Source of the DNA: Hyphomicrobiaceae bacterium
GTDB taxonomy: Bacteria > Pseudomonadota > Alphaproteobacteria > Rhizobiales > Hyphomicrobiaceae
Direction: 5' to 3'
NCBI GenBank assembly: GCA_016793635.1
Contig: JAEUMD010000008.1
Span: 1-64,000, forward strand
Length of the DNA: 64,000 bases
The notes beneath the pieces were generated by a model. It saw nothing but the letters and a program-made list of their open reading frames with translations, did no database searches and was not told where the DNA came from. Below are positions 1 to 64,000 of this stretch, in pieces (positions within the stretch are counted from its first letter, which is position 1; every line of letters begins with the position of its first letter). The position numbers were made by a program, and so were the translations under genes.

Positions 1-140
1 ACAACCGCCGGCTTCTCGAGCCCATCGGCAACATCCCGCCCGCCGAGACTGAAGCCGCCTACTATGCAGCCCTGGAGGCACCTGCCAAACTCGCCGCCTG
101 ACTCAAACGAAACAGCCTCCGGAAAACCCGGGGCGGTTCA
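1..140 (+). mobile_element. Right end of an IS3-family insertion sequence (partial)
   Basis: The first 101 bases encode the C-terminus of an IS3-type OrfB transposase. They are followed by a non-coding tail ending in GGAAAACCCGGGGCGGTTCA, at 121-140. Read on the minus strand this begins TGAACCGCCCCGGGTTTTCC, which resembles the terminal inverted repeats of IS3-family elements (recalled, not searched). Beyond base 140 the sequence becomes an SBP56 gene in mid-protein, so the element boundary is placed there. The left end and any target duplication lie outside the window. Confidence 0.8.
3..101 (+). CDS. IS3-family transposase OrfB, C-terminal fragment (runs in from the left edge)
   Basis: The frame from base 3 reads NRRLLEPIGNIPPAE followed by a short Ala-rich tail and TGA at 99-101. 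The motif RRLLEPIGNIPP close to the C-terminus is characteristic of IS3-family DDE transposases, which cut and join the ends of their own element. Only the last 32 codons are visible, so the DDE catalytic core cannot be checked and the copy may or may not be intact to the left. It sits immediately upstream of the truncated SBP56 gene. Confidence 0.8.
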   Translation, partial: NRRLLEPIGNIPPAETEAAYYAALEAPAKLAA

Positions 141-141
141 G

Positions 142-1305
142 GCCCTTTCCCCGCTGACCTCGCATGCATTCGTGGAGCGGCGCTATCTGGTCATCCCTGG
201 GCTTCGGTCATCGCGCATTTATGTGGTGGATACCAAGCCGCATCCGACGAAAGCGAGAATTCACCGGATCATCGAAGGCGACGAGGTGCTGCGGCGGACA
301 GGCCTATCGCGAACCCACACAGTTCACTGCGGTCCGGAAGGAATTTACATAGGTACCCTCGGCGGGCGGGGAGAGACTGGAGCAGATACGCCTCCGGGTG
401 TATTCCTCATGGACTGCGAGTCCTTCGACATCGTTGGCCGATGGGAAAAGGATAACGGTCCGCAGCGCATGTACTATGACTTTTGGTGGAATCTCCCTCG
501 CAACTATATGGTTGCAAGTGAATGGGGTCTCCCGCCGCAGTTCGAAAATGGACTCGTGAAAGACGAGCTTTTGAAGAACCGTTACGGCCATCGGCTTCAC
601 TTTTGGGACTTGCGTAAAAGGCGCCATATTCAGACTGTCGACCTCGGCTCGAACCATCAGATGGTGCTTGAGGTGCGCCCGGCACACGATCCAAGCAGAG
701 AGTACGGATTTGCCGGTGTCGTCATCGATACGCAGACGCTGGAAGGTTCGGTCTGGACTTGGTGGCGCGAGGCAGGTTCATTTCACGCCAAGAAGACGAT
801 ACGCATTCCCGCGGAACCTGCACCGAGCGATCGATTGCCAGCGATACTCGACGGGTTCGGTGCCGTTCCACCTTTGCTCGCCGACCTGGCACTCTCCTTG
901 GACGACCAGTTCTTGTACGTTTCGTGCTGGGGGACCGGCGAAGTCCGCCAGTATGACGTGTCCGACCCTTGGCAACCCGTGCTCTTGAGCCAGTTGTGGC
1001 TCGGTGGAGTAGCGCGGCGAACGCGGCACCCCAACGGGATGCAATTTCCTGGCGGTCCTCAGATGCTCGAATTGAGTCGTGATGGACGTCGCATCTATTG
1101 GACGAATTCGTTCTACTCGACGTGGGACAACCAGTTCTACCCTGGGGGCATAAAGGGGGTCCAGGTCATGGCGAACATCGGCAAGCGCGGTTTGGCGTTC
1201 GCGGAGGACTATTGGGTAGCCATGCCAGATGGCTATCGCGCTCATCAAGTCCATCTCGATGGCGGGGATTGCTCGACAGATTCCTTCTGCTACCCATCGA
1301 CGTAA
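142..1305 (+). pseudogene. SBP56 / methanethiol oxidase family gene, 5'-truncated by an IS element
   Basis: The reading frame encodes most of a selenium-binding-protein-56 family member of the cytosolic, SELENBP1-like kind. Visible family segments include RRYLVIPGLRSSRIYVVDTK, a HTVHCGPEGIY stretch, the central SNHQMVLEVRPAHDP segment and the C-terminal QMLELSRDGRRIYWTNS block. Family members usually have about 90-100 further N-terminal residues, including a conserved DELHHFGWN-type segment; these are absent and IS3-family DNA precedes base 141. An open frame runs back into the IS to an ATG at 64, so a chimeric protein could be made, but it would lack the family N-terminus. Family members catalyse copper-dependent methanethiol oxidation, so this copy is probably inactive. 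A different, intact SBP56 gene lies at 9680-10996. Confidence 0.8.
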
Positions 1306-1307
1306 AA

Positions 1308-1976
1308 ATGGAGGGTGGCGGCTGGACAGTTCTGGGACTCTGGCTGGCGATAGGCCTGAGCGGTATCTACCATGGGGCAAATCCGGCCATGGGTTGGCCG
1401 CTTGCTGTGTCGGCCGCACTCATGGATCGCAATTCGTACTCACTGGCAATGGCATTCTTACCGCTCGCAGTCGGTCACTTCCTGGCAGTGACCATTGCCC
1501 TGCTGCCGTTCGCCCTCATCGTTACGTTCGTTGAATGGCAGTACCAGTTGCGCGCAATCGCGGCACTCGCCGTGCTTGCCTTCGGCATTTACCGGCTTGT
1601 CGATCGGCGTCATTCACGGGCGCTAGCACGCATACCGCCGACACAGCTTGGCCTGTGGTCCTTCGTGGTCGCCCTGGCACATGGCGCGGGACTGATGATC
1701 GTCCCGATTTATCTTGGCCTGTGCACATCGGACGGCGTCTCGTCCGGGCATGTCGCGGCACGCCGGTTGGTTGCAGCCGATGTCGGATTTGCCGGCCTTG
1801 TTGCCGCGGTCCACACTGTTGCGATGGTATTGACAGGCACGCTCATGGCGTGGCTGGCGTACCGCTACCTTGGCCTGAGGTTCATTGCACGCTCGTGGTT
1901 CAATCTGGACGTTGTCTGGGCCTTGAGCCTTGTCGCCGTCGGCACAACATCGCTAGCAATTTTGGTGTTCGGATAG
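1308..1976 (+). CDS. Polytopic inner-membrane protein of unknown function
   Basis: The ATG lies 2 bp after the stop of the SBP56 remnant, so the two were probably co-transcribed before the IS arrived. The 222-aa product is almost entirely hydrophobic, with five to six likely membrane helices. It has two His-Gly motifs, one in the first helix (IYHGANPAMGW) and one midway (ALAHGAGLMIVP). Such intramembrane His residues recall metal or small-molecule carriers such as the NicO/TauE-like groups, but I do not recognise the family with confidence. A longer open frame extends upstream to 1098, but it overlaps the SBP56 coding sequence and reads as non-protein-like, so it was not used. Expression may now depend on a promoter in or near the IS. 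Confidence 0.7.
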   Translation: MEGGGWTVLGLWLAIGLSGIYHGANPAMGWPLAVSAALMDRNSYSLAMAFLPLAVGHFLAVTIALLPFALIVTFVEWQYQLRAIAALAVLAFGIYRLVDRRHSRALARIPPTQLGLWSFVVALAHGAGLMIVPIYLGLCTSDGVSSGHVAARRLVAADVGFAGLVAAVHTVAMVLTGTLMAWLAYRYLGLRFIARSWFNLDVVWALSLVAVGTTSLAILVFG

Positions 1977-2020
1977 GGTCCGGCCTCGAATGCAGTGAGA
2001 CCGGACCAAGCGTGCACTCG

Positions 2021-2434
2021 TCATGCGGAAGATGTTTCTTGCATTCCAGGTTCGATTGGCCGCTCGACTTTCCCGCCAGCCTTCATCCAGTCCTCGAAAG
2101 CGCCGAGGTTGTAAACATGCGCATAGCCCATCTCCATGAGTGTCTTGGCACTCAGCGCGGAACGGCCGCCGGACGCGCAATACAGAATGTATGTCTTGTC
2201 CATGGAAAACGACTGATCGTGATACTTGCAAGTGGGATCCGCGCGGAACTCCAGCATGCCCCGGGAAACGTGTATGGCACCGGCAATCTTTCCTGTCTTC
2301 TCGACCTCCGGAGCGTCCCTCACATCTACCAGGACGGCGCCTGCCCCTGAGACAAGCTGCTCCGCCTTGTTCTTGTCGATGCGCGGCACCACCGCATTGG
2401 CGAGTGCGATAAGATCCGACACAGTTTTGCTCAT
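2021..2434 (-). CDS. Rhodanese-like sulfurtransferase
   Basis: A single rhodanese domain of about 137 aa. It shows VDVRDAPEVEKTGKI at residues 36-50, an AIHVSRG segment, and the active-site loop with Cys86 in LYCASGGRS. Single-domain rhodaneses carry a persulfide on this Cys and transfer sulfane sulfur to thiols, cyanide or protein acceptors. The start at MSKTVSDL was chosen over two in-frame ATGs 9 and 27 bases upstream because GAGG lies about 9 bases before it. It is the last of a minus-strand series with the H-protein-like and OsmC genes, and it faces the membrane protein gene with a 44-bp gap. No signal peptide is seen, so it is presumably cytoplasmic. The context suggests handling of sulfur released from methanethiol. 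Confidence 0.88.
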   Translation of the reverse strand: MSKTVSDLIALANAVVPRIDKNKAEQLVSGAGAVLVDVRDAPEVEKTGKIAGAIHVSRGMLEFRADPTCKYHDQSFSMDKTYILYCASGGRSALSAKTLMEMGYAHVYNLGAFEDWMKAGGKVERPIEPGMQETSSA

Positions 2435-2475
2435 TGGCTCCATCCTCGAAAATTTCGTCACGCCACGCCGCGTTC

Positions 2476-2877
2476 TCAGTCGTCCGCACCGACATGGGAT
2501 CGGTACTTTGCCGCAGTCATCAGTGTTGGATGATCCATGGCGCTATCGATCGCGATGTGGACGAGCCAGCCAGCGCCATAACAGTCGCTATTGACGAGCG
2601 TCGGATCGCCAACCAGCTCTGCGTTGCAGGCAATCACGGTGCCGTTTGCGGGCGCGATCAGGTCGGAGACGACCTTGGCGGCCTCGATCTCGCCAAACGC
2701 GTTTCCAAAGCTGATCCGCTGCCCGACGCCCGGCAATGTGATGCTGACGATGTCGCCCAATTGGTCCTGAGCGAAATGGCTGACCCCAATGGCCGCCGTG
2801 CCGGGTTCGGCGAGATTGCAGATCCAGAGATTTTCCTCATGGTAGAGGCGGTCATCGGGATAGCGAGGTGAAGTCAT
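2476..2877 (-). CDS. Lipoyl-carrier protein of the glycine-cleavage H family (GcvH- or LbpA-like)
   Basis: The 133-aa protein has the H-protein fold signature: LYHEENLW near the N-terminus, IGVSHFAQDQLGDIV at about 30-44, and the lipoylation site with Lys68 in EIEAAKVVSDLIAP. H proteins swing a lipoyl arm between enzymes of the glycine cleavage system. There is no gcvT or gcvP here. The gene sits between a rhodanese and an OsmC gene in a methanethiol-related locus. In Hyphomicrobium, H-like proteins called LbpA serve the sulfur-oxidising sHdr pathway, so an LbpA-type role is a reasonable alternative. Choosing between GcvH and LbpA needs a phylogeny. The start (MTSPRYPDD) matches the normal family length; an upstream extension of the frame looks non-coding. 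Confidence 0.82.
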   Translation of the reverse strand: MTSPRYPDDRLYHEENLWICNLAEPGTAAIGVSHFAQDQLGDIVSITLPGVGQRISFGNAFGEIEAAKVVSDLIAPANGTVIACNAELVGDPTLVNSDCYGAGWLVHIAIDSAMDHPTLMTAAKYRSHVGADD

Positions 2878-2978
2878 CAAGCCGTTCCTGACTTGTCCGA
2901 GTTGAAATTGGAGCAAGCACACCCGTCCGCTCGATGAGTGACGGTGTGTGGGTCCGAGGGGGTGGAGCTGCGGCAATC

Positions 2979-3010
2979 GAAAGGGAGGCGCTCATCCAAG
3001 CTCGCCTCCC
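2979..3010 (-). terminator. Possible terminator after the OsmC gene
   Basis: GGGAGGCG (2983-2990) and CGCCTCCC (3003-3010) form a perfect 8-bp stem with a 12-base loop. On the minus strand it is followed by a short T run (TTTC). It lies about 30 bases beyond the OsmC stop codon and upstream of the H-protein gene, so it may separate the two transcripts. Confidence 0.5.
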
Positions 3011-3039
3011 GATGGGATCCTGAACCCACGCGCGCCGGC

Positions 3040-3582
3040 TTACTCCGCCGCCGCGTTCATGCTGAGCGGCGCCCCATTGGCGTTGACTTTGCCTTCGACC
3101 TGCATGGGCCGCTGGAGAGTATCGAGAACAGGACAGTGCCGTTCGACGGTCTGCACCAGCTGTCTCAACTGGTCTTGGGATGCCGAGCTCTTGAGCTCGG
3201 TCTCATACGAGATCCGCGTATAGCCGGCAGGCACATTCGGATCGAGGCCGAACAGGCCCTTTAGATCGAGGTTTCCTTTGAGATTGCACTTCACCGACTC
3301 CAGCGGAATCCCCATCACCGAGGCGTAGGCGCTGTACATGACTTCCTGGCACGTGCCGAGCGCAACGAGGATCAGTTCGACCGGATTCATTCCCGTATCG
3401 CCGCCGGCAAGCTCGGGGGGTTCGTCCGTAAACATGGGCGGGAAATCGCGAACTTTTCCCTGGCAGCGCACGTTCTCGACCAGTTCCGTCTCGGCTCGAA
3501 AGATCACCTTGGAGGCGTTCGGGTTGGCCTTGAGACCTTCGATCGTCTTCAGCAAGGCCGACTTCACGTCTTCCTGCGACAT
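3040..3582 (-). CDS. OsmC/Ohr family peroxide reductase-like protein
   Basis: The 180-aa protein has the two conserved OsmC-family cysteines: Cys78 in VALGTCQEVMY and Cys150 in VERHCPVLDTL. These form the redox centre that reduces organic hydroperoxides or H2O2. The region before Cys78 (GGDTGMNPVELILVAL) is the typical dimer-helix entry. The start was set at MSQEDVKS because AGGAGA precedes it at proper spacing; the upstream part of the frame is intergenic. It lies between the H-protein-like gene and the FixJ-like regulator, all on the same strand. Methanethiol oxidase produces H2O2, so peroxide detoxification is a plausible local job. It could instead reduce sulfur-containing hydroperoxides; the sequence does not fix the substrate. 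Confidence 0.88.
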   Translation of the reverse strand: MSQEDVKSALLKTIEGLKANPNASKVIFRAETELVENVRCQGKVRDFPPMFTDEPPELAGGDTGMNPVELILVALGTCQEVMYSAYASVMGIPLESVKCNLKGNLDLKGLFGLDPNVPAGYTRISYETELKSSASQDQLRQLVQTVERHCPVLDTLQRPMQVEGKVNANGAPLSMNAAAE

Positions 3583-3687
3583 GGCGTTTCTCTCCTGTAG
3601 ATTATTTTCTGGTTTGGAGAGGCGATTACGCCATGGGCGGGCAACGCGAACAATTCGGAAGCCCACCATTGCACTATAGGGATTTCC

Positions 3688-4332
3688 CTAATTGAATACC
3701 GTCTGTCCGACATTGCAGTCGGCACTCTTGGCGTTGATCTTGGAAAGAATTTGCACGAGATGCACGATGCTTCGCGCAGACAGCTTGTTCATCATGTTTG
3801 CACGGTACACTTCGACGGTCTTGCAGCTTAGCCCGAGCTCGTGGGCGATCAGCTTGTTGGGCTTGCCAGATCCAACAAGCATCGCGATCTCGCGCTCCCG
3901 CCGAGTGAGTTGCTCGAAGCGGGATTGGATTTCCTTCTCCTCGCTCCATTCATTCCACGCCAGCCGCGCGGCCTGAAGAGCCTGCTCCGTGCGTTCCAGC
4001 AGCATCTGGTCGTCGTAGGGCTTCTGAAGGAAATCCACCGCACCCGCGCGCATGGCACGTACCGCCATAGGCACGTCGCCGTGTCCGGTCACCATGATGA
4101 TCGGCAAACGCCAACCGCGCCTCCCCACCTCGCGTTGGAGTTCAAGCCCGCTCATGCCCGGCATCCGAACATCGAGAATGAGGCAGCCGGGTTCGCCGGA
4201 ATAGCGTGCGAGAAACGCGTCGGCCGATGCGAAGCAGATGACATCGTGCCCAACCGATTCCAGCAACCATCGCAACGAGTCCCGCGCGGCCGCGTCATCG
4301 TCCACGACCAGGACTGCTCCCCGGCTGTTCAT
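3688..4332 (-). CDS. FixJ/NarL-type two-component response regulator
   Basis: The 214-aa protein has an N-terminal receiver domain with acidic pocket VDDD at 10-13, phospho-acceptor Asp54 in LILDVRMPG, and conserved Lys in the FLQKP motif. A C-terminal LuxR-type helix-turn-helix lies at about 140-200 (LTRREREIAMLV, then KTVEVYRANMM). This is the FixJ/TtrR architecture: phosphorylation by a partner kinase drives DNA binding and transcription activation. The stop of the upstream kinase gene overlaps its start by 4 bases (ATGA), so the pair is translationally coupled. Its neighbours suggest control of the sulfur/peroxide genes or the porin, which is inference. Confidence 0.93.
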   Translation of the reverse strand: MNSRGAVLVVDDDAAARDSLRWLLESVGHDVICFASADAFLARYSGEPGCLILDVRMPGMSGLELQREVGRRGWRLPIIMVTGHGDVPMAVRAMRAGAVDFLQKPYDDQMLLERTEQALQAARLAWNEWSEEKEIQSRFEQLTRREREIAMLVGSGKPNKLIAHELGLSCKTVEVYRANMMNKLSARSIVHLVQILSKINAKSADCNVGQTVFN

Positions 4333-5618
4333 TGCATCACCCTTTGCTCGCAGGAAGGCGGCAATTCGAACGCGAACGACAGGCCGCGCCCGGCTTTGCT
4401 TTGCGCCGCCGACAACCGCCCTCCATGTGCTTCGACGATCGACCTGCAGATTGACAATCCCATTCCCATACCGGCTTGCTTCGTTGTCAGGAACGGTGTG
4501 AACAGGGTATCCAGTTCATCGGTGCATAATCCAGGTCCGGTATCGTCGATGCAAACTCTCGCCATGCCGTTCCCGGCGGTGCTGGTGACGACTTTGATCT
4601 TCCTCCCACTCGCCGGCACGTGCTCCATCGCCTCGAAGCCATTGCGCACGATGTTGAGCACAACCTGCTCCAGCTGCGTGCGCTCTCCAAGAATGGTTGG
4701 CAGATCCCGAGCGAAGTCGCACTCGATGGCGACATTCTGGGCTTGCGCCTCGATCTGCGCGATGGAAAGCGCCCGTTCGATGACATCGTTGATCGAAATG
4801 CACGCTAGTTCTTCATCGGTCCGTGAGATGAACCCCCTCAAGGAGCGGATGATGTTGGCCGCGCGTTCGGCTTGCGCGCATACGTGCTCCATGGCTCCGA
4901 CGACTTCCTCGCGGCCTTCGCTGTTCCGCAGCCGCAGCAGAGCGCCTTTCGAGTAATTGGCGATAGCCGTGAGCGGCTGGTTGAGCTCATGCGCGAGCAT
5001 CGTCGCTAATTGACCGACCGTGTCGAGGCGCGACGCATGGGCGAGTTCCCGGTTTTCCCGGCGCATCTGCTGCTCATAGCGCTTCTGCGCGCTGATGTTC
5101 CGCGTTATTGCGAGAATCGCCGTGACGTTGCCGTGCGCATCCGTGAGCGGGGCTGCGTGTGTCTCCATCCACAGCCGCCTGTCCTTGAGTGAAATGATCT
5201 CGAATTCGAGCTTCTCCACCGCGCCGGCAAATACTCGTTGGGTCAGTGAACGGTACGCGGCAGCATAGTCAGGCGCTACGAGTTGGTAGACCGAGATGCC
5301 GATGACGTCGGATGGAGCCGCGGCCTCCACGAGGCGCAAACCAGCCGGGTTCATCTCGAGAATGGTGCCATCCCGGCCATGAACTTTGACGCACTCCGGC
5401 TCGGTTTCGATTATCTGACGCAACCGCTTTTCATTCTGCAACAAGAGCGCTTGAGCGGCTTGGCGTTCGACGACTTCCCGTTCGAGGACCGTCTTGGCGT
5501 GACGCAAGTGGGCATTCAACCGCGCAACGTAGATCATTGCGCTTGCGGCAAGAGCGATGGCTGCCGCGCAAAAGACAGACCACAGGCTCAAACTTGCGGG
5601 AATTGGAATCAAGAACAC
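4329..5618 (-). CDS. PAS-domain sensor histidine kinase (FixL-like)
   Basis: The 429-aa protein has one N-terminal membrane segment (about 9-31), a short coiled region, a PAS domain at about 66-180, and a HisKA domain with phospho-acceptor His210 in MLAHELNQPL. The C-terminal HATPase domain shows the N box (NIVRNGFEAMEH), G1 (DTGPGL) and G2 (GMGMGLSICRSI). Kinases with ELNQPL and this core belong to the FixL/DctB/TodS-like subgroup. No haem-binding histidine signature could be verified in the PAS domain, so oxygen sensing should not be assumed. It overlaps the response-regulator gene by 4 bases and forms an operon with it. Its signal could be a redox state or a sulfur compound. Confidence 0.9.
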   Translation of the reverse strand: MFLIPIPASLSLWSVFCAAAIALAASAMIYVARLNAHLRHAKTVLEREVVERQAAQALLLQNEKRLRQIIETEPECVKVHGRDGTILEMNPAGLRLVEAAAPSDVIGISVYQLVAPDYAAAYRSLTQRVFAGAVEKLEFEIISLKDRRLWMETHAAPLTDAHGNVTAILAITRNISAQKRYEQQMRRENRELAHASRLDTVGQLATMLAHELNQPLTAIANYSKGALLRLRNSEGREEVVGAMEHVCAQAERAANIIRSLRGFISRTDEELACISINDVIERALSIAQIEAQAQNVAIECDFARDLPTILGERTQLEQVVLNIVRNGFEAMEHVPASGRKIKVVTSTAGNGMARVCIDDTGPGLCTDELDTLFTPFLTTKQAGMGMGLSICRSIVEAHGGRLSAAQSKAGRGLSFAFELPPSCEQRVMQ

Positions 5619-5790
5619 ATTCCCCCATTTCTTCAGGCTATGGAATTATTTCTCATGCCTATGGGTGGGCGCGCTTTTAGCGTCACGCTAGGGCACGACT
5701 GAGCTTTTAGACTACCACGTTCAAGGCGTTTCGTACCGCCAAGACGGGAACATAATATCCATCGCGCCGCAGCGAAGTTTGAGATCATGC

Positions 5791-5830
5791 GAGAAAAACA
5801 AAGAGGGAGCGGGTTTGCGCCCGCTCCCTC
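5791..5830 (-). terminator. Rho-independent terminator downstream of porin 1
   Basis: GAGGGAGCGGG (5803-5813) and CCCGCTCCCTC (5820-5830) form a perfect 11-bp GC-rich stem with a 6-base loop. On the minus strand it is followed by TTTGTTTTTCTC. It lies about 145 bases beyond the porin stop, so the porin mRNA has a long 3' untranslated region that contains a second hairpin. Confidence 0.85.
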
Positions 5831-5835
5831 AGAAC

Positions 5836-5908
5836 GTGTTGGAATGATAGTTGAGCCTTTATCGGGCCCGGATCGCCAGGGGGAAGGGAACCGGGTCCAT
5901 TCCAACAC
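5836..5908 (-). other. Structured element in the porin 3' untranslated region (intergenic stretch 5619-5974)
   Basis: GTGTTGGAATG (5836-5846) and CATTCCAACAC (5898-5908) are perfect 11-base inverted repeats closing a 51-base interior. The interior contains further GC-rich complementarity (GGCCCGG with CCGGGTCC, with one G-U pair). Together with the terminator at 5791-5830 this gives two stacked hairpins between the porin and kinase genes. A 3'-UTR-derived small RNA or an mRNA stabiliser are both possible. Nothing else coding is seen in 5619-5974. Confidence 0.45.
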
Positions 5909-5974
5909 TCGAGTGGAGAGTAGTCGAGCTTGGTCACACGCGTCCAAGTCGGTCTACCGCACCTGTTCGGCGCA

Positions 5975-7357
5975 TCAGAACGAGATCAGACCGCCCATCG
6001 TAACAACGTGCAGATCGTCGAGGTCGTCGAACACTCCAGCAACGCCAGGGCCTGACATGCTTGGATCATAGTTCTTGTAGTTGAGCCAAAGCGTCATCGC
6101 CGCAGCATCAATCTCCTGAACCACGCCAAGGCCCCACTGCCGCAATTCGCTGCCGGTCACGCCGAACCCGGTCAGTGCGGGATGGTACATGTCGTCGCGA
6201 ACGCCATATTCGCCATAGAGCACGGTGTGTCCAAGCGGCGACCATTTGCGGCGTAGACCGGCCTTGAGATACCAGTTGCTTCCGCTGGGTTGGCCAGCCG
6301 TGATCGCAGGGATGGCGTAGACACTGTTGTTGTCCTCGACGCCATAGGCGCCGTAGAGGAAGAGGCCCGACGAGACGTGGTGGATGAACGCGCCTGCCTG
6401 GAAGTAGTCGGAGTCGAGGTGGACCGGATGGAATGCCGTCAAACCTGTAACTGTGTCGAAGCCCATGAACTGGGATTCGTCGCTGTGATGGGAATACGCA
6501 GCCGTCACCGCAAGCTTGATACCGTTGAACTCACCGGCATAGCGCGCTGCCACATCCCAGAAGTCGTCCTCACCCCAGCTTGCCGACACCGAGAAGCCGC
6601 CGAACGTCGGCGAGTCGTAGCGCACTGCATTTGTCGGTATGCCGTCGCAGTCGCCCGCCACCGGCAGCGCTGTCGATCCGCACCACATCAGCGCGCCGGT
6701 TGGGAAACCTGTCCCGTTGGGCAGCACGAGTTGCGTACCATTCTGCGAGAGGTTGATGGCCATTCCATCGAGCGGCACCCAGTTCGCCATCACGAGCGAG
6801 CCCGAACCATCAACAAGCGCGGCCGCATGTTGCGACGCCTGCGGGATGAGGCCGACACTGACCTGACCCAATCGGCTGCTCTTGAGGAACCAGAACGAAT
6901 ACAGCAAGTCGACCGAGCCGCTCGTCAGACCGCCGTTCGAGTTGACGATGCGCAGGGCGGAGGGACCATCGTCCCCGAAGCGCGAATTGCCCGCGGTGAG
7001 CGGATCGGACGAGTTGACCTCGAGCTGTAGGACATATCCCGCCGACCACTCCGGAGAGATCGTGGCGGCACCCGTCAGCTTGAAGTGCGAACTCAGCGTC
7101 GAACCGACGCCCGTGACGTACGTATTGCTGGTCGCGCCGTTATCGTACCACATCACCTGCTCGGCAACCCATCCGGTGATTGCGAGCGAGACTTTGCGGT
7201 TGCCCTTGCGGGCGGTCGTCGCTTCAAGTTCCGCGACGCGTTCTTCAAGATCCGCGCAACAGTCGCCACCCAGGTCTGCGGCAAAGACCGGCGTGACAAA
7301 CATCGATGCTCCGAGAAGCCCCCCGAGGGCAGCCTTTGAAAGGCGTGACCTTTTCAT
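5975..7357 (-). CDS. Outer-membrane porin (Porin_2-like), copy 1
   Basis: The 460-aa product begins MKRSRLSKAALGG with a signal peptide ending PVFAADLGG. A short periplasmic coiled segment follows (CCADLEERVAELEATTARKG), then a beta-rich region of alternating Tyr/Trp/Gly-rich strands to a C-terminal Phe (GGLISF), as expected for a trimeric outer-membrane beta-barrel. Alphaproteobacterial porins of this type pass small hydrophilic solutes. The ATG at 7357 gives a normal signal sequence; the frame extends 19 codons further but reads as non-coding. A close paralogue lies at 19765-21171 with the same DLGGDCCADLEER start to the mature protein. It lies between the mauG-like gene and the kinase gene, so it may serve uptake for the methanethiol locus. 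Confidence 0.9.
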   Translation of the reverse strand: MKRSRLSKAALGGLLGASMFVTPVFAADLGGDCCADLEERVAELEATTARKGNRKVSLAITGWVAEQVMWYDNGATSNTYVTGVGSTLSSHFKLTGAATISPEWSAGYVLQLEVNSSDPLTAGNSRFGDDGPSALRIVNSNGGLTSGSVDLLYSFWFLKSSRLGQVSVGLIPQASQHAAALVDGSGSLVMANWVPLDGMAINLSQNGTQLVLPNGTGFPTGALMWCGSTALPVAGDCDGIPTNAVRYDSPTFGGFSVSASWGEDDFWDVAARYAGEFNGIKLAVTAAYSHHSDESQFMGFDTVTGLTAFHPVHLDSDYFQAGAFIHHVSSGLFLYGAYGVEDNNSVYAIPAITAGQPSGSNWYLKAGLRRKWSPLGHTVLYGEYGVRDDMYHPALTGFGVTGSELRQWGLGVVQEIDAAAMTLWLNYKNYDPSMSGPGVAGVFDDLDDLHVVTMGGLISF

Positions 7358-7798
7358 TTTTTTTCCAATCCTATCGCTTGTGCCACCGAGTCGACCCCTC
7401 CGCTCGATCGGCAAGTTCTGTCGGCCGTGTCCAAGAACTCGCAGGTAACATCCTCAAAACCGCTCGGGCACGCGCGGGATGCGAACGGTTTCGGCATTCG
7501 AGACACGTGCTTCATTTATGGGCCGATGATTGAAACGGCAGCAACAGGATTTCATCGATTTTGAGGATTCAACATCCGTCGATGTGCCCTGCCCGATACA
7601 CAAATTGCAGGACCGAATAACTCGTGACATCGCTCACTATGAAAGCGATTTGCATCATGAATGAATGGACCGCTTTCATTTGCGTTGCTGCTGTAATTCC
7701 ATGCCCCACGCGCGCCGATTCGCACACGCGGCGAATCGCTTGGCGTCGCGCTACAGGTTCACCCTTCTTGTCGGCATATTCGCAACGACGCAGTCGTC
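7358..7798. other. Intergenic region between the MauG-like and porin genes
   Basis: No convincing gene. It contains the presumed porin promoter and a 9-base inverted repeat, ATGAAAGCG (7639-7647) and CGCTTTCAT (7671-7679), separated by 23 bases. This could be a weak operator or mRNA hairpin. A second hairpin (ACGCAGTCG with CGACTGCGT) straddles the MauG stop codon near 7799 but has no T run. Confidence 0.4.
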
Positions 7799-8932
7799 CT
7801 ACGGGCGACTGCGTTGCTCTCCGTCCAACGTCCGCAAGAAGGCAACCAGCTCGGCCTTCTCGTCGACGGACAGATCGAGGCGCGTGAGGATTCCATCGGT
7901 CGCATGCCGCGCGGCCGCGCCACTGCTGTAGAAATCCACCACGTCTTCGAGCGTAGCGATCGAACCGTCGTGCATGTACGGCTTCGTGCGGGAAACATTG
8001 CGAAGGCTCGGCGTCTTGTAGGCCCAGCGATCGCTCTCTTTAAGTGTTACTTCGAAGCGGCCAACGTCGTTTCTGGGGCTCTCTCCGAAGGCGTCTATCT
8101 GACTGTCCGACATGCTGGTCGTCACTCCCGGAGCGAGCGGGATGACGTGAATGCGACCGGAACCCATTGCCGCCCGATACCCGATTCCAGTGTTATGGAA
8201 GCGGTGATCGGTGAACAGCGCCGACTCCTGCTCGATCCGGTGGCAGGTACTACAGCCACCTTTGCCCGTGAAGATTTGGAATCCGGCCACCTCTGCCTTG
8301 GTCAAGAGGCCCTTCTCTCCGCCGAAATGCCAGCGGTCGAACCGTGAGTTCGCCGAGAGAAGTGTGGCCTCGTAGGCGGCGATCGCATCGCCGACCGAGT
8401 GGACCGATATACCTTCGGCCGGATAGACCCGGTTGAATTGCGCGTCGTAGTCGTCGAGCTCGCCGATGCGATCGAGAACGTAGCCCATGGAGGGATTGGC
8501 CATTTCGTCTTCCGCGAGGAGAGGCATCCACACCTGAAGATCGATCCGGTTCTCGCGACCATCATGAAAGAGGGAGCGCTGGTAGACGACATTGAGAACC
8601 GAGGGTGCATTTCGACGCAGCGTGCGCCCCTCCATGCCGATGGATTTCTTTGACTGCGTAGATGCGAAGGCGTCCTCCTCGAGGTGGCACATTGCGCATG
8701 ACAGTGTGTTGTTGAAAGACAGCCGGCGATCAAAAAAGAGCTTCCTGCCGAGTTCCACCTTTGCCGGTTGTACCGTCGCGAATCTCGGCGGCATCGGCGG
8801 CAATCCGAGCGGCACGGCGAATTCCGTGGCCTTGCGCTCGGGCGAGGCCGTGGCCGCAGGCTCGCGCGGTTCCGCAAAGGAGGTCGCGGTCCACAGGATT
8901 GCGATCGCTAAAGCACTAATTCGGATTTTCAT
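7799..8932 (-). CDS. MauG-like / di-haem cytochrome c peroxidase
   Basis: The 377-aa exported protein starts with a signal peptide (MKIRISALAIAILWTATSFA). It has two c-type haem attachment sites: CAMCH with Cys79/82-His83 and CSTCH with Cys227/230-His231. This is the bacterial di-haem peroxidase/MauG family. Members either reduce H2O2 in the periplasm or carry out oxidative protein maturation, as MauG does for tryptophan tryptophylquinone. In the described Hyphomicrobium mtoX operon a mauG-like gene follows mtoX and sco1, as here. It is thought to help mature the methanethiol oxidase or remove H2O2. Its start overlaps the end of the SCO1 gene by 17 bases, with GAGG upstream of the ATG, so the genes are coupled. 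Confidence 0.92.
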   Translation of the reverse strand: MKIRISALAIAILWTATSFAEPREPAATASPERKATEFAVPLGLPPMPPRFATVQPAKVELGRKLFFDRRLSFNNTLSCAMCHLEEDAFASTQSKKSIGMEGRTLRRNAPSVLNVVYQRSLFHDGRENRIDLQVWMPLLAEDEMANPSMGYVLDRIGELDDYDAQFNRVYPAEGISVHSVGDAIAAYEATLLSANSRFDRWHFGGEKGLLTKAEVAGFQIFTGKGGCSTCHRIEQESALFTDHRFHNTGIGYRAAMGSGRIHVIPLAPGVTTSMSDSQIDAFGESPRNDVGRFEVTLKESDRWAYKTPSLRNVSRTKPYMHDGSIATLEDVVDFYSSGAAARHATDGILTRLDLSVDEKAELVAFLRTLDGEQRSRP

Positions 8933-9650
8933 AACGCGCGCCTCGCGGCTGCATCGGGACGGTCGCCGGAAGTTCGTTCGCCTCGATCAACAGGGTGCGG
9001 ATATCGTTCTCGATGACTTCGGGCGTCACGAAAGCTGGCGAGTAAATCTCGCGCACCCACGACGACCTGTCCAAGAGATAGAATTTCACCTGGTGACTGA
9101 TGGTGGGCGCCGGGTTGTTATTTTCGTCGAGGTCTCGCGCGGCGGCTTGGCCGAATCCGTCCAGGATCGAACCCAGGTACCGGTCCGACCAGGTTGTGAG
9201 GAAGTGCCAAGGAGCGATGTGATGCGTGTCGCTGCGCGCGATGGAAAATATTTCCAGACGGTCGGGCGTATCGAGGCGTGGATCGAGACTTATGAGAACC
9301 AGCCGCACCTTGTTGTGGAGTTCGGCTTTTTTCCCAACGAGTTCGTGGATTGTTTCGTAGAGAGACCAGGTGGCCGGGCATCCTTCTGGATCCCGGCAAG
9401 TCGCATAAAAGAAGCCGAGCAGCGTAATCTTGCCACTGGTGTAGGAAGACAAGCTGTGCGGCCACCACCGGCTTTTCTCGAGCACCCAAGAATCGGGTGC
9501 CGGGAAGATGCGCGGCAGCTTGTAGGTTCCAGGACGCGGGAATACAGAAACGTCAGCCGCGCTCCCACTTGCCACCATCGCAGACGGGAGTCCAATCATG
9601 ATGGCAAGGGCGAGAGCGCGGCTGAGTTTCAAGAGACAGGAGGAAGCCAT
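8916..9650 (-). CDS. SCO1/SenC family copper protein with atypical Cys spacing
   Basis: A 244-aa exported thioredoxin-fold protein with a signal peptide ending near SGSAAD. The SCO1 framework is visible: a GFFYATC segment, the beta-strand VLISLDPRLDTP, and a distal His in ISHQVKFYLLD where SCO1 proteins place their third copper ligand. The copper-binding motif is normally CxxxC. Here it reads CRDPEGC, so five residues separate the cysteines (CX5C). The gene lies between mtoX and the mauG-like gene, and SBP56 methanethiol oxidase is a copper enzyme, so copper delivery to MtoX is the likely role. An AAGGTGA ribosome site precedes the ATG. Confidence 0.88.
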   Translation of the reverse strand: MASSCLLKLSRALALAIMIGLPSAMVASGSAADVSVFPRPGTYKLPRIFPAPDSWVLEKSRWWPHSLSSYTSGKITLLGFFYATCRDPEGCPATWSLYETIHELVGKKAELHNKVRLVLISLDPRLDTPDRLEIFSIARSDTHHIAPWHFLTTWSDRYLGSILDGFGQAAARDLDENNNPAPTISHQVKFYLLDRSSWVREIYSPAFVTPEVIENDIRTLLIEANELPATVPMQPRGARYENPN

Positions 9651-9679
9651 GTCACCTTGAAAATGCTGAGGGTTGCGTT

Positions 9680-10996
9680 TCAGTTCTGCAGCGAACGATA
9701 AACATCCATCGTCGACCCGATAGCCTTCGAATTCGGACGGGCCGAGAACTTCATATGATGTGCGCGGCCCAGTTTCTCGGCGATGAAGTCAATCTTGAAA
9801 CGCTCGGTCAGTTCCTTGCCGTCCCAGTCGTAGGACTTCAGGAATTGATCGTTTTCCTCACCCTTCTTGTCCCAGTTCGCCAGAAGCGACGTCGTGAAAT
9901 AGACCCGCTTGCCGTCCCAACTCTGCGAAACCATGTTGACCTGGTTTCCGATCTTCTTCGAATAGACCTCCTTGGGGGCTTCGACGTTCGAGATGTCGAA
10001 CAGTCGAGCTGAGCCGTCCATGAAGGTGTTGACCCACAGATGCTTTCCATCAGCGGCGATGGAAATGTCGACAGGCAGGGGAATCTTGGCCGGATCGCCC
10101 ACCGTCGCGACATCCTTGGCCTGCCATTCGCCCTTGTCATCCTTGCGGACGAGCCAGATCTTGGAGGTCAATGCCGTAGCCGTGAGTGCCCAATCCGCCC
10201 CTGGCTTCAGCGACCAGCGAATCTCGAGAGGCGCGCCGGGTACCGACAGGACCTTGATCGGCTTCATCGACTTGACGTCCCAGACGGCCATCGTGTTGCC
10301 GAAGTTCTTCATGGCCCCGGCATCTTTGACCAACGTGCCCAAGTCCATCATGTAGTTCGTCCAGCCGGTGAAGCTCGACGTCAGCATGACGTTCTGGTTG
10401 GGGTTGACGCCGATATCGTAGCCGTAGCCATCGCCACCCATGCTGGCCGTCGGCATGTCGTAAGTTGACACCAGTTCGCCTTGGTTGGAGTAGACGATCA
10501 CACCGGTCCTGCCAGTATGGTCTTTAGAATTCGAAAGCGCCTGAACGAGCACGCGACCTGGCATCGCGTAAAACGTGTGCGGACCGACGAATCCGGTTTT
10601 TTCCGCGAGATCGGTGATCGTTTTGTGCAGCTTGGGTTTTGCCGGGTCCTGAATGTCGAAGATGAAGATCTTGTTGTCGTCCAGGCGACCCGCCCAAAGA
10701 AAGCGTCGATCATCCGTGAAGCCCATATGGTGGGCTTCTCCACGGCCGCCGACAGAAAGCGTGTCGACAACCTTGCCATATGTCGGCGATCCAGGGACGA
10801 CGTCGATCGTGACCAGCTTGTCCGATTCGTCGCCCACCCCCTTCATGCCGAGAGTCCAGACGTGCAGGTACTCTTCTTGTCCCTTGATCAGGGCTGCCGT
10901 AAAGGGCGAGTTGCAGGTCTCGTCGGCATAGGCGGCTTTAAGCCCTCCCCCCACGACAAGCGCGGACAGACACGCACCAAAAATCCATGTTCTCAT
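9680..10996 (-). CDS. mtoX: Methanethiol oxidase (secreted SBP56 family)
   Basis: The 438-aa protein begins with a clear signal peptide (MRTWIFGACLSALVVGGGLK, cleavage near AYA-DE), so it acts in the periplasm. The mature protein is an SBP56 beta-propeller. Paired histidines occur at GRGEAHHMGF near the N-terminus and GRAHHMKF near the C-terminus, which are candidate copper ligands. The family enzyme converts methanethiol, oxygen and water to formaldehyde, H2S and H2O2. A strong AGGAGG lies 9 bases before the ATG. The gene leads a three-gene operon with SCO1 and MauG-like genes, the order reported for Hyphomicrobium methanethiol oxidase. It is divergent from a LysR regulator. This SBP56 lineage differs clearly from the truncated cytosolic-type copy at the window start. 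Confidence 0.9.
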   Translation of the reverse strand: MRTWIFGACLSALVVGGGLKAAYADETCNSPFTAALIKGQEEYLHVWTLGMKGVGDESDKLVTIDVVPGSPTYGKVVDTLSVGGRGEAHHMGFTDDRRFLWAGRLDDNKIFIFDIQDPAKPKLHKTITDLAEKTGFVGPHTFYAMPGRVLVQALSNSKDHTGRTGVIVYSNQGELVSTYDMPTASMGGDGYGYDIGVNPNQNVMLTSSFTGWTNYMMDLGTLVKDAGAMKNFGNTMAVWDVKSMKPIKVLSVPGAPLEIRWSLKPGADWALTATALTSKIWLVRKDDKGEWQAKDVATVGDPAKIPLPVDISIAADGKHLWVNTFMDGSARLFDISNVEAPKEVYSKKIGNQVNMVSQSWDGKRVYFTTSLLANWDKKGEENDQFLKSYDWDGKELTERFKIDFIAEKLGRAHHMKFSARPNSKAIGSTMDVYRSLQN

Positions 10997-11108
10997 CGAG
11001 ATTTCCTCCTCTTAACTTGGCCTTTTGGCGGCTGTAGACCCCGCCCAGTTTGTTTGGCCATGCGCACATGAAGCTAGGCGTGCGGCGTGCGAGGGTGAAA
11101 TTATATTT

Positions 11109-11131
11109 TCAAATACTATAGATAAATTTGA
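11109..11131. promoter_or_regulatory. Candidate LysR-type operator between mtoX and the divergent LysR gene
   Basis: TCAAAT (11109-11114) and ATTTGA (11126-11131) are perfect inverted half-sites separated by 11 bases, a dyad matching the T-N11-A rule of LysR boxes. It lies in an AT-rich patch of a divergent intergenic region, about 113 bases upstream of mtoX and 120 upstream of the regulator. Confidence 0.5.
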
Positions 11132-11249
11132 CCAATGAATTGGCAGCTAGCGAGTGCTTTATGCTACACCAACTGCATTCCTTGGCATTTCACCCCAAAG
11201 TCGGTCGCTTTGTCAGGATGCGACGCGATTGCTCCAATGGGCGGACACC

Positions 11250-12206
11250 ATGAACCTGCAGCAGCTAAAATACGTCGTCGCCGTTGCAGAGGAAGGCTCG
11301 TTCGTGGCTGCGGCGGCGCGGTGCGCGAACACACAGCCAACGCTCTCCAACGCCATCGCTCAACTCGAGGCGGAACTCGGCCACAAGATCTTCAATCGAA
11401 CCACGCGATCGGTTCAACTGACTATCTTCGGCGCGACTTTGCTGCCAGCCATCCGCGAGATCCTCTCCGGTGTTGGCCGCATCACGGAACTGGCCGAACG
11501 GCATGGGAGAGGTGCAACCGGCACGATCAAGATCGGGTTTTCGCCAGTTGTGGGCGTCGCACAGGCGACCCGCGTACTGCAGCGCTTCACGAGCCAGCAT
11601 TCCGACGTGTCGATTGTCTATCGTGAGGAAAATCTTGACGATCTGTGCAAGCTACTGCGCAACCAACAACTGGATCTCGTGCTGGCACCTGTCGATCTCA
11701 GGTCACCCGACCTGACCGACTGCGTCTATACCCTCATTCAGAGAGATCCGCTGCTGTTCGTTCCCAAGCAGGCTCACGAAAGCACGTGGCTCGATCACAA
11801 TGAGGTCGAGCTAGCCGCGCTGGCACGCGAGGAGTTTGTGCTCGTGCCGGATGCATGTGGACTGACGCGAGTGACGAAGCGTCATTTCAACGATGAGAAT
11901 ATCACGCTGCAAAGATATCCCGGTGAAGCGAGCAGCTATCGCGTCGTTGGCGAGTGGGCAGCATTGGGGCTTGGAGCAGGTATCCTGCCGGCTTCGAAAG
12001 TCGCGGAGGAACTCAAGGGCCGTGTCGCGATCCCGATCGTGAACCACGCGCGGCCGGTCACCATCGACTATTTTGCTTTCGGCAAACCGAACACGATCAC
12101 TCGGGAACTGTTCGCCGAACTCTGGCAGAGCCTGATCGAAGCGCATCCTGAAAACGAACCGCAGCACCGGCCAACATCCAGCCTCAGCATCAGCAAGAGC
12201 GCTTAA
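11250..12206 (+). CDS. LysR-family transcriptional regulator divergent from mtoX
   Basis: The 318-aa protein starts with a LysR helix-turn-helix (MNLQQLKYVVAVAEEGSFVA, then QPTLSNAIAQLEAELG). The C-terminal region (about 90-300) is a periplasmic-binding-protein-like effector domain. The N-terminus most resembles the OxyR/CysB-like LysR subgroup. An upstream in-frame ATG at 11154 would add 32 unrelated residues, so the start at the canonical MNLQQL was chosen. Divergent placement 253 bp from mtoX with a LysR-box-like dyad between them indicates control of the methanethiol oxidase operon. The effector could be methanethiol, sulfide or peroxide. Confidence 0.92.
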   Translation: MNLQQLKYVVAVAEEGSFVAAAARCANTQPTLSNAIAQLEAELGHKIFNRTTRSVQLTIFGATLLPAIREILSGVGRITELAERHGRGATGTIKIGFSPVVGVAQATRVLQRFTSQHSDVSIVYREENLDDLCKLLRNQQLDLVLAPVDLRSPDLTDCVYTLIQRDPLLFVPKQAHESTWLDHNEVELAALAREEFVLVPDACGLTRVTKRHFNDENITLQRYPGEASSYRVVGEWAALGLGAGILPASKVAEELKGRVAIPIVNHARPVTIDYFAFGKPNTITRELFAELWQSLIEAHPENEPQHRPTSSLSISKSA

Positions 12207-12404
12207 CAGACGTTGCAACGGGCGCTTTGGTGCCTTTCACCACCCTATCGTTGAGGCGGACGAAGTCAGCCGGCAAGCCGCGGCTCATACGTTGAGGCGT
12301 TCATTGGAGCGTGCCGGGCTCGGCGTGTCCGAGGCTCACCCGCGGACTAACGGCGGACAATAAGAGGGCATCGCGCGTCGTGGCAGGTGGCAATTTCTTA
12401 GCAA

Positions 12405-12433
12405 AAAGCCCCGCCGGGTTAGGGCGGGGCTTT
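12405..12433 (-). terminator. Bidirectional rho-independent terminator
   Basis: AAAGCCCCGCC (12405-12415) and GGCGGGGCTTT (12423-12433) form an 11-bp stem with a 7-base loop. The minus strand has the better tail (five Ts), and it lies 13 bases past the stop of the small minus-strand ORF. It could also end the plus-strand LysR transcript. Confidence 0.75.
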
Positions 12434-12446
12434 CTTACTTGCTTCC

Positions 12447-12731
12447 CTACGGGCGGCGCGGATAGGCGTCTACCCACTCATACTTGCGGCCCGTCCACTT
12501 CCAATGGCCGTCCACCCACTCCGTCTTCAACCGGTAGTCGTGGAACTGATACGCCAGTATACTCGGCGCGAGCATCGCGTTCTGAGGTGTGGGACAGAAC
12601 GCGTTGCTGGGGGAAGTCGCGTACCTCAACAACGCGTTCTGATGTGTGGGATATAACGCGTTGCTGGGGTAAGTCGCATACCTCAGCATTTTATTCGGCA
12701 CACACATCGCTGTGCCTTCTCCCTTTCTCAA
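12447..12731 (-). CDS. Small repeat-containing protein, possibly a gene remnant
   Basis: A 94-aa frame followed directly by a good terminator. Its C-terminal third (TEWVDGHWKWTGRKYEWVDA) has the aromatic WVxGHW-type repeats found in exported YXWxPGHW proteins. The middle consists of two 19-aa repeats (LRYATYPSNALYPTHQNAL and LRYATSPSNAFCPTPQNAM) encoded by a 57-bp tandem duplication. There is no signal peptide, so this may be the 3' end of a decayed exported protein whose upstream part was replaced. The GHW-like tail and terminator argue for a real coding origin, while the repeats may be an insertion. Low certainty. Confidence 0.35.
   Translation of the reverse strand: MRKGEGTAMCVPNKMLRYATYPSNALYPTHQNALLRYATSPSNAFCPTPQNAMLAPSILAYQFHDYRLKTEWVDGHWKWTGRKYEWVDAYPRRP
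12577..12690. repeat. 57-bp tandem direct repeat, two copies
   Basis: Copy 1 starts at 12577 (GCGTTCTGAGGTGTGGGA) and copy 2 at 12634 (GCGTTCTGATGTGTGGGA). They differ at only a few positions over 57 bp. Each copy also contains the sub-motif AACGCGTT, itself palindromic. The period is a multiple of three and keeps the minus-strand frame open. Confidence 0.85.
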
Positions 12732-12990
12732 CCCTCAACGACGAAACTTGACGCGATGGCACCTGAGGGGTGAAAGGGTGTCGTCGCGGGGCTGGAAGCG
12801 ACTCGTTACACACTGTGCCGATTGGTCCTCGGCACACAGAAGTTAACGGAACGGACAGGTGTCCGCAAGAACAGACGTACATGTTTCGTTCTTTTTTTGT
12901 GCACAAGGCAACGCGCGAAGTCTTACGGTGGCGAGTGACAATTGGCTGTCACAGGCGCATGCAAAACGTTAAGAATATGGGCTAAGTCAG
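12732..12990. other. Intergenic DNA next to tRNA-Thr
   Basis: No convincing gene. It holds a hairpin, TGTGCCGA (12814-12821) and TCGGCACA (12829-12836), with a 7-base loop and no T run. The base composition looks less GC-rich than the DNA beyond the tRNA. No integrase and no obvious duplicated tRNA end were seen. Confidence 0.4.
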
Positions 12991-13066
12991 TGGTGCCGCG
13001 TGAGGGACTTGAACCCCCGACCCCCTGATTACAAATCAGGTGCACTACCAACTGTGCTAACGCGGC
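12991..13066 (-). tRNA. tRNA-Thr (anticodon UGU)
   Basis: On the minus strand the sequence folds as a cloverleaf. The acceptor GCCGCGT pairs with ACGCGGC, the anticodon stem CCTGA/TCAGG encloses TTTGTAA (anticodon TGT), and the T arm contains GGTTCAAGTCC. The discriminator A and an encoded CCA are at 12991-12994. Confidence 0.95.
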
Positions 13067-13299
13067 TTGCCCTGGTTCATACACCAGCCCGCCCGACTGG
13101 CAAGGGGGCTCGTCGCGGAGAAGCGCCCACGCCTGCTCCATGTGCGCCCTGGCCGGTCCCGTGAACTGGACGGACGCGACCCGCCGCTTACCTTCGCACC
13201 ATGGCGTGCTCGTTCACCCGCCCGCTCTGCCCCGCGCGCCGTCCGCTCATGCATGCGCGTCGAGCGACAGCCCTGCCCCCAGAAACATCGCGCGGGCTC

Positions 13300-14076
13300 T
13301 CAATCGCCTTCGTTCGGGATGTTGAGCCCCGTGCCGCAAGCCTTGCAGTGGACGGCATCGGGATCGTGACGCTGGAGGCCGCAGACGGGGCAGCGGAAAC
13401 GAACCTTCGTCGGCCTGAAAAGGACCTGAGCCAGGCGCAAGAACAGCGTCACGCCGAAGATCATGATGACCACGGAGATCATCCGTCCCGAGCTTCCGGG
13501 CAGCGTGATGTCGCCGAACCCCGTCGTCGTCAACGCCGTGACCGTGAAGTAGAGCGCATCCACGTAGTTGGATATGTGCGGGTTCGACCAGTGCTGCGTT
13601 TCGTAGACCACCGCAGTCATCACGAATATGAAAATGAGCAGATGGGTCGACGCGATGATGACGTCTTCATGCCGGCGAAAGAGTCGCACATCCTTTCGCA
13701 GCCGATCGAGCAAGCGATACGTGTGCAGCAGGCGAAGCGTCCGCAGCACGCGCAGGAAACCGCCCCCCTCGCCAGCGATCGGCGCCAGGAAAGAGCCAAT
13801 GGCGACGATGTCCGCCCAGGTCGCGGGATGGGCGAGTTCTTTGACGGGAGAGCGCGAAATCAGCATACGCGCAGCGAAGTCGGCCAGCAGCACCGCGCCG
13901 ACCAAGAGGTCTATGGCCTCGACAACCGGCGTCCGCGGCAGAAAGGACGATACGACGATGAAGACGATCGTGGCGATGTCGAAGAACAGAAGGCCATAAG
14001 TGAACAGCCGCGCGCGACGGGAGTTGCCCTCGTAGAGGGCCCTGATGGGCGCGATGATGTCGAGTTGCAGCGTCAT
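13300..14076 (-). CDS. Voltage-gated potassium channel with C-terminal zinc ribbon
   Basis: The 258-aa protein has four or more N-terminal membrane helices. An Arg-rich S4-like segment (LRVLRTLRLLHTYRLLDRLR) is followed by a pore loop with the K+ selectivity filter TTTGFGDI and a last membrane helix. This is the six-helix Kv ion-channel family. The C-terminus carries two Cys pairs (CPVCG and CKACG) that form a rubredoxin-like zinc ribbon, unusual for bacterial channels and possibly a metal or redox sensor. ATG at 14076 was preferred to a TTG ten codons upstream. It sits alone between tRNA-Thr and the TetR gene. Confidence 0.88.
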   Translation of the reverse strand: MTLQLDIIAPIRALYEGNSRRARLFTYGLLFFDIATIVFIVVSSFLPRTPVVEAIDLLVGAVLLADFAARMLISRSPVKELAHPATWADIVAIGSFLAPIAGEGGGFLRVLRTLRLLHTYRLLDRLRKDVRLFRRHEDVIIASTHLLIFIFVMTAVVYETQHWSNPHISNYVDALYFTVTALTTTGFGDITLPGSSGRMISVVIMIFGVTLFLRLAQVLFRPTKVRFRCPVCGLQRHDPDAVHCKACGTGLNIPNEGD

Positions 14077-14219
14077 GTGACAGGAGTGCCAGAATTCGCG
14101 GGCCAACGGAAGAATTCCGCGTCGACGTCACGGTCCGTCCAGCTTGCGCGATGCAGCATAGGCCCTAGCAATGCGCCCACGTCACAGCACGGGGCAGCGA
14201 CAGTTCCTCGCATCTCCGC

Positions 14220-14825
14220 TCAACGCGACCTGTGCGACTCCAGCAGCGACCGCAACATCTCGACGAGGCGGGTCGAGGGGCACTCGCGCACGCTATAACA
14301 TTGCCGCGAAATGCGTGCGCCCTCGAACAGCAGGAACACTTCGTCGGCGACACGCTCCGGGTTCGCGTAACCCGCGCCCCCGAGCATTGCGACGAGTTGG
14401 CGGCGCTTGCGGGCCTTGTAGTCCTCGATGATGCGCAGCGCCGGGTGCTCCGTGCCCTGCAGCTCGACCGCGGCGTTCGCCATCGGGCAACCGCGCTCGC
14501 CGAAATCCGAGACCACCTGCTCGACGTAGCCGAGCCATGCCTCGACTTGCGCAGCAAAATCACCCGCGTGCGAGCGCATCATGTTTTGCCAGCGACCGTC
14601 GCTCTCCTCCGCGACCTGTTGGAGATATGCGACGATCAGTTCGTCCTTCGAACCGAAGTGCCGGTAGAGCGTCATCTTGTTGGTCGATGCTGCCTCTGCG
14701 ACGGCCTCGACACCGACGCTGCGAATGCCGTGCTTGTAGAAAAGCTCACACGCGGCCGCGAGTATCCGCTGGCGGGGAGGCCCACCGGCATCTGTCTGTG
14801 GCGCGTGAGGAACGGCTTTCTTCAT
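14220..14825 (-). CDS. TetR-family transcriptional repressor (likely of the adjacent RND pump)
   Basis: The 201-aa protein has an N-terminal TetR helix-turn-helix at about 20-65 (ILAAACELFYKHGIRSVGVE, then TNKMTLYRHFGSKDEL) and an all-helical ligand domain after it. An ATG at 14825 is used; a TTG six codons upstream is possible. It is divergent from the RND efflux genes. A perfect 7-base inverted repeat at 14876-14895 lies between them, so autoregulation plus repression of the pump, relieved by a substrate, is the expected arrangement. Confidence 0.9.
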   Translation of the reverse strand: MKKAVPHAPQTDAGGPPRQRILAAACELFYKHGIRSVGVEAVAEAASTNKMTLYRHFGSKDELIVAYLQQVAEESDGRWQNMMRSHAGDFAAQVEAWLGYVEQVVSDFGERGCPMANAAVELQGTEHPALRIIEDYKARKRRQLVAMLGGAGYANPERVADEVFLLFEGARISRQCYSVRECPSTRLVEMLRSLLESHRSR

Positions 14826-14875
14826 GCAAAGTTTTTTGGACAAAGTTGACGGGGGAAGTGACCCCGTCTATGTTC

Positions 14876-14895
14876 ATGTTACTGGTCGGTAACAT
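14876..14895. promoter_or_regulatory. TetR-type operator palindrome
   Basis: ATGTTAC (14876-14882), a 6-base spacer, then GTAACAT (14889-14895) form a perfect palindrome typical of TetR operators. It is 51 bases upstream of the tetR start and about 250 bases upstream of the efflux operon. Confidence 0.8.
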
Positions 14896-15142
14896 ATCGG
14901 GATCTGCCCGCAATGTCACGCCGAACCTCCGTGTCACACCGAACCGACGCCCCCGGCTGAAGTGCAGCTGGTTGCGGCGATTCGGTCCGCGCCGACATTA
15001 GAGCATTCGATCGCGATCCTGCGAAGCGCTGCCGGCGTCACACCAAGCCAGTGCCGTGGCCAAAGGGCCATGGTTCCGGCGTGAAATCCAGACTAGCCCC
15101 GTTTCGAGCAGATCGCTCCCAGCAATCCCATTGAGGCCGTCG

Positions 15143-16324
15143 ATGACGTTCCAGTCCAAAGTTCGCGCGGCTACGTTGAGTGTATTCGCGCTGCTTCTCG
15201 CCGCTTGCGACAAGCCCGGTTCGCAAACGCAGGCCGCGCAGCAGGCACCTCCCCCGCCGCAGGTGACCGTCGCCCAGCCGGTTCGCAAGGTCGTCGCCGA
15301 AGAGACGGAGATTGTTGGCCGTTTCGTCGCGATCGATTCCGTCGAGGTACGCGCGCGCGTCTCGGGTTATCTCGATTCGGTCAACTTCCGCGACGGCCAG
15401 CTCGTCGAGAAGGGCCAGCTTCTGTTTACGATCGACCGCCGGCCGCTCGAGACCGCGCTCGAGCAGGCGAAGGCGACGTTGGAGCAGGCCAAGGCCAATC
15501 TCGCCTTCGCGCTGAGCAACCTCGAGCGCGCCGAGGGGCTGAAGCGCGGTACCGTAATCTCCGAGCAGACCCTCGACGAACGTGTCCAGGCCGAACGCGT
15601 CGCGCGGGCCTCCGTCTTGGCGCAAGAAGCGGCAGTGCGTCAGGCCGAGCTCGACTTCCAATATACCCGCCTCACCGCGCCCGTTGCAGGGCGCATTGGT
15701 GACCGCCGCGTCTCACCCGGAAATCTCGTCACCGGCGGTAGCGGCGGCTCGACGACGCTGCTCGCCTCGATCCAATCCACCGACCCGATCCGGTTCGAGT
15801 TCACCATCGACGAAGGCTCCTACCTCAGTTTCATCCGCCTGCACGGCGAAAAGGCGCTGACCGCGCCGAACGTGCCCGTCCGCCTCAAATTGCTGGACGA
15901 GGAGAGCTTTCCGCATCAGGGACGCGTCGACTTCATCGACAATTCATTCAGCCGCACTGCCGGTGTCATCCGCATGCGCGCGGAGTTTCCCAACGCCAGC
16001 GGCAAGCTGACGCCCGGCATGTTCGGCCGCGTGCGTCTGGACTTGACACCTCCCGCGGAGGCTCTGCTCGTTCCGGATGAAGCGGTGGGAACTGAGCAGG
16101 CCAGCAAGTTCGTGATGGTCGTCGACGAGGCTAAGGTTGCAAAGCCCAAATACGTACAGCTCGGCGCGCTGATCGGTGGCCTGCGCGTCGTCAAGGGCAT
16201 CGAGGCCAACGACCGTGTCGTCATCAAAGGCCTGATGCGCGTACGTCCCGGAAGCCCCGTCGATCCCAAGGACGGCACCATCACCACCGCCCAGAACCAA
16301 GCGACGCCCGCAGCGGGCAACTGA
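15143..16324 (+). CDS. RND efflux membrane-fusion (periplasmic adaptor) lipoprotein
   Basis: The 393-aa protein has a lipoprotein signal with lipobox LLLAAC near residue 20. The adaptor layout follows: biotinyl-lipoyl-like halves around VEVRARVSGYLDSVNFRDGQ and LTAPVAGRIGDRRVSPGNLV, an alpha-helical hairpin between them (EQAKATLEQAKANLAFAL), and a beta-barrel and membrane-proximal domain to the end. AcrA/MexA-type adaptors connect an inner-membrane RND pump to an outer-membrane channel. The start at MTFQSK gives a normal signal; upstream codons of the frame are intergenic. The pump gene follows after about 96 bp, so they form an operon. No outer-membrane channel gene is adjacent. Confidence 0.93.
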   Translation: MTFQSKVRAATLSVFALLLAACDKPGSQTQAAQQAPPPPQVTVAQPVRKVVAEETEIVGRFVAIDSVEVRARVSGYLDSVNFRDGQLVEKGQLLFTIDRRPLETALEQAKATLEQAKANLAFALSNLERAEGLKRGTVISEQTLDERVQAERVARASVLAQEAAVRQAELDFQYTRLTAPVAGRIGDRRVSPGNLVTGGSGGSTTLLASIQSTDPIRFEFTIDEGSYLSFIRLHGEKALTAPNVPVRLKLLDEESFPHQGRVDFIDNSFSRTAGVIRMRAEFPNASGKLTPGMFGRVRLDLTPPAEALLVPDEAVGTEQASKFVMVVDEAKVAKPKYVQLGALIGGLRVVKGIEANDRVVIKGLMRVRPGSPVDPKDGTITTAQNQATPAAGN

Positions 16325-16420
16325 TCGCGGGCCAGGCGGTGGACGGGACAGCATCGTCCACTTCGCCGGAAGGCATCGCACAGAGTCATGGCAGAGCGGC
16401 CAAGCGGAGCGCCACCCAGC

Positions 16421-19400
16421 ATGCGCATCTCTCATTTTTTCATCGACCGGCCGATCTTCGCCAGCGTCGTCTCGATCGTGTTCATCATCCTCGGCGCCGT
16501 CGCCTACGGGCGCCTTCCCGTCGCGCAATATCCCGAGATCGCTCCACCGACGATCAACGTCACCGGCCAGTACCCCGGCGCCAGCGCCGATGTCGTCGCC
16601 TCCACCGTGGTCGCGCCGCTCGAGCAGCAGATCAACGGCGTCGAAAACATGATCTACATGACGTCGAACTCGACCGGCGACGGCAGCTTCTCGATCGCAG
16701 TCACCTTCGAGCTCGGAACCAATCTTGACGTTGCGCAGGTCCAGGTTCAGAACCGCGTCGCCATAGCCCAGCCGCGCCTTCCGGCGGAGGTGCGCAGCCT
16801 CGGCGTCACCGTCGCCAAGGCATCGCCCGACCTCATGATGGTCGTGCACCTCTATTCGCCCGATCAGTCGCGCGACACGCTCTTCATCTCGAACTACGCC
16901 AACGTGCAGGTGACCGACGTGCTGAGCCGGATCGACGGTGTCGGCTCGATCACCGTGTTCGGCTCGCGCGACTATGCGATGCGCGTGTGGCTCGACCCGG
17001 ACCGCCTCCAATCGCTCAATCTCACCGCCAGCGACGTCGTCTCGGCGTTACAGGGCCAGAACCTACAGGTCGCATCCGGCGTCCTCAACCAGCCCCCGGT
17101 AGCGCAGCCCGGTGCCTTCCAGCTCTCCGTGCGCACGCTCGGCCGACTGCACAAGCCCGAGGAGTTCGGCGATATCGTCGTGAAACAGGCGGACAACTCG
17201 GTCGTGCGCCTCAAGGATGTGGCGCGCGTCGAACTCGCCGCGCAGGATTATGGGCGCAACTCCTACCTCGACCGTGATCCCGCCATCGGCCTCGGCATCT
17301 TCCAACGCCCGGGTTCCAACGCCCTCGCTACCGCCGACACGATCAAGGCGCAGATGGACGAGCTGGCGAAGGGCTTTCCTCAGGGCCTCAAGTACACGAT
17401 CATCTACAATCCCACCGACTTCATCCGGCAGTCCGTCGACGCGGTGATCACGACGATCGGCGAGGCCGTGGTGCTCGTCGTGCTCGTCGTCGTGCTCTTC
17501 CTGCAAACGTGGCGCGCCGCCATCATCCCGATCCTGGCCATTCCGATCTCGCTCATCGGCACGTTCTTCTTCATGGCGCTGTTCGGGTTTTCGCTTAACA
17601 ACCTCTCGCTGTTCGGCCTCGTGCTTGCCATCGGCATCGTCGTCGATGACGCCATCGTCGTCGTCGAGAACGTCGAACGCAACATCGCGCGCGGACTTTC
17701 ACCACGCGACGCCGCGCGCCTCTCGATGGACGAGGTCGGCTCGGCGCTGATCGCCATCTCTCTGGTGCTCTGCGCGGTGTTCGTGCCAACTGCGTTCATC
17801 ACCGGCATCTCCGGCCAATTCTACCGGCAGTTCGCACTCACCATCGCCGGCGCTACGATCATCTCGTTGGTCGTGTCGTTGACGCTCTCCCCTGCGCTCT
17901 GCGCTATGCTGCTGAAGCCGCACACCACGGATCACAAGCCGAGCCTGCTGATGCGGCCTGTCACCGGCTTCTTCGCCGCCTTCAACTGGATGTTCGACAA
18001 GCTCGGCGCGGGATACGGCTGGCTCACCTCACGGCTGGTGCGCATTTCCGGCATCATGCTGGTCGTCTACGCGGCCGTGATCGGCTTCGGTCTCGACGAG
18101 TTCCGCAAGACACCGCAAGGCTTCATTCCGCAGCTCGACGCCGGCTATCTCATCATCGCGACACAGCTTCCCGGTGGCGCCGCGCTGGCGCGTACCGACG
18201 CCGTCAATCGCGCCGCCGCAGACATCGCACTCTCGGTTCCCGGGGTCGCGCACGCCGTCAACATCGTCGGGTTCTCCGGCGCCACCTTCACCACCGCGCC
18301 GAACTCCGGCGCCATCTTCGTCGTGCTCGAGGACTTCGAGAAGCGCGCCCGCGATCCCGGCAAGTCCGCCGACGCCATCCAGATGGCGCTCCAGCAGAAG
18401 CTCGGCGGGCTCCAGGATGGCCTGATCGTCGTCGTCAAGCCGCCGCCGGTGCGCGGTATCGGCACCGCCGGTGGTTTCCGCATGATGATCGAGGACCGCC
18501 GCGGATTGGGTTCGAACGAGTTGCAGCGCGCCGTGTTCGCCATGATGGGCCGCGCCGCGCAAACGCCCGGCGTGCAGCGCGTATTCTCGTTGTTCGAAAC
18601 CTCGACGCCGCAGGTCTACCTCGACATCGACCGCACCAAGGCGCAACTGTTGGGCATCCGCGTGCCCGACGTCTTCAGCGCCTTGCAGACGTACCTCGGC
18701 TCGACCTACGTCAATGACTTCAACATGCTTGGCCGCACGTTCCGCGTCACCGCGCAAGCCGACGCCGATCATCGTCTGCAGCCCGAGGACGTGCTGAAGA
18801 TCCGCGTCCGCAACGATGCGGGCGAGACGGTCCCGCTCGGCAGCTTTACGACTGTGAGCAACATCTCGGGCCCCTACCGTGTGCCGCGTTACAATCTCTA
18901 CCCCGCGGCCGAGCTCGACGGCGCTCCCGCTCCCGGCATTTCCCAAGGCGAAGCGCTCAAGGTCATGGAGAAGCTCGCCGCCGAGGTACTGCCGGATGGC
19001 ATCACCTATGAGTGGACGACACTGGCGTTCCAGCAGATGCGGGCGGGCAATACGGCCGTGTTCGTGTTCGCGCTGGCCGTCGTGTTCGTATTTCTTGTGC
19101 TGGCGGCGCAATACGAGAGCCTCACTCTGCCGCTGTCCGTCATCATGATCGTACCGATGTGCCTCATCGCCGCAATCGTCGGCGTCATCCTACGCGGGCA
19201 GGATAACAACATCCTCACACAGGTCGGCTTCATCGTTCTGATCGGCCTTGCGGCAAAGAATGCGATCCTCATCGTCGAGTTCGCAAGCCAGCTCGAGGAG
19301 GAGGGGCGCGACCGCTATCAGGCGGCCATCGAGGCCGCACGCCTGCGTCTGCGGCCGATCCTTATGACGTCGCTCGCCTTCATTCTCGGCGTTGTCCCGC

Positions 19401-19585
19401 TGGTGTGGGCGACGGGCGCGGGCGCGGAGTTGCGTCAGGTCCTCGGCACCACGGTCTTCGCGGGCATGATCGGCGTGACGCTGTTCGGCCTGATTTTCAC
19501 ACCGGCGTTCTATATCGTCAGCCGGCGCCTCGAAGGGAACCGCGGCGCGGCGCGCAGCGAGCCTCTCGCGGCCCCTGGCGAGTAG
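16421..19585 (+). CDS. RND multidrug efflux transporter (HAE1/AcrB family)
   Basis: The 1054-aa protein starts with the typical MRISHFFIDRPIFASVVS and has about twelve membrane helices, with two large periplasmic loops after helices 1 and 7. Family marks include PEIAPPTINVTGQYPGASAD and the central helix segment LVLAIGIVVDDAIVVVENV, carrying the two intramembrane Asp residues of proton translocation. The second half has a matching LIGLAAKNAILIVEFA segment. It exports hydrophobic or amphiphilic toxicants using the proton gradient. A start 11 codons earlier (16388) is possible. It forms an operon with the adaptor, under the divergent TetR regulator. Confidence 0.95.
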   Translation: MRISHFFIDRPIFASVVSIVFIILGAVAYGRLPVAQYPEIAPPTINVTGQYPGASADVVASTVVAPLEQQINGVENMIYMTSNSTGDGSFSIAVTFELGTNLDVAQVQVQNRVAIAQPRLPAEVRSLGVTVAKASPDLMMVVHLYSPDQSRDTLFISNYANVQVTDVLSRIDGVGSITVFGSRDYAMRVWLDPDRLQSLNLTASDVVSALQGQNLQVASGVLNQPPVAQPGAFQLSVRTLGRLHKPEEFGDIVVKQADNSVVRLKDVARVELAAQDYGRNSYLDRDPAIGLGIFQRPGSNALATADTIKAQMDELAKGFPQGLKYTIIYNPTDFIRQSVDAVITTIGEAVVLVVLVVVLFLQTWRAAIIPILAIPISLIGTFFFMALFGFSLNNLSLFGLVLAIGIVVDDAIVVVENVERNIARGLSPRDAARLSMDEVGSALIAISLVLCAVFVPTAFITGISGQFYRQFALTIAGATIISLVVSLTLSPALCAMLLKPHTTDHKPSLLMRPVTGFFAAFNWMFDKLGAGYGWLTSRLVRISGIMLVVYAAVIGFGLDEFRKTPQGFIPQLDAGYLIIATQLPGGAALARTDAVNRAAADIALSVPGVAHAVNIVGFSGATFTTAPNSGAIFVVLEDFEKRARDPGKSADAIQMALQQKLGGLQDGLIVVVKPPPVRGIGTAGGFRMMIEDRRGLGSNELQRAVFAMMGRAAQTPGVQRVFSLFETSTPQVYLDIDRTKAQLLGIRVPDVFSALQTYLGSTYVNDFNMLGRTFRVTAQADADHRLQPEDVLKIRVRNDAGETVPLGSFTTVSNISGPYRVPRYNLYPAAELDGAPAPGISQGEALKVMEKLAAEVLPDGITYEWTTLAFQQMRAGNTAVFVFALAVVFVFLVLAAQYESLTLPLSVIMIVPMCLIAAIVGVILRGQDNNILTQVGFIVLIGLAAKNAILIVEFASQLEEEGRDRYQAAIEAARLRLRPILMTSLAFILGVVPLVWATGAGAELRQVLGTTVFAGMIGVTLFGLIFTPAFYIVSRRLEGNRGAARSEPLAAPGE

Positions 19586-19706
19586 CGGCAAACGACCCTC
19601 GGCGGCGGCGGTCTCGCCGCGAACGGGCCGGCCTTGCGGCAGATCGCTTGAAATTGCATCTGCTCCCGAAGCGTCGTCCGCAAATCCGGGCAAGCCCACG
19701 CAAATG

Positions 19707-19739
19707 AAAAGCCCCGGTCGCGCCAGCGGCCGGGGCTTT
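19707..19739. terminator. Bidirectional terminator between the RND pump and porin 2
   Basis: AAAAGCCCCGG (19707-19717) pairs with CCGGGGCTTT (19730-19739) around a 12-base loop, with T-rich or A-rich flanks on both sides. It lies between convergent genes and can stop both transcripts. Confidence 0.8.
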
Positions 19740-19764
19740 GTATTTCATGGTCCTCGTGGAGCGA

Positions 19765-21171
19765 TCAGAACTTGATGCGCGCACCGGTCATGATCACGTC
19801 GTACTTGATGTCGTGATCGGATACCGCCGATGTGTTGGCTCCCAACAGGCCTTGCACGTCGGTGATGTCGTTCGCCCAGTAGTGGCGATACGCAAGGTAG
19901 ACTTCCATGGCGGCGGCATCGATGTGCTGCACGACACCGAAGCCGAGCGTGTTGGCCTTTTCGCTCAGCAGCGGATCGAGCGCCGTCGGCGTGCCGTTGA
20001 TGTCGACCGTCAGGCCGGTGCCGGTGATGCCCACGTCCCAAATCCGGTAGTACTCGCCGTAGATCGATGTCGGACCGATGGGGAACCACTTCCGCAGCAA
20101 GCCGCCCTTCACATAGGCATACTTCTCGCTGAGCAGGAAGTTCGAGTCCCACTCGCGCTTGCCGCCCGCGGCGGTGATGAACAGGCCCGACGGCTCATGC
20201 AGCAACGAGAACGAACCGACCAGCTCCTGGTGATCCGGCAGCACGTTATTTCCACCCGTGATGGGGTTGCCGCCACCGGTGCCGAAGGCCTGCAGCAGCG
20301 AGTCGCTGTCGATGATCTGGCCATCGTGATAGCCGATACCGGCCTTGATCGAGACGCCGTTGAACGATCCAGCGTAGCGCAGCGCCACATCCCAGTCGTC
20401 GTCCTCACCCCAAGCCGCCGAGAAGATGAAGCCACCGATCACCGGCGAGTCGTAGCGGATCAGGTTGCCGCGACCCCCATCGAAGTTGCCGCGCCACAGA
20501 TCGCCGACGATCGAGAAATTGGCGCCGCCGAAGAACAACAGGCCCGGCATGAACACCGAGAGACCATCATTGGCGCTGCGAAGGAAAAAGCCCTCGTTCC
20601 ACGTCTCGACGCTCGACAGCGAAATTGCCGAGGTGCGCGACAGGTCCATTTCAGCAATGTTGTCGGTCGCATTCGACTGCTGACCAACCGTCACGCGGCC
20701 AAGCCGCTTGCTCTCGATCCACCAGTTGGAGTGGCGCACGTTGATGCGGGCAGAATCGTCGCCTGTGCCGCTGAAATTGAAGCCACCGGCCGGACCAGGC
20801 ACGAAGCCCTGATCGACGAAGTCGGAGTTGGCGGAACCGACCTCAATCTCGATGAGGTAACCGGCGCGCCATTCGGGCGAAATCGTCGCGGAACCCTCGA
20901 AACCGAAATAGGTCGTCGATGTCTTGTTGTTGACGACGTATGCGTTGCGCTCGGTCGCATCGTCCCAGAACATTACGGCCTGATTGACCTGGCCGTAGAT
21001 CGTCAACGAAACCTTACGGTTGCCCTTGCGCGCCGTGGTCGCCTCAAGTTCCGCAATGCGCTCTTCGAGGTCGGCGCAGCAATCGCCACCGAGGTCCGCA
21101 GCGCTGGCCGTGGAAATGCCGCTCAGCAAGGTGGCGGCGGCAAGCGCGGCGATGCAGATATTGGACTTCAT
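19765..21171 (-). CDS. Outer-membrane porin (Porin_2-like), copy 2
   Basis: The 468-aa product starts MKSNICIAALAAATLLSG with a signal peptide ending STASAADLGG. It shares with the 5975-7357 porin the start of the mature protein (DLGGDCCADLEER) and the coiled segment AELEATTARKGNRKVSL. It ends in a C-terminal aromatic (GARIKF), as required for beta-barrel insertion. An ATG 7 codons upstream exists, but a GGGGGA ribosome site supports 21171. It is convergent with the RND pump gene. It is probably a general porin; the two copies differ in loops, for instance a segment GTGGGNPITGGNN here, so pore properties may differ. Confidence 0.9.
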   Translation of the reverse strand: MKSNICIAALAAATLLSGISTASAADLGGDCCADLEERIAELEATTARKGNRKVSLTIYGQVNQAVMFWDDATERNAYVVNNKTSTTYFGFEGSATISPEWRAGYLIEIEVGSANSDFVDQGFVPGPAGGFNFSGTGDDSARINVRHSNWWIESKRLGRVTVGQQSNATDNIAEMDLSRTSAISLSSVETWNEGFFLRSANDGLSVFMPGLLFFGGANFSIVGDLWRGNFDGGRGNLIRYDSPVIGGFIFSAAWGEDDDWDVALRYAGSFNGVSIKAGIGYHDGQIIDSDSLLQAFGTGGGNPITGGNNVLPDHQELVGSFSLLHEPSGLFITAAGGKREWDSNFLLSEKYAYVKGGLLRKWFPIGPTSIYGEYYRIWDVGITGTGLTVDINGTPTALDPLLSEKANTLGFGVVQHIDAAAMEVYLAYRHYWANDITDVQGLLGANTSAVSDHDIKYDVIMTGARIKF

Positions 21172-21387
21172 CAATTCCCCCTCCGCCCGCAAATCGACGG
21201 GCCGTCCCGATCGAACATGAATCGTCTAGTTACCCGGGGTATGTGATTCGCGCGCCCCACTCCAACCCACACTCGGACAATTGCGGAGAGAACCGTTCAG
21301 CGGCGGGGAAAATGTCGCCCGGAGGCAACACACGATCGCCTCGAGTTGCAGTCGCAGCGCAAGAGCCGCCGACGCAGATCGATCCTC

Positions 21388-22770
21388 TCACTTCATGAGC
21401 ACGAGCGACGCCAGCCCGAGGAAGGCGAAAAATCCAACGACGTCGGTCACCATCGTGACGAAAACCCCGGAGGCCGGCGCCGGGTCCAGCTCCAGGTGGT
21501 CGAGAATCAAAGGAATGAGAATGCCGGCGAGTGCGGCCGCGACGAGATTGATGACGATGGCCGCCGCAATGACCGACCCGAGCAGACCCGAGCCGAACCA
21601 CATCCACGCGATACCCGCCATGATGAGCGAGAGCACCGCGCCGTTGACGATGCCAACGAAGAACTCACGCGTGATGATGCGCGGCGCGTTGGTGCGTCCA
21701 AGCTTGCTGGTAGCGAGAGCGCGCACGGTAACAGTCATCGTCTGGGTGCCGGCATTGCCGCCGAGCGAGGCGACAATCGGCATGAGAACGGCAAGCGCCA
21801 CCATCTCCTCGATGGTCGCGTCGAACTGCTGGATGACGAAAGAGGCAAGGATCGCCGTGCCGAGATTGACGATCAGCCAGGGCACGCGCGACCGCGCCGT
21901 CCAGTAGACACTGTCGGCCAGCGTTTCGTCACCGACGCCCGCCAGCGCCTTCATGTCCTCTTCCGCCTCGTCCTGAATGACCTCGACGACGTCGTCGACG
22001 GTGACGACGCCGACGAGGCGCTGGTTCTCGTCGACGACGGGCGCCGACATCAGATCGTAGCGGCTGAACTGGCGGGCAACCGTCTCCTGGTCCGCGGTGG
22101 CGAGCACGACGTGACGGTCGGGGTCCATTAGAGCTTCGACCCGCACGTCGCGCTTGGAGCGCAACAGGCGGCTCAACTCTACCGCGCCGAGTACGCGGAA
22201 GCTCGGATCGACGACGAAGATCTCGGAAAACGCCTCCGGCAGGTCTTCCGTGTCGCGCATGTAGTCGATGACGCGGCCGACCGTCCAATACGGGGCAACG
22301 GCAACGAACTCCGACTGCATGATGCGGCCGGCCGTCTCCTCGGGATATTCGAGGTTGCGTTCCAGCGCCGCGCGCTCTGTCGCGTCGAGCTCGGCGAGAA
22401 TCTCCTGCCGGTCCGGCTCCTCGAGGTTTTCGAGCAGATACGCCGCGTCGTCGGTCTCCAGCACCTTGACGGCCTGGGCGAGGAACGAGTTGGGGAGCGC
22501 CTCCGACAACTGGTCGCGAACGGTCGCATCGAGCTCGGAGAAAGCCTCGACGTCGAACCGCGGGCCGAGGGCCTCGATCAGTTCAGGGCGCTGCTCGGCC
22601 GGCAGCAGTTCGACAAGATCGGCGAGATCGGGCGCGCGGAGCGATCCGGCAAGCTCACCCACCCGGTGCCTGTCTCCAGCCTCGAGCGCATCCGTGACCG
22701 CGCGCACCAGCTCCGCGACCGGCAGCGCATCGCGCTCGGCTGCGGCGTCCTGCTCCATCGGGTTCGTCAT
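21388..22770 (-). CDS. mgtE: Magnesium transporter MgtE
   Basis: The 460-aa protein has the MgtE layout: a cytoplasmic superhelical N domain to about residue 150 (LADLVELLPAEQRPELIEAL), two CBS domains to about 275 (VLGAVELSRLL, SAPVVDENQRLVGVVTVDD), and five C-terminal membrane helices. The pore signature LPIVASLGGNAGTQT appears here as LMPIVASLGGNAGTQTMT. MgtE is a Mg2+-gated channel in the inner membrane; the CBS/N domains close it when cytosolic Mg2+ is high. The start (MTNPMEQD) has GAGGA upstream; the frame runs 41 codons further without coding character. No M-box-like leader was recognised. Confidence 0.95.
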   Translation of the reverse strand: MTNPMEQDAAAERDALPVAELVRAVTDALEAGDRHRVGELAGSLRAPDLADLVELLPAEQRPELIEALGPRFDVEAFSELDATVRDQLSEALPNSFLAQAVKVLETDDAAYLLENLEEPDRQEILAELDATERAALERNLEYPEETAGRIMQSEFVAVAPYWTVGRVIDYMRDTEDLPEAFSEIFVVDPSFRVLGAVELSRLLRSKRDVRVEALMDPDRHVVLATADQETVARQFSRYDLMSAPVVDENQRLVGVVTVDDVVEVIQDEAEEDMKALAGVGDETLADSVYWTARSRVPWLIVNLGTAILASFVIQQFDATIEEMVALAVLMPIVASLGGNAGTQTMTVTVRALATSKLGRTNAPRIITREFFVGIVNGAVLSLIMAGIAWMWFGSGLLGSVIAAAIVINLVAAALAGILIPLILDHLELDPAPASGVFVTMVTDVVGFFAFLGLASLVLMK

Positions 22771-23189
22771 GCCGGATTCCTCGAAGGGGCTTGGTGCAAG
22801 GGGCGAACAGAGGCTGAGGCGCGGCGAGTGAGCAGCCGATTCAGAGAGCCCCCACGATGCCCGCGGCTTCGCCAGATGTCCGATTCGCGCCACGGCGGCG
22901 ACGGCACTCTTGCATCAAGATGGCCTCACCACACGAAAATGCGATGCCTGTGGGGAATGCGCCTCTTTCTCGTCCGCGACGCCCTGTCGCCTGCGACGCA
23001 GGAACACGAGCCCCCATGTATGGGAATTACGCCTCCTGATCGAGAGCAGGCGGGTGCCAAAATTGTCGCAATACATGGCCACAGTTGTCACGCCGCCTCG
23101 CATCAGATAGGCGCTGTGATAGTTTGGCGCCGATCTGAGGACTGGACCGCGCGGTGGCGCAGCGGTCCGGGCAGGCGGATGAGGGAACG
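22771..23189. other. Intergenic region between mgtE and the first deacetylase gene
   Basis: It should hold divergent promoters for mgtE (minus) and the deacetylase (plus). No RNA gene, strong hairpin or convincing small ORF was seen. Confidence 0.4.
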
Positions 23190-24347
23190 ATGACGGCGAT
23201 GAATGGAGCGGGTCGGCTTTCGCGCGGCGGATCGCGCGGCAGGGTAGCCGCGCTGTCGGCGCTGGCCCTCGGCATCGGTGCCCTGACGGCTACCTCCGAT
23301 GGCGTCTTGACGCGCGCGCTCGCGGCACCGCCGCCGGAGAACACCTGCGCCAACCCTGGCGCGCTCGGTGTCGAGCGCATTGTCGAGATCGACACCAAGG
23401 GCGGCCCGCTGCTCGGTAATCTCCAGTACAAGGAAATCGATTTCTTGAAGCCCGGCGAGGTCGTGCTGACGTTCGACGACGGCCCATCTCGCCAGAGCAC
23501 CAACCGCGTTCTCGACGCGCTCGCCGCACACTGCACACGCGCCACGTTCTTCATGGTCGGCCGGATGGCCGTCGCCGAGCCTGACATGGTGCGCAAGGTC
23601 GATTCCCTCGGCCACACCGTCGGCACGCACAGCTGGTCGCACGCCAATCAGGCATCGCTCGGCGCCGACCGCTCCAAGCGCGAGATCGAACTTGGTATTT
23701 CCGCCGTCTCGGCGGCGCTCGGCCGGCCCATCGCCCCGTTCTTCCGTTTCCCGTATCTCAGCGATCCCAAGGGCGCCATCCGCTATCTCGAACAGCGCGA
23801 CCAGGGCATCTTCTCCATCGACGTCGATACCAAGGACTTCCAGACCCGCAGCGCCAGCGTCATGCAGCAGCGCCTGTTCCGTGAGCTGCAGAGCCACGGC
23901 AAAGGTATCATTCTGTTCCACGACATCCAGCACTCGACCGCTACCGGCATCGCCAGCGTTCTCGACGAGTTGAAGAAGCGCGGCTTCAAGATCGTCCACA
24001 TGGTACCGAAGGGCACCGCCACCACGATCGCGGAATTCGACGCCGCCGCGCGCAAGGAGCTCGAGCGCCGCAATGCGCTTGCGACCGCCGCACCGCTCGC
24101 GAACCGCTCGATGGTGTGGCCGGTGACGCAAGGCGACGCGCCCCCAACCACTTCGGTCCGCCGTTCACGCCAGCCCGCCGCCAACGCTCCGCCTGCCGCG
24201 AGCGCTGGATCGCCTGCGCCCCCGACCGCCACGGTGAAACCGCCACAGCACGATCAGGCCACTGCGACGGATAGTCCACGCCCGAAACCGAGCTGGAAAC
24301 GTGAGGAATTGCCGTGGCAGGAACAGATGTTCAAGCATCTGCGCTGA
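23190..24347 (+). CDS. NodB-family polysaccharide deacetylase, copy 1
   Basis: The 385-aa exported protein has an N-terminal hydrophobic signal (about 18-47) and a NodB domain at about 60-285. The metal-binding and catalytic motifs are LTFDDGP (Asp96/Asp97), HTVGTHSWSH (His147 and His151) and RFPYLSD. Such enzymes remove acetyl groups from N-acetylhexosamine polymers or other esters. The segment LGVERIVEIDTKGGP before the first motif recurs in two other NodB proteins in this window. The C-terminal 90 residues are Pro/Ala-rich and disordered. GAGGGA precedes the ATG at 23190. It is followed 245 bp later by a paralogue on the same strand. Confidence 0.9.
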   Translation: MTAMNGAGRLSRGGSRGRVAALSALALGIGALTATSDGVLTRALAAPPPENTCANPGALGVERIVEIDTKGGPLLGNLQYKEIDFLKPGEVVLTFDDGPSRQSTNRVLDALAAHCTRATFFMVGRMAVAEPDMVRKVDSLGHTVGTHSWSHANQASLGADRSKREIELGISAVSAALGRPIAPFFRFPYLSDPKGAIRYLEQRDQGIFSIDVDTKDFQTRSASVMQQRLFRELQSHGKGIILFHDIQHSTATGIASVLDELKKRGFKIVHMVPKGTATTIAEFDAAARKELERRNALATAAPLANRSMVWPVTQGDAPPTTSVRRSRQPAANAPPAASAGSPAPPTATVKPPQHDQATATDSPRPKPSWKREELPWQEQMFKHLR

Positions 24348-24592
24348 GGCTCCACTTCAACCTATTGAAATCGAACTTGGAATTGCGCGTCACTGTGCCT
24401 GGTCAGCGGCCGGTCGCGCGGACGCGCGGACATCTACTCCCTGATCGCGGTCTGGTCCCGCCGCCACAGGCATGGCGAATATCGCCGCCGCACTGATCGA
24501 CACCCTTGCCACCATCGGCGTATTAGCAAGACTGAAACCCTGGCCGGAGAATCCTCCGAGTCGCCAGAGTTCTCGTTCGGAGCCGCTGTCAA

Positions 24593-25720
24593 ATGCGCCG
24601 CATCGCCCTCACAGCACTGGCCGCGCTCGCGACGTTCGCGACGGCCGCCGCCAATGAAGCGCAGCCCGCACAGGCCGTCGCCGGCGCTCCCGGCTGCCTC
24701 GCCAAGGACGGCGGTCTCGGCACCGAGCGCATCGTCGAGATCGACACCGCTGGCGGCCCGCTCTTCGGCGACATCACGAGGCAGGACAAGGAAGCAACCT
24801 TCCTCAAGCCGAAAGAGGTGGTGCTGACCTTCGACGACGGCCCGATGCCGTGGATCACGCGCTCGATCCTCGACACCCTCGACAAGTTCTGCAGCAAGGC
24901 GACGTTCTTCTCCGTCGGCCGCATGGCGCTAGCCTACCCCCAGACGTTACGCGACGTGCTGGCGCGGGGTCACACCCTCGGCGGACATACCTGGTCGCAC
25001 CCGCTGAACCTCAAGCGCCTGAAGCCTGATAAAGCGATCGACGAGATCGAGCGCGGCTTCGCCGCGCTTTCGATCGCCAGCGGAGGACGCACCTCGCCGT
25101 TCTTCCGCTTCCCCGGCCTCAGCGACAACGGCGCCATGCTTGCGGCGCTGCAGAAGCGGGGCATCGCCGCATTCAGTGTGGATGTGGTCTCCGACGACAG
25201 CTACATCGCCGACCCGGCGCGGCTGGCCCGTGTCACCATCGACCGCGTCGAAGCCCGGCGCGGCGGCATCCTGCTGTTCCATGACATCAAGACAGCGACG
25301 GCGAAGGCACTGCCGACGATCCTCGCGGAGCTGAAGAAGCGCGGCTACAAGGTCGTTCATATGCGATCGAAGGAGCTGCTGAAGCCTCTCCCCGAACTCG
25401 CCGATGAGTTGCAGCCACTCCTCGTCAAGAACGACCCGCCGCGCGGCCCCGGTGCCGAGCGAGCAGCGATGCTGCCGTTCTATGGAGCGCTCGGACCGGT
25501 CGCAGCCAAGAATATGGGTGAGGGCGAGAAGGTCGCGGCGCTGGACATCGAAGTCGAGCAGGTCGCGCCGCAGCCACGCGAGCGCAAGATCGAGCCGTCA
25601 AAGGAGGCGGCCAGCAAGCCCAAGCACGTCGCGCGGACGAAACCGCTCGACCTCGGCTATCCGGCAGGCTGGTCGACGAACGTCCAGCGCGCGCGCCTGA
25701 ACCGCCCGGTCTACGACTGA
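24593..25720 (+). CDS. NodB-family polysaccharide deacetylase, copy 2
   Basis: The 375-aa protein has a signal peptide (MRRIALTALAALATFATAAA) and a NodB domain at about 40-265. Motifs are VLTFDDGP (Asp81/82), HTLGGHTWSHPLN and RFPGLSDNG. It shares LGTERIVEIDTAGGP with the copy upstream, so the two arose by duplication. The C-terminal tail is about 100 residues, charged and without a recognised domain. The substrate could be peptidoglycan, a capsule or another envelope glycan; the sequence does not decide. It is convergent with the anti-sigma gene. Confidence 0.9.
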   Translation: MRRIALTALAALATFATAAANEAQPAQAVAGAPGCLAKDGGLGTERIVEIDTAGGPLFGDITRQDKEATFLKPKEVVLTFDDGPMPWITRSILDTLDKFCSKATFFSVGRMALAYPQTLRDVLARGHTLGGHTWSHPLNLKRLKPDKAIDEIERGFAALSIASGGRTSPFFRFPGLSDNGAMLAALQKRGIAAFSVDVVSDDSYIADPARLARVTIDRVEARRGGILLFHDIKTATAKALPTILAELKKRGYKVVHMRSKELLKPLPELADELQPLLVKNDPPRGPGAERAAMLPFYGALGPVAAKNMGEGEKVAALDIEVEQVAPQPRERKIEPSKEAASKPKHVARTKPLDLGYPAGWSTNVQRARLNRPVYD

Positions 25721-25765
25721 CACCGCCCCAAAATTGAAATGCACGCTGGTGTTTCGCTTCCACGA

Positions 25766-26443
25766 TCAACGTCCCGGCAGCACTGAGCGCACCAGCGCGG
25801 GCTTTGCTTTCAGAGTGGCCAAGGCAGAAGCGGTTTCGCTCGACGCCAGCCGCACCTTGTAGATGCCGCCCGGCAACGGCCCCTCGACGATGCGTCCTCC
25901 AGCTTCAGCCAGCAGCGCCTCGATGTCAGCCAGCGTGGCCTGGGGCTGGAACGCGACCAGCAGCGCCGGCCCGCTCTCGGAAGCGGCACCGCGGCTCGAC
26001 GCGGTGCGGAAATTGCCGCCGCCACCAGGCGTCGCCAGCATTACGCCGAGTGTCGCCGCCTGAGCCACGATCACGAGAGCCGCGGCCGCCGCGGCATACC
26101 GGACGCCCATCGCCGATGGCGCGTTGAAGAACTCGCGCACCTGGGCCAGCAGCCCGTCCGCCTTTGATCGCAGGGAAGTAGCATCGGCGCCCGCGCTGTC
26201 GGCAGCGATGCGCGCCAGCAATCGTTCGACTGAACCTGACCGCGGCGCGCCGAGTGCCTCATTGAGCGCAATCGTCACCCGCTGCTCCTCGCGCGCCACC
26301 GTGATGCTGGCACCGAACTCAGGATGCCGTGCCAGATAATCCTCGACGCGGCGGCGGTCAGCCGGCGCGATGCGGCCCGTCACATACCACGGCACCAGGA
26401 GCTCGATCTCCTCGCGCTCGCTCAGCGTTGCGTTGTCGGTCAT
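25766..26443 (-). CDS. Membrane-bound anti-sigma factor
   Basis: The 225-aa protein has an N-terminal cytoplasmic part (ELLVPWYVTGRIAPADRRRV, typical of the anti-sigma helical domain but lacking zinc ligands) and one membrane helix at about 115-137. The periplasmic tail (about 155-225, ALLVAFQPQATLADIEALL, then GGIYKVRL) resembles a protease-prodomain or I9-inhibitor-like fold. The start ATG overlaps the stop of the sigma gene by 4 bases (ATGA), so the pair is translationally coupled; a TTG two codons upstream was rejected. It presumably holds the ECF sigma factor inactive until an envelope signal releases it. Confidence 0.85.
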   Translation of the reverse strand: MTDNATLSEREEIELLVPWYVTGRIAPADRRRVEDYLARHPEFGASITVAREEQRVTIALNEALGAPRSGSVERLLARIAADSAGADATSLRSKADGLLAQVREFFNAPSAMGVRYAAAAAALVIVAQAATLGVMLATPGGGGNFRTASSRGAASESGPALLVAFQPQATLADIEALLAEAGGRIVEGPLPGGIYKVRLASSETASALATLKAKPALVRSVLPGR

Positions 26444-27003
26444 GGCCAACCTCGATCGATGCCGGCTGCGGCGAGCAGCTCGGAGAGCTTCTTGCGGGCG
26501 TAGAACAACCGCGTTTTCACGGTGTTCTCCGGAATTCCGACGATGCCCGCGACCTCGCCAACGGACATCTCGTGGTAGTAGACGAGATCGACGATCTCGC
26601 GATGCTCGGCCGAGAGGCGCTCGAGGCAGCGCTTGATGGCACTCGCCTTGTCATGCTTCTGCGCCGTTACCTCAGGGTCGTCGTTATCGTCCGCGATCTC
26701 TTGCGCCTTCTCCTCGTCCCAGCCGAGCTCGCGCCGCTTGCGCAGCCAGCTCACAGCGCGGTTGCGCGCGATCGACAGTAGCCACGTGGTCGCCTCGGCG
26801 CGGCCCTCGAAGCTCCCGGCGTGTCGCCACGCCTCCATAAAGACTTCGTTCGTCAGGTCCTCAGCCACCGAGTCGTCGCGCACGAGGCGCAGAACGAATC
26901 GGTAGACGCGAACTTGATGCCGTCCGATCAGTGCGCGGAGCGCCAGCTCGTCGCGCCGCACCATGCGGGCGATCAGGCTCCTGTCGTCGTTGGTCAGGCT
27001 CAC
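26440..27003 (-). CDS. ECF-subfamily RNA polymerase sigma factor
   Basis: The 187-aa protein has sigma region 2 (DLTNEVFMEAWRHAGSFEGR, then TWLLSIARNRAVSWLRKRR) and region 4 (LSAEHREIVDLVYYHEMSVG, then GIPENTVKTRLFYARKKL). Region 1 and most of region 3 are absent, as in ECF factors. The initiation codon is GTG at 27003 with a GGTAGTGGA stretch before it. It overlaps the anti-sigma gene by 4 bases. It probably controls its own operon; target genes cannot be read from the sequence, although the deacetylases next door are candidates. Confidence 0.93.
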   Translation of the reverse strand: MSLTNDDRSLIARMVRRDELALRALIGRHQVRVYRFVLRLVRDDSVAEDLTNEVFMEAWRHAGSFEGRAEATTWLLSIARNRAVSWLRKRRELGWDEEKAQEIADDNDDPEVTAQKHDKASAIKRCLERLSAEHREIVDLVYYHEMSVGEVAGIVGIPENTVKTRLFYARKKLSELLAAAGIDRGWP

Positions 27004-27353
27004 TCCACTACCTCGCGCCTACCACTTGCCCTATCCGTCGCGCCGAAGCGCCGAACGGTTCAAACGCTCATCTGCTCGAAATGCAGATCTCATATTCGGC
27101 GACCGCATCGTGCTGTGACCGGCTTGGACCGCGACACGTGCGACACTACATGTCACGATGGCATCGTCTGGCCGCCGAGGAAACGGGCTTGCCCGCTTCC
27201 GACAGGCAGGGTGCGCCACCCGGGGCCGGCACTCCGTAAGCGCACGGACCACACAAGGGGCGTCACAGACGCGCGAACGCTCCGGCCCAACGCTTCTTCA
27301 CGGGTAGCCGACACGGCATGCCCGCGCTCCATCACCTTCGAGGAGGGCTTTTC
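27004..27353. other. Divergent promoter region between the sigma factor and iorA-like genes
   Basis: No gene is supported. An open frame from 27153 to 27779 on the minus strand is an antisense shadow of the iorA-like gene. No clear ECF-type -35 (GAAC) and -10 (GTC) pair was identified with confidence. Confidence 0.35.
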
Positions 27354-27809
27354 TTGCAGATCACGCTCAAGATCAACGGCAAGCCCCACAAAGTGGAGGT
27401 CGAGGCCGATACGCCGCTGCTGTGGGTCATTCGCGACCAGCTCGGGCTGACCGGAACCAAATTCGGCTGCGGGATCGCGCAGTGCGGCGCGTGCACGGTC
27501 CACATCGACGGGCAAGCGACCCGCTCCTGCGTGACTGCCGCAGCGGATGCCGCGGGCATGGACATCGTCACCATCGAGGGGCTTTCTGGCCAAATCGCCG
27601 ATGAAGTGCAGAAGGCATGGATCGCCCTCGACGTGCCGCAGTGCGGTTACTGCCAGTCGGGGCAGATCATGTCCGCCGTCGCACTGCTGACCAGCACCCC
27701 GAGACCCGGAGACGGCGAGATCGACGCGGCAATGTCCGGCAACATCTGCCGCTGCGCCACATACGTGCGTATCCGCCAAGCCATCAAAGATGCAGCGGCC
27801 AAGCTGTAA
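27354..27809 (+). CDS. iorA: Molybdenum hydroxylase small subunit, 2x[2Fe-2S] (IorA-like)
   Basis: The 151-aa protein has a plant-type ferredoxin cluster site ([17 protein letters not shown] with a fourth Cys in TRSC). A helical second cluster site follows ([10 protein letters not shown] and [12 protein letters not shown]). This is the small subunit of xanthine-oxidase-family dehydrogenases such as isoquinoline 1-oxidoreductase. It passes electrons from the molybdenum centre. TTG at 27354 was chosen as start because GGAGGG lies 6 bases upstream and the length matches the family; the ATG at 27318 would add unrelated residues. The large subunit gene follows 11 bp later. Confidence 0.9.
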
Positions 27810-27820
27810 GGAGCGCGCCC

Positions 27821-30022
27821 ATGGATCGTCGTCCCGCCGCCTCGACCATCGAGCGCCGCACCTTGCTGAAGGGGCTCGGCGCGGCTTCCGCCGGCCTTAT
27901 CGTCGGCGTCTATATTGCACCCGCGCGCGCCGAGCGTCCGGGGCAGGCACAGTCCGCCCAGAGTGACGTGATGGCTGCTGCCGGCAGTCAAGCGGGCCTG
28001 TTCCAGCCGAATGCTTTCGTGCGCATCGCGCCCGACAGTACCGTGACGGTGCTCATCAAGCACATCGAGTTCGGGCAAGGCCCCTATACGGGTCTCGCCA
28101 CGCTCGTCGCCGAGGAGCTCGACGCCGACTGGAGCCAGATGCGCGCCACCTCCGCGCCGGCCGACGTCGAACTCTACAAGAACCTCGCGTTCGGCATGCA
28201 GGGCACGGGCGGCTCCACGGCGATGGCCAACTCCTACGAACAGATGCGCAAGGCGGGCGCCGCAGCACGTGCCCTACTGATCGCCGCTGCGGCCAAATCC
28301 TGGTCCGTACCCGCCGGCGAAATATCGATCGAGAAGGGCGTGTTGCGCCACGCCGGCTCGGGCAAATCGGGCACGTTCGGAGACTTCGCCGAGGCTGCGG
28401 CGAAGCAGCCTGCACCCGCCGAAGTGATGCTGAAGAAGCCGGAAAACTTCCGCCTGATCGGTACGCAACTGACGCGGCTCGATACGGCCAGCAAGTCGTC
28501 CGGCAAGGCCACCTACACCATCGACGTGCGCAAACCCGACATGCTGACGGTGCTGATTAAGCATCCGCCGTTGTTCGGCGCGACGGTAAAATCGTTCGAC
28601 GATGCCGCCGCGCGCAAGGTGAAGGGCCTCGTCGACGTGAAGGCGATCCCGCAAGGCGTCGCCGTCTATGCCGAGAACTTCTGGGCCGCGAAGACCGCGC
28701 GTGACGCGCTTTCGATTACCTGGGACGAGAGCAAGGCGGAGACGCGCTCGACCAAGGAGATCCTCGCGGCGCTCCGCTCTGCGTCGGCCGGTGCGAAGAC
28801 CGCCGTATCGCGCGGCGCAATGCCCGCTGGCGACGGCATCAAGACAGTAGAAGCCGAGTACGTGTTTCCGTATCTCGCGCACGCGCCGATGGAGCCGCTC
28901 GACTGCGTGATCGAGGCCGACGAGAACGCATGCACGCTCTGGTTCGGCTCGCAGATGCAGACGATCGATCAGGCGGCGGTGGCGCAGATCCTCGGCCTCA
29001 GGCCCGAGAACGTCTCGATCATCACGCTGCTCGCTGGCGGCAGCTTCGGCCGTCGCGCGACGCCGAGCGCCGACATCGCGTCCGAGGCCGCGCAGGCGGC
29101 CAAGGCTTTCGGCAAGAAGCGTCCGCTGAAAATTCTCTGGACGCGCGAGGACGACATCACTGGCGGGCGCTACCGTCCGCTCTACGTGCACAAGATCAAG
29201 GGCGCCGTCGACGGTACCGGGAGCATCGTCGGCTGGAGTGAGACGATCGCAGGCCAGTCCATCGTTGCAGGCACACCGATGGCGGCGATGATGAAGGATG
29301 GCATCGACCCCACCATGGTCGAGGGCGCGGAGGACCTGCCGTACGCGATTCCGCATCTGAAGGTCGATGTACACACGGTCGATGTCGGCGTGCCGGTGCT
29401 GTGGTGGCGCTCGGTCGGTCACTCGGCGACTGGCTTCTCCACCGAGACGTTCATCGACGAGTTGCTGGCGCTCGCGGGTAAGGACCCTGTTCAAGGACGC
29501 CTCGATCTACTCGCCGAGCATCCGCGCCACCGCGCCGTGCTGCAGGAAGTCGCGCGCATGGCAGGCTGGGGCGACAAGGTGCCCGAGGGTCGCGCCCGCG
29601 GCGTCGCCGTGCACAAGTCGTTCAACACCTACGTCGCGCAGATCGCGGAGATCTCGGTCGGCAGTGAAAATGCGCCGCGCGTACATAAAGTGTGGTGCGC
29701 TGTCGATTGCGGCCTCGCCGTCAATCCCGACATCGTGCGCGCGCAGATGGAAGGCGGCATCGGTTTCGGCCTCGGCGCCGCACTCTACAGCGCGATCACG
29801 CTCGACAAGGGTCGCGTCCAGCAGACCAATTTCGATGCCTTCCGTGGTCTGCGGATCAACGAGATGCCGCAGATTGAAGTCTCGGTCATCCGTTCTGCCG
29901 AGGCGCCGAGCGGTGTCGGCGAGCCGGGTGTCCCGCCGATCGGACCGGCGGTCGCCAATGCCTGGGCGAAGCTCACGGGCAAGCGGGTGCGCCAACTGCC
30001 GTTCGTCGGCGACGCGGTTTGA
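27821..30022 (+). CDS. iorB: Molybdenum hydroxylase large subunit (IorB-like, Tat-exported)
   Basis: The 733-aa protein begins with a twin-arginine signal (ERRTLLKGLGAASAGLIVG), so the complex is folded and exported to the periplasm. Molybdopterin-binding segments include GGSFGRRATPSADIASEAA and the C-terminal GVGEPGVPPIGPAVANA, which holds the catalytic Glu of xanthine-oxidase-family enzymes. Members oxidise N-heterocycles or aldehydes with water as oxygen donor. The substrate here is unknown. GGAG precedes the ATG. There is no FAD subunit, as expected for this subfamily, and no cytochrome partner gene is adjacent. Confidence 0.92.
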   Translation: MDRRPAASTIERRTLLKGLGAASAGLIVGVYIAPARAERPGQAQSAQSDVMAAAGSQAGLFQPNAFVRIAPDSTVTVLIKHIEFGQGPYTGLATLVAEELDADWSQMRATSAPADVELYKNLAFGMQGTGGSTAMANSYEQMRKAGAAARALLIAAAAKSWSVPAGEISIEKGVLRHAGSGKSGTFGDFAEAAAKQPAPAEVMLKKPENFRLIGTQLTRLDTASKSSGKATYTIDVRKPDMLTVLIKHPPLFGATVKSFDDAAARKVKGLVDVKAIPQGVAVYAENFWAAKTARDALSITWDESKAETRSTKEILAALRSASAGAKTAVSRGAMPAGDGIKTVEAEYVFPYLAHAPMEPLDCVIEADENACTLWFGSQMQTIDQAAVAQILGLRPENVSIITLLAGGSFGRRATPSADIASEAAQAAKAFGKKRPLKILWTREDDITGGRYRPLYVHKIKGAVDGTGSIVGWSETIAGQSIVAGTPMAAMMKDGIDPTMVEGAEDLPYAIPHLKVDVHTVDVGVPVLWWRSVGHSATGFSTETFIDELLALAGKDPVQGRLDLLAEHPRHRAVLQEVARMAGWGDKVPEGRARGVAVHKSFNTYVAQIAEISVGSENAPRVHKVWCAVDCGLAVNPDIVRAQMEGGIGFGLGAALYSAITLDKGRVQQTNFDAFRGLRINEMPQIEVSVIRSAEAPSGVGEPGVPPIGPAVANAWAKLTGKRVRQLPFVGDAV

Positions 30023-30049
30023 GCCAGGGGCGATCCCAACTGGATCGCC

Positions 30050-30081
30050 CAAAAAAGCAGAAGGCCCGGAAACCCGGGCCT
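30050..30081 (-). terminator. Terminator downstream of tRNA-Leu
   Basis: AGGCCCGG (30062-30069) pairs with CCGGGCCT (30074-30081) around a 4-base loop. On the minus strand it is followed by TCTGCTTTTTT. It also lies just after iorB and may stop plus-strand transcription. Confidence 0.75.
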
Positions 30082-30101
30082 CGCTGGCATCTAAGAAAGT
30101 T

Positions 30102-30186
30102 TGGTGCGGTCGAGAAGACTCGAACTTCCACGGGTCGCCCCGCTACCACCTCAAGGTAGTGCGTCTACCAATTCCGCCACGACCGC
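30102..30186 (-). tRNA. tRNA-Leu (anticodon GAG)
   Basis: The minus strand folds as a class II tRNA with a long variable arm. The acceptor GCGGTCG pairs with CGACCGC, the D arm contains TTGGTAGACGC, and the anticodon stem CTACC/GGTAG encloses TTGAGGT (anticodon GAG). The T arm contains AGTTCGAGTCT, and CCA is encoded at 30102-30104. Confidence 0.95.
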
Positions 30187-30435
30187 ATCGCGTGGGCCCG
30201 CAAGGCCCATAAAGCGAACCTCGCCGGTACGAGTGAACACACCGGCGAGGCCGCTCAACTAGCAGAGACGAACCGCCAACGCAAGCGCCCCGCCACCGCT
30301 CATCCCCCGCCGTCGGCGAGCGCGGCAATGAGGCCATAGCCCCGCCCCGATGCTCCGCGAAGCTCAGCCAGGAATTGCGCTCTCCTCCGATTCGGCCGAT
30401 TGTGCCGCTGGCGAGAGCCCACCCGGAGAGCACGC

Positions 30436-32265
30436 TTGCGAGACGACCATCGCATAACCCATCTGGCCCCGAACCTGGCCGTATCGCGCGGCAACGGTGC
30501 ACGGCCGCGTGCTTCTCTCCATGCCCTGGCATTCGCTCTCGGCGCTCTTGCTATGGCTGCCATTCCGGCGACAGAAACACAGGCGCAGCAAACGGCCGCC
30601 CAGCGCCCCGAGCAACCCCCGTCCGCGTCCCGCGACGGAGCCGCGGCGCTCATCCGCGGCGACACCAAGGAAGCGGTGAGCTTCTACACCTCGGCTCTCG
30701 AGGACCCGACTGTGCCGAAAGATCGGCGCGCTTTGATCTACAATGATCGCGCCGTCGCCTATGCGCGTCTTGGCCAGACTCGGCTCGCCTTTGAGGACTT
30801 CAACCGCGCCGTGCAGCTCTTCCCGGAGAACGCTGCTGTCTACAACAACCGCGGCAACCTCCTCCTCGCGCTCGGTCACGCCAAGGAGGCGACGAAGGAT
30901 TTCGACCGCGCGCTCGCGCTCGCTCCAGGTTACGCAGCGGCCTACAACAATCGCGCGGGCGCCTATCTGAGCAGCGGCGAGTTCCAAGCCGCGATCCGCG
31001 ACTACACGCAGGCGGTGAAGCTGCTGCCGAATGGAGCGGCTCCGCTCAGCGGGCGCGGCACCGCGCTGCTCGAACTCGGCCGCCCGCACGCAGCGATCCG
31101 CGATTTCACCCGCGCGGTCTCTTCCGACGAGAGCTTCGCGTCCGGCTATCACCAGCGCGCACAGGCGAAGATGGTTGTCGGCCATTACGACGAGGCGATC
31201 GAGGACCTGTCGCGCGCCATCGCGTTCGACCTGAAGAACGCCAGCTTGTATCTGTTGCGTGGACGCGCCTATCTCGCCAATGACAACAGCGAGGCGGCCG
31301 TCAAGGATCTCACCCGGGCTGTCGAATTGAAGCCCGGCGACGCCAACGCCCATGCCGAGCTTGGCCTCGCCCATGCCCGCGGCGGAGTGACTGAAGAAGC
31401 CCTCGCCGATCTTGCGCGAGCCATAGAAATCGATCCCCGCTCGGCGCGGGCCTTTGCCTACCGCGCTTTCGTTTACAAGGAGGCCGATCAGACCGACGTC
31501 GGCACCAAGGACATCGCCACCGCCGTGAAGATCGCGCCGGACGCGCCGGAGGTGCTGTGGGCCAAGGCCGAGATCGCCGACGCCCTCGGACAGCGCGACG
31601 AGGCGTTGGCCGACGTGCGCCGCGCCGTGTTCCTCGATCCTGCGATGAAGCCGGCGGCCGATCTGCTCGACCGCCTCGAAGGCGCGGGCGGGCGCCCCGA
31701 GGAGGCCGCGATTCCGGGCCTCGAGTTCGGCGTCTGGCGCGTCGTCCTGCGGGGCAAACGCTACTTCGCGGTCAGCCCGGCTTTCCCGAGGCTCAGTGTT
31801 CCGCTCGAGCTCGCCGGCGAAGGCGAGCCGCGTCTCATCGGCTTCGAGGAGCGGCCACCACCGCTCAAGCACATCGGCGTGCTGACGTTCTCGGGCGGAA
31901 AGATCGCGACACCGACAGGCACCGAGGAAACCGAGTTCGCCGCCGTTCTCGACCTCGGCACCAGCAGCGTGATCGCCATAGAGCCGCATCGTCAGGGCAG
32001 CCGCGTCGCCACCTGGACTTGGGCCGACGACCGCGTCAATGTCGCCGCCGTCGACGGCGTCACCGACCAGCTCGTATTGCGCGGCGGCCGCGATCCGGCT
32101 GTCGCACGCCGCTCCTCGGACCGTCGCTACACGGCAAGTGGTTACGACGAGCGTTACGGCTACGAGCAGCCGTGGGGTGGCCCGCAGTATGCCCCGCAGC
32201 CGCGGCGCGAGGCCCGGCCCGCGCGCCGCAAGCCGAAGACGCTGTTCGAGCTGCTGTTCAACTGA
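30436..32265 (+). CDS. Exported tetratricopeptide-repeat protein
   Basis: The 609-aa protein has a signal-like hydrophobic stretch (LHALAFALGALAMAAIPATE) and then about nine TPR units from residue 70 to about 420, with repeated patterns such as AVYNNRGNLLLALG and AAYNNRAGAYLSSG. The C-terminal third is a beta-rich region without a recognised domain, ending in an Arg/Tyr-rich tail. TPR arrays bind partner proteins. No start ATG exists before the signal; TTG at 30436 has GGAGAG at good spacing and was chosen, and a TTG at 30400 is an alternative. A second, larger TPR protein lies at 39427-41511. The function is unknown. Confidence 0.8.
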   Translation: MRDDHRITHLAPNLAVSRGNGARPRASLHALAFALGALAMAAIPATETQAQQTAAQRPEQPPSASRDGAAALIRGDTKEAVSFYTSALEDPTVPKDRRALIYNDRAVAYARLGQTRLAFEDFNRAVQLFPENAAVYNNRGNLLLALGHAKEATKDFDRALALAPGYAAAYNNRAGAYLSSGEFQAAIRDYTQAVKLLPNGAAPLSGRGTALLELGRPHAAIRDFTRAVSSDESFASGYHQRAQAKMVVGHYDEAIEDLSRAIAFDLKNASLYLLRGRAYLANDNSEAAVKDLTRAVELKPGDANAHAELGLAHARGGVTEEALADLARAIEIDPRSARAFAYRAFVYKEADQTDVGTKDIATAVKIAPDAPEVLWAKAEIADALGQRDEALADVRRAVFLDPAMKPAADLLDRLEGAGGRPEEAAIPGLEFGVWRVVLRGKRYFAVSPAFPRLSVPLELAGEGEPRLIGFEERPPPLKHIGVLTFSGGKIATPTGTEETEFAAVLDLGTSSVIAIEPHRQGSRVATWTWADDRVNVAAVDGVTDQLVLRGGRDPAVARRSSDRRYTASGYDERYGYEQPWGGPQYAPQPRREARPARRKPKTLFELLFN

Positions 32266-32406
32266 TCCTCGGCTGATCCCGCCAGAACGATACCGATCCG
32301 GAAGCCCCGCTCGCGCGTTGCAGAGCGTGGCGCGTGGAACCATCGTCGCCATGCGGCGCCCCCTTGGGTGTCTCCCCTCGATAGCGACGTAGCCGGAGGT
32401 CCGAGG

Positions 32407-33885
32407 ATGGCGCGCAAAGCTCCCGCCCCAACACCCGCAACCATCGTCTGGTTTCGCAGCGACCTGCGCCTCTCGGACAACGCCGCGCTCACGGCGGCGA
32501 TCGAGCGGGGCTGCGGCATCGTTCCCGTATTCATCTATGACACCGAGGCAGCCGGCCGCTGGGCACCGGGCGGGGCAAGCCGCTGGTGGCTGCATCACTC
32601 CCTCGCCGCACTCGCACGCGACCTCGAACGTCTCGGCAGCCGGCTCGTCCTGCGAAGGGGGACTGCCAGTGACGTGCTCCCGGCCATCGCCCGGGAGACA
32701 GGTGCGAGCCTAGCGGTGTGCTCGCGACGCTATGAACCTTGGGCAATCGCGCAGGAGCAATCCGTTCGCGACCGGTTCGCCGCCGATGGCGTCGATTTCA
32801 AGCGCTACCCCGGCGGTTTGCTGATGGAGCCCGAACGCATGGCGACGGGCGCGGGCGAGCCGTACAAGGTCTACACGCCGTTCTGGCGTGCCCTCTCCCA
32901 ACGCCACGTGGCGTCACGTCCGCTCTCACGCCCCTCGCATCTTTCCCAGCCCTCGATATGGCCGCCCTCCGAAGATCTCTCAACCTGGCGGCTGCTGCCG
33001 CAGCGGCCCAACTGGGCCCAGGGGTTCGCGCCGGCATGGCAGCCGGGCGAAGCGGGCGCCCTCGACCGGCTGGACCGCTTTCTCGAGAGCGCCGTGTCAT
33101 CCTACGCGGAGGACCGCAACCGCCCGGACCTCGAGGCGACCTCGCGTCTCTCTCCCCACCTCGCGCACGGAGAAATCTCGCCGCGCCTCGTGTGGTGGCG
33201 CGTCGCCGGCCTGCGAGGGAGAGACGGTGCCGCCGCGGGCTCCGACAAGGGTCTCGAGACGTTTCTCAAGGAGCTTGTCTGGCGCGAGTTCTCGGCACAT
33301 CTGCTGTTTCATTTTCCGAAGCTGCCGGACGAGCCGTTCCGCCCCGAATTCGCGCGTTTTCCCTGGCGGCCCGACGCCCACAACCTCGAAGTCTGGCAGC
33401 GCGGCAAGACCGGCTACCCGATCGTCGATGCCGGCATGCGTCAACTCTGGGCCACCGGTTGGATGCACAACCGCGTCCGCATGATCGTCGCGTCGTTCCT
33501 GATCAAGGATCTGCTGATCCCCTGGCAGCAGGGAGAGGCCTGGTTCTGGGACACGCTGGTCGACGCCGACCTCGCCAACAACGCAGCGAGCTGGCAGTGG
33601 GTAGCCGGCTCCGGTGCCGACGCCGCCCCTTATTTCCGAGTGTTCAATCCCACCACGCAGGGCGAGAAGTTCGATCCGCAGGGCCGCTATGTCCGCGCCT
33701 GGGTTGCCGAGCTTACCGATCGCGAAGGCGGCGACGTCCACCAGCCCTTACCGGGAAAGGCCCCGCCCGACATTTTCATTCGCCATCGAGACGGCGCGTA
33801 TCCCCCACCGATCGTCGACCACGCCCAGGCGCGGGAGTGTGCTCTTGCGGCATTTCAGTCGTTGAAAAAGAGCGGCGCCGATTGA
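32407..33885 (+). CDS. phr: Deoxyribodipyrimidine photolyase
   Basis: The 492-aa protein has an N-terminal photolyase alpha/beta domain (TIVWFRSDLRLSDNAAL) and a C-terminal FAD domain. FAD-domain motifs are FLKELVWREFSAHLLFHFP, RKTGYPIVDAGMR-like (GKTGYPIVDAGMRQLWATGW), MHNRVRMIVASFL and WQWVAGSGADAAPYFRVFNP. This is the class I cyclobutane-pyrimidine-dimer photolyase/cryptochrome family, which reverses UV damage using blue light. A GGAGG lies before the ATG; a start 13 codons upstream was rejected. It is a single gene between the TPR and L,D-transpeptidase genes. Confidence 0.94.
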   Translation: MARKAPAPTPATIVWFRSDLRLSDNAALTAAIERGCGIVPVFIYDTEAAGRWAPGGASRWWLHHSLAALARDLERLGSRLVLRRGTASDVLPAIARETGASLAVCSRRYEPWAIAQEQSVRDRFAADGVDFKRYPGGLLMEPERMATGAGEPYKVYTPFWRALSQRHVASRPLSRPSHLSQPSIWPPSEDLSTWRLLPQRPNWAQGFAPAWQPGEAGALDRLDRFLESAVSSYAEDRNRPDLEATSRLSPHLAHGEISPRLVWWRVAGLRGRDGAAAGSDKGLETFLKELVWREFSAHLLFHFPKLPDEPFRPEFARFPWRPDAHNLEVWQRGKTGYPIVDAGMRQLWATGWMHNRVRMIVASFLIKDLLIPWQQGEAWFWDTLVDADLANNAASWQWVAGSGADAAPYFRVFNPTTQGEKFDPQGRYVRAWVAELTDREGGDVHQPLPGKAPPDIFIRHRDGAYPPPIVDHAQARECALAAFQSLKKSGAD

Positions 33886-34054
33886 ACCGGGGTTGGCCGC
33901 GCAGCGTCAGACAGCTACTCATGGGACCATCAGCGCGAAGAATTGTCATAAATTCGAGCAGACAAAATCGCAGCTCATTAAGCAAACCGCATGACTTCAG
34001 CCGGTATAGCTGGGTGAGCGCGTTCCCCCAAATTGTTGCGTTGGAGAGAAGTTG

Positions 34055-34996
34055 ATGAAATTGACCGCATTGGCAGGCGCCGCAACGCTTGCGATGGCCG
34101 CCGGGCTCGTGAGCGTCCCCGCAATTGCCGCAGAGACGAGCACCACCGGCCAGACAGCCGCACTGGCCGCCGCCTCACCCGCCGTCATCAACGAGACGAA
34201 GCCGGTCGACGCTTCGGCACCGGCCGAGATCGTCGCGCCCGCCGCGAAGACCCTGCCGGCCGACACCGCTGCCCCGGGCAAGCCCGCTGCGGCTGGCGAT
34301 GGAAAAGTCGAGCAGGCAGCCATCCAGAAGGTCGAGGAAAAGCCCGCCCCGCCGCCGGTGACGCTGCGCGCGGATGTGAACCTCTCGACACAACGCCTAA
34401 CCGTCTATGAGAACGGCGCCGCCATCCATTCCTGGCCGATTTCTTCCGGTCGCGCCGGCTATCCGACGGTGACCGGAAACTTCTCGCCGATCTGGATGTC
34501 GAAGATGCACTACTCGCGGAAGTACGATAACGCGCCGATGCCGAACGCGGTGTTCTTCCACGGCGGCTTCGCCATTCACGCAACTTACGCCACCGGCATG
34601 CTCGGCCGTCCTGCTTCCCACGGCTGCGTGCGCCTCTCTCCGTCGAACGCGAAGACGTTCTACAATCTTGTCGGCAAGCACGGCAGGGCGCAAACGCGCA
34701 TCGCGGTGCATGGATCGCCGAAGTATTCCGAGCCGCGTGTCGCGAAGTCGCGCACGCGCACGACGCCGCAGCCGACCTACTCCGCCTTCGACTGGAGCTT
34801 CGGCGGCGGCAGCACCTATGACAGCAACCAGAAGCCGGTGCGCCGCTCGCGCGCCAACCGTGCCGCAAGTGCGCAGGGCCAGCAGCAGCCGAAGGTGATC
34901 TACCGGAACGGCCAGCCCTACGTTTACGTCGGCCCGCAGGCGGCGAAGAAATACTGGCAGAAGAACAAGTACTCGGGCGGCTACTCGAGCTACTGA
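34055..34996 (+). CDS. L,D-transpeptidase (YkuD domain)
   Basis: The 313-aa protein has a signal peptide (MKLTALAGAATLAMAAGLVS) and a Pro/Ala-rich linker. The YkuD catalytic domain at about 105-220 has conserved HGGFAIHA and active-site Cys of about residue 191 in ASHGCVRLS. Such enzymes make 3-3 cross-links in peptidoglycan or tether proteins to it. The C-terminal 90 residues are basic and Tyr/Gln-rich, unlike the core enzyme. GGAGAG precedes the ATG. It is convergent with the EipA-like gene across a shared terminator, so the two are envelope neighbours. Confidence 0.92.
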   Translation: MKLTALAGAATLAMAAGLVSVPAIAAETSTTGQTAALAAASPAVINETKPVDASAPAEIVAPAAKTLPADTAAPGKPAAAGDGKVEQAAIQKVEEKPAPPPVTLRADVNLSTQRLTVYENGAAIHSWPISSGRAGYPTVTGNFSPIWMSKMHYSRKYDNAPMPNAVFFHGGFAIHATYATGMLGRPASHGCVRLSPSNAKTFYNLVGKHGRAQTRIAVHGSPKYSEPRVAKSRTRTTPQPTYSAFDWSFGGGSTYDSNQKPVRRSRANRAASAQGQQQPKVIYRNGQPYVYVGPQAAKKYWQKNKYSGGYSSY

Positions 34997-35081
34997 GCTC
35001 AGCCAATGCGGGCACTGCCGCAACGGGTCGAAGCCAAGGCTTGGCCGGTTGGCGCCCCCCGCGATCCGAGGCAGCAATGAC

Positions 35082-35113
35082 AAAGGGAGGCGTTGTCGCC
35101 TCCCTTTTCGTTT
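35082..35113 (+). terminator. Terminator after the L,D-transpeptidase gene
   Basis: AAAGGGAGGCG (35082-35092) pairs with CGCCTCCCTTT (35097-35107) around a 4-base loop, followed by TCGTTT. It can also act for the convergent EipA-like gene. Confidence 0.85.
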
Positions 35114-35136
35114 GTCCGGTGGACGCGGTGTGGCGC

Positions 35137-36555
35137 TCAGAACGGGTTCCACGTCGCGTTAGGCGTGAAGCGCAGATAGCCGATGTTGGCGCCGAGGCGG
35201 AGGCCGAGCCCGGTGCGGATCGGCGTCATCACGACGGGGCCGCCCTTCAGGACCGTGAGACCGACGCCTCCGACCAGATAGGCCGATCCATCGACACCGC
35301 CGAAACGGCGGAACAGGTCTTCCGGCCGCTGCAGGCTGTAAACCAGGAACAGCGTCCGCGATCCTTCCGCGCCGAAATCGTAGCCAACCGATGGACCGTG
35401 CCAATATACCGGCCGGCTTTCGCCGGTGCGCATGAAGAGATTGCCCTTGCCATAGCGCAGTCCGGCGAGAAACGCACCGCCACCTTCCTGGCCAAGCACA
35501 TAGCCCGTCGGACGGCCATAGTTCGAGAAGGCGTACTCGATCACGCTTGCGAGGTTCGTCGAAATGGTGCCGAAGAAGCCGCGTGTCGCCTGCCGGATCT
35601 CGTCGATGGTGTACCCGTTGGGATTGTCCATGGCCTCGCGCGGCGGCAACCCTTCGCCCGAACCGGAATAGCCGGGACCAGCCGGGCCCGCCGCGGCCGG
35701 CGCCAGCGGGGTCACCGCCGGGGGGCCATTCATGGCGACGGTCGCGGCGCTCTCGGCATGCGCATTGGGCGACGTGCTGGTGGCGGAAGACCACGACCGT
35801 GTTGTGGCCGGCTTTTCGGCATCCCGCGGCATCGGCGCAGCGGCTGGCGCTTGGGCGACGGCGGTGGGTTTCGTCACCGTCTGCTTGGCGGGTTCGCGCG
35901 CGTTCGCCGTTTCCTTGGGCTTTGCCGTCGTGGCGGTGGCAGCAGTGGGGACGGGAGCGGCAGGAGCAGGTGCCGGCGCTGACTTCGCGTCCCCGGCGAG
36001 CGCCGCATCGATCCGCGCCAGGGTGTAGCTCGCCCGCTGGCTGCGCACCTCGAGCAGTTCCGCGCCCGCCTTCTGCAACTCGGCGAGCTTGGCGCAGTCG
36101 GGCGCCTGGCCTTCGGGCACTTCGCCAAGCGTATCGATCTTCTCGAGGAGCATACTCGCAGACGTGTCGAGCTCGCTGATGCGCGCGTCGTGCAGGAACT
36201 GCACGGCCTTCTCCTCGAGCTCCGCGTCGCTCCAGCCGCGCTTCTTCTGCAGTTCCTTGAGGCGGGCCTGGATCTTCGGGACGGTCGCGCTGTTGAAGGC
36301 GCGCAATCCCGCACCGGCCTCATCGACCACGGTGGCGAAATCGTCGCTCGTGCACGTGTCGGCGCTCGCGGGCGTTGATGCCAGCATGATCGATAGCCCC
36401 GCGAGGGCGAGCAGGCCCCCGCCGAACACCCGACGCAGGCCGGAAAGCGTACGGGCCAGCCGCAGAGTGGCACCACTCCGCTGCCGGCCCGTGACAGTCT
36501 TCCCCGCGTCGGGGCTCAGTAACGTTTGCTCCAAAGCTTCGATGTCGATGGTCAT
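35137..36555 (-). CDS. DUF1134 / EipA-like envelope protein with long N-terminal extension
   Basis: The 472-aa protein has a C-terminal DUF1134 domain at about 315-472. Visible segments are YTIDEIRQATRGFFGTIS, GYVLGQEGGGAFLAGLRYG, VYWHGPSVGYDFGAEGSRT and the end NIGYLRFTPNATWNPF. In Brucella the DUF1134 protein EipA is a periplasmic envelope-integrity factor of about 200 aa. Here the domain is preceded by a membrane helix (about 43-65), a Cys-containing helical region and a Pro/Ala-rich linker, more than doubling the length. GGAG precedes the ATG. It lies beside an L,D-transpeptidase gene, consistent with an envelope role. Confidence 0.85.
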   Translation of the reverse strand: MTIDIEALEQTLLSPDAGKTVTGRQRSGATLRLARTLSGLRRVFGGGLLALAGLSIMLASTPASADTCTSDDFATVVDEAGAGLRAFNSATVPKIQARLKELQKKRGWSDAELEEKAVQFLHDARISELDTSASMLLEKIDTLGEVPEGQAPDCAKLAELQKAGAELLEVRSQRASYTLARIDAALAGDAKSAPAPAPAAPVPTAATATTAKPKETANAREPAKQTVTKPTAVAQAPAAAPMPRDAEKPATTRSWSSATSTSPNAHAESAATVAMNGPPAVTPLAPAAAGPAGPGYSGSGEGLPPREAMDNPNGYTIDEIRQATRGFFGTISTNLASVIEYAFSNYGRPTGYVLGQEGGGAFLAGLRYGKGNLFMRTGESRPVYWHGPSVGYDFGAEGSRTLFLVYSLQRPEDLFRRFGGVDGSAYLVGGVGLTVLKGGPVVMTPIRTGLGLRLGANIGYLRFTPNATWNPF

Positions 36556-36627
36556 GGCATCTCCGGGTCCGAGGTCAGACTGAGGTCAGACTCCGGCACC
36601 CGCACCCGGCCGCGACACGAATGAGGC

Positions 36628-37497
36628 TCAGGGCGCCGTCTTGACGGTTTTCACAACGCTCGAGGTCGGGCGATTGGCGAGTTGCTCGGGCATGCCCTGC
36701 ACACTGCCTTTGACCGTCTCGTCGTACTTGGCGACCGTGGTCAGCGCATCCTTGGCGGTCAGATGCACCAGCCGATAGCCCTTCTCCTTCAACGAATCGA
36801 GCAGCACCGGCAGCGCCTTCGCCGTGGACGGCTGAATGTCGTGCATCAGAATGATGCCCTTGCCGTGCTTCTCGAGCTTTTTCATCACCGTGTCGACGAT
36901 TCGCTCGGGGCTCTGAATCTTGAAGTCGAAGCTGTCGATATCCGTCGAGAAGATGGCGATATTGCGCTTGGCAAGATGATCGAGCGTATTCTTCGAGTGC
37001 CGCAGGAACGGATGGCGGAAGAACGGTGCTGTCGGCAGACCCGAACCCATCTTCACGGCCGAGAACCCGCGCTCGATTTCTTCCACCGCCTGCTCGTCCT
37101 TCGCTTTGGCGAGGTCGATGTGGTTGTAGGTATGACCGCCGACCGTGTGACCGGCACTGATTACCTCACGCAGAACCTCCGGATAGCCGACCGACAGCTT
37201 GCCGACGGGGAAGAACGTGGCCTTGGCGCAGTGATCGGCGAGTGCCTTCAGGATGGTGCGGGTGTGGGTCGGCAACGGACCGTCGTCGAACGTCAGCACC
37301 ACCTCGCCCTTCTCCAGGAAGTCGTAGGCCTTGTAGTGCTCGAAGCCGAAGCCCGGCGCGCCGGTGGTATCGATCTCGACCGTGCGCGCGACGCCGAGGG
37401 CCTTGGCGTTGCCCGCGCATGTCGCGGCAGAGGCGTGAGAAGCGGTCAGAAGTCCGGCGACAATTCCGACAACCGCAGCCGCATAACTGTAGCGCAT
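36628..37497 (-). CDS. NodB-family polysaccharide deacetylase, copy 3
   Basis: The 289-aa protein has a signal peptide (MRYSYAAAVVGIVAGLLTAS, cleavage near ASA-AT) and a NodB domain over almost the whole mature part. Motifs are VLTFDDGPLPTH (Asp71/72), HTVGGHTYNHIDL and RHPFLRHSKN. The third motif has His for the usual Phe-Pro pattern seen in the other two copies. It shares LGVARTVEIDTTGAP with copies 1 and 2, making a three-member paralogue set in this window. GGAGGA precedes the ATG. It is transcribed alone between the EipA-like and phosphoribosyltransferase-like genes. Confidence 0.9.
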   Translation of the reverse strand: MRYSYAAAVVGIVAGLLTASHASAATCAGNAKALGVARTVEIDTTGAPGFGFEHYKAYDFLEKGEVVLTFDDGPLPTHTRTILKALADHCAKATFFPVGKLSVGYPEVLREVISAGHTVGGHTYNHIDLAKAKDEQAVEEIERGFSAVKMGSGLPTAPFFRHPFLRHSKNTLDHLAKRNIAIFSTDIDSFDFKIQSPERIVDTVMKKLEKHGKGIILMHDIQPSTAKALPVLLDSLKEKGYRLVHLTAKDALTTVAKYDETVKGSVQGMPEQLANRPTSSVVKTVKTAP

Positions 37498-37727
37498 CGA
37501 ATTTCCTCCCTTGGTCCGCCGGGCGCCATCACCGCTGGAAAATGCGGAAGGCCCCGTCTGGCGCGTTGCATTGTCGCGCTCGATGGCAATGCAGTGTTGT
37601 TGCGCGCCGTTCTCGCCGGGTCAATCGCCGACGCACCGAGTTCCCCCGAGGCGTGGCCGCGCTGCACAGGGAATGAGCCGTTCGACGCCGCGCGGAGCCG
37701 AGCAGCGTCGCACCCTCGTTGCTCGCC

Positions 37728-38621
37728 CTACCGCCGCCCACCGGCGCGGCGCAATGCCGTCACGAGGCGGCGTAGCCAAGCGTGACGCATCTCAGGCAGC
37801 CGCGCGAGCTCATCGGCGAATCGGCTGCGTTCCTCGCGCGCGAGACCCTGATCGTACAGCGAGACGGCAAGCCGCAACGCCCTGGTGTGCTCGTCGCCAT
37901 GGTCGGGCGAGCGTGATGCCGGGTCAGCCCAGCGCCAAAGGTTGTGAGAGCGCGTGACCTTCTCGGCGTTGTTGCCGAGGAATCCCCAGAGGTAGCCCGG
38001 GATCGAGACGTTCGATATGCGCGGCTTCTTGAGCTCGGCCACCCACGGCTCGTGCTGCCACCAGCGCCACGTATTGGGGCTTGTCTTGCCGGCGATGACG
38101 ACCCCGGTGAACCCGATGCGCCGCTCGACGACGTTCCAGTCGGCTCCCTCGGTTCTGCACATCAAGCGCAGCAGGCTGACCAGCGTTCCGAACGTGCCAC
38201 CCGTCGCGACGATGTCGACGAACGTCGTCGGCTCGTCGGCGATGGTCAATTCCGTCGCCGACAAGCCCTCCGACCGCAAATAGGCGGTGAGCGCGGCGAT
38301 CTTGTCGGGAGACTGCGCGGCAGTCGCCTCGATGTCGCGTACCGCGCTGAACGAAACCTGCAGCAGCTTCAGCGGAAAGCGCGGCTCGACGCCTTCGACG
38401 ATGCCGCTCAGGTAGTCGAACGAGCTTTCGAGCGAGCGGCCGACGAAGACGATCGTTCCAGGGCCCGAGCGGGCCACGGCAAGCGCGGTCATGCGGCGCA
38501 ACTCGACGATAAAGCCCGGCCAGGACTCTGCGCGCGGACCTTCGAGCAGCGATCCGAGCTCATTGCGCCGGGCGATGTTCCAGCGGAAGGGGCGGACGAT
38601 GTCTGGGGTTCCGTGCGGCAT
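37728..38621 (-). CDS. Phosphoribosyltransferase-like protein of unknown function
   Basis: The 297-aa protein is soluble. Residues around 130-145 read FVDIVATGGTFGTLVSLL, close to the PRPP-binding loop of type I phosphoribosyltransferases (hydrophobic, D, D/x, xxTGGT). Another conserved-looking segment is IVFVGRSLESSFDYLSG near the start. The rest, including SPNTWRWWQHEPWVAEL, I do not recognise. AGGAG precedes the ATG. It could be a PRTase-fold regulator or nucleotide-modifying enzyme; no RiP or pyrimidine genes are near. It stands alone. Confidence 0.7.
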   Translation of the reverse strand: MPHGTPDIVRPFRWNIARRNELGSLLEGPRAESWPGFIVELRRMTALAVARSGPGTIVFVGRSLESSFDYLSGIVEGVEPRFPLKLLQVSFSAVRDIEATAAQSPDKIAALTAYLRSEGLSATELTIADEPTTFVDIVATGGTFGTLVSLLRLMCRTEGADWNVVERRIGFTGVVIAGKTSPNTWRWWQHEPWVAELKKPRISNVSIPGYLWGFLGNNAEKVTRSHNLWRWADPASRSPDHGDEHTRALRLAVSLYDQGLAREERSRFADELARLPEMRHAWLRRLVTALRRAGGRR

Positions 38622-38970
38622 TCGCGAATTCTCCTGTCCGCGGGCTGGAACTCACTCCGGATACATGCCGAGGCACTTTGCCATCAGCGGTCGGATAAGG
38701 AAGCCCTGAACCTCGAAGACAAAGCGCTTTCATGCGGTGTTGGGGAACGCCCTCGCCCCGCCTGGCCCCAGGATCGCGCTCGAGGCGATGGATCAAGCCA
38801 GCCTTGCGGCGGTGGCGAGCGGGAACCGCGCATCTTTCGACAAAGTAAACCGGGTGTTCCCGACGAGACAGCGCCGCCGAGCGCCGACGCCTAGGTTCAA
38901 CACATCGAGACCACAGTGCCCCACGGACCGGGCGCCCCGCAGTAGAAACTCATCGTCGAGGAGAACGACA
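38622..38970. other. Intergenic region before a small exported protein gene
   Basis: A frame on the plus strand is open through this stretch but shows no coding character before the ATG at 38971. No strong promoter or hairpin was identified. Confidence 0.35.
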
Positions 38971-39255
38971 ATGACCATCGCAACCGCCATCCGCACCGCT
39001 TTCGCCGCCACGCTCGCCATCGGCATCGCCGGCTCGTCCATGCTCGTCACGAGCGACGCCGAGGCTCGCCGCGGCGGCCGCGGGGTCTACATCCAGCAGT
39101 ACGACATGCAGCGTCCCGACCATGGCTTCGAGGGGCACACGAGCTTCGGTTACTACTGCAGCTACAAGCGCCTGCCGAAGCGCGTCTGTTCGCCGACCGC
39201 AAACGGCGAGAACTGCAAGATCGTCGGCTGGACCCTCGAGCAGATGTGCTCTTGA
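38971..39255 (+). CDS. Small exported Cys-containing protein, unknown
   Basis: The 94-aa product has a signal peptide (MTIATAIRTAFAATLAIGIA, cleavage near DAEA-RR) and a mature part of about 55 residues with four Cys (YYCSYKRL, KRVCSPT, GENCKIVG and EQMCS). The cysteines probably form two disulfides. A perfect GAGGAGAA lies before the ATG, so the start is well supported despite a longer open frame. No known family is recognised. Confidence 0.7.
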   Translation: MTIATAIRTAFAATLAIGIAGSSMLVTSDAEARRGGRGVYIQQYDMQRPDHGFEGHTSFGYYCSYKRLPKRVCSPTANGENCKIVGWTLEQMCS

Positions 39256-39342
39256 TCGGCAGGCCCCGATCGGAGCGACCAAGATACGGTGCTGCCGCGA
39301 GGCGGCATCGTCGGGGGCAGCCATGCCCCCACCCCAGGCCCT

Positions 39343-39376
39343 GGATGCCTCCCCGACCGGAGGCATCCGGGGTTTC
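39343..39376 (+). terminator. Possible terminator after the small exported protein gene
   Basis: GGATGCCTCC (39343-39352) and GGAGGCATCC (39359-39368) form a perfect 10-bp stem with a 6-base loop. The following GGGGTTTCG is only weakly T-rich, so activity is uncertain. It sits between convergent genes. Confidence 0.5.
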
Positions 39377-39426
39377 GTGCTGTCAGTGGGGGCCATGCGA
39401 ACAGGTTCGATCTCGGCAGCGCGCGA

Positions 39427-41511
39427 TCAGCGCGACACACCGAGGCGTTCAAGACCCACGCGTGATTCCGCCAGGGCGGGATTGCGTTCGAGCGCGGCGC
39501 GGAAATCGTCGATCGCCCGTTTCTTTTCACCGAGTGCCTCGTTCAGGTGTGCGCGGGTATCCCAGGCATCGGCATTATCGGGCGACGCCTTGATCGCGCG
39601 ATCGGCGAACGACAAGCCCTCGCGGTACTGCCCACGCTTGAAGTGCACCCAGGCGATGTTGTTCAACGCGTCGCCGAGCGACGGGCGAATGGCAATGGCG
39701 CGCAGGCAGTCGTCGAGCGCCGCGTCGAATTCGGCCGCCCGCATGCGCAAAGTGCAGCGGTAACTGAGCGCGAACGCATCTTTTCCATCGAGCGAAATCG
39801 CCTTGTCGTAATCGGCGACCGCAGCCTTGATTTCACCCATCCTCTCGCGCACTCGGCCGCGCTGGCGCCATCCGTCTGCGTCGTTGGGAGCGAGCTCGGT
39901 GTACTTGCCGAAGTCGCGATTGGCTTCCGCCGCCTTGCCGGTGCGGATATGAACGAGACCGCGGTTGTAGTAGGCGATCGCAAGATTGGAATCGATGCGG
40001 AGCGCGGTGTCGAGATCGGCGAGTGCGGCGGCGTCTTCGCCCGCCTCGTAGCGCGACGAGCCGCGGATCGAATAGAGCGACGCATTGCGCGGATCGATGT
40101 CTATCGCCCTGTCGAAATCCGCCACCGCCTTGGCCCACTCGCGCATGCTGCGGTGGACCTGACCACGATTGCGATGCGCTGTCAGATGGCGGGGGCTGCT
40201 CTCGATAGCCCTGTCGAGATCGGCGAGAGCGGCTTCGGCCTGCCCAGAGCGGAAACTCGCGACGGCGCGCTCGACGAGCGCGTCGGGCTGGCGCGGGTCG
40301 ACGTCGAGGATCACCGCCGTTTCGCCCTTGGCTTTTTCGTAGTCTCCAGTCGTGTTGTAGAGGGCGGCGCTGCCGAGGCGGGCGTTGCGATGGCGCGGAT
40401 CGAGCGCGAGGGCCCTGTCGTAGTCGCGTCGCGCGGCGGTGTTGTCGCCCTTGCGCGAGTAGGCGACGGCGCGATTGCTGTGAAGGTCGGCGCTGTCGGG
40501 CTGGATGCGCAGGGCTGTATCGAGATCGGCGATCGCACCGGACGCATTGCGCCGGTCGAGTTGCACCAGCGCGCGGTTCATGAGGAACGTCGCGTTGCGT
40601 GGCTCGAGGGCGATCGCCTTGGAAAGATCCGCCAGTGCCTGATCGAGCTTCCTCAGCCGACGAAGCGCGACCGCACGATTGTTGTAAGCGAGAGCATGCT
40701 CACTCTGGCGCGCGATAACGGCGGAAAAATCGACGACCGCCGCGTCGTATCTCTGCAAATCGCCATTCGCCTCCCCACGCATCATGTAAAGGGCGGCAGC
40801 ATCGACGCCGCGGTCGATCAATGTCGTGAAATGCCCCACCGCGCGCTCGAACTGACGCGCTTGCTGCGCCTGACGGCCGAGGTCGAACGTGCTCTGCAAT
40901 TCGGCGGCACCTGCGCGGTCGAGCCGCTCGATCGCGCGCTGGACATCATCCGCTCCCCCGCTGCCCCCCGTGCTGGCGACGTCGTCGCGTGATTTCGGCA
41001 CCTGTGGCGACGGCACGGACGGTTTGGGCAGGATCGGCTTCAGTGCGGGCGGTGCCTCACTCGTTCGCTTGGCCGTGTTCGGTGCGCGCTCGCGCGGCTC
41101 ATCCGTCTTCACTACGACCTGATCGGCGCCCGGCAGAAGTTGCGTAAAGCGGTCGAGACCGCGCGCCACAAGATAGAGACCCGCGAGCAGGAGCAGCAAT
41201 GGCACGAGAATGGCGATCGCGATGATCTTCGGCGTCGCGCGCGCAACCGGTGCCTCGTCGGCGCTTCGCGCCTCACCGAGCACGCGGCCGCCGCGATCTG
41301 GCGCTTCCGCGATGCGCGTGCCCGAAAGCTGCTTTCCGCCGAGGGCATCCTCCAGCACGGACCGGCGCCGGGATTTCACCTGTTGCGCGGTGCCGATTGG
41401 CGTCGGCGCGTCGGCGCTTGCTGTCGCGGCTGCGTCGTCGGACTTTGATGCATTGGAACTGAACGGCCCGAGGATGACGGTCGGCTCGTCGTCGGAATTC
41501 GTCCCGCTCAC
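39427..41511 (-). CDS. Membrane-anchored tetratricopeptide-repeat protein
   Basis: The 694-aa protein has a cytoplasmic N-terminal part of about 95 residues, one membrane helix at about 96-119 (IIAIAILVPLLLLLAGLYLV), a Pro-rich linker, and then about thirteen TPR units to the C-terminus, such as HALAYNNRAVALRRLRKLDQ and AIAYYNRGLVHIRTGKAA. The topology puts the TPR array in the periplasm, as a protein-interaction scaffold. The start was set at GTG 41511 because GGGGGCAGAA precedes it; a TTG four codons upstream is the other option. The repeat region resembles the protein at 30436-32265, though that one is exported by a signal peptide. Confidence 0.82.
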   Translation of the reverse strand: MSGTNSDDEPTVILGPFSSNASKSDDAAATASADAPTPIGTAQQVKSRRRSVLEDALGGKQLSGTRIAEAPDRGGRVLGEARSADEAPVARATPKIIAIAILVPLLLLLAGLYLVARGLDRFTQLLPGADQVVVKTDEPRERAPNTAKRTSEAPPALKPILPKPSVPSPQVPKSRDDVASTGGSGGADDVQRAIERLDRAGAAELQSTFDLGRQAQQARQFERAVGHFTTLIDRGVDAAALYMMRGEANGDLQRYDAAVVDFSAVIARQSEHALAYNNRAVALRRLRKLDQALADLSKAIALEPRNATFLMNRALVQLDRRNASGAIADLDTALRIQPDSADLHSNRAVAYSRKGDNTAARRDYDRALALDPRHRNARLGSAALYNTTGDYEKAKGETAVILDVDPRQPDALVERAVASFRSGQAEAALADLDRAIESSPRHLTAHRNRGQVHRSMREWAKAVADFDRAIDIDPRNASLYSIRGSSRYEAGEDAAALADLDTALRIDSNLAIAYYNRGLVHIRTGKAAEANRDFGKYTELAPNDADGWRQRGRVRERMGEIKAAVADYDKAISLDGKDAFALSYRCTLRMRAAEFDAALDDCLRAIAIRPSLGDALNNIAWVHFKRGQYREGLSFADRAIKASPDNADAWDTRAHLNEALGEKKRAIDDFRAALERNPALAESRVGLERLGVSR

Positions 41512-41699
41512 TTCTGCCCCCAATATGCGCCAGATAAAATCGAAGGACCGATGCGAATGCCGCGCCCGCCGGGCGTGCCGCTACGCCGGACGCTAGGGCA
41601 GCCGGAATACCGCTGCCGGATTAGCCGTTGCTCGGAATGAGACTAAGCCATCGTCCGCCGCCATGCCAAACGCCAACACGGCGCGCGCTTAACGCAGCG

Positions 41700-41747
41700 C
41701 AAAAAAAGTCGATCGGGCTGTCAGCGCTCCGCCGCACAGCCCGATCG
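41700..41747 (-). terminator. Strong terminator after the 93-aa membrane protein gene
   Basis: CGATCGGGCTGT (41710-41721) pairs with ACAGCCCGATCG (41736-41747) around a 14-base loop. On the minus strand it is followed by seven Ts. It lies about 40 bases beyond the stop of the minus-strand gene. Confidence 0.9.
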
Positions 41748-41788
41748 CGTCTTGATTGGGATTGATGAGGCGGTGCAGCCAGCCGAGG

Positions 41789-42070
41789 TCAGCGGCGCTC
41801 GTGCTCGCGCTGCCAGTACAGAAACGCGATCGTCACGATGGCCGTCAGCAGCATCGTGCCGAGGATATCCGAGCGGCGAATGAAGGCCAGCCAGACGTCG
41901 AGGCCCTGCTGCCACCCGCTTTTTGCCGTAAGGACATTGTTGAGCATCAGGATGACGAGCGAGGCCGCAGCCGTCAGCGCGGTCGCGACCAGAACCTGGA
42001 CGGCCCTCTTCGTCAAACGCGATACCGAAAAGCTGCTGCGGCCGATCGCGAGCATGGTCCGGTCGGACAT
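41789..42070 (-). CDS. Small membrane protein of unknown function
   Basis: The 93-aa protein has two membrane helices (VLVATALTAAASLVILML at about 27-44 and ILGTMLLTAIVTIAFLYW at about 69-86). A Trp-containing loop lies between them and both ends are basic. The ATG has GGAGAA at good spacing, and a strong terminator follows, so it is a real monocistronic gene. It is divergent from the OmpA-like gene across a 513-bp gap. No family is recognised. Confidence 0.75.
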   Translation of the reverse strand: MSDRTMLAIGRSSFSVSRLTKRAVQVLVATALTAAASLVILMLNNVLTAKSGWQQGLDVWLAFIRRSDILGTMLLTAIVTIAFLYWQREHERR

Positions 42071-42583
42071 CTTTGTTCTCCGGGTGTTTCGACTTCACGT
42101 TGAGCCAACACGCATGGGAGGCGGCGCCGCTTCCGCTCAGCCACGACGACAAACCGTTGCCGGGTACCGATCCAAGCGGCCCGCGCTCCGATTGCGGCAG
42201 AGTAGGCGATTCGCCATGGCCATACGAAGGCAACCACGTGCGCTTCCCGTTGGGCGCGCCGATCCACCGTCCCTTCACCGCGAGGGAGGTGAACCAAAAA
42301 TGCTGCATATTGTGATTATTTTGCAACGACGGAACAGCAAAGAACGCCGAATCAGAACCGAATAAAGGCACTTTATCAGCGACTTAACTTCAGTCTTAGT
42401 CTTCGAGCCCCCGTTGGACACTCGTACCGCCTTCGTTATAATGTCGCGACCGAGTTTGTGGGCGGACGGATCGATTTCATCGCAGCCGAGGGCGCGGCGG
42501 CGCATGCTTGCTCCGTGGCGAAGCGATGTCGCAGAGGTTTCGTCTGCCGGACGTCGATGGGCAGTGTGGGGAGCAAGACCGGC
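42071..42583. other. Long divergent intergenic region upstream of the OmpA-like gene
   Basis: It is markedly AT-rich between about 42295 and 42420 and contains a sigma70-like promoter at 42414-42442. That leaves a leader of about 135 bases before the OmpA-like start. No small gene with a ribosome site was found. Confidence 0.5.
42414..42442 (+). promoter_or_regulatory. Sigma70-type promoter
   Basis: TTGGAC at 42414-42419, a 17-base spacer, then TATAAT at 42437-42442. The -10 matches consensus and the spacing is ideal. It points to the BON/OmpA gene at 42584 and probably drives the cluster up to 47737. Confidence 0.7.
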
Positions 42584-44998
42584 ATGAGATGCAATCCGTG
42601 GCGCTGGCTGTGGGGGATCATTCCGGTCGGAATTCTCGCCTTCGTGACCGTGCAGTGGGAGCACGACCGCATCGAGACCGACCTGCGCCAGCGCGCCGAG
42701 ACGGCTCTCACCTCCGCTAATCTGCGTTGGGCCGCGACCGCGTTCGATGGCCGCGACGGCCTCGTGACCGGGCAGGCCACGACCGACGACGCGGCAGCGC
42801 GCGCAGCAAAGGTCGTCCGTGACGTCTGGGGTGTGCGGATCACCGACGCGCGCACGCATCTACTGCCGCAAGTTTCGCCCTATCAGTGGAGCGCCACGCT
42901 CCGCAACAACCGCATCAAGCTGCACGGCTATGTTCCGACAGATGAGATGCGCAGCGCCATCATGGGCGTCGCCAAAGCCACGTTCCCGAAGGTTGAGCTG
43001 GACGACAAGCTCGAGCTGGCGCGAGGTGCGCCGGATCAGAACGTCTGGCTCGGCGGCATCGGCTTCGCGATGCGCCAGCTCGCCGGCCTTAAAGCCGGCA
43101 CGGTCAACTTCCGCGACACAGGCCTTTCGATCGAAGGCGAAGCGATCGGCTTCGGCGAGTACAAGAGCGTCAGGGGCGCACTGCGCAACAACCTGCCGAA
43201 CGGCGTGACGCTCGTCGCAGACAACGTACAGCCCCCTGTCGCCTCGCCCTATTCCTGGTCGGCCAAGCGCAGCGGCAACCAGCTCGTCGTAGGCGGGCAC
43301 GTGCCGGACGAAGGAGTGCGCGAGCAGATCTTCGCGCTCGCTAAGCAGTCCTTCCCGAGGCTCGCCATCGTCGATCGGCTGGAGACGGCCCAGGGCGCGC
43401 CGCAGGGCTTCGCCGCCATTGCCCGCGCCGCAATCGAGCAGCTCGTGCCGCTCAATTCCGGCGAGGTCAAGCTGAACGACCGCGCCGTCGTCTTCACCGG
43501 CGAAGCGCCGGACCAGACCGTCGCGAGCAATGTCACAACAGCCTTCCGCGCCATCGCCAAAGGGTTCGACGTCACCGACACAATTACCTATCCCAAGCCC
43601 AAGCCGCCCGTCGCCCAACCGTTCGTCATCCGCGCCGAAGCGGGACCGAACGAGGTTGTGCTGAGCGGCTACGTGCCGAGCGATGAGGCGCGCGCCGCAC
43701 TTCTCGCTGCCTCCCGCAAGCGGTTCGGTAGCCGCCAGGTGACGGACCGCCTCCAGCTTGCGTCGGGTGAGCCCGCGAACTGGGCACAGTGCCTAGAAGC
43801 TGGCATGGCCTCGCTCGCGAAGCTTGAAAGCGGCAGCCTTGCCATCACCGACACCGCCATGGACGTCAGCGGCTCCACCGGCGACGAAGCCCTCGCGGGC
43901 AAACTGCCAGGCGAAATCCGCGCCGCCGCCAACCGCGCCTGCGAGACGACAGTCAACATCAAGTTCGACGCACCACCGGAGCCGCAGCTCACTTGGCGCG
44001 CCCAGCACGACGGCGCCGGCAACGTGACCCTCGAGGGTGAGGTTCCCAACGCCGAGACGCGCGACGCATTGGTGCAGGCGGCCGGCCGCCTCTTCCCCAA
44101 AGGCAATGTCACCGACCGCATGAAGCTCGTCGGCGCCAACTCGCAGAAGTGGCAAGCGGCCGGGTTGCTCGGGCTCAAGCTTCTCGCGTCGCTGCGCAAG
44201 GGTGAAGCCGTGATCTCCCGCCAGGAGCTCTCCGTCGGCGGTGAGGCAAAGGACGCGGCCGTTCAGACCGCCGTGCGTGACCAGCTCGCGCACGCGCTCG
44301 CAGCTCCCTATAAGGGACGCGATGCCATCGAAGTGCGCTCCGACGCCATGATCTGGTCGGAGAAGGAGGCAAAGCGCAAAGCCGAGGAGCAACTCGCCAA
44401 GGAGCGTGCCGACTCCGAGGCTGCCCAGCTGGCCAAGGCCGAGGCTGAGCAGGCGCAGGCCCGCGCCGCCGCCGAGGCGGAAGCCAAACGTAAGGCTGAG
44501 GAAGCTCGCGCAAAGGAGCGTGCAGCCGCCGTGGCAGCAGCAGCTGCTGCGGAAGCCGCCGCCGCCAAGGCCGCCGCCGAAAAAGCCAAGGCAGAGAAGC
44601 CGCCCGTCAGCGCAGAGCGCAAGAAGGAGGCGGACCTCTGTCAGGTAAAGCTGCGTGAGGTCGCTTCCTCCGGCATCATCAATTTCACCCGCGCCAGCGC
44701 CGAACTGGAGCGCGTCAGTCTGCCGACGCTCGCCCGTCTTGCCGACGTGGCCAAGGTCTGCCCCACCGCGAAAATCGAGATCGAAGGGCATACCGACGCC
44801 GAGGGCTTGCCGGAGCGCAACCAGGCGCTGTCGCAGCGCCGGGCTCAAGCCGTCGTCGATTACCTCGTCGGCGTCGGCATCGCGGCCGACCGCCTCACCG
44901 CCGTCGGCTTCGGCGCCGAGCGTCCGGTCGCCCCCAACGACACGGCCGCCAACCGCGCCAAGAACCGGCGCATCGAATTCACCGTCCGAGCCGAATAA
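42584..44998 (+). CDS. BON-like repeat / coiled-coil / OmpA-domain envelope protein
   Basis: The 804-aa protein has one N-terminal membrane helix (about 8-25), so it is anchored in the inner membrane. Several BON-like repeat units follow to about 580, each with a pattern such as LRNNRIKLHGYVPTDEMRSA or NEVVLSGYVPSDEARAAL. An Ala/Lys/Glu-rich coiled coil spans about 590-690, and a C-terminal OmpA peptidoglycan-binding domain about 690-804 (KIEIEGHTDAEGLPERNQAL, then NRAKNRRIEF). BON domains bind membranes or ligands; the OmpA domain holds the cell wall. The start is the ATG at 42584 with GGGGAG upstream. A 36-aa membrane protein and an HHH-repeat protein follow in the same direction, suggesting one envelope complex. 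Confidence 0.88.
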   Translation: MRCNPWRWLWGIIPVGILAFVTVQWEHDRIETDLRQRAETALTSANLRWAATAFDGRDGLVTGQATTDDAAARAAKVVRDVWGVRITDARTHLLPQVSPYQWSATLRNNRIKLHGYVPTDEMRSAIMGVAKATFPKVELDDKLELARGAPDQNVWLGGIGFAMRQLAGLKAGTVNFRDTGLSIEGEAIGFGEYKSVRGALRNNLPNGVTLVADNVQPPVASPYSWSAKRSGNQLVVGGHVPDEGVREQIFALAKQSFPRLAIVDRLETAQGAPQGFAAIARAAIEQLVPLNSGEVKLNDRAVVFTGEAPDQTVASNVTTAFRAIAKGFDVTDTITYPKPKPPVAQPFVIRAEAGPNEVVLSGYVPSDEARAALLAASRKRFGSRQVTDRLQLASGEPANWAQCLEAGMASLAKLESGSLAITDTAMDVSGSTGDEALAGKLPGEIRAAANRACETTVNIKFDAPPEPQLTWRAQHDGAGNVTLEGEVPNAETRDALVQAAGRLFPKGNVTDRMKLVGANSQKWQAAGLLGLKLLASLRKGEAVISRQELSVGGEAKDAAVQTAVRDQLAHALAAPYKGRDAIEVRSDAMIWSEKEAKRKAEEQLAKERADSEAAQLAKAEAEQAQARAAAEAEAKRKAEEARAKERAAAVAAAAAAEAAAAKAAAEKAKAEKPPVSAERKKEADLCQVKLREVASSGIINFTRASAELERVSLPTLARLADVAKVCPTAKIEIEGHTDAEGLPERNQALSQRRAQAVVDYLVGVGIAADRLTAVGFGAERPVAPNDTAANRAKNRRIEFTVRAE

Positions 44999-45028
44999 CA
45001 GCGCATCCGGCCCGCGGCCGGAGAAGGT

Positions 45029-45139
45029 GTGAATGCCATGGACTATCTGATCGTCAAGCTCTTCTGGTACCTCGTCGCCGCCCTCCTGATCGGCATTGCC
45101 ATGGGGTGGTTCTCGTGCGGCCGCGGCGCCGAAGACTGA
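45029..45139 (+). CDS. Tiny single-pass membrane protein between the OmpA-like and HHH-repeat genes
   Basis: A 36-aa frame starting at GTG 45029 with GGAG five bases upstream; ATG 45038 is the alternative. The sequence MDYLIVKLFWYLVAALLIGI gives one membrane helix followed by a short Gly/Arg tail with one Cys (WFSCGRG). It lies 30 bp after the OmpA-like stop and 102 bp before the next gene, all on the plus strand. The hydrophobic character, start signal and position support a real gene below usual ORF cut-offs. It could be a partner or assembly factor of its neighbours. Confidence 0.6.
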   Translation: MNAMDYLIVKLFWYLVAALLIGIAMGWFSCGRGAED

Positions 45140-45241
45140 GCATCGCAGGTTCGTCGCCACAGCCCCCAAGTCGAGCCTCGCGGCAGCCGGCCGCCCGTCC
45201 CGGCCAACCGGCCCCGGCCACCCGGCAAGGAGTATCCGTAA

Positions 45242-47737
45242 ATGACCTTCCTACTGCTGCAGACATTCCTTCTGATGGCGGCAGCCTATTTCCTCGGCGC
45301 CTTCATCGGCTGCATGCTGCGTCGCATCGCCCGGCCGTCACCCGATGTCGGCACCATCCACTCGACAGAGGCGGCGCTCGCCGCGACAGCGGCCGCAGCA
45401 GCCGTCGCTCCGGCTTCCGACGCGGCGAAGGAGCCGCGCGTCGAATATGTCCCACCCGCCGGCGGGTCCGACACCCGACGATTCGAGCGTGCCTTGACAA
45501 GTGCCGGTTCGGGCGCCGCCGAGATCGAGCGCGTGCATTTGCCGACACCCGCCGCACCGCTACCCGCAGCCGAAAGCTCCGAGCCCTCGACGATCATCGT
45601 TCCACCGCGCTCGCCCGAGCCAGCGAAACCTGCGCCCGCGTTCGTCATCAAAGAGCCGGTGCCGGCCAAGCCCGCAGCCCCTGCGGCGGTCGAAGCGCCG
45701 AAGCCGGTGACACGCACTACGGAGGCCGACCGCATTTCCGTCGCGGCAGCCTCCGCCGCCGCCGCAGCAGCAGCGGCGATGATCGCCAATTCCCGGACCC
45801 CTGGCGCCGAGTCGCCCAAGCCCGCCACCGCACCCGTAGCGCCCAAGCCGGTCGAGGCTCCGAAGCCGATCGCCAGCACTTCCGCCGCTCCAGGCATCGC
45901 CGCAGCCGCAGCCGGCGGCGGCAGCTCTGGCGTCGTCGCCGAAGTGCGCCTCGGCACCGTTCCTCCAGCCGACCGACAGGATCTCACACTGCTGCGCGGT
46001 ATCGATATCGGCACGGCCAAACTGCTCAACGATCGCGGCATCTGGCATTTCCGCGACATCGCCAGATGGAAAGAAGCCGAAGTCGAGGCTTTCAATCGCA
46101 GTCTGGGCAGCCCTGGCCGCGTCGAGCGTGAAAACTGGATCGAGCAGGCCGCCGTCCTCGCTGCAGGCGGCTTCACCGACTACGCCCGTCGCCGTCTCAA
46201 GGGAGAGAACGCAGCGAGCATCCCGGCGGTACCGCCCGCCCCCGCTGCTGCTGCTCCCGCCCCCGCGCCGGCGCCCGCAGCGGCAAAGCCCCCTGCGCCG
46301 GCTCGCCAGGACCTGACGCTGATCCGCGGTATCGACGAGACGACAGCCGCCATGCTCGAAAGCCAGGGCATTCGTGGCTACGCCGACATCGCAAAGTGGA
46401 AGGAGGCCGACGTCGCCGCCGCCAACCGCGTCATCGGCAAGGCCGGCCGCGTCGAAAAGGAAGGCTGGATCGAGCAGGCCGCCGTGCTTGCGGCCGGCGC
46501 CATGACGGAGTACGCGCGCCGCCGCATGCGCGGCGAGACAATCAGCAACAAGCCGACCGCCACCGCTGTCGCAAGCGCGCCGAAGCCCGCAGCTCCTGCC
46601 CCGACACCCGCGCCGGCCCCAGCGCCGGCAGCGGCCAAGCCCGCCACGCCGGCTCGCCAGGATCTGACGCTGATCCGCGGCATCGACGAGGCGACCGCCG
46701 CCATGCTCGAAAGCCAGGGCATCCGCGGATATGCCGACATCGCAAAGTGGAAGGAGGCCGACGTCGCCGCCGCCAACCGCGTCATCGGCAAAGCAGGTCG
46801 CGTCGAGCAGGAGGGCTGGATCGAGCAGGCCACCGTGCTCGCGGCCGGCGCCATGACGGAGTACGCCCGCCGCCGCATGCGTGGCGAGTCGATCAGCGCC
46901 AAGCCGACCGCCACCGCTGTCGCGAGCGCGCCGAAGGCCGCGGCTCCTGCACAAGCACCAGCGCCGCCCCCAGCGCCGGCTCCGGCACCGCAGCGGTCTG
47001 CGACGTCCGCGGCCAATGCCGTTGCGGCGGCTGTCGCCGCTGCCGCTGCCAGCGCGAACCGTGGAGCCGGTGCCTCTGATCGCCCGGCCCCAGCCACCAG
47101 CGCACCAGCAGCTCCCGCTGTCGCCGCCGACCTGCTGCAACGCATCCGGGGCATCGACTCGGTGACCGAGCGGCTGCTGATCGCGAACGGCATCACGCGG
47201 CACGGCCAGATCGCCGCCTGGTCGCCCGACGACGTGGCGCGTGTCGAGGGCCTTCTCGGTGCGCCGGGCCGCATCGGCCGCGAGAATTGGGTCGAACAGG
47301 CGCAGATCCTTGCCGGTGGAACAGAGTCTGCCGACGGCGGCGCAACGCGCCCGGCACGGCTCGCCGATGCGATCCGCGAGAACACCTCGCCTCGTGCTCC
47401 CCGCCAGGATGTCGGTGCCCTGCGATCGGTACGGTCGGAAGCCCTTCGCCCTGGCCCGGCCGATGCCAAGGTCGGCAGCTCGAAGCCAGCCTCGGCGACG
47501 GACGATCTGAAGCGTATTCGTGGCGTCGGCGTGCTCATCGAGAAGAAGCTCAACGCCCTTGGCATCAAACGTTACGAGCAGGTCGCCTCGTGGACCGCGG
47601 ACGACATCGAAGCGATCAGCCAGTCGCTCGATTTCCGCGGCCGCATCGAGCGCGAAAACTGGATCGAGCAGGCCCGCATTCTCGCTGCGGGCGGGCACAC
47701 GGAATTTTCGCGGCGTCTCGACCGCAGCGACAGTTGA
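45242..47737 (+). CDS. Membrane-anchored protein with five helix-hairpin-helix-like repeats
   Basis: The 831-aa protein starts with a membrane helix (MTFLLLQTFLLMAAAYFLGA) and an Ala/Pro-rich low-complexity region. Five repeats follow at about residues 244-312, 354-425, 471-542, 629-695 and 754-828. Each reads roughly LxRIRGID, a GI segment, a W, then GRVERENWIEQAAVLAAGG. This helix-hairpin-helix-like domain occurs in some alphaproteobacterial proteins and is related to nucleic-acid- or protein-binding HHH folds. Repeats 2 and 3 are nearly identical and come from a recent DNA duplication. Ala/Pro linkers separate repeats. A strong terminator follows. Its role is unknown; the anchor and neighbours suggest the envelope. 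Confidence 0.8.
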   Translation: MTFLLLQTFLLMAAAYFLGAFIGCMLRRIARPSPDVGTIHSTEAALAATAAAAAVAPASDAAKEPRVEYVPPAGGSDTRRFERALTSAGSGAAEIERVHLPTPAAPLPAAESSEPSTIIVPPRSPEPAKPAPAFVIKEPVPAKPAAPAAVEAPKPVTRTTEADRISVAAASAAAAAAAAMIANSRTPGAESPKPATAPVAPKPVEAPKPIASTSAAPGIAAAAAGGGSSGVVAEVRLGTVPPADRQDLTLLRGIDIGTAKLLNDRGIWHFRDIARWKEAEVEAFNRSLGSPGRVERENWIEQAAVLAAGGFTDYARRRLKGENAASIPAVPPAPAAAAPAPAPAPAAAKPPAPARQDLTLIRGIDETTAAMLESQGIRGYADIAKWKEADVAAANRVIGKAGRVEKEGWIEQAAVLAAGAMTEYARRRMRGETISNKPTATAVASAPKPAAPAPTPAPAPAPAAAKPATPARQDLTLIRGIDEATAAMLESQGIRGYADIAKWKEADVAAANRVIGKAGRVEQEGWIEQATVLAAGAMTEYARRRMRGESISAKPTATAVASAPKAAAPAQAPAPPPAPAPAPQRSATSAANAVAAAVAAAAASANRGAGASDRPAPATSAPAAPAVAADLLQRIRGIDSVTERLLIANGITRHGQIAAWSPDDVARVEGLLGAPGRIGRENWVEQAQILAGGTESADGGATRPARLADAIRENTSPRAPRQDVGALRSVRSEALRPGPADAKVGSSKPASATDDLKRIRGVGVLIEKKLNALGIKRYEQVASWTADDIEAISQSLDFRGRIERENWIEQARILAAGGHTEFSRRLDRSDS
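46301..47002 (+). repeat. 351-bp in-frame tandem duplication inside the HHH-repeat gene
   Basis: GCTCGCCAGG begins at 46301 and again at 46652, giving a period of 351 bp (117 codons). The first about 250 bp of each unit are nearly identical at DNA level, with diverging Ala/Pro linkers. The duplication keeps the frame and is younger than the other repeats. Confidence 0.85.
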
Positions 47738-47762
47738 GAGAACTCACCGCTTTCCAAAGTCC

Positions 47763-47798
47763 GGCCCGGCGCGATGACATGCGCCGGGCCGTTTTTTT
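47763..47798 (+). terminator. Strong rho-independent terminator
   Basis: GGCCCGGCGC (47763-47772) pairs with GCGCCGGGCC (47781-47790) around an 8-base loop, followed by G and seven Ts. It ends the OmpA-like/HHH-repeat gene series. Confidence 0.92.
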
Positions 47799-47909
47799 GG
47801 CTGCCCTTCCCTGTCGCCCGCCGGACCGGACAGGTTGCGACGTTAGTGGAATGGTAAGGTTAACGAAGCATGATCGGACCCGTCTTTCAGCGGACCGGGT
47901 TGCAGCTTC

Positions 47910-48905
47910 ATGGCCAGTATCAAAGGCGTTTCCCTCGACGAGATCATCGCGCGCGGCTCGATCGGCGAAGGCGACGTGCTGCGTCTGCGCAGCGCCTGCT
48001 ATGGTGCCGGCAGCATCACCGCGGATGAAGCCGAAGACCTCCTTCGACTCGACGCCCATTGCGCCACCCAGGTCCGCTCCTGGCCCGATTTCCTGCTGGA
48101 GGTCATCACCGACTACATCGTCGCCCAGGCCGAGCCCGAAGGCTACGTCAACTCCGACAACGCCGACTGGCTGATTGCGCGCCTCGCGCCCAACGGCCGC
48201 GTCGAAAGCCGTATCGGCGTCGAGATCCTCGTCAACGTCATCGATCGCGCGCGGTGGAGCCCCGAACGCCTGGTGCGGTTCGCGCTGGCTCAAGTGCGCG
48301 ATGCCGTCATCACGGGAACGGGACCGCTGCGCGCGGGCAGCAACGGAGCGACAGGCTTCGTCACCGAAGGCGAGGTGGAGCTGCTTCGTCGCATCCTCTA
48401 TGCCTTCGGCGGCGACGGCAACGTCGCGGTCACACGAGCGGAAGCCGAGGCCCTGTTCGACATCAACGATGCCATCGCCGACGGTGAGCCCAATCCGGCT
48501 TGGACCGATCTTTTCGTCAAGGCCATCGCCAACGTCGTGATGGCGGCGTCGTCCTACGCGGTGCCGACGCGCGAAGAGGCGCTCAGGCGCGAAGCTTGGC
48601 TCGACGAGGAGAGCGACATGTCTCCGCTCGCGATCCTCAAGGGCGTTCTCGAACTGCCGAGCCTGCTCAACAGCTATCGCCTGCGCACGCGCGAGGAGGC
48701 GGCGCTCGACCGCCTCGAGCGCCAGCGCATCGAGCTGGTCGTCAACGAGCAGATCACCGAGGGCGAGGCGCAATGGCTCGCCGAGCGCATCGGCCATGAC
48801 GGTCGCCTGACGCCGGGTGAGGTCGCACTCATCGCCTATCTCGAGAAGGAATCGCCCGCAATCCATCCCGAGCTCCGCGCCCTCGTCTCGCGCCTCGCGG
48901 CGTAA
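47910..48905 (+). CDS. Conserved-looking protein of unknown function
   Basis: The 331-aa soluble protein is acidic and helical with no signal or membrane segment. It has a repeated theme of an ITADEAEDLLRLDAH-type segment, a VTEGEVELLRRILYAFGGDG segment and an ITEGEAQWLAERIGHDGRLT segment. Each has an acidic loop of the form D-x-N/D-G before a helix, which is weakly reminiscent of EF-hand or TerB-like repeats but lacks a full EF loop. I do not recognise the family. No good ribosome site is seen before the ATG. It follows a terminator, so it is probably a separate transcript. Confidence 0.7.
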   Translation: MASIKGVSLDEIIARGSIGEGDVLRLRSACYGAGSITADEAEDLLRLDAHCATQVRSWPDFLLEVITDYIVAQAEPEGYVNSDNADWLIARLAPNGRVESRIGVEILVNVIDRARWSPERLVRFALAQVRDAVITGTGPLRAGSNGATGFVTEGEVELLRRILYAFGGDGNVAVTRAEAEALFDINDAIADGEPNPAWTDLFVKAIANVVMAASSYAVPTREEALRREAWLDEESDMSPLAILKGVLELPSLLNSYRLRTREEAALDRLERQRIELVVNEQITEGEAQWLAERIGHDGRLTPGEVALIAYLEKESPAIHPELRALVSRLAA

Positions 48906-49443
48906 CGTAATCTTCGCCGACGGCGCCCGAGACGACGCTCCGCGCACGCGCCTTGAGCCCGCGGCGTTCCCGTGCGTTGCGGCGCAATCGCCGCTGAAGA
49001 CCGCCATTTCTACGACCCGCACCACAATTGAACGGCTGAACTTTCCAGGTCGGAATGTCTGCTTCGTCCGCGCCGGCCTAACCGGCCATGCGCGCCAACT
49101 TTGCCTTGGCCGCCAAGTGCGGCGGGGTTATCGCCAGGCAATCCGCGCCGCCGCGCCACAGCCCCTTGACCCGCGCGCCTGCCTTCGACAAGTGATGGCC
49201 CTTGGGGTGCAACCGGACCTGGTTCGAAGCGCGGAGCGTTTTCGTCGACCGATGTCGCCCCCCCCCCCGGGGCGTGCGACCGGTTGAGATGGATTAGCCA
49301 GTCACTTCCATCGAAAGCCCGAATCTCACCCCAGACTGCAGTTCGAGAGTGCTGCCGCACCTTGAAGTTTCTCCCGTGCGATCGGATCGAAGTCGATAGC
49401 ACTCCAACCGCAGCCCATGCCGCAAATTCCGAGAGGGGGTCTT
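48906..49443. other. Intergenic stretch with a C10-G4 homopolymer run
   Basis: No gene is supported in 538 bp on either strand. Bases 49259-49268 are ten Cs followed by four Gs. The stretch before the next gene holds its ribosome site (GAGAGGGGG). Confidence 0.4.
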
Positions 49444-50775
49444 ATGTCGGGTGCCATCGTGCCGACCACACGCCGGCAATGGCGGGAGATCATCCTGATC
49501 GGCGGACCCGCCGCGTTGCTGGTCGTCGCCGCTTTCTGGCTCGCCTACCAGTTCGTCGAGCCCGCGCCTCCGAGCAAGCTCGTCATCACCACTGGCTCCG
49601 AACAGGGCGCTTACTTCGCCTTCGCCCAGCGCTATCGCGAAAAGCTCGCCAGGAACGGCATCGCGCTCGAGGTCTTGCCGTCGAAAGGCTCCGTCGAGAA
49701 CACCGAGCGGCTCGCCGCCACCTCGAAGACGAACGGAACTCACGTCGATCTCGCGCTGCTGCAGGGCGGCATTGCCAACAGCGACACCCTTCCCGGCATG
49801 GTTTCCTACGGCCGCGTCTTTCTCGAACCTCTGTGGGTGTTCCACCGCCTCGAGGGCGACGTCGACCGGCTGTCGCAACTCGCCGGCAAGCGTATTGCCA
49901 TCGGCGCGGTCGGATCCGGCACCCGCAAGCTGGTTGAAACTTTGCTCGAGGCGAACGGCATCGGCGCTGGCACAGCGACGTTGTTGCCGCTCGGCTCCGC
50001 CTCCGCGATCGAAGCACTCGAGCGCGGCGAGGCCGATGCCGCATTCTTCTCGCTGGCGCCGGAAAGCCCTCTCATCCAGAAGCTCATGCGCGACGAGCGT
50101 TTCAAGCTGGCGAGCCTAAGGCAGGCCGAAGCCTACACGCGCCGCTTTCCCTTCCTCAGCCGGATCGTTCTGCCCGAAGGCGCCATCGATCTCGTCCGCA
50201 ACATCCCGGCGCACGACGTCGTCATGGTCGCCGCGCAGGCGGGACTTGTTGGCCGCGCCGATCTCCACCCCGCCCTGGCCTGGCCGCTCGTCGACGCGCT
50301 CAAGACCACCCACACCGAGGGTGGCATGTTCCAGCGCATCGGCGAATTCCCGAAGGCTTTCGACCCCGAGTTCGAGATGAGCGAGGACGCGCTGCGCATC
50401 TACCAGTCCGGCGCGCCGTTCTTTCAGCGCTTCCTGCCGTTCTGGCTCGCCTCCTTCATCGAGCGCATGATCATCATGGTGGTCCCGATCGCGACCATTC
50501 TGCTGCCGCTCGTTAAGCTCGGCCCGATGCTTTACGAATGGCGGATCAAGAGCCGACTGCTCTACTGGTATGCTCAGCTTAAGGAGCTGGAGCGCCAAAT
50601 GGCTGCTGTACAGCAGTCTGGAGAGGCTATGGCGAGCCGCCCGTTCCGCGCCACGATCGACCGCATCGACGAGGCAGTCAGCACGATTCCGGTGCCACTG
50701 CACTATTCCGACAGGCTCTACGAACTGAGGGGCGCCATCGATCTTGTGCGCCAGCGCATCGAAACGCGCGGCTAA
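49444..50775 (+). CDS. Membrane-anchored TAXI-family (TRAP-type) substrate-binding protein
   Basis: The 443-aa protein has an N-terminal membrane helix (about 15-37) and a TAXI/NMT1-like binding domain (LVITTGSEQGAYFAFAQRY, DLALLQGGIAN). A second membrane segment follows near 335-365 (MIIMVVPIATILLPLVKL), with a cytoplasmic helical tail. TAXI proteins normally float in the periplasm and feed a TRAP permease. Here there is no permease gene nearby and the protein is anchored at both ends of the binding domain, so it may sense or regulate rather than transport. GAGAGGGGG precedes the ATG; a start 9 codons earlier was rejected. Confidence 0.85.
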   Translation: MSGAIVPTTRRQWREIILIGGPAALLVVAAFWLAYQFVEPAPPSKLVITTGSEQGAYFAFAQRYREKLARNGIALEVLPSKGSVENTERLAATSKTNGTHVDLALLQGGIANSDTLPGMVSYGRVFLEPLWVFHRLEGDVDRLSQLAGKRIAIGAVGSGTRKLVETLLEANGIGAGTATLLPLGSASAIEALERGEADAAFFSLAPESPLIQKLMRDERFKLASLRQAEAYTRRFPFLSRIVLPEGAIDLVRNIPAHDVVMVAAQAGLVGRADLHPALAWPLVDALKTTHTEGGMFQRIGEFPKAFDPEFEMSEDALRIYQSGAPFFQRFLPFWLASFIERMIIMVVPIATILLPLVKLGPMLYEWRIKSRLLYWYAQLKELERQMAAVQQSGEAMASRPFRATIDRIDEAVSTIPVPLHYSDRLYELRGAIDLVRQRIETRG

Positions 50776-50886
50776 TTGCGCCTTTGGTTGGTTCAACCGG
50801 GCAGTTTACCTCGGGCGAAAGGCCGTCTAGAAGACGGGGCTTGGCCGGATTGTCCGGTGGGCCGAAGCAGGGACGAAGCACGCGAC

Positions 50887-52905
50887 ATGTTCAACAAGAT
50901 CCTGATTGCTAACCGTGGCGAGATCGCATGCCGAGTGATCAAGACGGCGCGCAAGATGGGGATCAAGACCGTCGCCGTCTATTCCGATGCCGACCGCGAC
51001 GCCCTGCATGTCGAGATGGCGGACGAGGCCGTTCACATCGGTCCTCCCGCAGCGGCCGAGTCGTACCTGGTCATCGACAAGATCGTCGCCGCCTGCAAGG
51101 CAACGGGCGCTGAGGCCGTCCACCCCGGATACGGCTTCCTTTCGGAGCGCGAGGCGTTCCCCATCGCGCTACAGAAGGCCGGCATCGTCTTCATCGGCCC
51201 GAATCCCAAGGCGATCGCCGCCATGGGCGACAAGATCGAGAGCAAGAAGGCGGCCGCTGCCGCCAAGGTCTCGACCGTTCCGGGCTACCTCGGTGAAATT
51301 GCCGACTCGAAGCAGGCCATCAAGATCGCCGACGAGATCGGCTACCCGGTGATGATCAAGGCCTCCGCCGGTGGCGGTGGCAAGGGCATGCGCATCGCCT
51401 GGAGCCGCGAGGAGGTGGCCCAGGGCTTCGACTCCTCGCGCTCGGAGGCGAAGTCGAGCTTCGGCGACGACCGCATGTTCATTGAGAAATTCATCGTCAA
51501 CCCGCGCCACATCGAAATTCAGCTCATCGGCGACAAGCACGGCAACGTCATCTACCTCGGCGAGCGCGAGTGCTCCATTCAGCGCCGCAACCAGAAGGTC
51601 ATCGAAGAGGCGCCCTCCCCGCTGCTCGACGAGAAGACCCGCAAGGCGATGGGCGAGCAGGCAGTGGCGCTGGCCAAGGCCGTCGGCTACGACAGCGCGG
51701 GCACCGTGGAGTTCGTCGCCGGCCAGGACCGCAGCTTCTACTTCCTCGAGATGAACACCCGACTGCAGGTCGAGCATCCGGTGACGGAGCTCATCACCGG
51801 CATCGATCTCGTGGAGCAGATGATCCGTGTCGCCGCCGGCGAAAAGCTGCCCTTCAAGCAGTCGGATGTTAAGCTCAACGGCTGGGCCGTCGAGAGCCGC
51901 ATTTACGCCGAGGACCCCTACCGCAACTTCCTGCCGTCGATCGGCCGGCTCGTGAAGTATCGCCCGCCGCACGAGGGCACCACCGACGGCCTCACCGTCC
52001 GCAACGATACCGGCGTGACCGAGGGCGGCGAGATCTCGATGTACTACGACCCGATGATCGCCAAGCTGGTGACGCACGCGCCGACCCGCGAGCAGGCGAT
52101 CGACATCCAGGCCGAGGCACTCGACGCCTTCTATATCGACGGCATCCGACACAACATCCCATTCCTCACCGCGTTGATGCAGCATCCGCGCTGGCGCAAG
52201 GGCGAACTTTCGACCGGTTTCATCGCCGAAGAGTTCCCCGAGGGCTTCAAGCCACGCGCGCCCGAAGGCGAGGATTTCAAGGTGCTCGCCGCCGTCGCGG
52301 CCGCCATCGACCACTTGAACAACATCCGCCGGCGCGAGATTACGCACCAGATGGACGGCCGTCCGGTTCAGTTCAGGAACCGCCGCGTCGTCGATCTCGG
52401 CAAGCTGCGCCAGAACGTGCACGTCGAGGGCGGTCTCGAAGGCCCGATCAAGGTGACGCTTCTGGACGGTAGCGGAAACGCCATCGACACCCTCGAACTC
52501 GCGTCGCGCTGGTGGCCGGGCGATGCGGTCTGGTCGGGCCTCGTCCGCGACGCCGACGTCTCCGTGCAGGTGCGCCCGATCCTCAACGGGCATGACCTCG
52601 CCTATCGCGGCATTCATCTGCCGGCCCGCGTCTACACCGAGCGCGAGGCCGAGCTCGCGTCGCTGATGCCGGAAAAAGTCGGCGCGGACATGTCGAAGTA
52701 CCTGCTCTGCCCTATGCCGGGGCTGATCAAGTCGCTTCTCGTCGGCGAGGGCACAGAGGTGAAGGTGGGCGATCCGCTGGCCATCGTCGAAGCGATGAAG
52801 ATGGAGAACGTGCTGCGCGCCGAGCGCGACACGGTCGTCAAAAAGGTCAACGCCAAGGTTGGCGACAGCCTCGCGGTCGACGCGGTCATCCTCGAGTTCG
52901 CCTGA
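50887..52905 (+). CDS. pccA: Acetyl/propionyl-CoA carboxylase alpha subunit (biotin carboxylase + carrier)
   Basis: The 672-aa protein has a biotin carboxylase N-domain (MFNKILIANRGEIACRVIKT), an ATP-grasp domain with the Gly-rich loop KASAGGGGKGMRIA, and the biotin carboxylase C-domain (YFLEMNTRLQVEHPVTE). A linker follows, then a C-terminal carrier domain with the biotinylated Lys638 in EAMKMEN. The length fits PccA. It carboxylates biotin with bicarbonate and ATP for transfer to propionyl- or acetyl-CoA by a beta subunit. No pccB gene is in the window, so it is encoded elsewhere. ATG at 50887 is the family start; the frame is open 37 codons further upstream. Confidence 0.95.
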   Translation: MFNKILIANRGEIACRVIKTARKMGIKTVAVYSDADRDALHVEMADEAVHIGPPAAAESYLVIDKIVAACKATGAEAVHPGYGFLSEREAFPIALQKAGIVFIGPNPKAIAAMGDKIESKKAAAAAKVSTVPGYLGEIADSKQAIKIADEIGYPVMIKASAGGGGKGMRIAWSREEVAQGFDSSRSEAKSSFGDDRMFIEKFIVNPRHIEIQLIGDKHGNVIYLGERECSIQRRNQKVIEEAPSPLLDEKTRKAMGEQAVALAKAVGYDSAGTVEFVAGQDRSFYFLEMNTRLQVEHPVTELITGIDLVEQMIRVAAGEKLPFKQSDVKLNGWAVESRIYAEDPYRNFLPSIGRLVKYRPPHEGTTDGLTVRNDTGVTEGGEISMYYDPMIAKLVTHAPTREQAIDIQAEALDAFYIDGIRHNIPFLTALMQHPRWRKGELSTGFIAEEFPEGFKPRAPEGEDFKVLAAVAAAIDHLNNIRRREITHQMDGRPVQFRNRRVVDLGKLRQNVHVEGGLEGPIKVTLLDGSGNAIDTLELASRWWPGDAVWSGLVRDADVSVQVRPILNGHDLAYRGIHLPARVYTEREAELASLMPEKVGADMSKYLLCPMPGLIKSLLVGEGTEVKVGDPLAIVEAMKMENVLRAERDTVVKKVNAKVGDSLAVDAVILEFA

Positions 52906-52914
52906 CATCTACGC

Positions 52915-53050
52915 TAGAGCACCATCCGACCGCACGGTACCGCCATAGCGATGAGCGGTTGGATAAAGATGCTCTAGAATCCTAGTGCTGGAGCGCTTCC
53001 ATCCGATCAGGGGAACCGCTTGCGGTTCCGTCAGATCGGATAGCGCTCTA
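52915..53050. repeat. Pair of imperfect palindromic hairpins (intergenic repeat-like element)
   Basis: Hairpin 1 spans 52915-52976: TAGAGCA pairs with TGCTCTA, and ATCCGACCGC pairs with GCGGTTGGAT. Hairpin 2 spans 52991-53048: GAGCGC with GCGCTC, ATCCGATC with GATCGGAT, and GGAACCGC with GCGGTTCC. Both share the ATCCGA core and GCTCTAG-like ends, so they look like copies of one mobile or regulatory intergenic repeat. They fill part of the 411-bp gap after pccA; nothing coding is seen there. Confidence 0.7.
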
Positions 53051-53316
53051 GGGCAAGGTGGCGGTGGGGCGAGCGGTGCCCCCGTTCATCTCTGACGCAG
53101 CGGTTCGGGGGCGGCGGGACCGAGTGCCCGCCGCGGCCCCAAAAAGACCGGTCAGCGAGAGCTTCGTTCTCCGCGCGGCGCGAATGCCGGACAGCCCCGC
53201 TCGCGCCGCCCAAGCGGTGCGAGCCAGCGCCGTAGGCGAGCCCCCAATGTCACACCATAACGTTCGACCGAAACGCTCGATCGTTCGGGGGAGCGGCGCG
53301 CTGCATGGGGCGATCG

Positions 53317-53619
53317 TCAGCCGCACGTCTTCTTGCAGCATGCTTCCTTGAATGGCTTGGGCGAGGGCGGACACTTGTAATTGCCCGGCCAGCCGAGGCA
53401 ACGCATGTAGCACGCCTTGTGGTCGACGTACTTGCTCGTCGATGGGCGGTTCGTTTCCAAGTGCTCCATCGCCTGCTTTTTTTGGAAGTCTCGGGGTTGC
53501 GTTGCGGGTACCGGTCCCGGTTTGTCTCCGGCGTTCGCCCGGACACCGGGATGGAACGCCGCGACGGCCGCGAGCGCGAACAGCGCCGCGGCACGAGAGG
53601 CATCGAACCTGTTGAGCAT
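53317..53619 (-). CDS. Small secreted six-cysteine protein, copy 1
   Basis: The 100-aa product has a signal-like N-terminus (MLNRFDASRAAALFALAAVA, cleavage near RANA). The mature part has six Cys in the order C-x3-C-x8-C-x10-CC-x3-CG, seen as KACYMRCLG, YKCPP and ACCKKTCG. A paralogue 143 bp upstream on the same strand has the same spacing C-x3-C-x8-C and the same CCKK-C-G ending. The pattern suggests three disulfides in a compact knot-like fold. The segment FQKKQAMEHLETNRPSTSKY precedes the cysteines. The start ATG lacks a strong ribosome site. No known family is recognised. Confidence 0.7.
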   Translation of the reverse strand: MLNRFDASRAAALFALAAVAAFHPGVRANAGDKPGPVPATQPRDFQKKQAMEHLETNRPSTSKYVDHKACYMRCLGWPGNYKCPPSPKPFKEACCKKTCG

Positions 53620-53762
53620 GACTGGACTCAATCTCAATCGAGGGGGGGATCAATCGCGGCACGGGTGCGGAGCAGCGTTTGCGATAGCGTCATCGTCAAG
53701 GCGCGGATGCCGGGGCGCGGGGGCGAACCGAAGCGCGAAGGCATCTGGCACGCCCTGCGAGT

Positions 53763-54056
53763 TCACCCGCCGCACGCCTTCTTGCAGCAGGCGTCGAGAC
53801 CGGCGGCCCCGCCGGCTGCCGCACCAAACACGACCTTGCAGCCGTATTTGGCCGGCTTCGTCTTGCAAGTCGGGATGCACGTCGAGGTGGTGTTGAGCTG
53901 CTTCGACTTGGCGTAGTCCCTGGCCTGTTGCTGCTGGAACGGCTTCGGTCCAGTTCCCTCGATCTTCTGCGCCGCCGCCGCGGCAGAGACACCGGCGAGA
54001 AGAGAGACAATCAATGTCAGTGTGGTGGGCGCGGCCGACAACGAAGAAAAGTGCAT
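53763..54056 (-). CDS. Small secreted six-cysteine protein, copy 2
   Basis: The 97-aa product has a signal peptide (TTLTLIVSLLAGVSAAAAAQ) and six Cys in the same framework as copy 1: STCIPTCKT, YGCKV and ACCKKACGG, giving C-x3-C-x8-C-x16-CC-x3-CG. The segment FQQQQARDYAKSKQLN matches FQKKQAMEHLETNR in copy 1, so these are paralogues. AAGGAG precedes the ATG at good spacing. Both are on the minus strand, followed by the intergenic palindromes. The role is unknown; candidates are secreted antimicrobial or protease-inhibitor peptides or periplasmic metal or redox proteins. Confidence 0.78.
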   Translation of the reverse strand: MHFSSLSAAPTTLTLIVSLLAGVSAAAAAQKIEGTGPKPFQQQQARDYAKSKQLNTTSTCIPTCKTKPAKYGCKVVFGAAAGGAAGLDACCKKACGG

Positions 54057-54155
54057 GACTTCACTCCTTCACGCTGATAACCCGCTGCCTGAACCATCCT
54101 CCAGCTTCAAGACCCGCACAACTCAACCTTCGAATCTCTCGACAGGAGACCTCCA

Positions 54156-54542
54156 ATGACCCGCCGCCTCATCTCGTCCGGCTCGCCCTTCGAGGCGACG
54201 ATGGGCTATTCGCGCGCCGTCGTCGACGGCGAGTGGGTATTCGTCTCCGGCACCACGGGCTTCAACTACGAGACGATGAGCATCTCTGACGACGTGGCCG
54301 AACAGGCCGAGCAGTGCTTCCGCAATATCTCGAAGGCGCTGGCCGAGGCTGGGGCGACCCTCAAGGATGTCGTGCGCGTGCGCTACATCTTCCCCCGTGC
54401 CGAGGACTTCGAGCCAAGCCTGCCGGTGCTTGGCCGACACTTCGGCGACGTGCGGCCGGCGGCGACACTGATCGTCGCCGGACTGGTCGACGCGCGCATG
54501 AAGATTGAGATCGAGGCAACGGCGAAGCTCGTTCGAGCTTGA
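54156..54542 (+). CDS. RidA (YjgF/UK114) family protein
   Basis: The 128-aa protein shows the RidA fold with FVSGTTGFNYET, a conserved helix QAEQCFRNISKALAEAGATL, VVRVRYIF and the C-terminal Arg/Glu region (AATLIVAGLVDARMKIEIEA). RidA enzymes hydrolyse reactive enamine/imine intermediates; this divergent type may act on another small molecule. AGGAG precedes the ATG. It is divergent from the Cys-rich gene and convergent with a LysR gene. Confidence 0.9.
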   Translation: MTRRLISSGSPFEATMGYSRAVVDGEWVFVSGTTGFNYETMSISDDVAEQAEQCFRNISKALAEAGATLKDVVRVRYIFPRAEDFEPSLPVLGRHFGDVRPAATLIVAGLVDARMKIEIEATAKLVRA

Positions 54543-54601
54543 GCGGAGCCCGCCGCGCGCACTGCGCCCCGCGCAACCTCTGAATGCCCGACACGAAAGT
54601 C

Positions 54602-54632
54602 GAAGCCCCGGGGCGATCCGCTCCGGGGCTTC
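54602..54632. terminator. Bidirectional terminator between ridA and the LysR gene
   Basis: GAAGCCCCGG (54602-54611) pairs with CCGGGGCTTC (54623-54632) around an 11-base loop. T-rich tails are short on both strands. It lies between two convergent genes. Confidence 0.7.
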
Positions 54633-54670
54633 TTGCTTCCCGCCAACCACGTCCGTCGCGCGAAGTCCGT

Positions 54671-55519
54671 TCAGACGAACTTCTCGGCATGCGCCCTCAG
54701 GCCGGCGAGGATCGGCTCGAACGCCTCCTCGTCGCGCGCCTCTGGATAGACCATGTAGACGGGGTAGACGAACTTGCGCGCCCTGGCCGGGCGGCGAAGT
54801 TTTCCTCGCGCCAAGTGGCGCTGCACGAGACGCGCCGGGAAGTAGCCGGATGCGCCGGTCTCGAGAACGTAGTCGAGCGCAAAGGGGCCGATGTCGAGGT
54901 TCAAGCCAGGGTTGGCGAGCTTCGGAAAGGCCGCCGCGTGATCGTTGCTGAAGTCAGGCCCCCAATCGACGAACACGTAGTCGCTGGAGCTGCGGCGGCC
55001 GCTCGCACGCTGCCCCGACACCATCACGAACTCCTCGTCGAAGAGGTGCTCGATGACGAGACCCGGCGGCTGAACCGGCAGGTACATCACCGCGACATCG
55101 AGCGTTCCTTCCACAAGGCGCTGCGTAAGAATGTGCGACAAACCCGCGCTCGCCGACACAGCGATGTCGGCAATGTTCGAGCGAAGCCAGCCGATCCATC
55201 TGAGCAGGAAGCCGTCCCAGAGGCTGAGTGGAGCACCGACCGCGAGGTGATCGCGATGCTGATCCGAGAGACCGACCTCGAGCTGGGCGTGCTGCCAAAC
55301 GCGGACGAGCGCGAGCGCGTGTTTCTGGAATTGCTGTCCAGCCACTGTCAGCACCGCGCCCGTTTTAGAGCGCTCGAACAACGGCCTGCCGAGCTGGCCC
55401 TCGAGAACCTTGATGCGCGATGAGACCGTCGATTGCGTCACGTTCATGCGTCGAGCGGCTTCGATGAAGCTGCCTGTCTCAGCGACCATGAGGAACGTTC
55501 TGGCGAGTGCAATGTCCAT
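54671..55519 (-). CDS. LysR-family transcriptional regulator
   Basis: The 282-aa protein has a LysR helix-turn-helix at about 1-60 (MDIALARTFLMVAETGSFIE, then NVTQSTVSSRIKVLEGQLG) and a C-terminal effector-binding domain. It begins exactly where LysR family members do. No divergent target gene abuts it: the next gene upstream starts 212 bp away on the other strand (the H1-like gene). Its target could be that gene, itself or ridA. The effector is unknown. Confidence 0.92.
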   Translation of the reverse strand: MDIALARTFLMVAETGSFIEAARRMNVTQSTVSSRIKVLEGQLGRPLFERSKTGAVLTVAGQQFQKHALALVRVWQHAQLEVGLSDQHRDHLAVGAPLSLWDGFLLRWIGWLRSNIADIAVSASAGLSHILTQRLVEGTLDVAVMYLPVQPPGLVIEHLFDEEFVMVSGQRASGRRSSSDYVFVDWGPDFSNDHAAAFPKLANPGLNLDIGPFALDYVLETGASGYFPARLVQRHLARGKLRRPARARKFVYPVYMVYPEARDEEAFEPILAGLRAHAEKFV

Positions 55520-55731
55520 CGCGACGCGACACCAACTCTCGAGCCGATCAACGAGCTTTCATCACATCTATCGAAAGCGTCGATAGAACGTAGCAGAATT
55601 TTCCGTTTGTGAGCTTGCGTAATTCTCCCCACAGTCGCAACGGCTCGTAGCATGCCTACCAGTGAGCCCATCACATACGCCGATGAGCGGCCATGTTGAT
55701 GAGGACGCAAGAGAAGCGAAGGAACGTATCG

Positions 55732-55932
55732 ATGAAGGTCAAGACTGCGAAGAAGCCGGCGGCGAAGAAGAAGGCCGCGAAGAAGGTAGCGACGAAGAAG
55801 ACCGTCGCGAAGGCCAAGCCGGCTGCGAAGAAGGCTGCTGCCGCGAAGAAGAAGGGCGCCGTGAAGAAGGTTGCCAAGCGCGCCGTCGCGAAGAAGCCGG
55901 CCGCGAAAAAGAAAGCCGCGAAGAAGAAGTGA
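55732..55932 (+). CDS. H1-like Lys/Ala-rich nucleoid protein
   Basis: The 66-aa product is almost all Lys and Ala (MKVKTAKKPAAKKKAAKKVA and similar AKK repeats), like the C-terminal tail of histone H1 or bacterial HctB/AlgP-type proteins. Such proteins bind and compact DNA non-specifically. ATG at 55732 has AAGGA upstream; an ATG 13 codons earlier is possible. It is followed by a small exported protein gene 8 bp later. The repeats make it prone to length variation between strains. Confidence 0.75.
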   Translation: MKVKTAKKPAAKKKAAKKVATKKTVAKAKPAAKKAAAAKKKGAVKKVAKRAVAKKPAAKKKAAKKK

Positions 55933-55940
55933 GGCCGGCG

Positions 55941-56300
55941 ATGCGCAAGCCCTCGCGGCCTGCGGCGGCATTGCCGATCACCCTCCTCGTACTCGCCTGC
56001 GCCGCTGGTTCGACCCTCGGCACCGCGCAAGGGGCGTCCCTCACGAACCGCGACAAGCGCCAGTACGAACTGGAGATCAGGGCAGGAGGCCCTCCCGAGA
56101 GCCGGTTGCTGAAGCCGGGCGAGGCGATCCGGAACTTTTGTCCCAAGGGTTGCAGCATCGGCTGGAGCGGGGGCAACGAGTACCTGATCGAAGGCACGGA
56201 CGAGGTGTCGATCGAGGACGGCTTCATGTACTACGACAGCCCGGCGGGGGGATCGTCCTCATCCCCGCCCGGCGTTCCCTCCCTTCGTCCAGGCCGCTGA
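55941..56300 (+). CDS. Small exported protein, unknown
   Basis: The 119-aa product has a signal peptide (ALPITLLVLACAAGSTLGTA) and a mature domain with two close Cys (NFCPKGCSIGW). The segment GGPPESRLLKPGEAIRNF and an acidic stretch (LIEGTDEVSIEDGFMYYD) follow, with a Ser/Pro-rich tail. GAGG precedes the ATG. It lies 8 bp after the H1-like gene and is probably co-transcribed. I do not recognise the family. Confidence 0.65.
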   Translation: MRKPSRPAAALPITLLVLACAAGSTLGTAQGASLTNRDKRQYELEIRAGGPPESRLLKPGEAIRNFCPKGCSIGWSGGNEYLIEGTDEVSIEDGFMYYDSPAGGSSSSPPGVPSLRPGR

Positions 56301-56331
56301 CAGGCAGGGGCACATCAACGACGACGAGCAG

Positions 56332-56360
56332 AGCCTCGCAGCCGCCGGTTGCGGGGCTTT
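56332..56360 (+). terminator. Possible terminator after the small exported protein gene
   Basis: AGCCTCGCA (56332-56340) pairs with TGCGGGGCT (56350-56358) with one G-U pair and a 9-base loop, followed by a short TT. A weak match. Confidence 0.35.
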
Positions 56361-56580
56361 GTCATGCCCCGACGGCATACTCCGCTCGTGTGCTGCCCGG
56401 ACGCCATGCCGGCCAAGAGGCGATCGGGCGCGGATTTGAACGAAACGAACCCGAACCCCCTCCCGTATAACGCCGAGAACCAGCCCGGCCGCCGCACAGC
56501 CACATTACCGGCGATGCTGGCCGGAACGATCTTCAACCCCATGCGCCGACGCACTTGGCGATCAGCGACAGCGAGCAGCG

Positions 56581-57567
56581 ATGACAGCAGCCAGCCCCGC
56601 CTCCCTTTCGTCCGAACTCCTCAACGCCGGAAAGTTCCGCGATCCCGATCGCACGCTGAAGGGCGAGGCTCGTGCCCGCGTGCCGTTCGACCGCCTCGAG
56701 ACGCTTTGGATCAACACCGGCTCGCTCTGCAACATCACCTGCGTCAACTGCTACATCGAGTCGAGCCCGAGCAACGATCGCCTCGCCTACATCACGGCCA
56801 AGGAGGTGGAAGCACTTCTGGACGAAGCGAAGGGTCTCGGCACGCGCGAGATCGGCTTCACCGGCGGCGAGCCGTTCCTCAACCGCGAGCTGTCGCGGAT
56901 GCTGGAGGCGTCGCTCGAGCGCGGCTTCGAAGTGCTGGTTCTGACCAACGCGATGCAGCCGATGCTACGCAGCCGCCCATCTGCCGAACTGCTCGACCTC
57001 AACGCCCGTTTCCCCGGCAGGCTGTCGCTCCGCGTCAGTCTCGACCACTACACCGCGGCCCTGCACGAGACCGAGCGCGGCGCGAACACCTGGGACAAGA
57101 CCATCGAAGGGATCGACTGGCTGAGCCGCAACGGGCTGCGCTTCACCATCGCCGGGCGCACATGCTGGGGCGAGAGCGAAGCCGCCTCGCGTGCCGGATA
57201 TGCCGCGCTGATCGCAAGCCGTGGCTGGCGCATCGACGCCGCCAATCCCGGCGAGCTCGTTCTGTTTCCCGAGATGGACGGCCGCCGCGACGTGCCGGAG
57301 ATCACCACCGCGTGCTGGGGCATTCTCCACAAGAGCCCGAACGACATGATGTGTTCGACTGCGCGCATGGTGGTGAAGCGCAGGGGAGCATCCGGGCCGG
57401 TCGTGTTGCCTTGCACGCTACTGCCCTACGAGCCCCAATTCGAGATGGGAGCAACGTTGGCGGAAGCCGCTCGTGCCGATGGCGGCATGTTCGAGGACGG
57501 TGCCATCAAGCTCTGCCACCCCCATTGCGCCAAGTTCTGCGTCCTCGGCGGCGGCTCCTGCAGCTAG
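56581..57567 (+). CDS. Radical SAM enzyme of unknown function
   Basis: The 328-aa protein has a radical SAM cluster motif at Cys50/54/57 (CNITCVNCYIESSP), the GGE motif in GFTGGEPFLNREL, and a TIM-barrel core. Near the C-terminus there is a further Cys group (CHPHCAKFCVLGGGSCS), which suggests an auxiliary cluster or a metal site, as in SPASM-like enzymes. Radical SAM enzymes cleave S-adenosylmethionine to start radical chemistry. The substrate cannot be read from the sequence. It stands alone; the nearest coding neighbours are a small exported protein upstream and an NdvA-like exporter downstream. Confidence 0.9.
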   Translation: MTAASPASLSSELLNAGKFRDPDRTLKGEARARVPFDRLETLWINTGSLCNITCVNCYIESSPSNDRLAYITAKEVEALLDEAKGLGTREIGFTGGEPFLNRELSRMLEASLERGFEVLVLTNAMQPMLRSRPSAELLDLNARFPGRLSLRVSLDHYTAALHETERGANTWDKTIEGIDWLSRNGLRFTIAGRTCWGESEAASRAGYAALIASRGWRIDAANPGELVLFPEMDGRRDVPEITTACWGILHKSPNDMMCSTARMVVKRRGASGPVVLPCTLLPYEPQFEMGATLAEAARADGGMFEDGAIKLCHPHCAKFCVLGGGSCS

Positions 57568-58153
57568 GGTGCGTGCGGTTGAGACGTGAAGTGCTCCGCA
57601 CCCTCGTCGAAAGCGTGGAGCGGACGCGCCTCTCCTTTGTAGATGGCACTCTCGAGCCTCATCCGACCGCGCGGGCTCACCGGACGCGCGACGTGGGCGA
57701 CGCAACGATGGCGCCACCAAACTACGTCCCGCGTCCTTATCATGAGCCGCTTACAACCCGTGAGTGAGACGCCGCAGTTCCGAATGGCCGGATAGCCTGG
57801 AAGCTGTCTCGCGCGTTTCACGCTTGGCCCGCACCTGACGCCAAGACCGGCGGCAGCCGCCGAAAGGGATCGCTGCAGCAGGCGCGATCGACGCATCGCC
57901 GAGGCCACGCAACTTGCTCCGTGGAATGAAAAAAAGAGATTGCGTCACCGTCAGAGGAGGCGCAGAACCAGCGCGCTTGGCACATGCTAACGGTCAGCGC
58001 ATGCTGTGCCGACGCAGCCGCACGCCACGGACCGTTGCCTGAGGTTACCTCGCGCCGGGGATCGAAATGGTCCCGAACGGAGTTTGAGCGGTGGAACCTC
58101 GGCGAGCCGCACGGTCGGCGGCCTTGCGAGATCGCGCAAAGGCGGGAACCACC
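57568..58153. other. Intergenic region before the NdvA-like exporter gene
   Basis: No gene is supported on the plus strand. A long minus-strand open frame here (57818-59137) is antisense to the exporter. No RNA or strong terminator was seen. Confidence 0.4.
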
Positions 58154-59935
58154 TTGAAGTACAATCTCATCGGTATCTATCGGCGTGCCATCGGCATGCT
58201 GGCACCCGAGAAGCGGCTGGCGTCGGCGCTGGCGCTTTCCTCCGTCGCGCTCGCGATGGTGCAACTTGCCGAGCCGATACTGTTCGGCTGGGTGGTCGAT
58301 GCCCTGTCGCGCGGCAGCGGCGCCTTCGATCTCATCGGACTGTGGGCGGCCCTCGGCCTCGTCGGCATTCTCGCCGGCGTCGTCGTCGCCATCTACGCGG
58401 ACCGGTTGGCGCACCGCCGCCGATTGATCGCGATGTCGGATGCCTTCGAGAACGCCATCGCCTTGCCGCTCAGCTACCACGCCGAGCGCGGCTCCGGCGC
58501 AGTGGTGAACACCATTCTTCGCGGAACGAACGAATTGTTCTGGGTCTGGCTCGGAGCCTTGCGGGAGCAAGTGACAGCCGTCGTCGGCATTCTGCTGCTG
58601 GTACCGACCGCCATCGCACTCGACATGCGCATGACCGCGATCCTGGCCGTGCTCGCCATCGTCTACACGATGCTCAACCTCTACGTGGTGAAGCGCACGA
58701 GCGAAGATCAATCGAAGGTCGAAATTTATTCGAGCGACCTCACAGGGCGCGTCGTCGACGTGCTCGGCAACGTCACCGTGGTTCAGAGCTTCACCCGCCT
58801 CGCCGCCGAGAGCGAGGCGCTGCGCGCGGTGATGGGCAACCTGCTCAACGCGCAGTATCCGGTGCTGACGTGGTGGGGCGTTCTGACGATCCTGCAACGG
58901 GCCGCCGCGACCGTCGCCATGGTGCTGATCTTCGCTGTCGGCGCCACGCTGTCGGCGAGCGGCGAGCTCTCGGTCGGCGAGATCGTCAGCTTCGTCGCCT
59001 TCGCCAACCTGCTGATCGGCAAGCTCGACCAGATGTCGAACTTCTTCGTCCGCATCCAGCAGGCGGCGCCGGCTGTCGCCAAGTTCTACGAGCTCATCGA
59101 CGAGCCCCCCGCGCAGGCCGACAAGCCTGGAGCGCACCCACTGCCCCCACCCAGCGGCAACGTCAGTTATCAGTCCGTCACGTTCCGTTTTCCGGGATCA
59201 CCGCAGGGCGTCGAGGCGCTCGACTTCGAGGCCCTGCCAGGACAGACGCTCGCGCTGGTCGGACCAACCGGCTCCGGCAAGACCACTACCATGTCGCTGC
59301 TTCAACGCCTGCGCGGTCCGCAGGAGGGACGCATCACGATCGACGGCCACGATATCGCCGATGTCACGCAGCTCTCGCTGCGCCAGTCGATCGCCGTCGT
59401 GTTCCAGGATGCCGGACTGTTCAACCGCTCGATCCGCGAGAACATCGCGATAGGCCGGCCCGGCGCGACCGATGAAGAGATCGAGCGAGCCGCCAAGCTT
59501 GCCGAGGCGCACAGTTTCATCATGCGCAAACCGGAAGGCTACGGCTTCGTGATCGGCGAGCGCGGCGCCGCACTGTCAGGTGGCGAGCGGCAACGCATCG
59601 CGCTCGCGCGGGCCGTGTTGAAGGACGCGCCGATCCTCGTTCTCGACGAGGCGACCAGTGCCCTGGACGCGGAAACCGAAGCCAAGATCAAACGTGCACT
59701 CGACGCGCTGCGCAAGGGCCGTACCACGTTCATCATCGCCCACCGCCTTTCGACCGTCGCCAACGCCGACCTGATCCTGGTGCTCGACCAGGGACGCATC
59801 GTCGAGCGGGGCACGTTCGATCAATTGGTGGCCGCCAATGGCCTGTTCTCGCGGATGGTGGCGGAGGGCGGGTTCACCGCGCCGGCTGCGGCGACGCCGG
59901 ACCCGATCGGGGAGCTGCAACGCAGCCCCGCGTGA
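58154..59935 (+). CDS. ndvA: NdvA/ChvA-like ABC exporter (probable cyclic beta-1,2-glucan exporter)
   Basis: The 593-aa protein is a half-size ABC exporter: six membrane helices to about 320, then an ATPase domain with Walker [10 protein letters not shown], signature LSGGERQR and Walker [13 protein letters not shown]. Segments [13 protein letters not shown] and [20 protein letters not shown] match NdvA/ChvA proteins, which export cyclic beta-1,2-glucan. TTG at 58154 aligns with the NdvA N-terminus; GTG at 58091 with GGAG upstream is the alternative and would add 21 residues. No glucan synthase gene (ndvB/chvB) is in the window, so the substrate remains inferred. Confidence 0.85.
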
Positions 59936-60003
59936 GACGGGCATTCGCGATGAGGGGCGCGGTTGGTCGGCCCCTCTCCTCCGGCCCATGCTTATCACGC
60001 AAA

Positions 60004-60042
60004 AAGCGAACGCCGCGGGCCAGCACGGCACCGCGGCGTTTC
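60004..60042 (-). terminator. Terminator downstream of ribA
   Basis: AACGCCGCGG (60009-60018) pairs with CCGCGGCGTT (60031-60040) around a 12-base loop. On the minus strand it is followed by CGCTTTTT. It lies between the convergent exporter and ribA genes. Confidence 0.75.
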
Positions 60043-60087
60043 AATTCAGTGGCCGACAGCGCCATACGCCGCGCCGGCTCTCCCCGA

Positions 60088-60720
60088 TCAGAGCTTGTGC
60101 GCCATGCGCACGCGCTTCGTCTCGAGGTAGCGCTTGTTGTAGAGGCTCGGCTCGGTCTGCACCGCCACCTGCTCGCTGACCTTCACGCCCTCGGCGCGCA
60201 TCGCCTCGACCTTGGCGGGGTTATTCGAGAGCAGGCGGATTTCGGGCATGCCGAGATCGAACAGGATGTGCGCGGCGAGACCATAGTCGCGGGCGTCGAT
60301 CGGTGCGCCGATCTCGATGTTGGCATCGACCGTGTCGAGCCCCTGGTCCTGCAGAGCGTAGGCCCGGATTTTGTTGACCAAGCCGATGCCCCGCCCCTCG
60401 TGGTAGGGCAGGTAGATCAACACGCCGAGCGGCGTGTTGGTGATACGCTCCATCGCCATCTGGAGCTGCTGGTAGCAGTCGCAGCGAAGCGAATGGAAAA
60501 TGTCACCCGTGACGCAGCCCGAGTGTACCCTGACCAGTGGCAAGGCGTCCTCCGCGCCCTCCGACCGGTGAATGAGGACCATCGCCTGGCTGAGCGGATC
60601 CTGCCCCTGGTACGCTCGAGCGTCCAGGTGGATCTCCTTGCCGCGGAATTCGATGGGAAGGATCGTCTGCGCCGACCAGTCGATCTTCAGATCGACTGCT
60701 TTGACCGCGTTGGACTTCAT
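60088..60720 (-). CDS. ribA: GTP cyclohydrolase II
   Basis: The 210-aa protein has the RibA zinc site Cys69, Cys80 and Cys82 (SGCVTGDIFHSLRCDC), the catalytic segment YLPYHEGRGIGLVNKIRAYA, and the C-terminal MPEIRLLSNNPAKVEAM. It converts GTP to a pyrimidine precursor with release of formate and pyrophosphate, the first step of riboflavin synthesis. It is stand-alone, without a fused RibB domain. The frame begins at ATG with a good match to family length. No FMN riboswitch was recognised upstream. Confidence 0.95.
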   Translation of the reverse strand: MKSNAVKAVDLKIDWSAQTILPIEFRGKEIHLDARAYQGQDPLSQAMVLIHRSEGAEDALPLVRVHSGCVTGDIFHSLRCDCYQQLQMAMERITNTPLGVLIYLPYHEGRGIGLVNKIRAYALQDQGLDTVDANIEIGAPIDARDYGLAAHILFDLGMPEIRLLSNNPAKVEAMRAEGVKVSEQVAVQTEPSLYNKRYLETKRVRMAHKL

Positions 60721-61027
60721 TTATCTCTCCAGACGAAACAGCGCGCGGAATATGCTCGCACGCATGCGGGACGTAAAGCCCCCTCGAGGTGCGACATGAC
60801 CGGCATATACTTTGAACGTTCGTGTGAGGAACTGGTTCACCGGCAGCTCCGCACGCTTTCGTGGTTTGATCCCTTCCGCCCAGCGTGTTCGGCTTATCGT
60901 CTGATTTTCGGGCAAATCGAGGGCGGCGCTATAGATCACCGCCTCGGTGAAGCCCCCCGGCCGCGTATCGTGAAACGGCCGTGTCTCCACAGCCACATCT
61001 TATACCACTTTGAATGTGACAGGGTTA
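60721..61027. other. Divergent intergenic region between ribA and the glycosyltransferase gene
   Basis: A 91-codon open frame on the minus strand (60721-60996) has no recognisable domain and no supported start, so it was not called. No FMN riboswitch-like structure was recognised. Confidence 0.35.
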
Positions 61028-62431
61028 ATGATCTCAAACGGCATCAGTCTGTCTCATCCAGGTCATGAAACCGCGCCGGGGCGGAAACCGCCAAGCGGTG
61101 CCGGCAAAGCCTACGGACCCGGCAATGCCATGATCGCCGGTCTCGGACTGGCGCTGGTGCTGGCGACCGCGCAAGCGGCGCGGGCGGTGGATACCACAGA
61201 CCTCCCCGGCTTCGTCGTCGCGAGCCTCGTTCACGGAGCGGTCTACGTCCTGGCCGTAGTTGCGATCTTTCGTCTCCGGGGGAGCCGCGCCAGGCTCGCT
61301 GCGATCCTTGCCGTCGCTATCATCGTGCGCGGCATCGCGCTCACACCCGACCCGAACCTCTCGACCGACGCCTATCGCTATGTCTGGGACGGCCGGGTGC
61401 AGGCAGACGGCAAAAGCCCCTATCTCTACGTGCCGGCCGATCCAAGCCTTGCCCATCTGCGCGACGAGGCGATCTATCCCAACATCAACCAGAAGGAGCG
61501 GGCGGTCACCATATACCCGCCGGCCGCCGAGCTGCTGTTCCGGGTTGCGCATTGGCTCGGCGATAGCCTCCAAGCAATCCGCGTCGTCATGCTGGCGCTC
61601 GACCTGGTGACGATCCTGGCTCTACTGGCTGCCCTCTCCGCGCTACGTCTCCCGCTCGACCGCATCGTGATCTACGCTTGGCACCCATTACCGATCTGGG
61701 AATTTGGCGGACATGGTCATGTCGATGCCGCGTTGACCGCCGCCATCGCGCTCGGCCTGCTCGCCGCGGTGCGAGGGCGCCAGTCGCTTGCCGGGGTCGC
61801 CTTCGCCGCCGCCGCTCTGGTCAAATATTTCCCCGTCATCCTGCTCCCCGCACTCTGGCGGCGGCGGGACTGGCGTTTGCCCGCCGCGTTCGTCGTCACG
61901 GCGGGGCTCCTCTATCTACCCTACGTGCGCGACGCCGGGCGCAACATCATCGGCTTCCTCGGGCAGCACCTGGACAACGAAGGATACGGAGCGGGGTGGG
62001 GCTTTCACCCGATCTGGCTACTTCGCGACCTCGCCATCGCCGACCCATCGCCGACAGTCTACGTCGCCTGCTCTCTGCTCATTCTCGGTGGAATTGCGCT
62101 CGTGGCGCTGCTCCGGCGCGGCGCCGGAGAAATCCGTTTCGACCTGATGCTGCTGCTCGGAGCGGCGTTCGTGTTCCTCACCTCGCCGCACTACCCCTGG
62201 TACTTCGCGTTCCTGGTGGCGCTCATGCCGTTCGCGCCGCATCCGGCGGCGTTCGCCTTCACGCTGCTTTCTCCGCTCCTCTACCTGCCACGTCCGCCCG
62301 GTGGCATCACGTGGACCGAAATCTACCTCGCCGTCTATTGGCTGCCATTCGCGATGCTGTCGCTTGGCGTGCTCGCACGCCTCGTCGGAAGCTCCCGGCA
62401 GGCGCAAGCGGATGCGGCGACCGAACGCTGA
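61028..62431 (+). CDS. Integral-membrane glycosyltransferase (GT-C fold, GT87-like)
   Basis: The 467-aa protein has about eleven membrane helices. Early in the sequence, DPNLSTDAYRYVWDGRVQ gives the acidic loop motif of GT-C enzymes, and the later HPLPIWEFGGHGHVDAALTA is typical of the DUF2029/GT87 group. Such enzymes use a lipid-linked sugar, typically polyprenyl-phosphate mannose, on the outer side of the membrane. The acceptor is unknown. The ATG at 61028 follows AGGG; a TTG at 61010 is possible. It is convergent with the CoA-binding protein gene. Confidence 0.85.
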   Translation: MISNGISLSHPGHETAPGRKPPSGAGKAYGPGNAMIAGLGLALVLATAQAARAVDTTDLPGFVVASLVHGAVYVLAVVAIFRLRGSRARLAAILAVAIIVRGIALTPDPNLSTDAYRYVWDGRVQADGKSPYLYVPADPSLAHLRDEAIYPNINQKERAVTIYPPAAELLFRVAHWLGDSLQAIRVVMLALDLVTILALLAALSALRLPLDRIVIYAWHPLPIWEFGGHGHVDAALTAAIALGLLAAVRGRQSLAGVAFAAAALVKYFPVILLPALWRRRDWRLPAAFVVTAGLLYLPYVRDAGRNIIGFLGQHLDNEGYGAGWGFHPIWLLRDLAIADPSPTVYVACSLLILGGIALVALLRRGAGEIRFDLMLLLGAAFVFLTSPHYPWYFAFLVALMPFAPHPAAFAFTLLSPLLYLPRPPGGITWTEIYLAVYWLPFAMLSLGVLARLVGSSRQAQADAATER

Positions 62432-62473
62432 TCGATTTTGATCGATCGAAAGTTGCTCGAGGCGCCTTCGGCC

Positions 62474-62944
62474 TCAACCGGTTTTGGCGACAGCCCTCAG
62501 CTCAGCGATGCGCTGTTCGAGACGCGGATACTCGATCTTCGGGCAGTGGTTCATGACAACCCGGATACCCGCCGCTTCCGCCTCGGCCGCCGCTTCGTCG
62601 TTGCGCACGCCGATCTGCATCCAGATCGTCTTGATGCCGAGACGCTCCTTCTCGCGGATCGCCGTCCGTGTCACCTCGAGTGCCGCGGCGGCGTTGCGGA
62701 ACACATCGACGAAATCGACTGGCGCCGGAACGTCGGTAATACAGCCATAGACCAGGCGCCCGTGGATCTCCTTGCCCTCGAGACCGGGGTTGACCGGATG
62801 CACCTCATAACCCTTGGCGAGCAGATACCCCATCACGGTGTAGCTTGGCCGTGCGGCGTTGGCGCTCGCACCGACCAACGCAATCGTTTTCGCGTGAGCG
62901 AGGATCTCGGCGATGTAGCCGTCGTCGTAGACGTCGTGGTTCAT
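62474..62944 (-). CDS. CoA-binding domain protein (YccU-like)
   Basis: The 156-aa protein is a stand-alone CoA_binding Rossmann domain: KTIALVGASANAARPSYTVM, KGYEVHPVNPGLEGKEIHG and TIWMQIGVRNDEAAAEAEA. It binds acyl-CoA and may regulate metabolism; it lacks the partner domains of succinyl-CoA synthetase or protein acetyltransferase. The ATG overlaps the stop of the VOC gene by 4 bases, so the two are coupled; a frame open to 63115 is not coding there. Confidence 0.9.
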   Translation of the reverse strand: MNHDVYDDGYIAEILAHAKTIALVGASANAARPSYTVMGYLLAKGYEVHPVNPGLEGKEIHGRLVYGCITDVPAPVDFVDVFRNAAAALEVTRTAIREKERLGIKTIWMQIGVRNDEAAAEAEAAGIRVVMNHCPKIEYPRLEQRIAELRAVAKTG

Positions 62945-63393
62945 GTTTCCGCCGTTGCAGGAATGATCGGCCGGCCGTTGCCATCGAGCGGCCAGAACGG
63001 ATTGTAGGCGATCTCCCAGAGATGCCCGTCGGGATCGGCGAAGTAGCCGGAATAACCACCCCAGAACACCTTGCGCGGCGGCTGTACGATCGTCGCGCCC
63101 TTTTCGGCCGCGCACGCGAACGCACGATCCACCGCTGCTTCGCTCTCGAGGTTGATCGCCAAGCTTACGCCGCGAAAGCCCGTGCCCTGATGCGGCACGT
63201 TGGCATCCTCGGCGAGCGCGTCGCGCCCGAACAGCGCCAGAATGGTGCCGTTGAGATCGAAGAACGCGACGCCGGGCTCGTCGCCCGAGGCCGCCTTCCA
63301 GCCGAGACTCTCATAGAAGGCACGTGACGCCGCCACGTCGGCGTCGCCGAGCGTCACCAGCGATAGGCGCTGCGGTATGGCGAGTTGCGGCAT
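62941..63393 (-). CDS. VOC-superfamily (glyoxalase/bleomycin-resistance-like) protein
   Basis: The 150-aa protein shows the VOC fold: SLVTLGDADVAASRAFYESL, GVAFFDLNGTILALFG and the C-terminal GYFADPDGHLWEIAYNP. VOC proteins bind a metal and act as glyoxalases, dioxygenases or drug-binding proteins; this one could be any of these. The start was set at MPQLAIPQ, closest to the first VOC strand; further in-frame ATGs lie upstream. It overlaps the CoA-binding gene by 4 bases. The enoyl-CoA hydratase gene starts beyond the right edge and ends 91 bp before it. Confidence 0.88.
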   Translation of the reverse strand: MPQLAIPQRLSLVTLGDADVAASRAFYESLGWKAASGDEPGVAFFDLNGTILALFGRDALAEDANVPHQGTGFRGVSLAINLESEAAVDRAFACAAEKGATIVQPPRKVFWGGYSGYFADPDGHLWEIAYNPFWPLDGNGRPIIPATAET

Positions 63394-63484
63394 CGGTTCT
63401 TGTTGTATGGGATTTGGCGCTTTCATCGACGGGCGTTGGCACGCGGCTGGGGGAGTTGAGAGGCGTGGCGAACGGTGGTTCGGT

Positions 63485-64000
63485 TCAACAGCCCTTCCAC
63501 TCCGGCTTCCGCTTCCCGAGGAACGCGCCAATGCCCTCCTCGGCATCGCGGCGGAGCATGTTTTCGACCATGACGTTCGCCGCATACGCATAAGCCCCGG
63601 CGAGCGGCTGCTCGATCTGCGCGTAGAACGCCTCCTTGCCGATGGCGACCGTCACTGGCGACTTGGCGGCGATGCGGCGTGCGAGGGTTAGAGCTTCCCC
63701 CATGACTTCGACGGCGGGTACGACGCGATTGACGAGACCGTACTCGGCCGCATCCGCCGCGCCGATCATGTCGCCGAGGAGAAGCATCTCCATCGCACGC
63801 TTGCGCGGCACGTTGCGGGTGAGTGCCACCATGGGAGTCGAACAGAAGAGCCCGATATTGACGCCCGGCGTGCAGAAGTGCGCCGTGTCCGCGGCGACAG
63901 CGAGATCGCACGTCGCGACGAGCTGGCAACCCGCCGCCGTCGCGGTAGCATGGACTGCCGCGATCACCGGCTTCGGACAGCGCACGATCTCGAGCATCAA
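63485..64000 (-). CDS. Enoyl-CoA hydratase/isomerase family protein (5' end beyond the window)
   Basis: Only the C-terminal 171 residues are visible. Crotonase-fold segments include KPVIAAVHATATAAGCQLVA (oxyanion-hole region), a CDLAVAADTAHFCTPGVNIG stretch and the helix LTLARRIAAKSPVTVAIGKE. It probably hydrates or isomerises an acyl-CoA, possibly in fatty-acid or branched-chain amino-acid oxidation. About 80-90 N-terminal residues lie beyond the right edge. It is followed by VOC and CoA-binding protein genes in the same direction. Confidence 0.9.
   Translation of the reverse strand: MMLEIVRCPKPVIAAVHATATAAGCQLVATCDLAVAADTAHFCTPGVNIGLFCSTPMVALTRNVPRKRAMEMLLLGDMIGAADAAEYGLVNRVVPAVEVMGEALTLARRIAAKSPVTVAIGKEAFYAQIEQPLAGAYAYAANVMVENMLRRDAEEGIGAFLGKRKPEWKGC

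What the first reader, a model, noticed from the sequence alone, without database searches (positions are those of the whole stretch)
2021..12206. Extended methanethiol-oxidation locus: MtoX operon with sulfur, copper and peroxide handling genes plus its own regulators
Seen: LysR, mtoX, SCO1 and MauG-like genes, then porin, PAS kinase/FixJ-like pair, OsmC, lipoyl H-like protein and rhodanese, nearly all on one strand. Known: SBP56 methanethiol oxidase needs copper and yields formaldehyde, H2S and H2O2, and the mtoX-sco1-mauG order is described for Hyphomicrobium. Inference: the further genes form a wider module in which OsmC removes peroxide and rhodanese plus lipoyl protein take up sulfide-sulfur. 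The wider set may be undescribed.
Basis: partly seen in the sequence, partly recalled or inferred. Interest (0 to 1): 0.75.

Follow-up and report, generated by a model that had tools for sequence, protein, structure and literature searches.

The report
Methanethiol oxidase locus with lipoyl-OsmC module
A bacterial gene cluster for breaking down the smelly gas methanethiol sits next to a small gene set (OsmC, a lipoyl carrier, a rhodanese and a two-component sensor) whose parts recur beside the same oxidase in several unrelated bacteria and probably clear reactive by-products.

Summary
In detail: LysR, mtoX-sco1-mauG, porin, PAS kinase/FixJ-like regulator, osmC, H-like protein and rhodanese lie at 2021-12206, all but LysR on the minus strand. 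MtoX passes NCBI's curated cut-off. Spacing suggests several units, not one operon. The wider module is real but optional. A close OsmC occurs in 12 of 80 mtoX genomes against 2 of 397 other Pseudomonadota genomes. Around it, 9 of the 12 carry dihydrolipoamide dehydrogenase (two types), 8 an H-like protein, 5 a rhodanese and 6 the kinase/regulator pair. The OsmC-linked H-like proteins group apart from glycine-cleavage GcvH and sulfur-oxidation LbpA. A palindrome TAGGG-N4-CCCTA occurs once in the assembly, 104 bases before osmC; equivalents precede osmC or mtoX in some other genomes with the pair. Best reading: NADH > Lpd > lipoyl H-like protein > OsmC, a thiol-redox relay removing peroxide (or sulfane sulfur) from methanethiol oxidation, switched by the kinase/FixJ pair. 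Substrate, signal and electron flow are untested. New variant of a known kind.

The parts
9680..10996 (-). mtoX, methanethiol oxidase (SBP56 family)
   Evidence: NF052453 751.4 bits, cut-off 650; His89, His90, His140, His413 invariant in 7 aligned MtoX
8916..9650 (-). SCO1/SenC-like copper chaperone with a CX5CP motif
   Evidence: PF02630 40.8 bits; CX5CP in 75 of 77 SCO1-like hits in the mtoX loci
7799..8932 (-). MauG/MbnH-like di-haem enzyme
   Evidence: PF03150; MbnH-family model 218.3 bits versus MauG model 194.1, both under their cut-offs; best PDB match 6e1c 'Di-heme enzyme' 146.6 bits, MauG entries 63-70
5975..7414 (-). porin
   Evidence: PF13609; 61% relative just upstream of mtoX in L035; relative in two pieces (62% and 57%) in the H. 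zavarzinii OsmC cluster L151
4329..5618 (-). PAS-domain histidine kinase
   Evidence: PAS, HisKA, HATPase; 36-50% relatives in mtoX/OsmC clusters; no E<=1e-70 match in 397 other genomes, with only 4 candidates scored in each genome listed
3688..4332 (-). FixJ-family response regulator (receiver + LuxR-type HTH)
   Evidence: FixJ model 227.7 bits, cut-off 255
3677..3690 (.). palindrome TAGGG-ATTT-CCCTA, candidate operator of the FixJ-like regulator; overlaps the fixJ stop codon, centre 104 bases upstream of the osmC start
   Evidence: only exact TAGGG-N4/5-CCCTA in the 3.82 Mb assembly; similar place in H. zavarzinii L151 and Thiobacillus L160, upstream of mtoX in L098
3040..3579 (-). osmC, OsmC/Ohr-fold protein with two invariant Cys (C77, C149)
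   Evidence: PF02566 69.9 bits; both Cys invariant in 16 of 16; AlphaFold mean pLDDT 86, OsmC/Ohr structures as best matches
2476..2877 (-). H-like lipoyl carrier protein of an OsmC-linked group, lipoyl lysine kept
   Evidence: PF01597 112.8 bits; tree of 28 H proteins and alignment
2021..2461 (-). single-domain rhodanese with CASGGRS active loop
   Evidence: PF00581 63.9 bits; loop C-[AKR]-[ST]-G-[GS]-R-S in 5 of 5 module rhodaneses examined
11250..12206 (+). LysR-family regulator, divergent from mtoX
   Evidence: PF00126, PF03466; 52-55% relatives near mtoX in L035, L039 and L046
142..1305 (+). C-terminal part of a second SBP56 homologue, apparently cut by an IS3-type element whose end is window 1-141
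   Evidence: PF05694 450.9 bits for ORF 64-1302; N-terminal part on C10:87309-87569; inverted repeats and 3-bp duplication (duplication read by eye)

Best explanation
The locus joins a standard periplasmic methanethiol oxidase operon (mtoX-sco1-mauG, next to its own LysR) to a cytoplasmic lipoyl-linked thiol-redox module. A PAS kinase senses some consequence of methanethiol oxidation and, through its FixJ-like partner, acts at the palindrome TAGGG-N4-CCCTA to control osmC-gcvH-rhd. OsmC reduces a peroxide made directly or indirectly by methanethiol oxidation. The lipoyl arm of the H-like protein re-reduces OsmC, and dihydrolipoamide dehydrogenase (Lpd) with NADH re-reduces the lipoyl arm. No dedicated Lpd was found in this genome, so a housekeeping Lpd would serve. 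The rhodanese would pass sulfane sulfur to the same dihydrolipoyl carrier, releasing it as sulfide. Shown by sequence: the genes, the recurrence of the module's parts near mtoX, two Lpd types beside OsmC, the H-like group and the palindrome's placement. Inferred: cell compartments, substrate, electron flow, signal, and binding of the regulator to the palindrome.
For: OsmC at 44% identity or more: 12 of 80 mtoX genomes versus 2 of 397 other Pseudomonadota genomes, Fisher p 1.6e-8; positives collapsed by lineage 7 of 75 versus 1 of 396, p 1.4e-5. Within 10 kb of mtoX in 9 of 80 loci. Around OsmC in the 12 genomes: Lpd in 9, H-like protein in 8, rhodanese in 5, kinase/FixJ pair in 6. Orders: kinase-FixJ-OsmC-Lpd-H-rhodanese (Thiobacillus L160; L162 with an ABC transporter and a second OsmC-H pair in between), kinase-FixJ-OsmC-Lpd-H-porin (H. 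zavarzinii L151), OsmC-Lpd-H (L157), OsmC-rhodanese-H-LipA-Lpd (Methylophilus L161), OsmC-lipoyl/Lpd (L112). Two Lpd types: one 51-91% identical among Thiobacillus, H. zavarzinii and SZAS-18; one PDH-like in Methylophilus and L112. OsmC-linked H proteins group apart from GcvH and LbpA, 93/94 support. Both OsmC cysteines invariant, 16 of 16. An Ohr structure with dihydrolipoamide (6ebg, title) is among the fold matches. Palindrome: once in the assembly, before osmC; 9 of 14 sites with at most 1 mismatch in 12 stretches carrying the pair fall in the 4% of bases upstream of module genes; 0 of 64 control loci have one within 400 bases before mtoX. Precedents seen only as citations: Ohr as lipoyl-dependent peroxidase (Cussiol 2010), Trichomonas OsmC with an incomplete glycine decarboxylase complex (Nyvltova 2016).
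Against: No expression or biochemical data. 68 of 80 mtoX genomes lack a close OsmC; none of the 4 other genomes over the mtoX cut-off in the random sample has one. 3 of the 12 (G659, G678, G686) show OsmC without Lpd or H-like genes in the stretch read. H. zavarzinii keeps the module on a contig other than that of mtoX, and T. thioparus has a second copy on another contig. The window lacks a dedicated Lpd (best full-length match 35%). PMC10936201 (passages) reports S0 and no H2O2 from three Rhodobacteraceae MtoX, which would remove the direct peroxide source. MtoX is taken as periplasmic and OsmC as cytoplasmic. No palindrome lies before mtoX in the window (best 3 mismatches). Of 10 further genomes where I had seen the kinase pair (one, G699, only 35%), the exact site lies beside the module in 3, only elsewhere in 2, and nowhere in 5.
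Confidence: 0.5

Rival explanations
1. Sulfane-sulfur module: the lipoyl relay mainly reduces or transfers persulfide sulfur (or dimethyl disulfide) made by or from MtoX activity. The rhodanese loads sulfur, the H-like protein and Lpd discharge it, and OsmC acts as a persulfide/disulfide reductase rather than a peroxidase.
For: Rhodanese in the cluster in the window, Thiobacillus L160 and L162, and Methylophilus L161. Sulfur genes around (partly named by eye): FCSD-like, PDO-like, SulP-like, TauE-like, Sox. PMC10936201 reports S0 and no H2O2 as MtoX product (passages). Rhodanese-lipoate chemistry (Villarejo and Westley 1963) is cited in PMC6067878 (reference list seen).
Against: Rhodanese was not found beside OsmC in L151, L157, L154, L153 and L112, which keep OsmC with Lpd; OsmC/Ohr chemistry known from other proteins is peroxide reduction (titles and listings).
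Confidence: 0.3
2. General oxidative-stress module that methylotrophs and sulfur oxidisers happen to carry, found near mtoX by clustering in the same islands rather than by function.
For: Optional near mtoX; H. zavarzinii module on another contig; T. thioparus second copy away from mtoX; OsmC alone in L152 and L155.
Against: Strong enrichment in mtoX genomes; similar palindromes precede mtoX in L098, L111, L073 and L085 and osmC in the window, L151 and L160, pointing to one regulon.
Confidence: 0.15
3. The H-like protein is an extra glycine-cleavage H protein or an sHdr lipoate-binding protein, and OsmC and rhodanese are bystanders.
For: Passes one GcvH subfamily model (123.5 bits, cut-off 117).
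Against: Under the gcvH equivalog cut-off (111.7 versus 115.85). Tree places it with OsmC-linked H proteins. The genome has separate H genes beside what I read as gcvT (L128) and beside what I read as LplA-like, LipS1, LipS2 and LipT genes (L126). The N- and C-terminal cysteines of LbpA are absent.
Confidence: 0.05

Closest known systems
mtoX-SCO1-mauG operon of Hyphomicrobium sp. VS and Ruegeria pomeroyi (PMC5739008, passages seen)
   Same: Gene order, MtoX model score, copper-site histidines
   Different: LysR rather than the IclR-type regulator of R. pomeroyi; osmc and rhodanese have 0 occurrences in its main text
Methylophaga thiooxydans mto-clusters 1 and 2 (PMC6548844, passages seen)
   Same: mtoX plus SCO1/MauG plus sulfur genes; dihydrolipoamide dehydrogenase up 7.67-fold (protein) on DMS, along with a PDH E2 (7.50-fold)
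   Different: Those clusters carry PDO, SqrB and SulP; osmc and rhodanese have 0 occurrences in the main text; the induced Lpd may simply belong to PDH
Lipoyl-dependent peroxidases: Ohr (Cussiol 2010); Trichomonas hydrogenosomal OsmC with incomplete glycine decarboxylase complex (Nyvltova 2016). Both seen only in the reference list of PMC10332631
   Same: OsmC/Ohr fold with two Cys; lipoyl protein and Lpd as proposed electron path
   Different: Here bacterial gene clusters with their own group of H protein, rhodanese, two-component genes and linkage to mtoX
LbpA / sHdr sulfur oxidation of Hyphomicrobium denitrificans (PMC6067878, passages seen)
   Same: GcvH-like lipoyl protein in sulfur metabolism
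   Different: Different group in the tree, no LbpA cysteines, no sLpl/LipS genes beside it; the genome has a separate LbpA-like protein

Membership tests
MtoX methanethiol oxidase | Scores over the NF052453 equivalog cut-off (650 bits) | tested here: met
   751.4 bits
MtoX methanethiol oxidase | Copper-site histidines named in PMC5739008 (His89, 90, 140, 412) | tested here: met
   H89, H90, H140, H413 invariant in 7 aligned sequences; that 413 here equals 412 there is my reading
MtoX methanethiol oxidase | sco1 and mauG directly downstream | tested here: met
MtoX methanethiol oxidase | Oxidises methanethiol | not testable with these tools
OsmC/Ohr lipoyl-dependent peroxidase | OsmC fold and two redox cysteines | tested here: met
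   PF02566, 16 of 16, fold matches
OsmC/Ohr lipoyl-dependent peroxidase | Reduction by dihydrolipoyl proteins | tested here: inconclusive
   Gene association only
OsmC-related (seleno)protein NF041052 | Curated cut-off 95 bits | tested here: not met
   88.2 bits
Glycine cleavage GcvH | TIGR00527 equivalog cut-off 115.85 | tested here: not met
   111.7 bits; the broader NF002270 subfamily model is met (123.5, cut-off 117)
Glycine cleavage GcvH | Groups with canonical GcvH | tested here: not met
   Tree of 28 rows; OsmC-linked group of 12 at 93/94 support, with long-branch warnings
LbpA (sHdr) | Cysteines near N- and C-terminus (a shared pattern per PMC6067878 passages) and neighbouring sLpl/LipS genes | tested here: not met
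   Alignment; such neighbours lie beside the other H gene in L126 (read by eye)
LbpA (sHdr) | Lipoyl-attachment lysine | tested here: met
   alignment
FixLJ | NCBIfam FixL (850) and FixJ (255) cut-offs | tested here: not met
   210.7 and 227.7 bits

The most novel reading that the evidence does not exclude
A third physiological class of H-type lipoyl protein, besides GcvH and LbpA, works in a dedicated bacterial NADH-Lpd-lipoyl-OsmC relay (with rhodanese) that handles the reactive products of methanethiol oxidation under a PAS kinase/FixJ pair with a TAGGG-N4/5-CCCTA operator: a new role for lipoate in the organic sulfur cycle.
Probability: 0.45. Interest if true: 0.75.

Novelty: new variant of a known kind. 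Interest (0 to 1): 0.58.

Why it matters
What MtoX releases (H2S plus H2O2, or sulfane sulfur plus water) is disputed in print. A recurring lipoyl-OsmC-rhodanese module beside mtoX, apparently co-regulated with it in some lineages, is a genetic handle on that question: its true substrate would tell which product the cell must clear. It would also add a role for lipoate, after 2-oxoacid dehydrogenases, glycine cleavage and sHdr, and offers an operator sequence for finding more of the regulon.

Tried and rejected
Glycine-cleavage and LbpA readings of the H-like protein: rejected on the tree and neighbours. A dedicated Lpd elsewhere in this genome: not found; best full-length match 35%, one 113-residue piece 36%. 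Lipoyl-Lpd in L112 as a new fusion: dropped, because this genome has the same architecture in a PDH-like Lpd (L193). The first, third and fourth motifs: not followed up. Sigma-70 and terminator scans: no more than chance. OsmC hits with an in-frame TGA as selenoproteins: dropped; in L163 the TGA looks like the gene's own stop. The two background OsmC genomes (L129, L130; same genus): by eye a lone OsmC near efflux genes, no Lpd, H-like or mtoX noticed. Palindrome in the window mtoX promoter: absent. Literature: eight searches listed no paper that I recognised as describing an OsmC-H-Lpd set beside mtoX; only open-licence PMC papers are held and listings are capped.

Limits of the counts: the mtoX set (best 80 of at least 564 confirmed) and the random Pseudomonadota sample differ in taxonomy, and the 68 negatives were not collapsed by lineage; the Thiobacillus lineage includes L083, titled Rhizobium sp. 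appear to be the same draw of 398 genomes. Of the 80 loci 49 are 20 kb or longer, so absence in short ones says nothing. The neighbour counts for the 12 genomes rest on stretches of different length; G704 was not read far enough to see a kinase. In the H tree, matches that were weak or lay in long lipoyl-domain proteins were left out, and the groups were labelled by me from position and best match. The motif was found in part of the sequence later counted, so the p is nominal; 'module genes' there include kinase, porin and an ABC transporter, and stretches L035 and L157 overlap. The 18-base model could not hold the window site because my slice ended one base short of it, but 13 of its 14 core bases were in the slice. 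By base composition about 8.6 exact palindromes would be expected in 3.82 Mb; 1 was found, and the reversed control pattern has 3. The control used a fixed mtoX position; repeated with true positions (64 usable loci) with the same result, none.
Full report
What is there. The interval holds the known methanethiol oxidase set mtoX-sco1-mauG (9680-10996, 8916-9650, 7799-8932), a divergent LysR, a porin, a PAS kinase/FixJ-like pair and osmC, H-like and rhodanese genes, on the minus strand except LysR. MtoX scores 751.4 bits against a cut-off of 650 on the curated MtoX model, and the copper-site histidines are invariant in seven aligned MtoX. Spacing argues against one operon: the mtoX unit is tight, the porin stands between gaps of 384 and 356 bases, and osmC starts at 3579 behind its own ribosome site.

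True mtoX is patchily distributed: 8 of 297 genomes of the order and 5 of 398 of the phylum pass the cut-off, own genome included.

Is the wider set conserved? A scan of genome contigs gave 80 mtoX loci (best 80 of at least 564 confirmed). Translated searches with the window's proteins found OsmC within 10 kb of mtoX in 9 of 80: L035, L038, L065, L073, L083, L085, L104, L106, L112. Whole-genome searches found OsmC at 44% identity or more in 12 of the 80 genomes (14 of 80 at E<=1e-20) against 2 of 397 other Pseudomonadota genomes, both of one genus. Fisher p is 1.6e-8, or 1.4e-5 after collapsing the 12 to 7 lineages. Relatives of the PAS kinase (36-47%) and FixJ-like protein (47-61%) lie within 10 kb of mtoX in 6 of the 80 loci: L035, L065, L098, L111, L112 and L113; a weaker pair (35% and 47%) lies near mtoX in L078. 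A LysR of 52-55% lies near mtoX in 3 of 80 (L035, L039, L046) and the porin in 1 of 80 (L035).

What the wider set is. Reading further around OsmC shows a dihydrolipoamide dehydrogenase (Lpd) that the window lacks. Of the 12 genomes, 9 show Lpd near OsmC, 8 an H-like protein, 5 a rhodanese and 6 the kinase pair; 3 (G659, G678, G686) show OsmC without Lpd or H-like genes. T. thioparus L162: kinase-FixJ-ABC transporter-second OsmC-second H, then OsmC-Lpd-H-rhodanese, then an FCSD-like gene and MauG-SCO1-MtoX. Thiobacillus L160: kinase-FixJ-OsmC-Lpd-H-rhodanese. H. zavarzinii L151: kinase-FixJ-OsmC-Lpd-H-porin, on a contig other than that of mtoX. SZAS-18 L157: kinase-FixJ, FCSD-like and TauE-like genes, OsmC-Lpd-H. 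Methylophilus L161: OsmC-rhodanese-H-LipA-Lpd. L112: OsmC followed by a lipoyl-domain Lpd. The Lpds are of two types, one 51-91% identical among Thiobacillus, H. zavarzinii and SZAS-18, the other PDH-like in Methylophilus and L112 (51% to each other, 55-62% to a PDH-like Lpd of this genome). Two different Lpds thus lie beside OsmC, which argues for a functional need.

The H-like protein is neither of the two known kinds. This genome has three H proteins over the family cut-off: one beside what I read as gcvT, one LbpA-like beside what I read as lipoate-assembly genes (L128 and L126), and the window's. In a tree of 28 H proteins from 13 genomes, the 12 OsmC-linked ones separate from 12 canonical and 4 LbpA-like ones (93/94 support). 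The program warned of long branches, and the ten OsmC-Lpd-linked rows alone have only 76/61. The aligned rows keep the lipoyl lysine.

Regulation. A motif search in upstream stretches gave a palindrome, TAGGG-N4/5-CCCTA. The exact form occurs once in the 3.82 Mb assembly, at window 3677-3690, over the fixJ stop codon and centred 104 bases before osmC. It lies 105 bases before osmC in H. zavarzinii, 122 in Thiobacillus L160 and 109 before mtoX in L098. With one mismatch allowed, 9 of 14 sites in 12 stretches carrying the pair fall in the 4% of bases within 300 bases upstream of module genes; none of 64 control loci has one within 400 bases before mtoX. Two-mismatch variants precede mtoX in L112 and L113. 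Against this: of 10 further genomes where I had seen the pair, the exact site lies beside the module in 3 (G667, G706, G719), only elsewhere in 2 (G732, G686) and nowhere in 5. In the window mtoX itself has no such site, so LysR may control mtoX here and the kinase pair the osmC unit (inference).

Mechanism. OsmC has both cysteines in 16 of 16 relatives and an OsmC/Ohr fold; a solved Ohr with dihydrolipoamide (6ebg) is among the matches (title only). The simplest reading is NADH > Lpd > lipoyl H-like protein > OsmC > peroxide, with rhodanese handing sulfane sulfur to the same carrier. Published precedents (Cussiol 2010; Nyvltova 2016) were seen only in a reference list. In Methylophaga thiooxydans grown on DMS, Lpd rose 7.67-fold, but a PDH E2 rose about equally (PMC6548844, passages), so this is weak support. 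PMC10936201 (passages) reports S0 and no H2O2 from three Rhodobacteraceae MtoX; if general, the sulfur reading gains.

Verdict. It is a new variant of known parts.

Noticed in passing
window 1-1305, with G000 contig C10 end (L127): A second SBP56 homologue (450.9 bits) is split between two contig ends; each end carries an IS3-type transposase piece (named by eye), 28-base inverted repeats at 89% and a 3-bp target duplication GGC (by eye), so an IS element appears to have cut the gene and broken the assembly.
   Followed up: partly
window 1299-1976: Small membrane protein, HupE/UreJ-like by eye, behind the second SBP56 gene; no Pfam match.
   Followed up: no
window 8916-9650 and mtoX loci: The SCO1-like proteins of mtoX operons have CX5CP in 75 of 77 hits; none of the 77 shows CX3CP (the usual SCO1 motif as I recall it) in its place, and 2 show neither.
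   Followed up: partly
window 7799-8932: The 'MauG' protein scores nearer to the MbnH-family model and to 6e1c (146.6 bits; MbnH by recall) than to MauG entries (63-70 bits), so a modification other than TTQ is possible.
   Followed up: no
L073/L162, L083, L078 (Thiobacillus-type mtoX loci): A Rieske-type dioxygenase gene or gene set and a NitT/TauT-like ABC transporter (named by eye) lie near mtoX; in T. thioparus a second transporter lies directly before a second OsmC-H pair.
   Followed up: no
L083: A contig titled Rhizobium sp. carries a locus very like the Thiobacillus ones, so the bin name is probably wrong.
   Followed up: no
L126 and L131 (G000:C11): This genome also holds an LbpA-like protein, an LplA-like protein and what look like LipS1, LipS2 and LipT; reading by eye I noticed no hdr genes in the 37 kb fetched.
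   Followed up: partly
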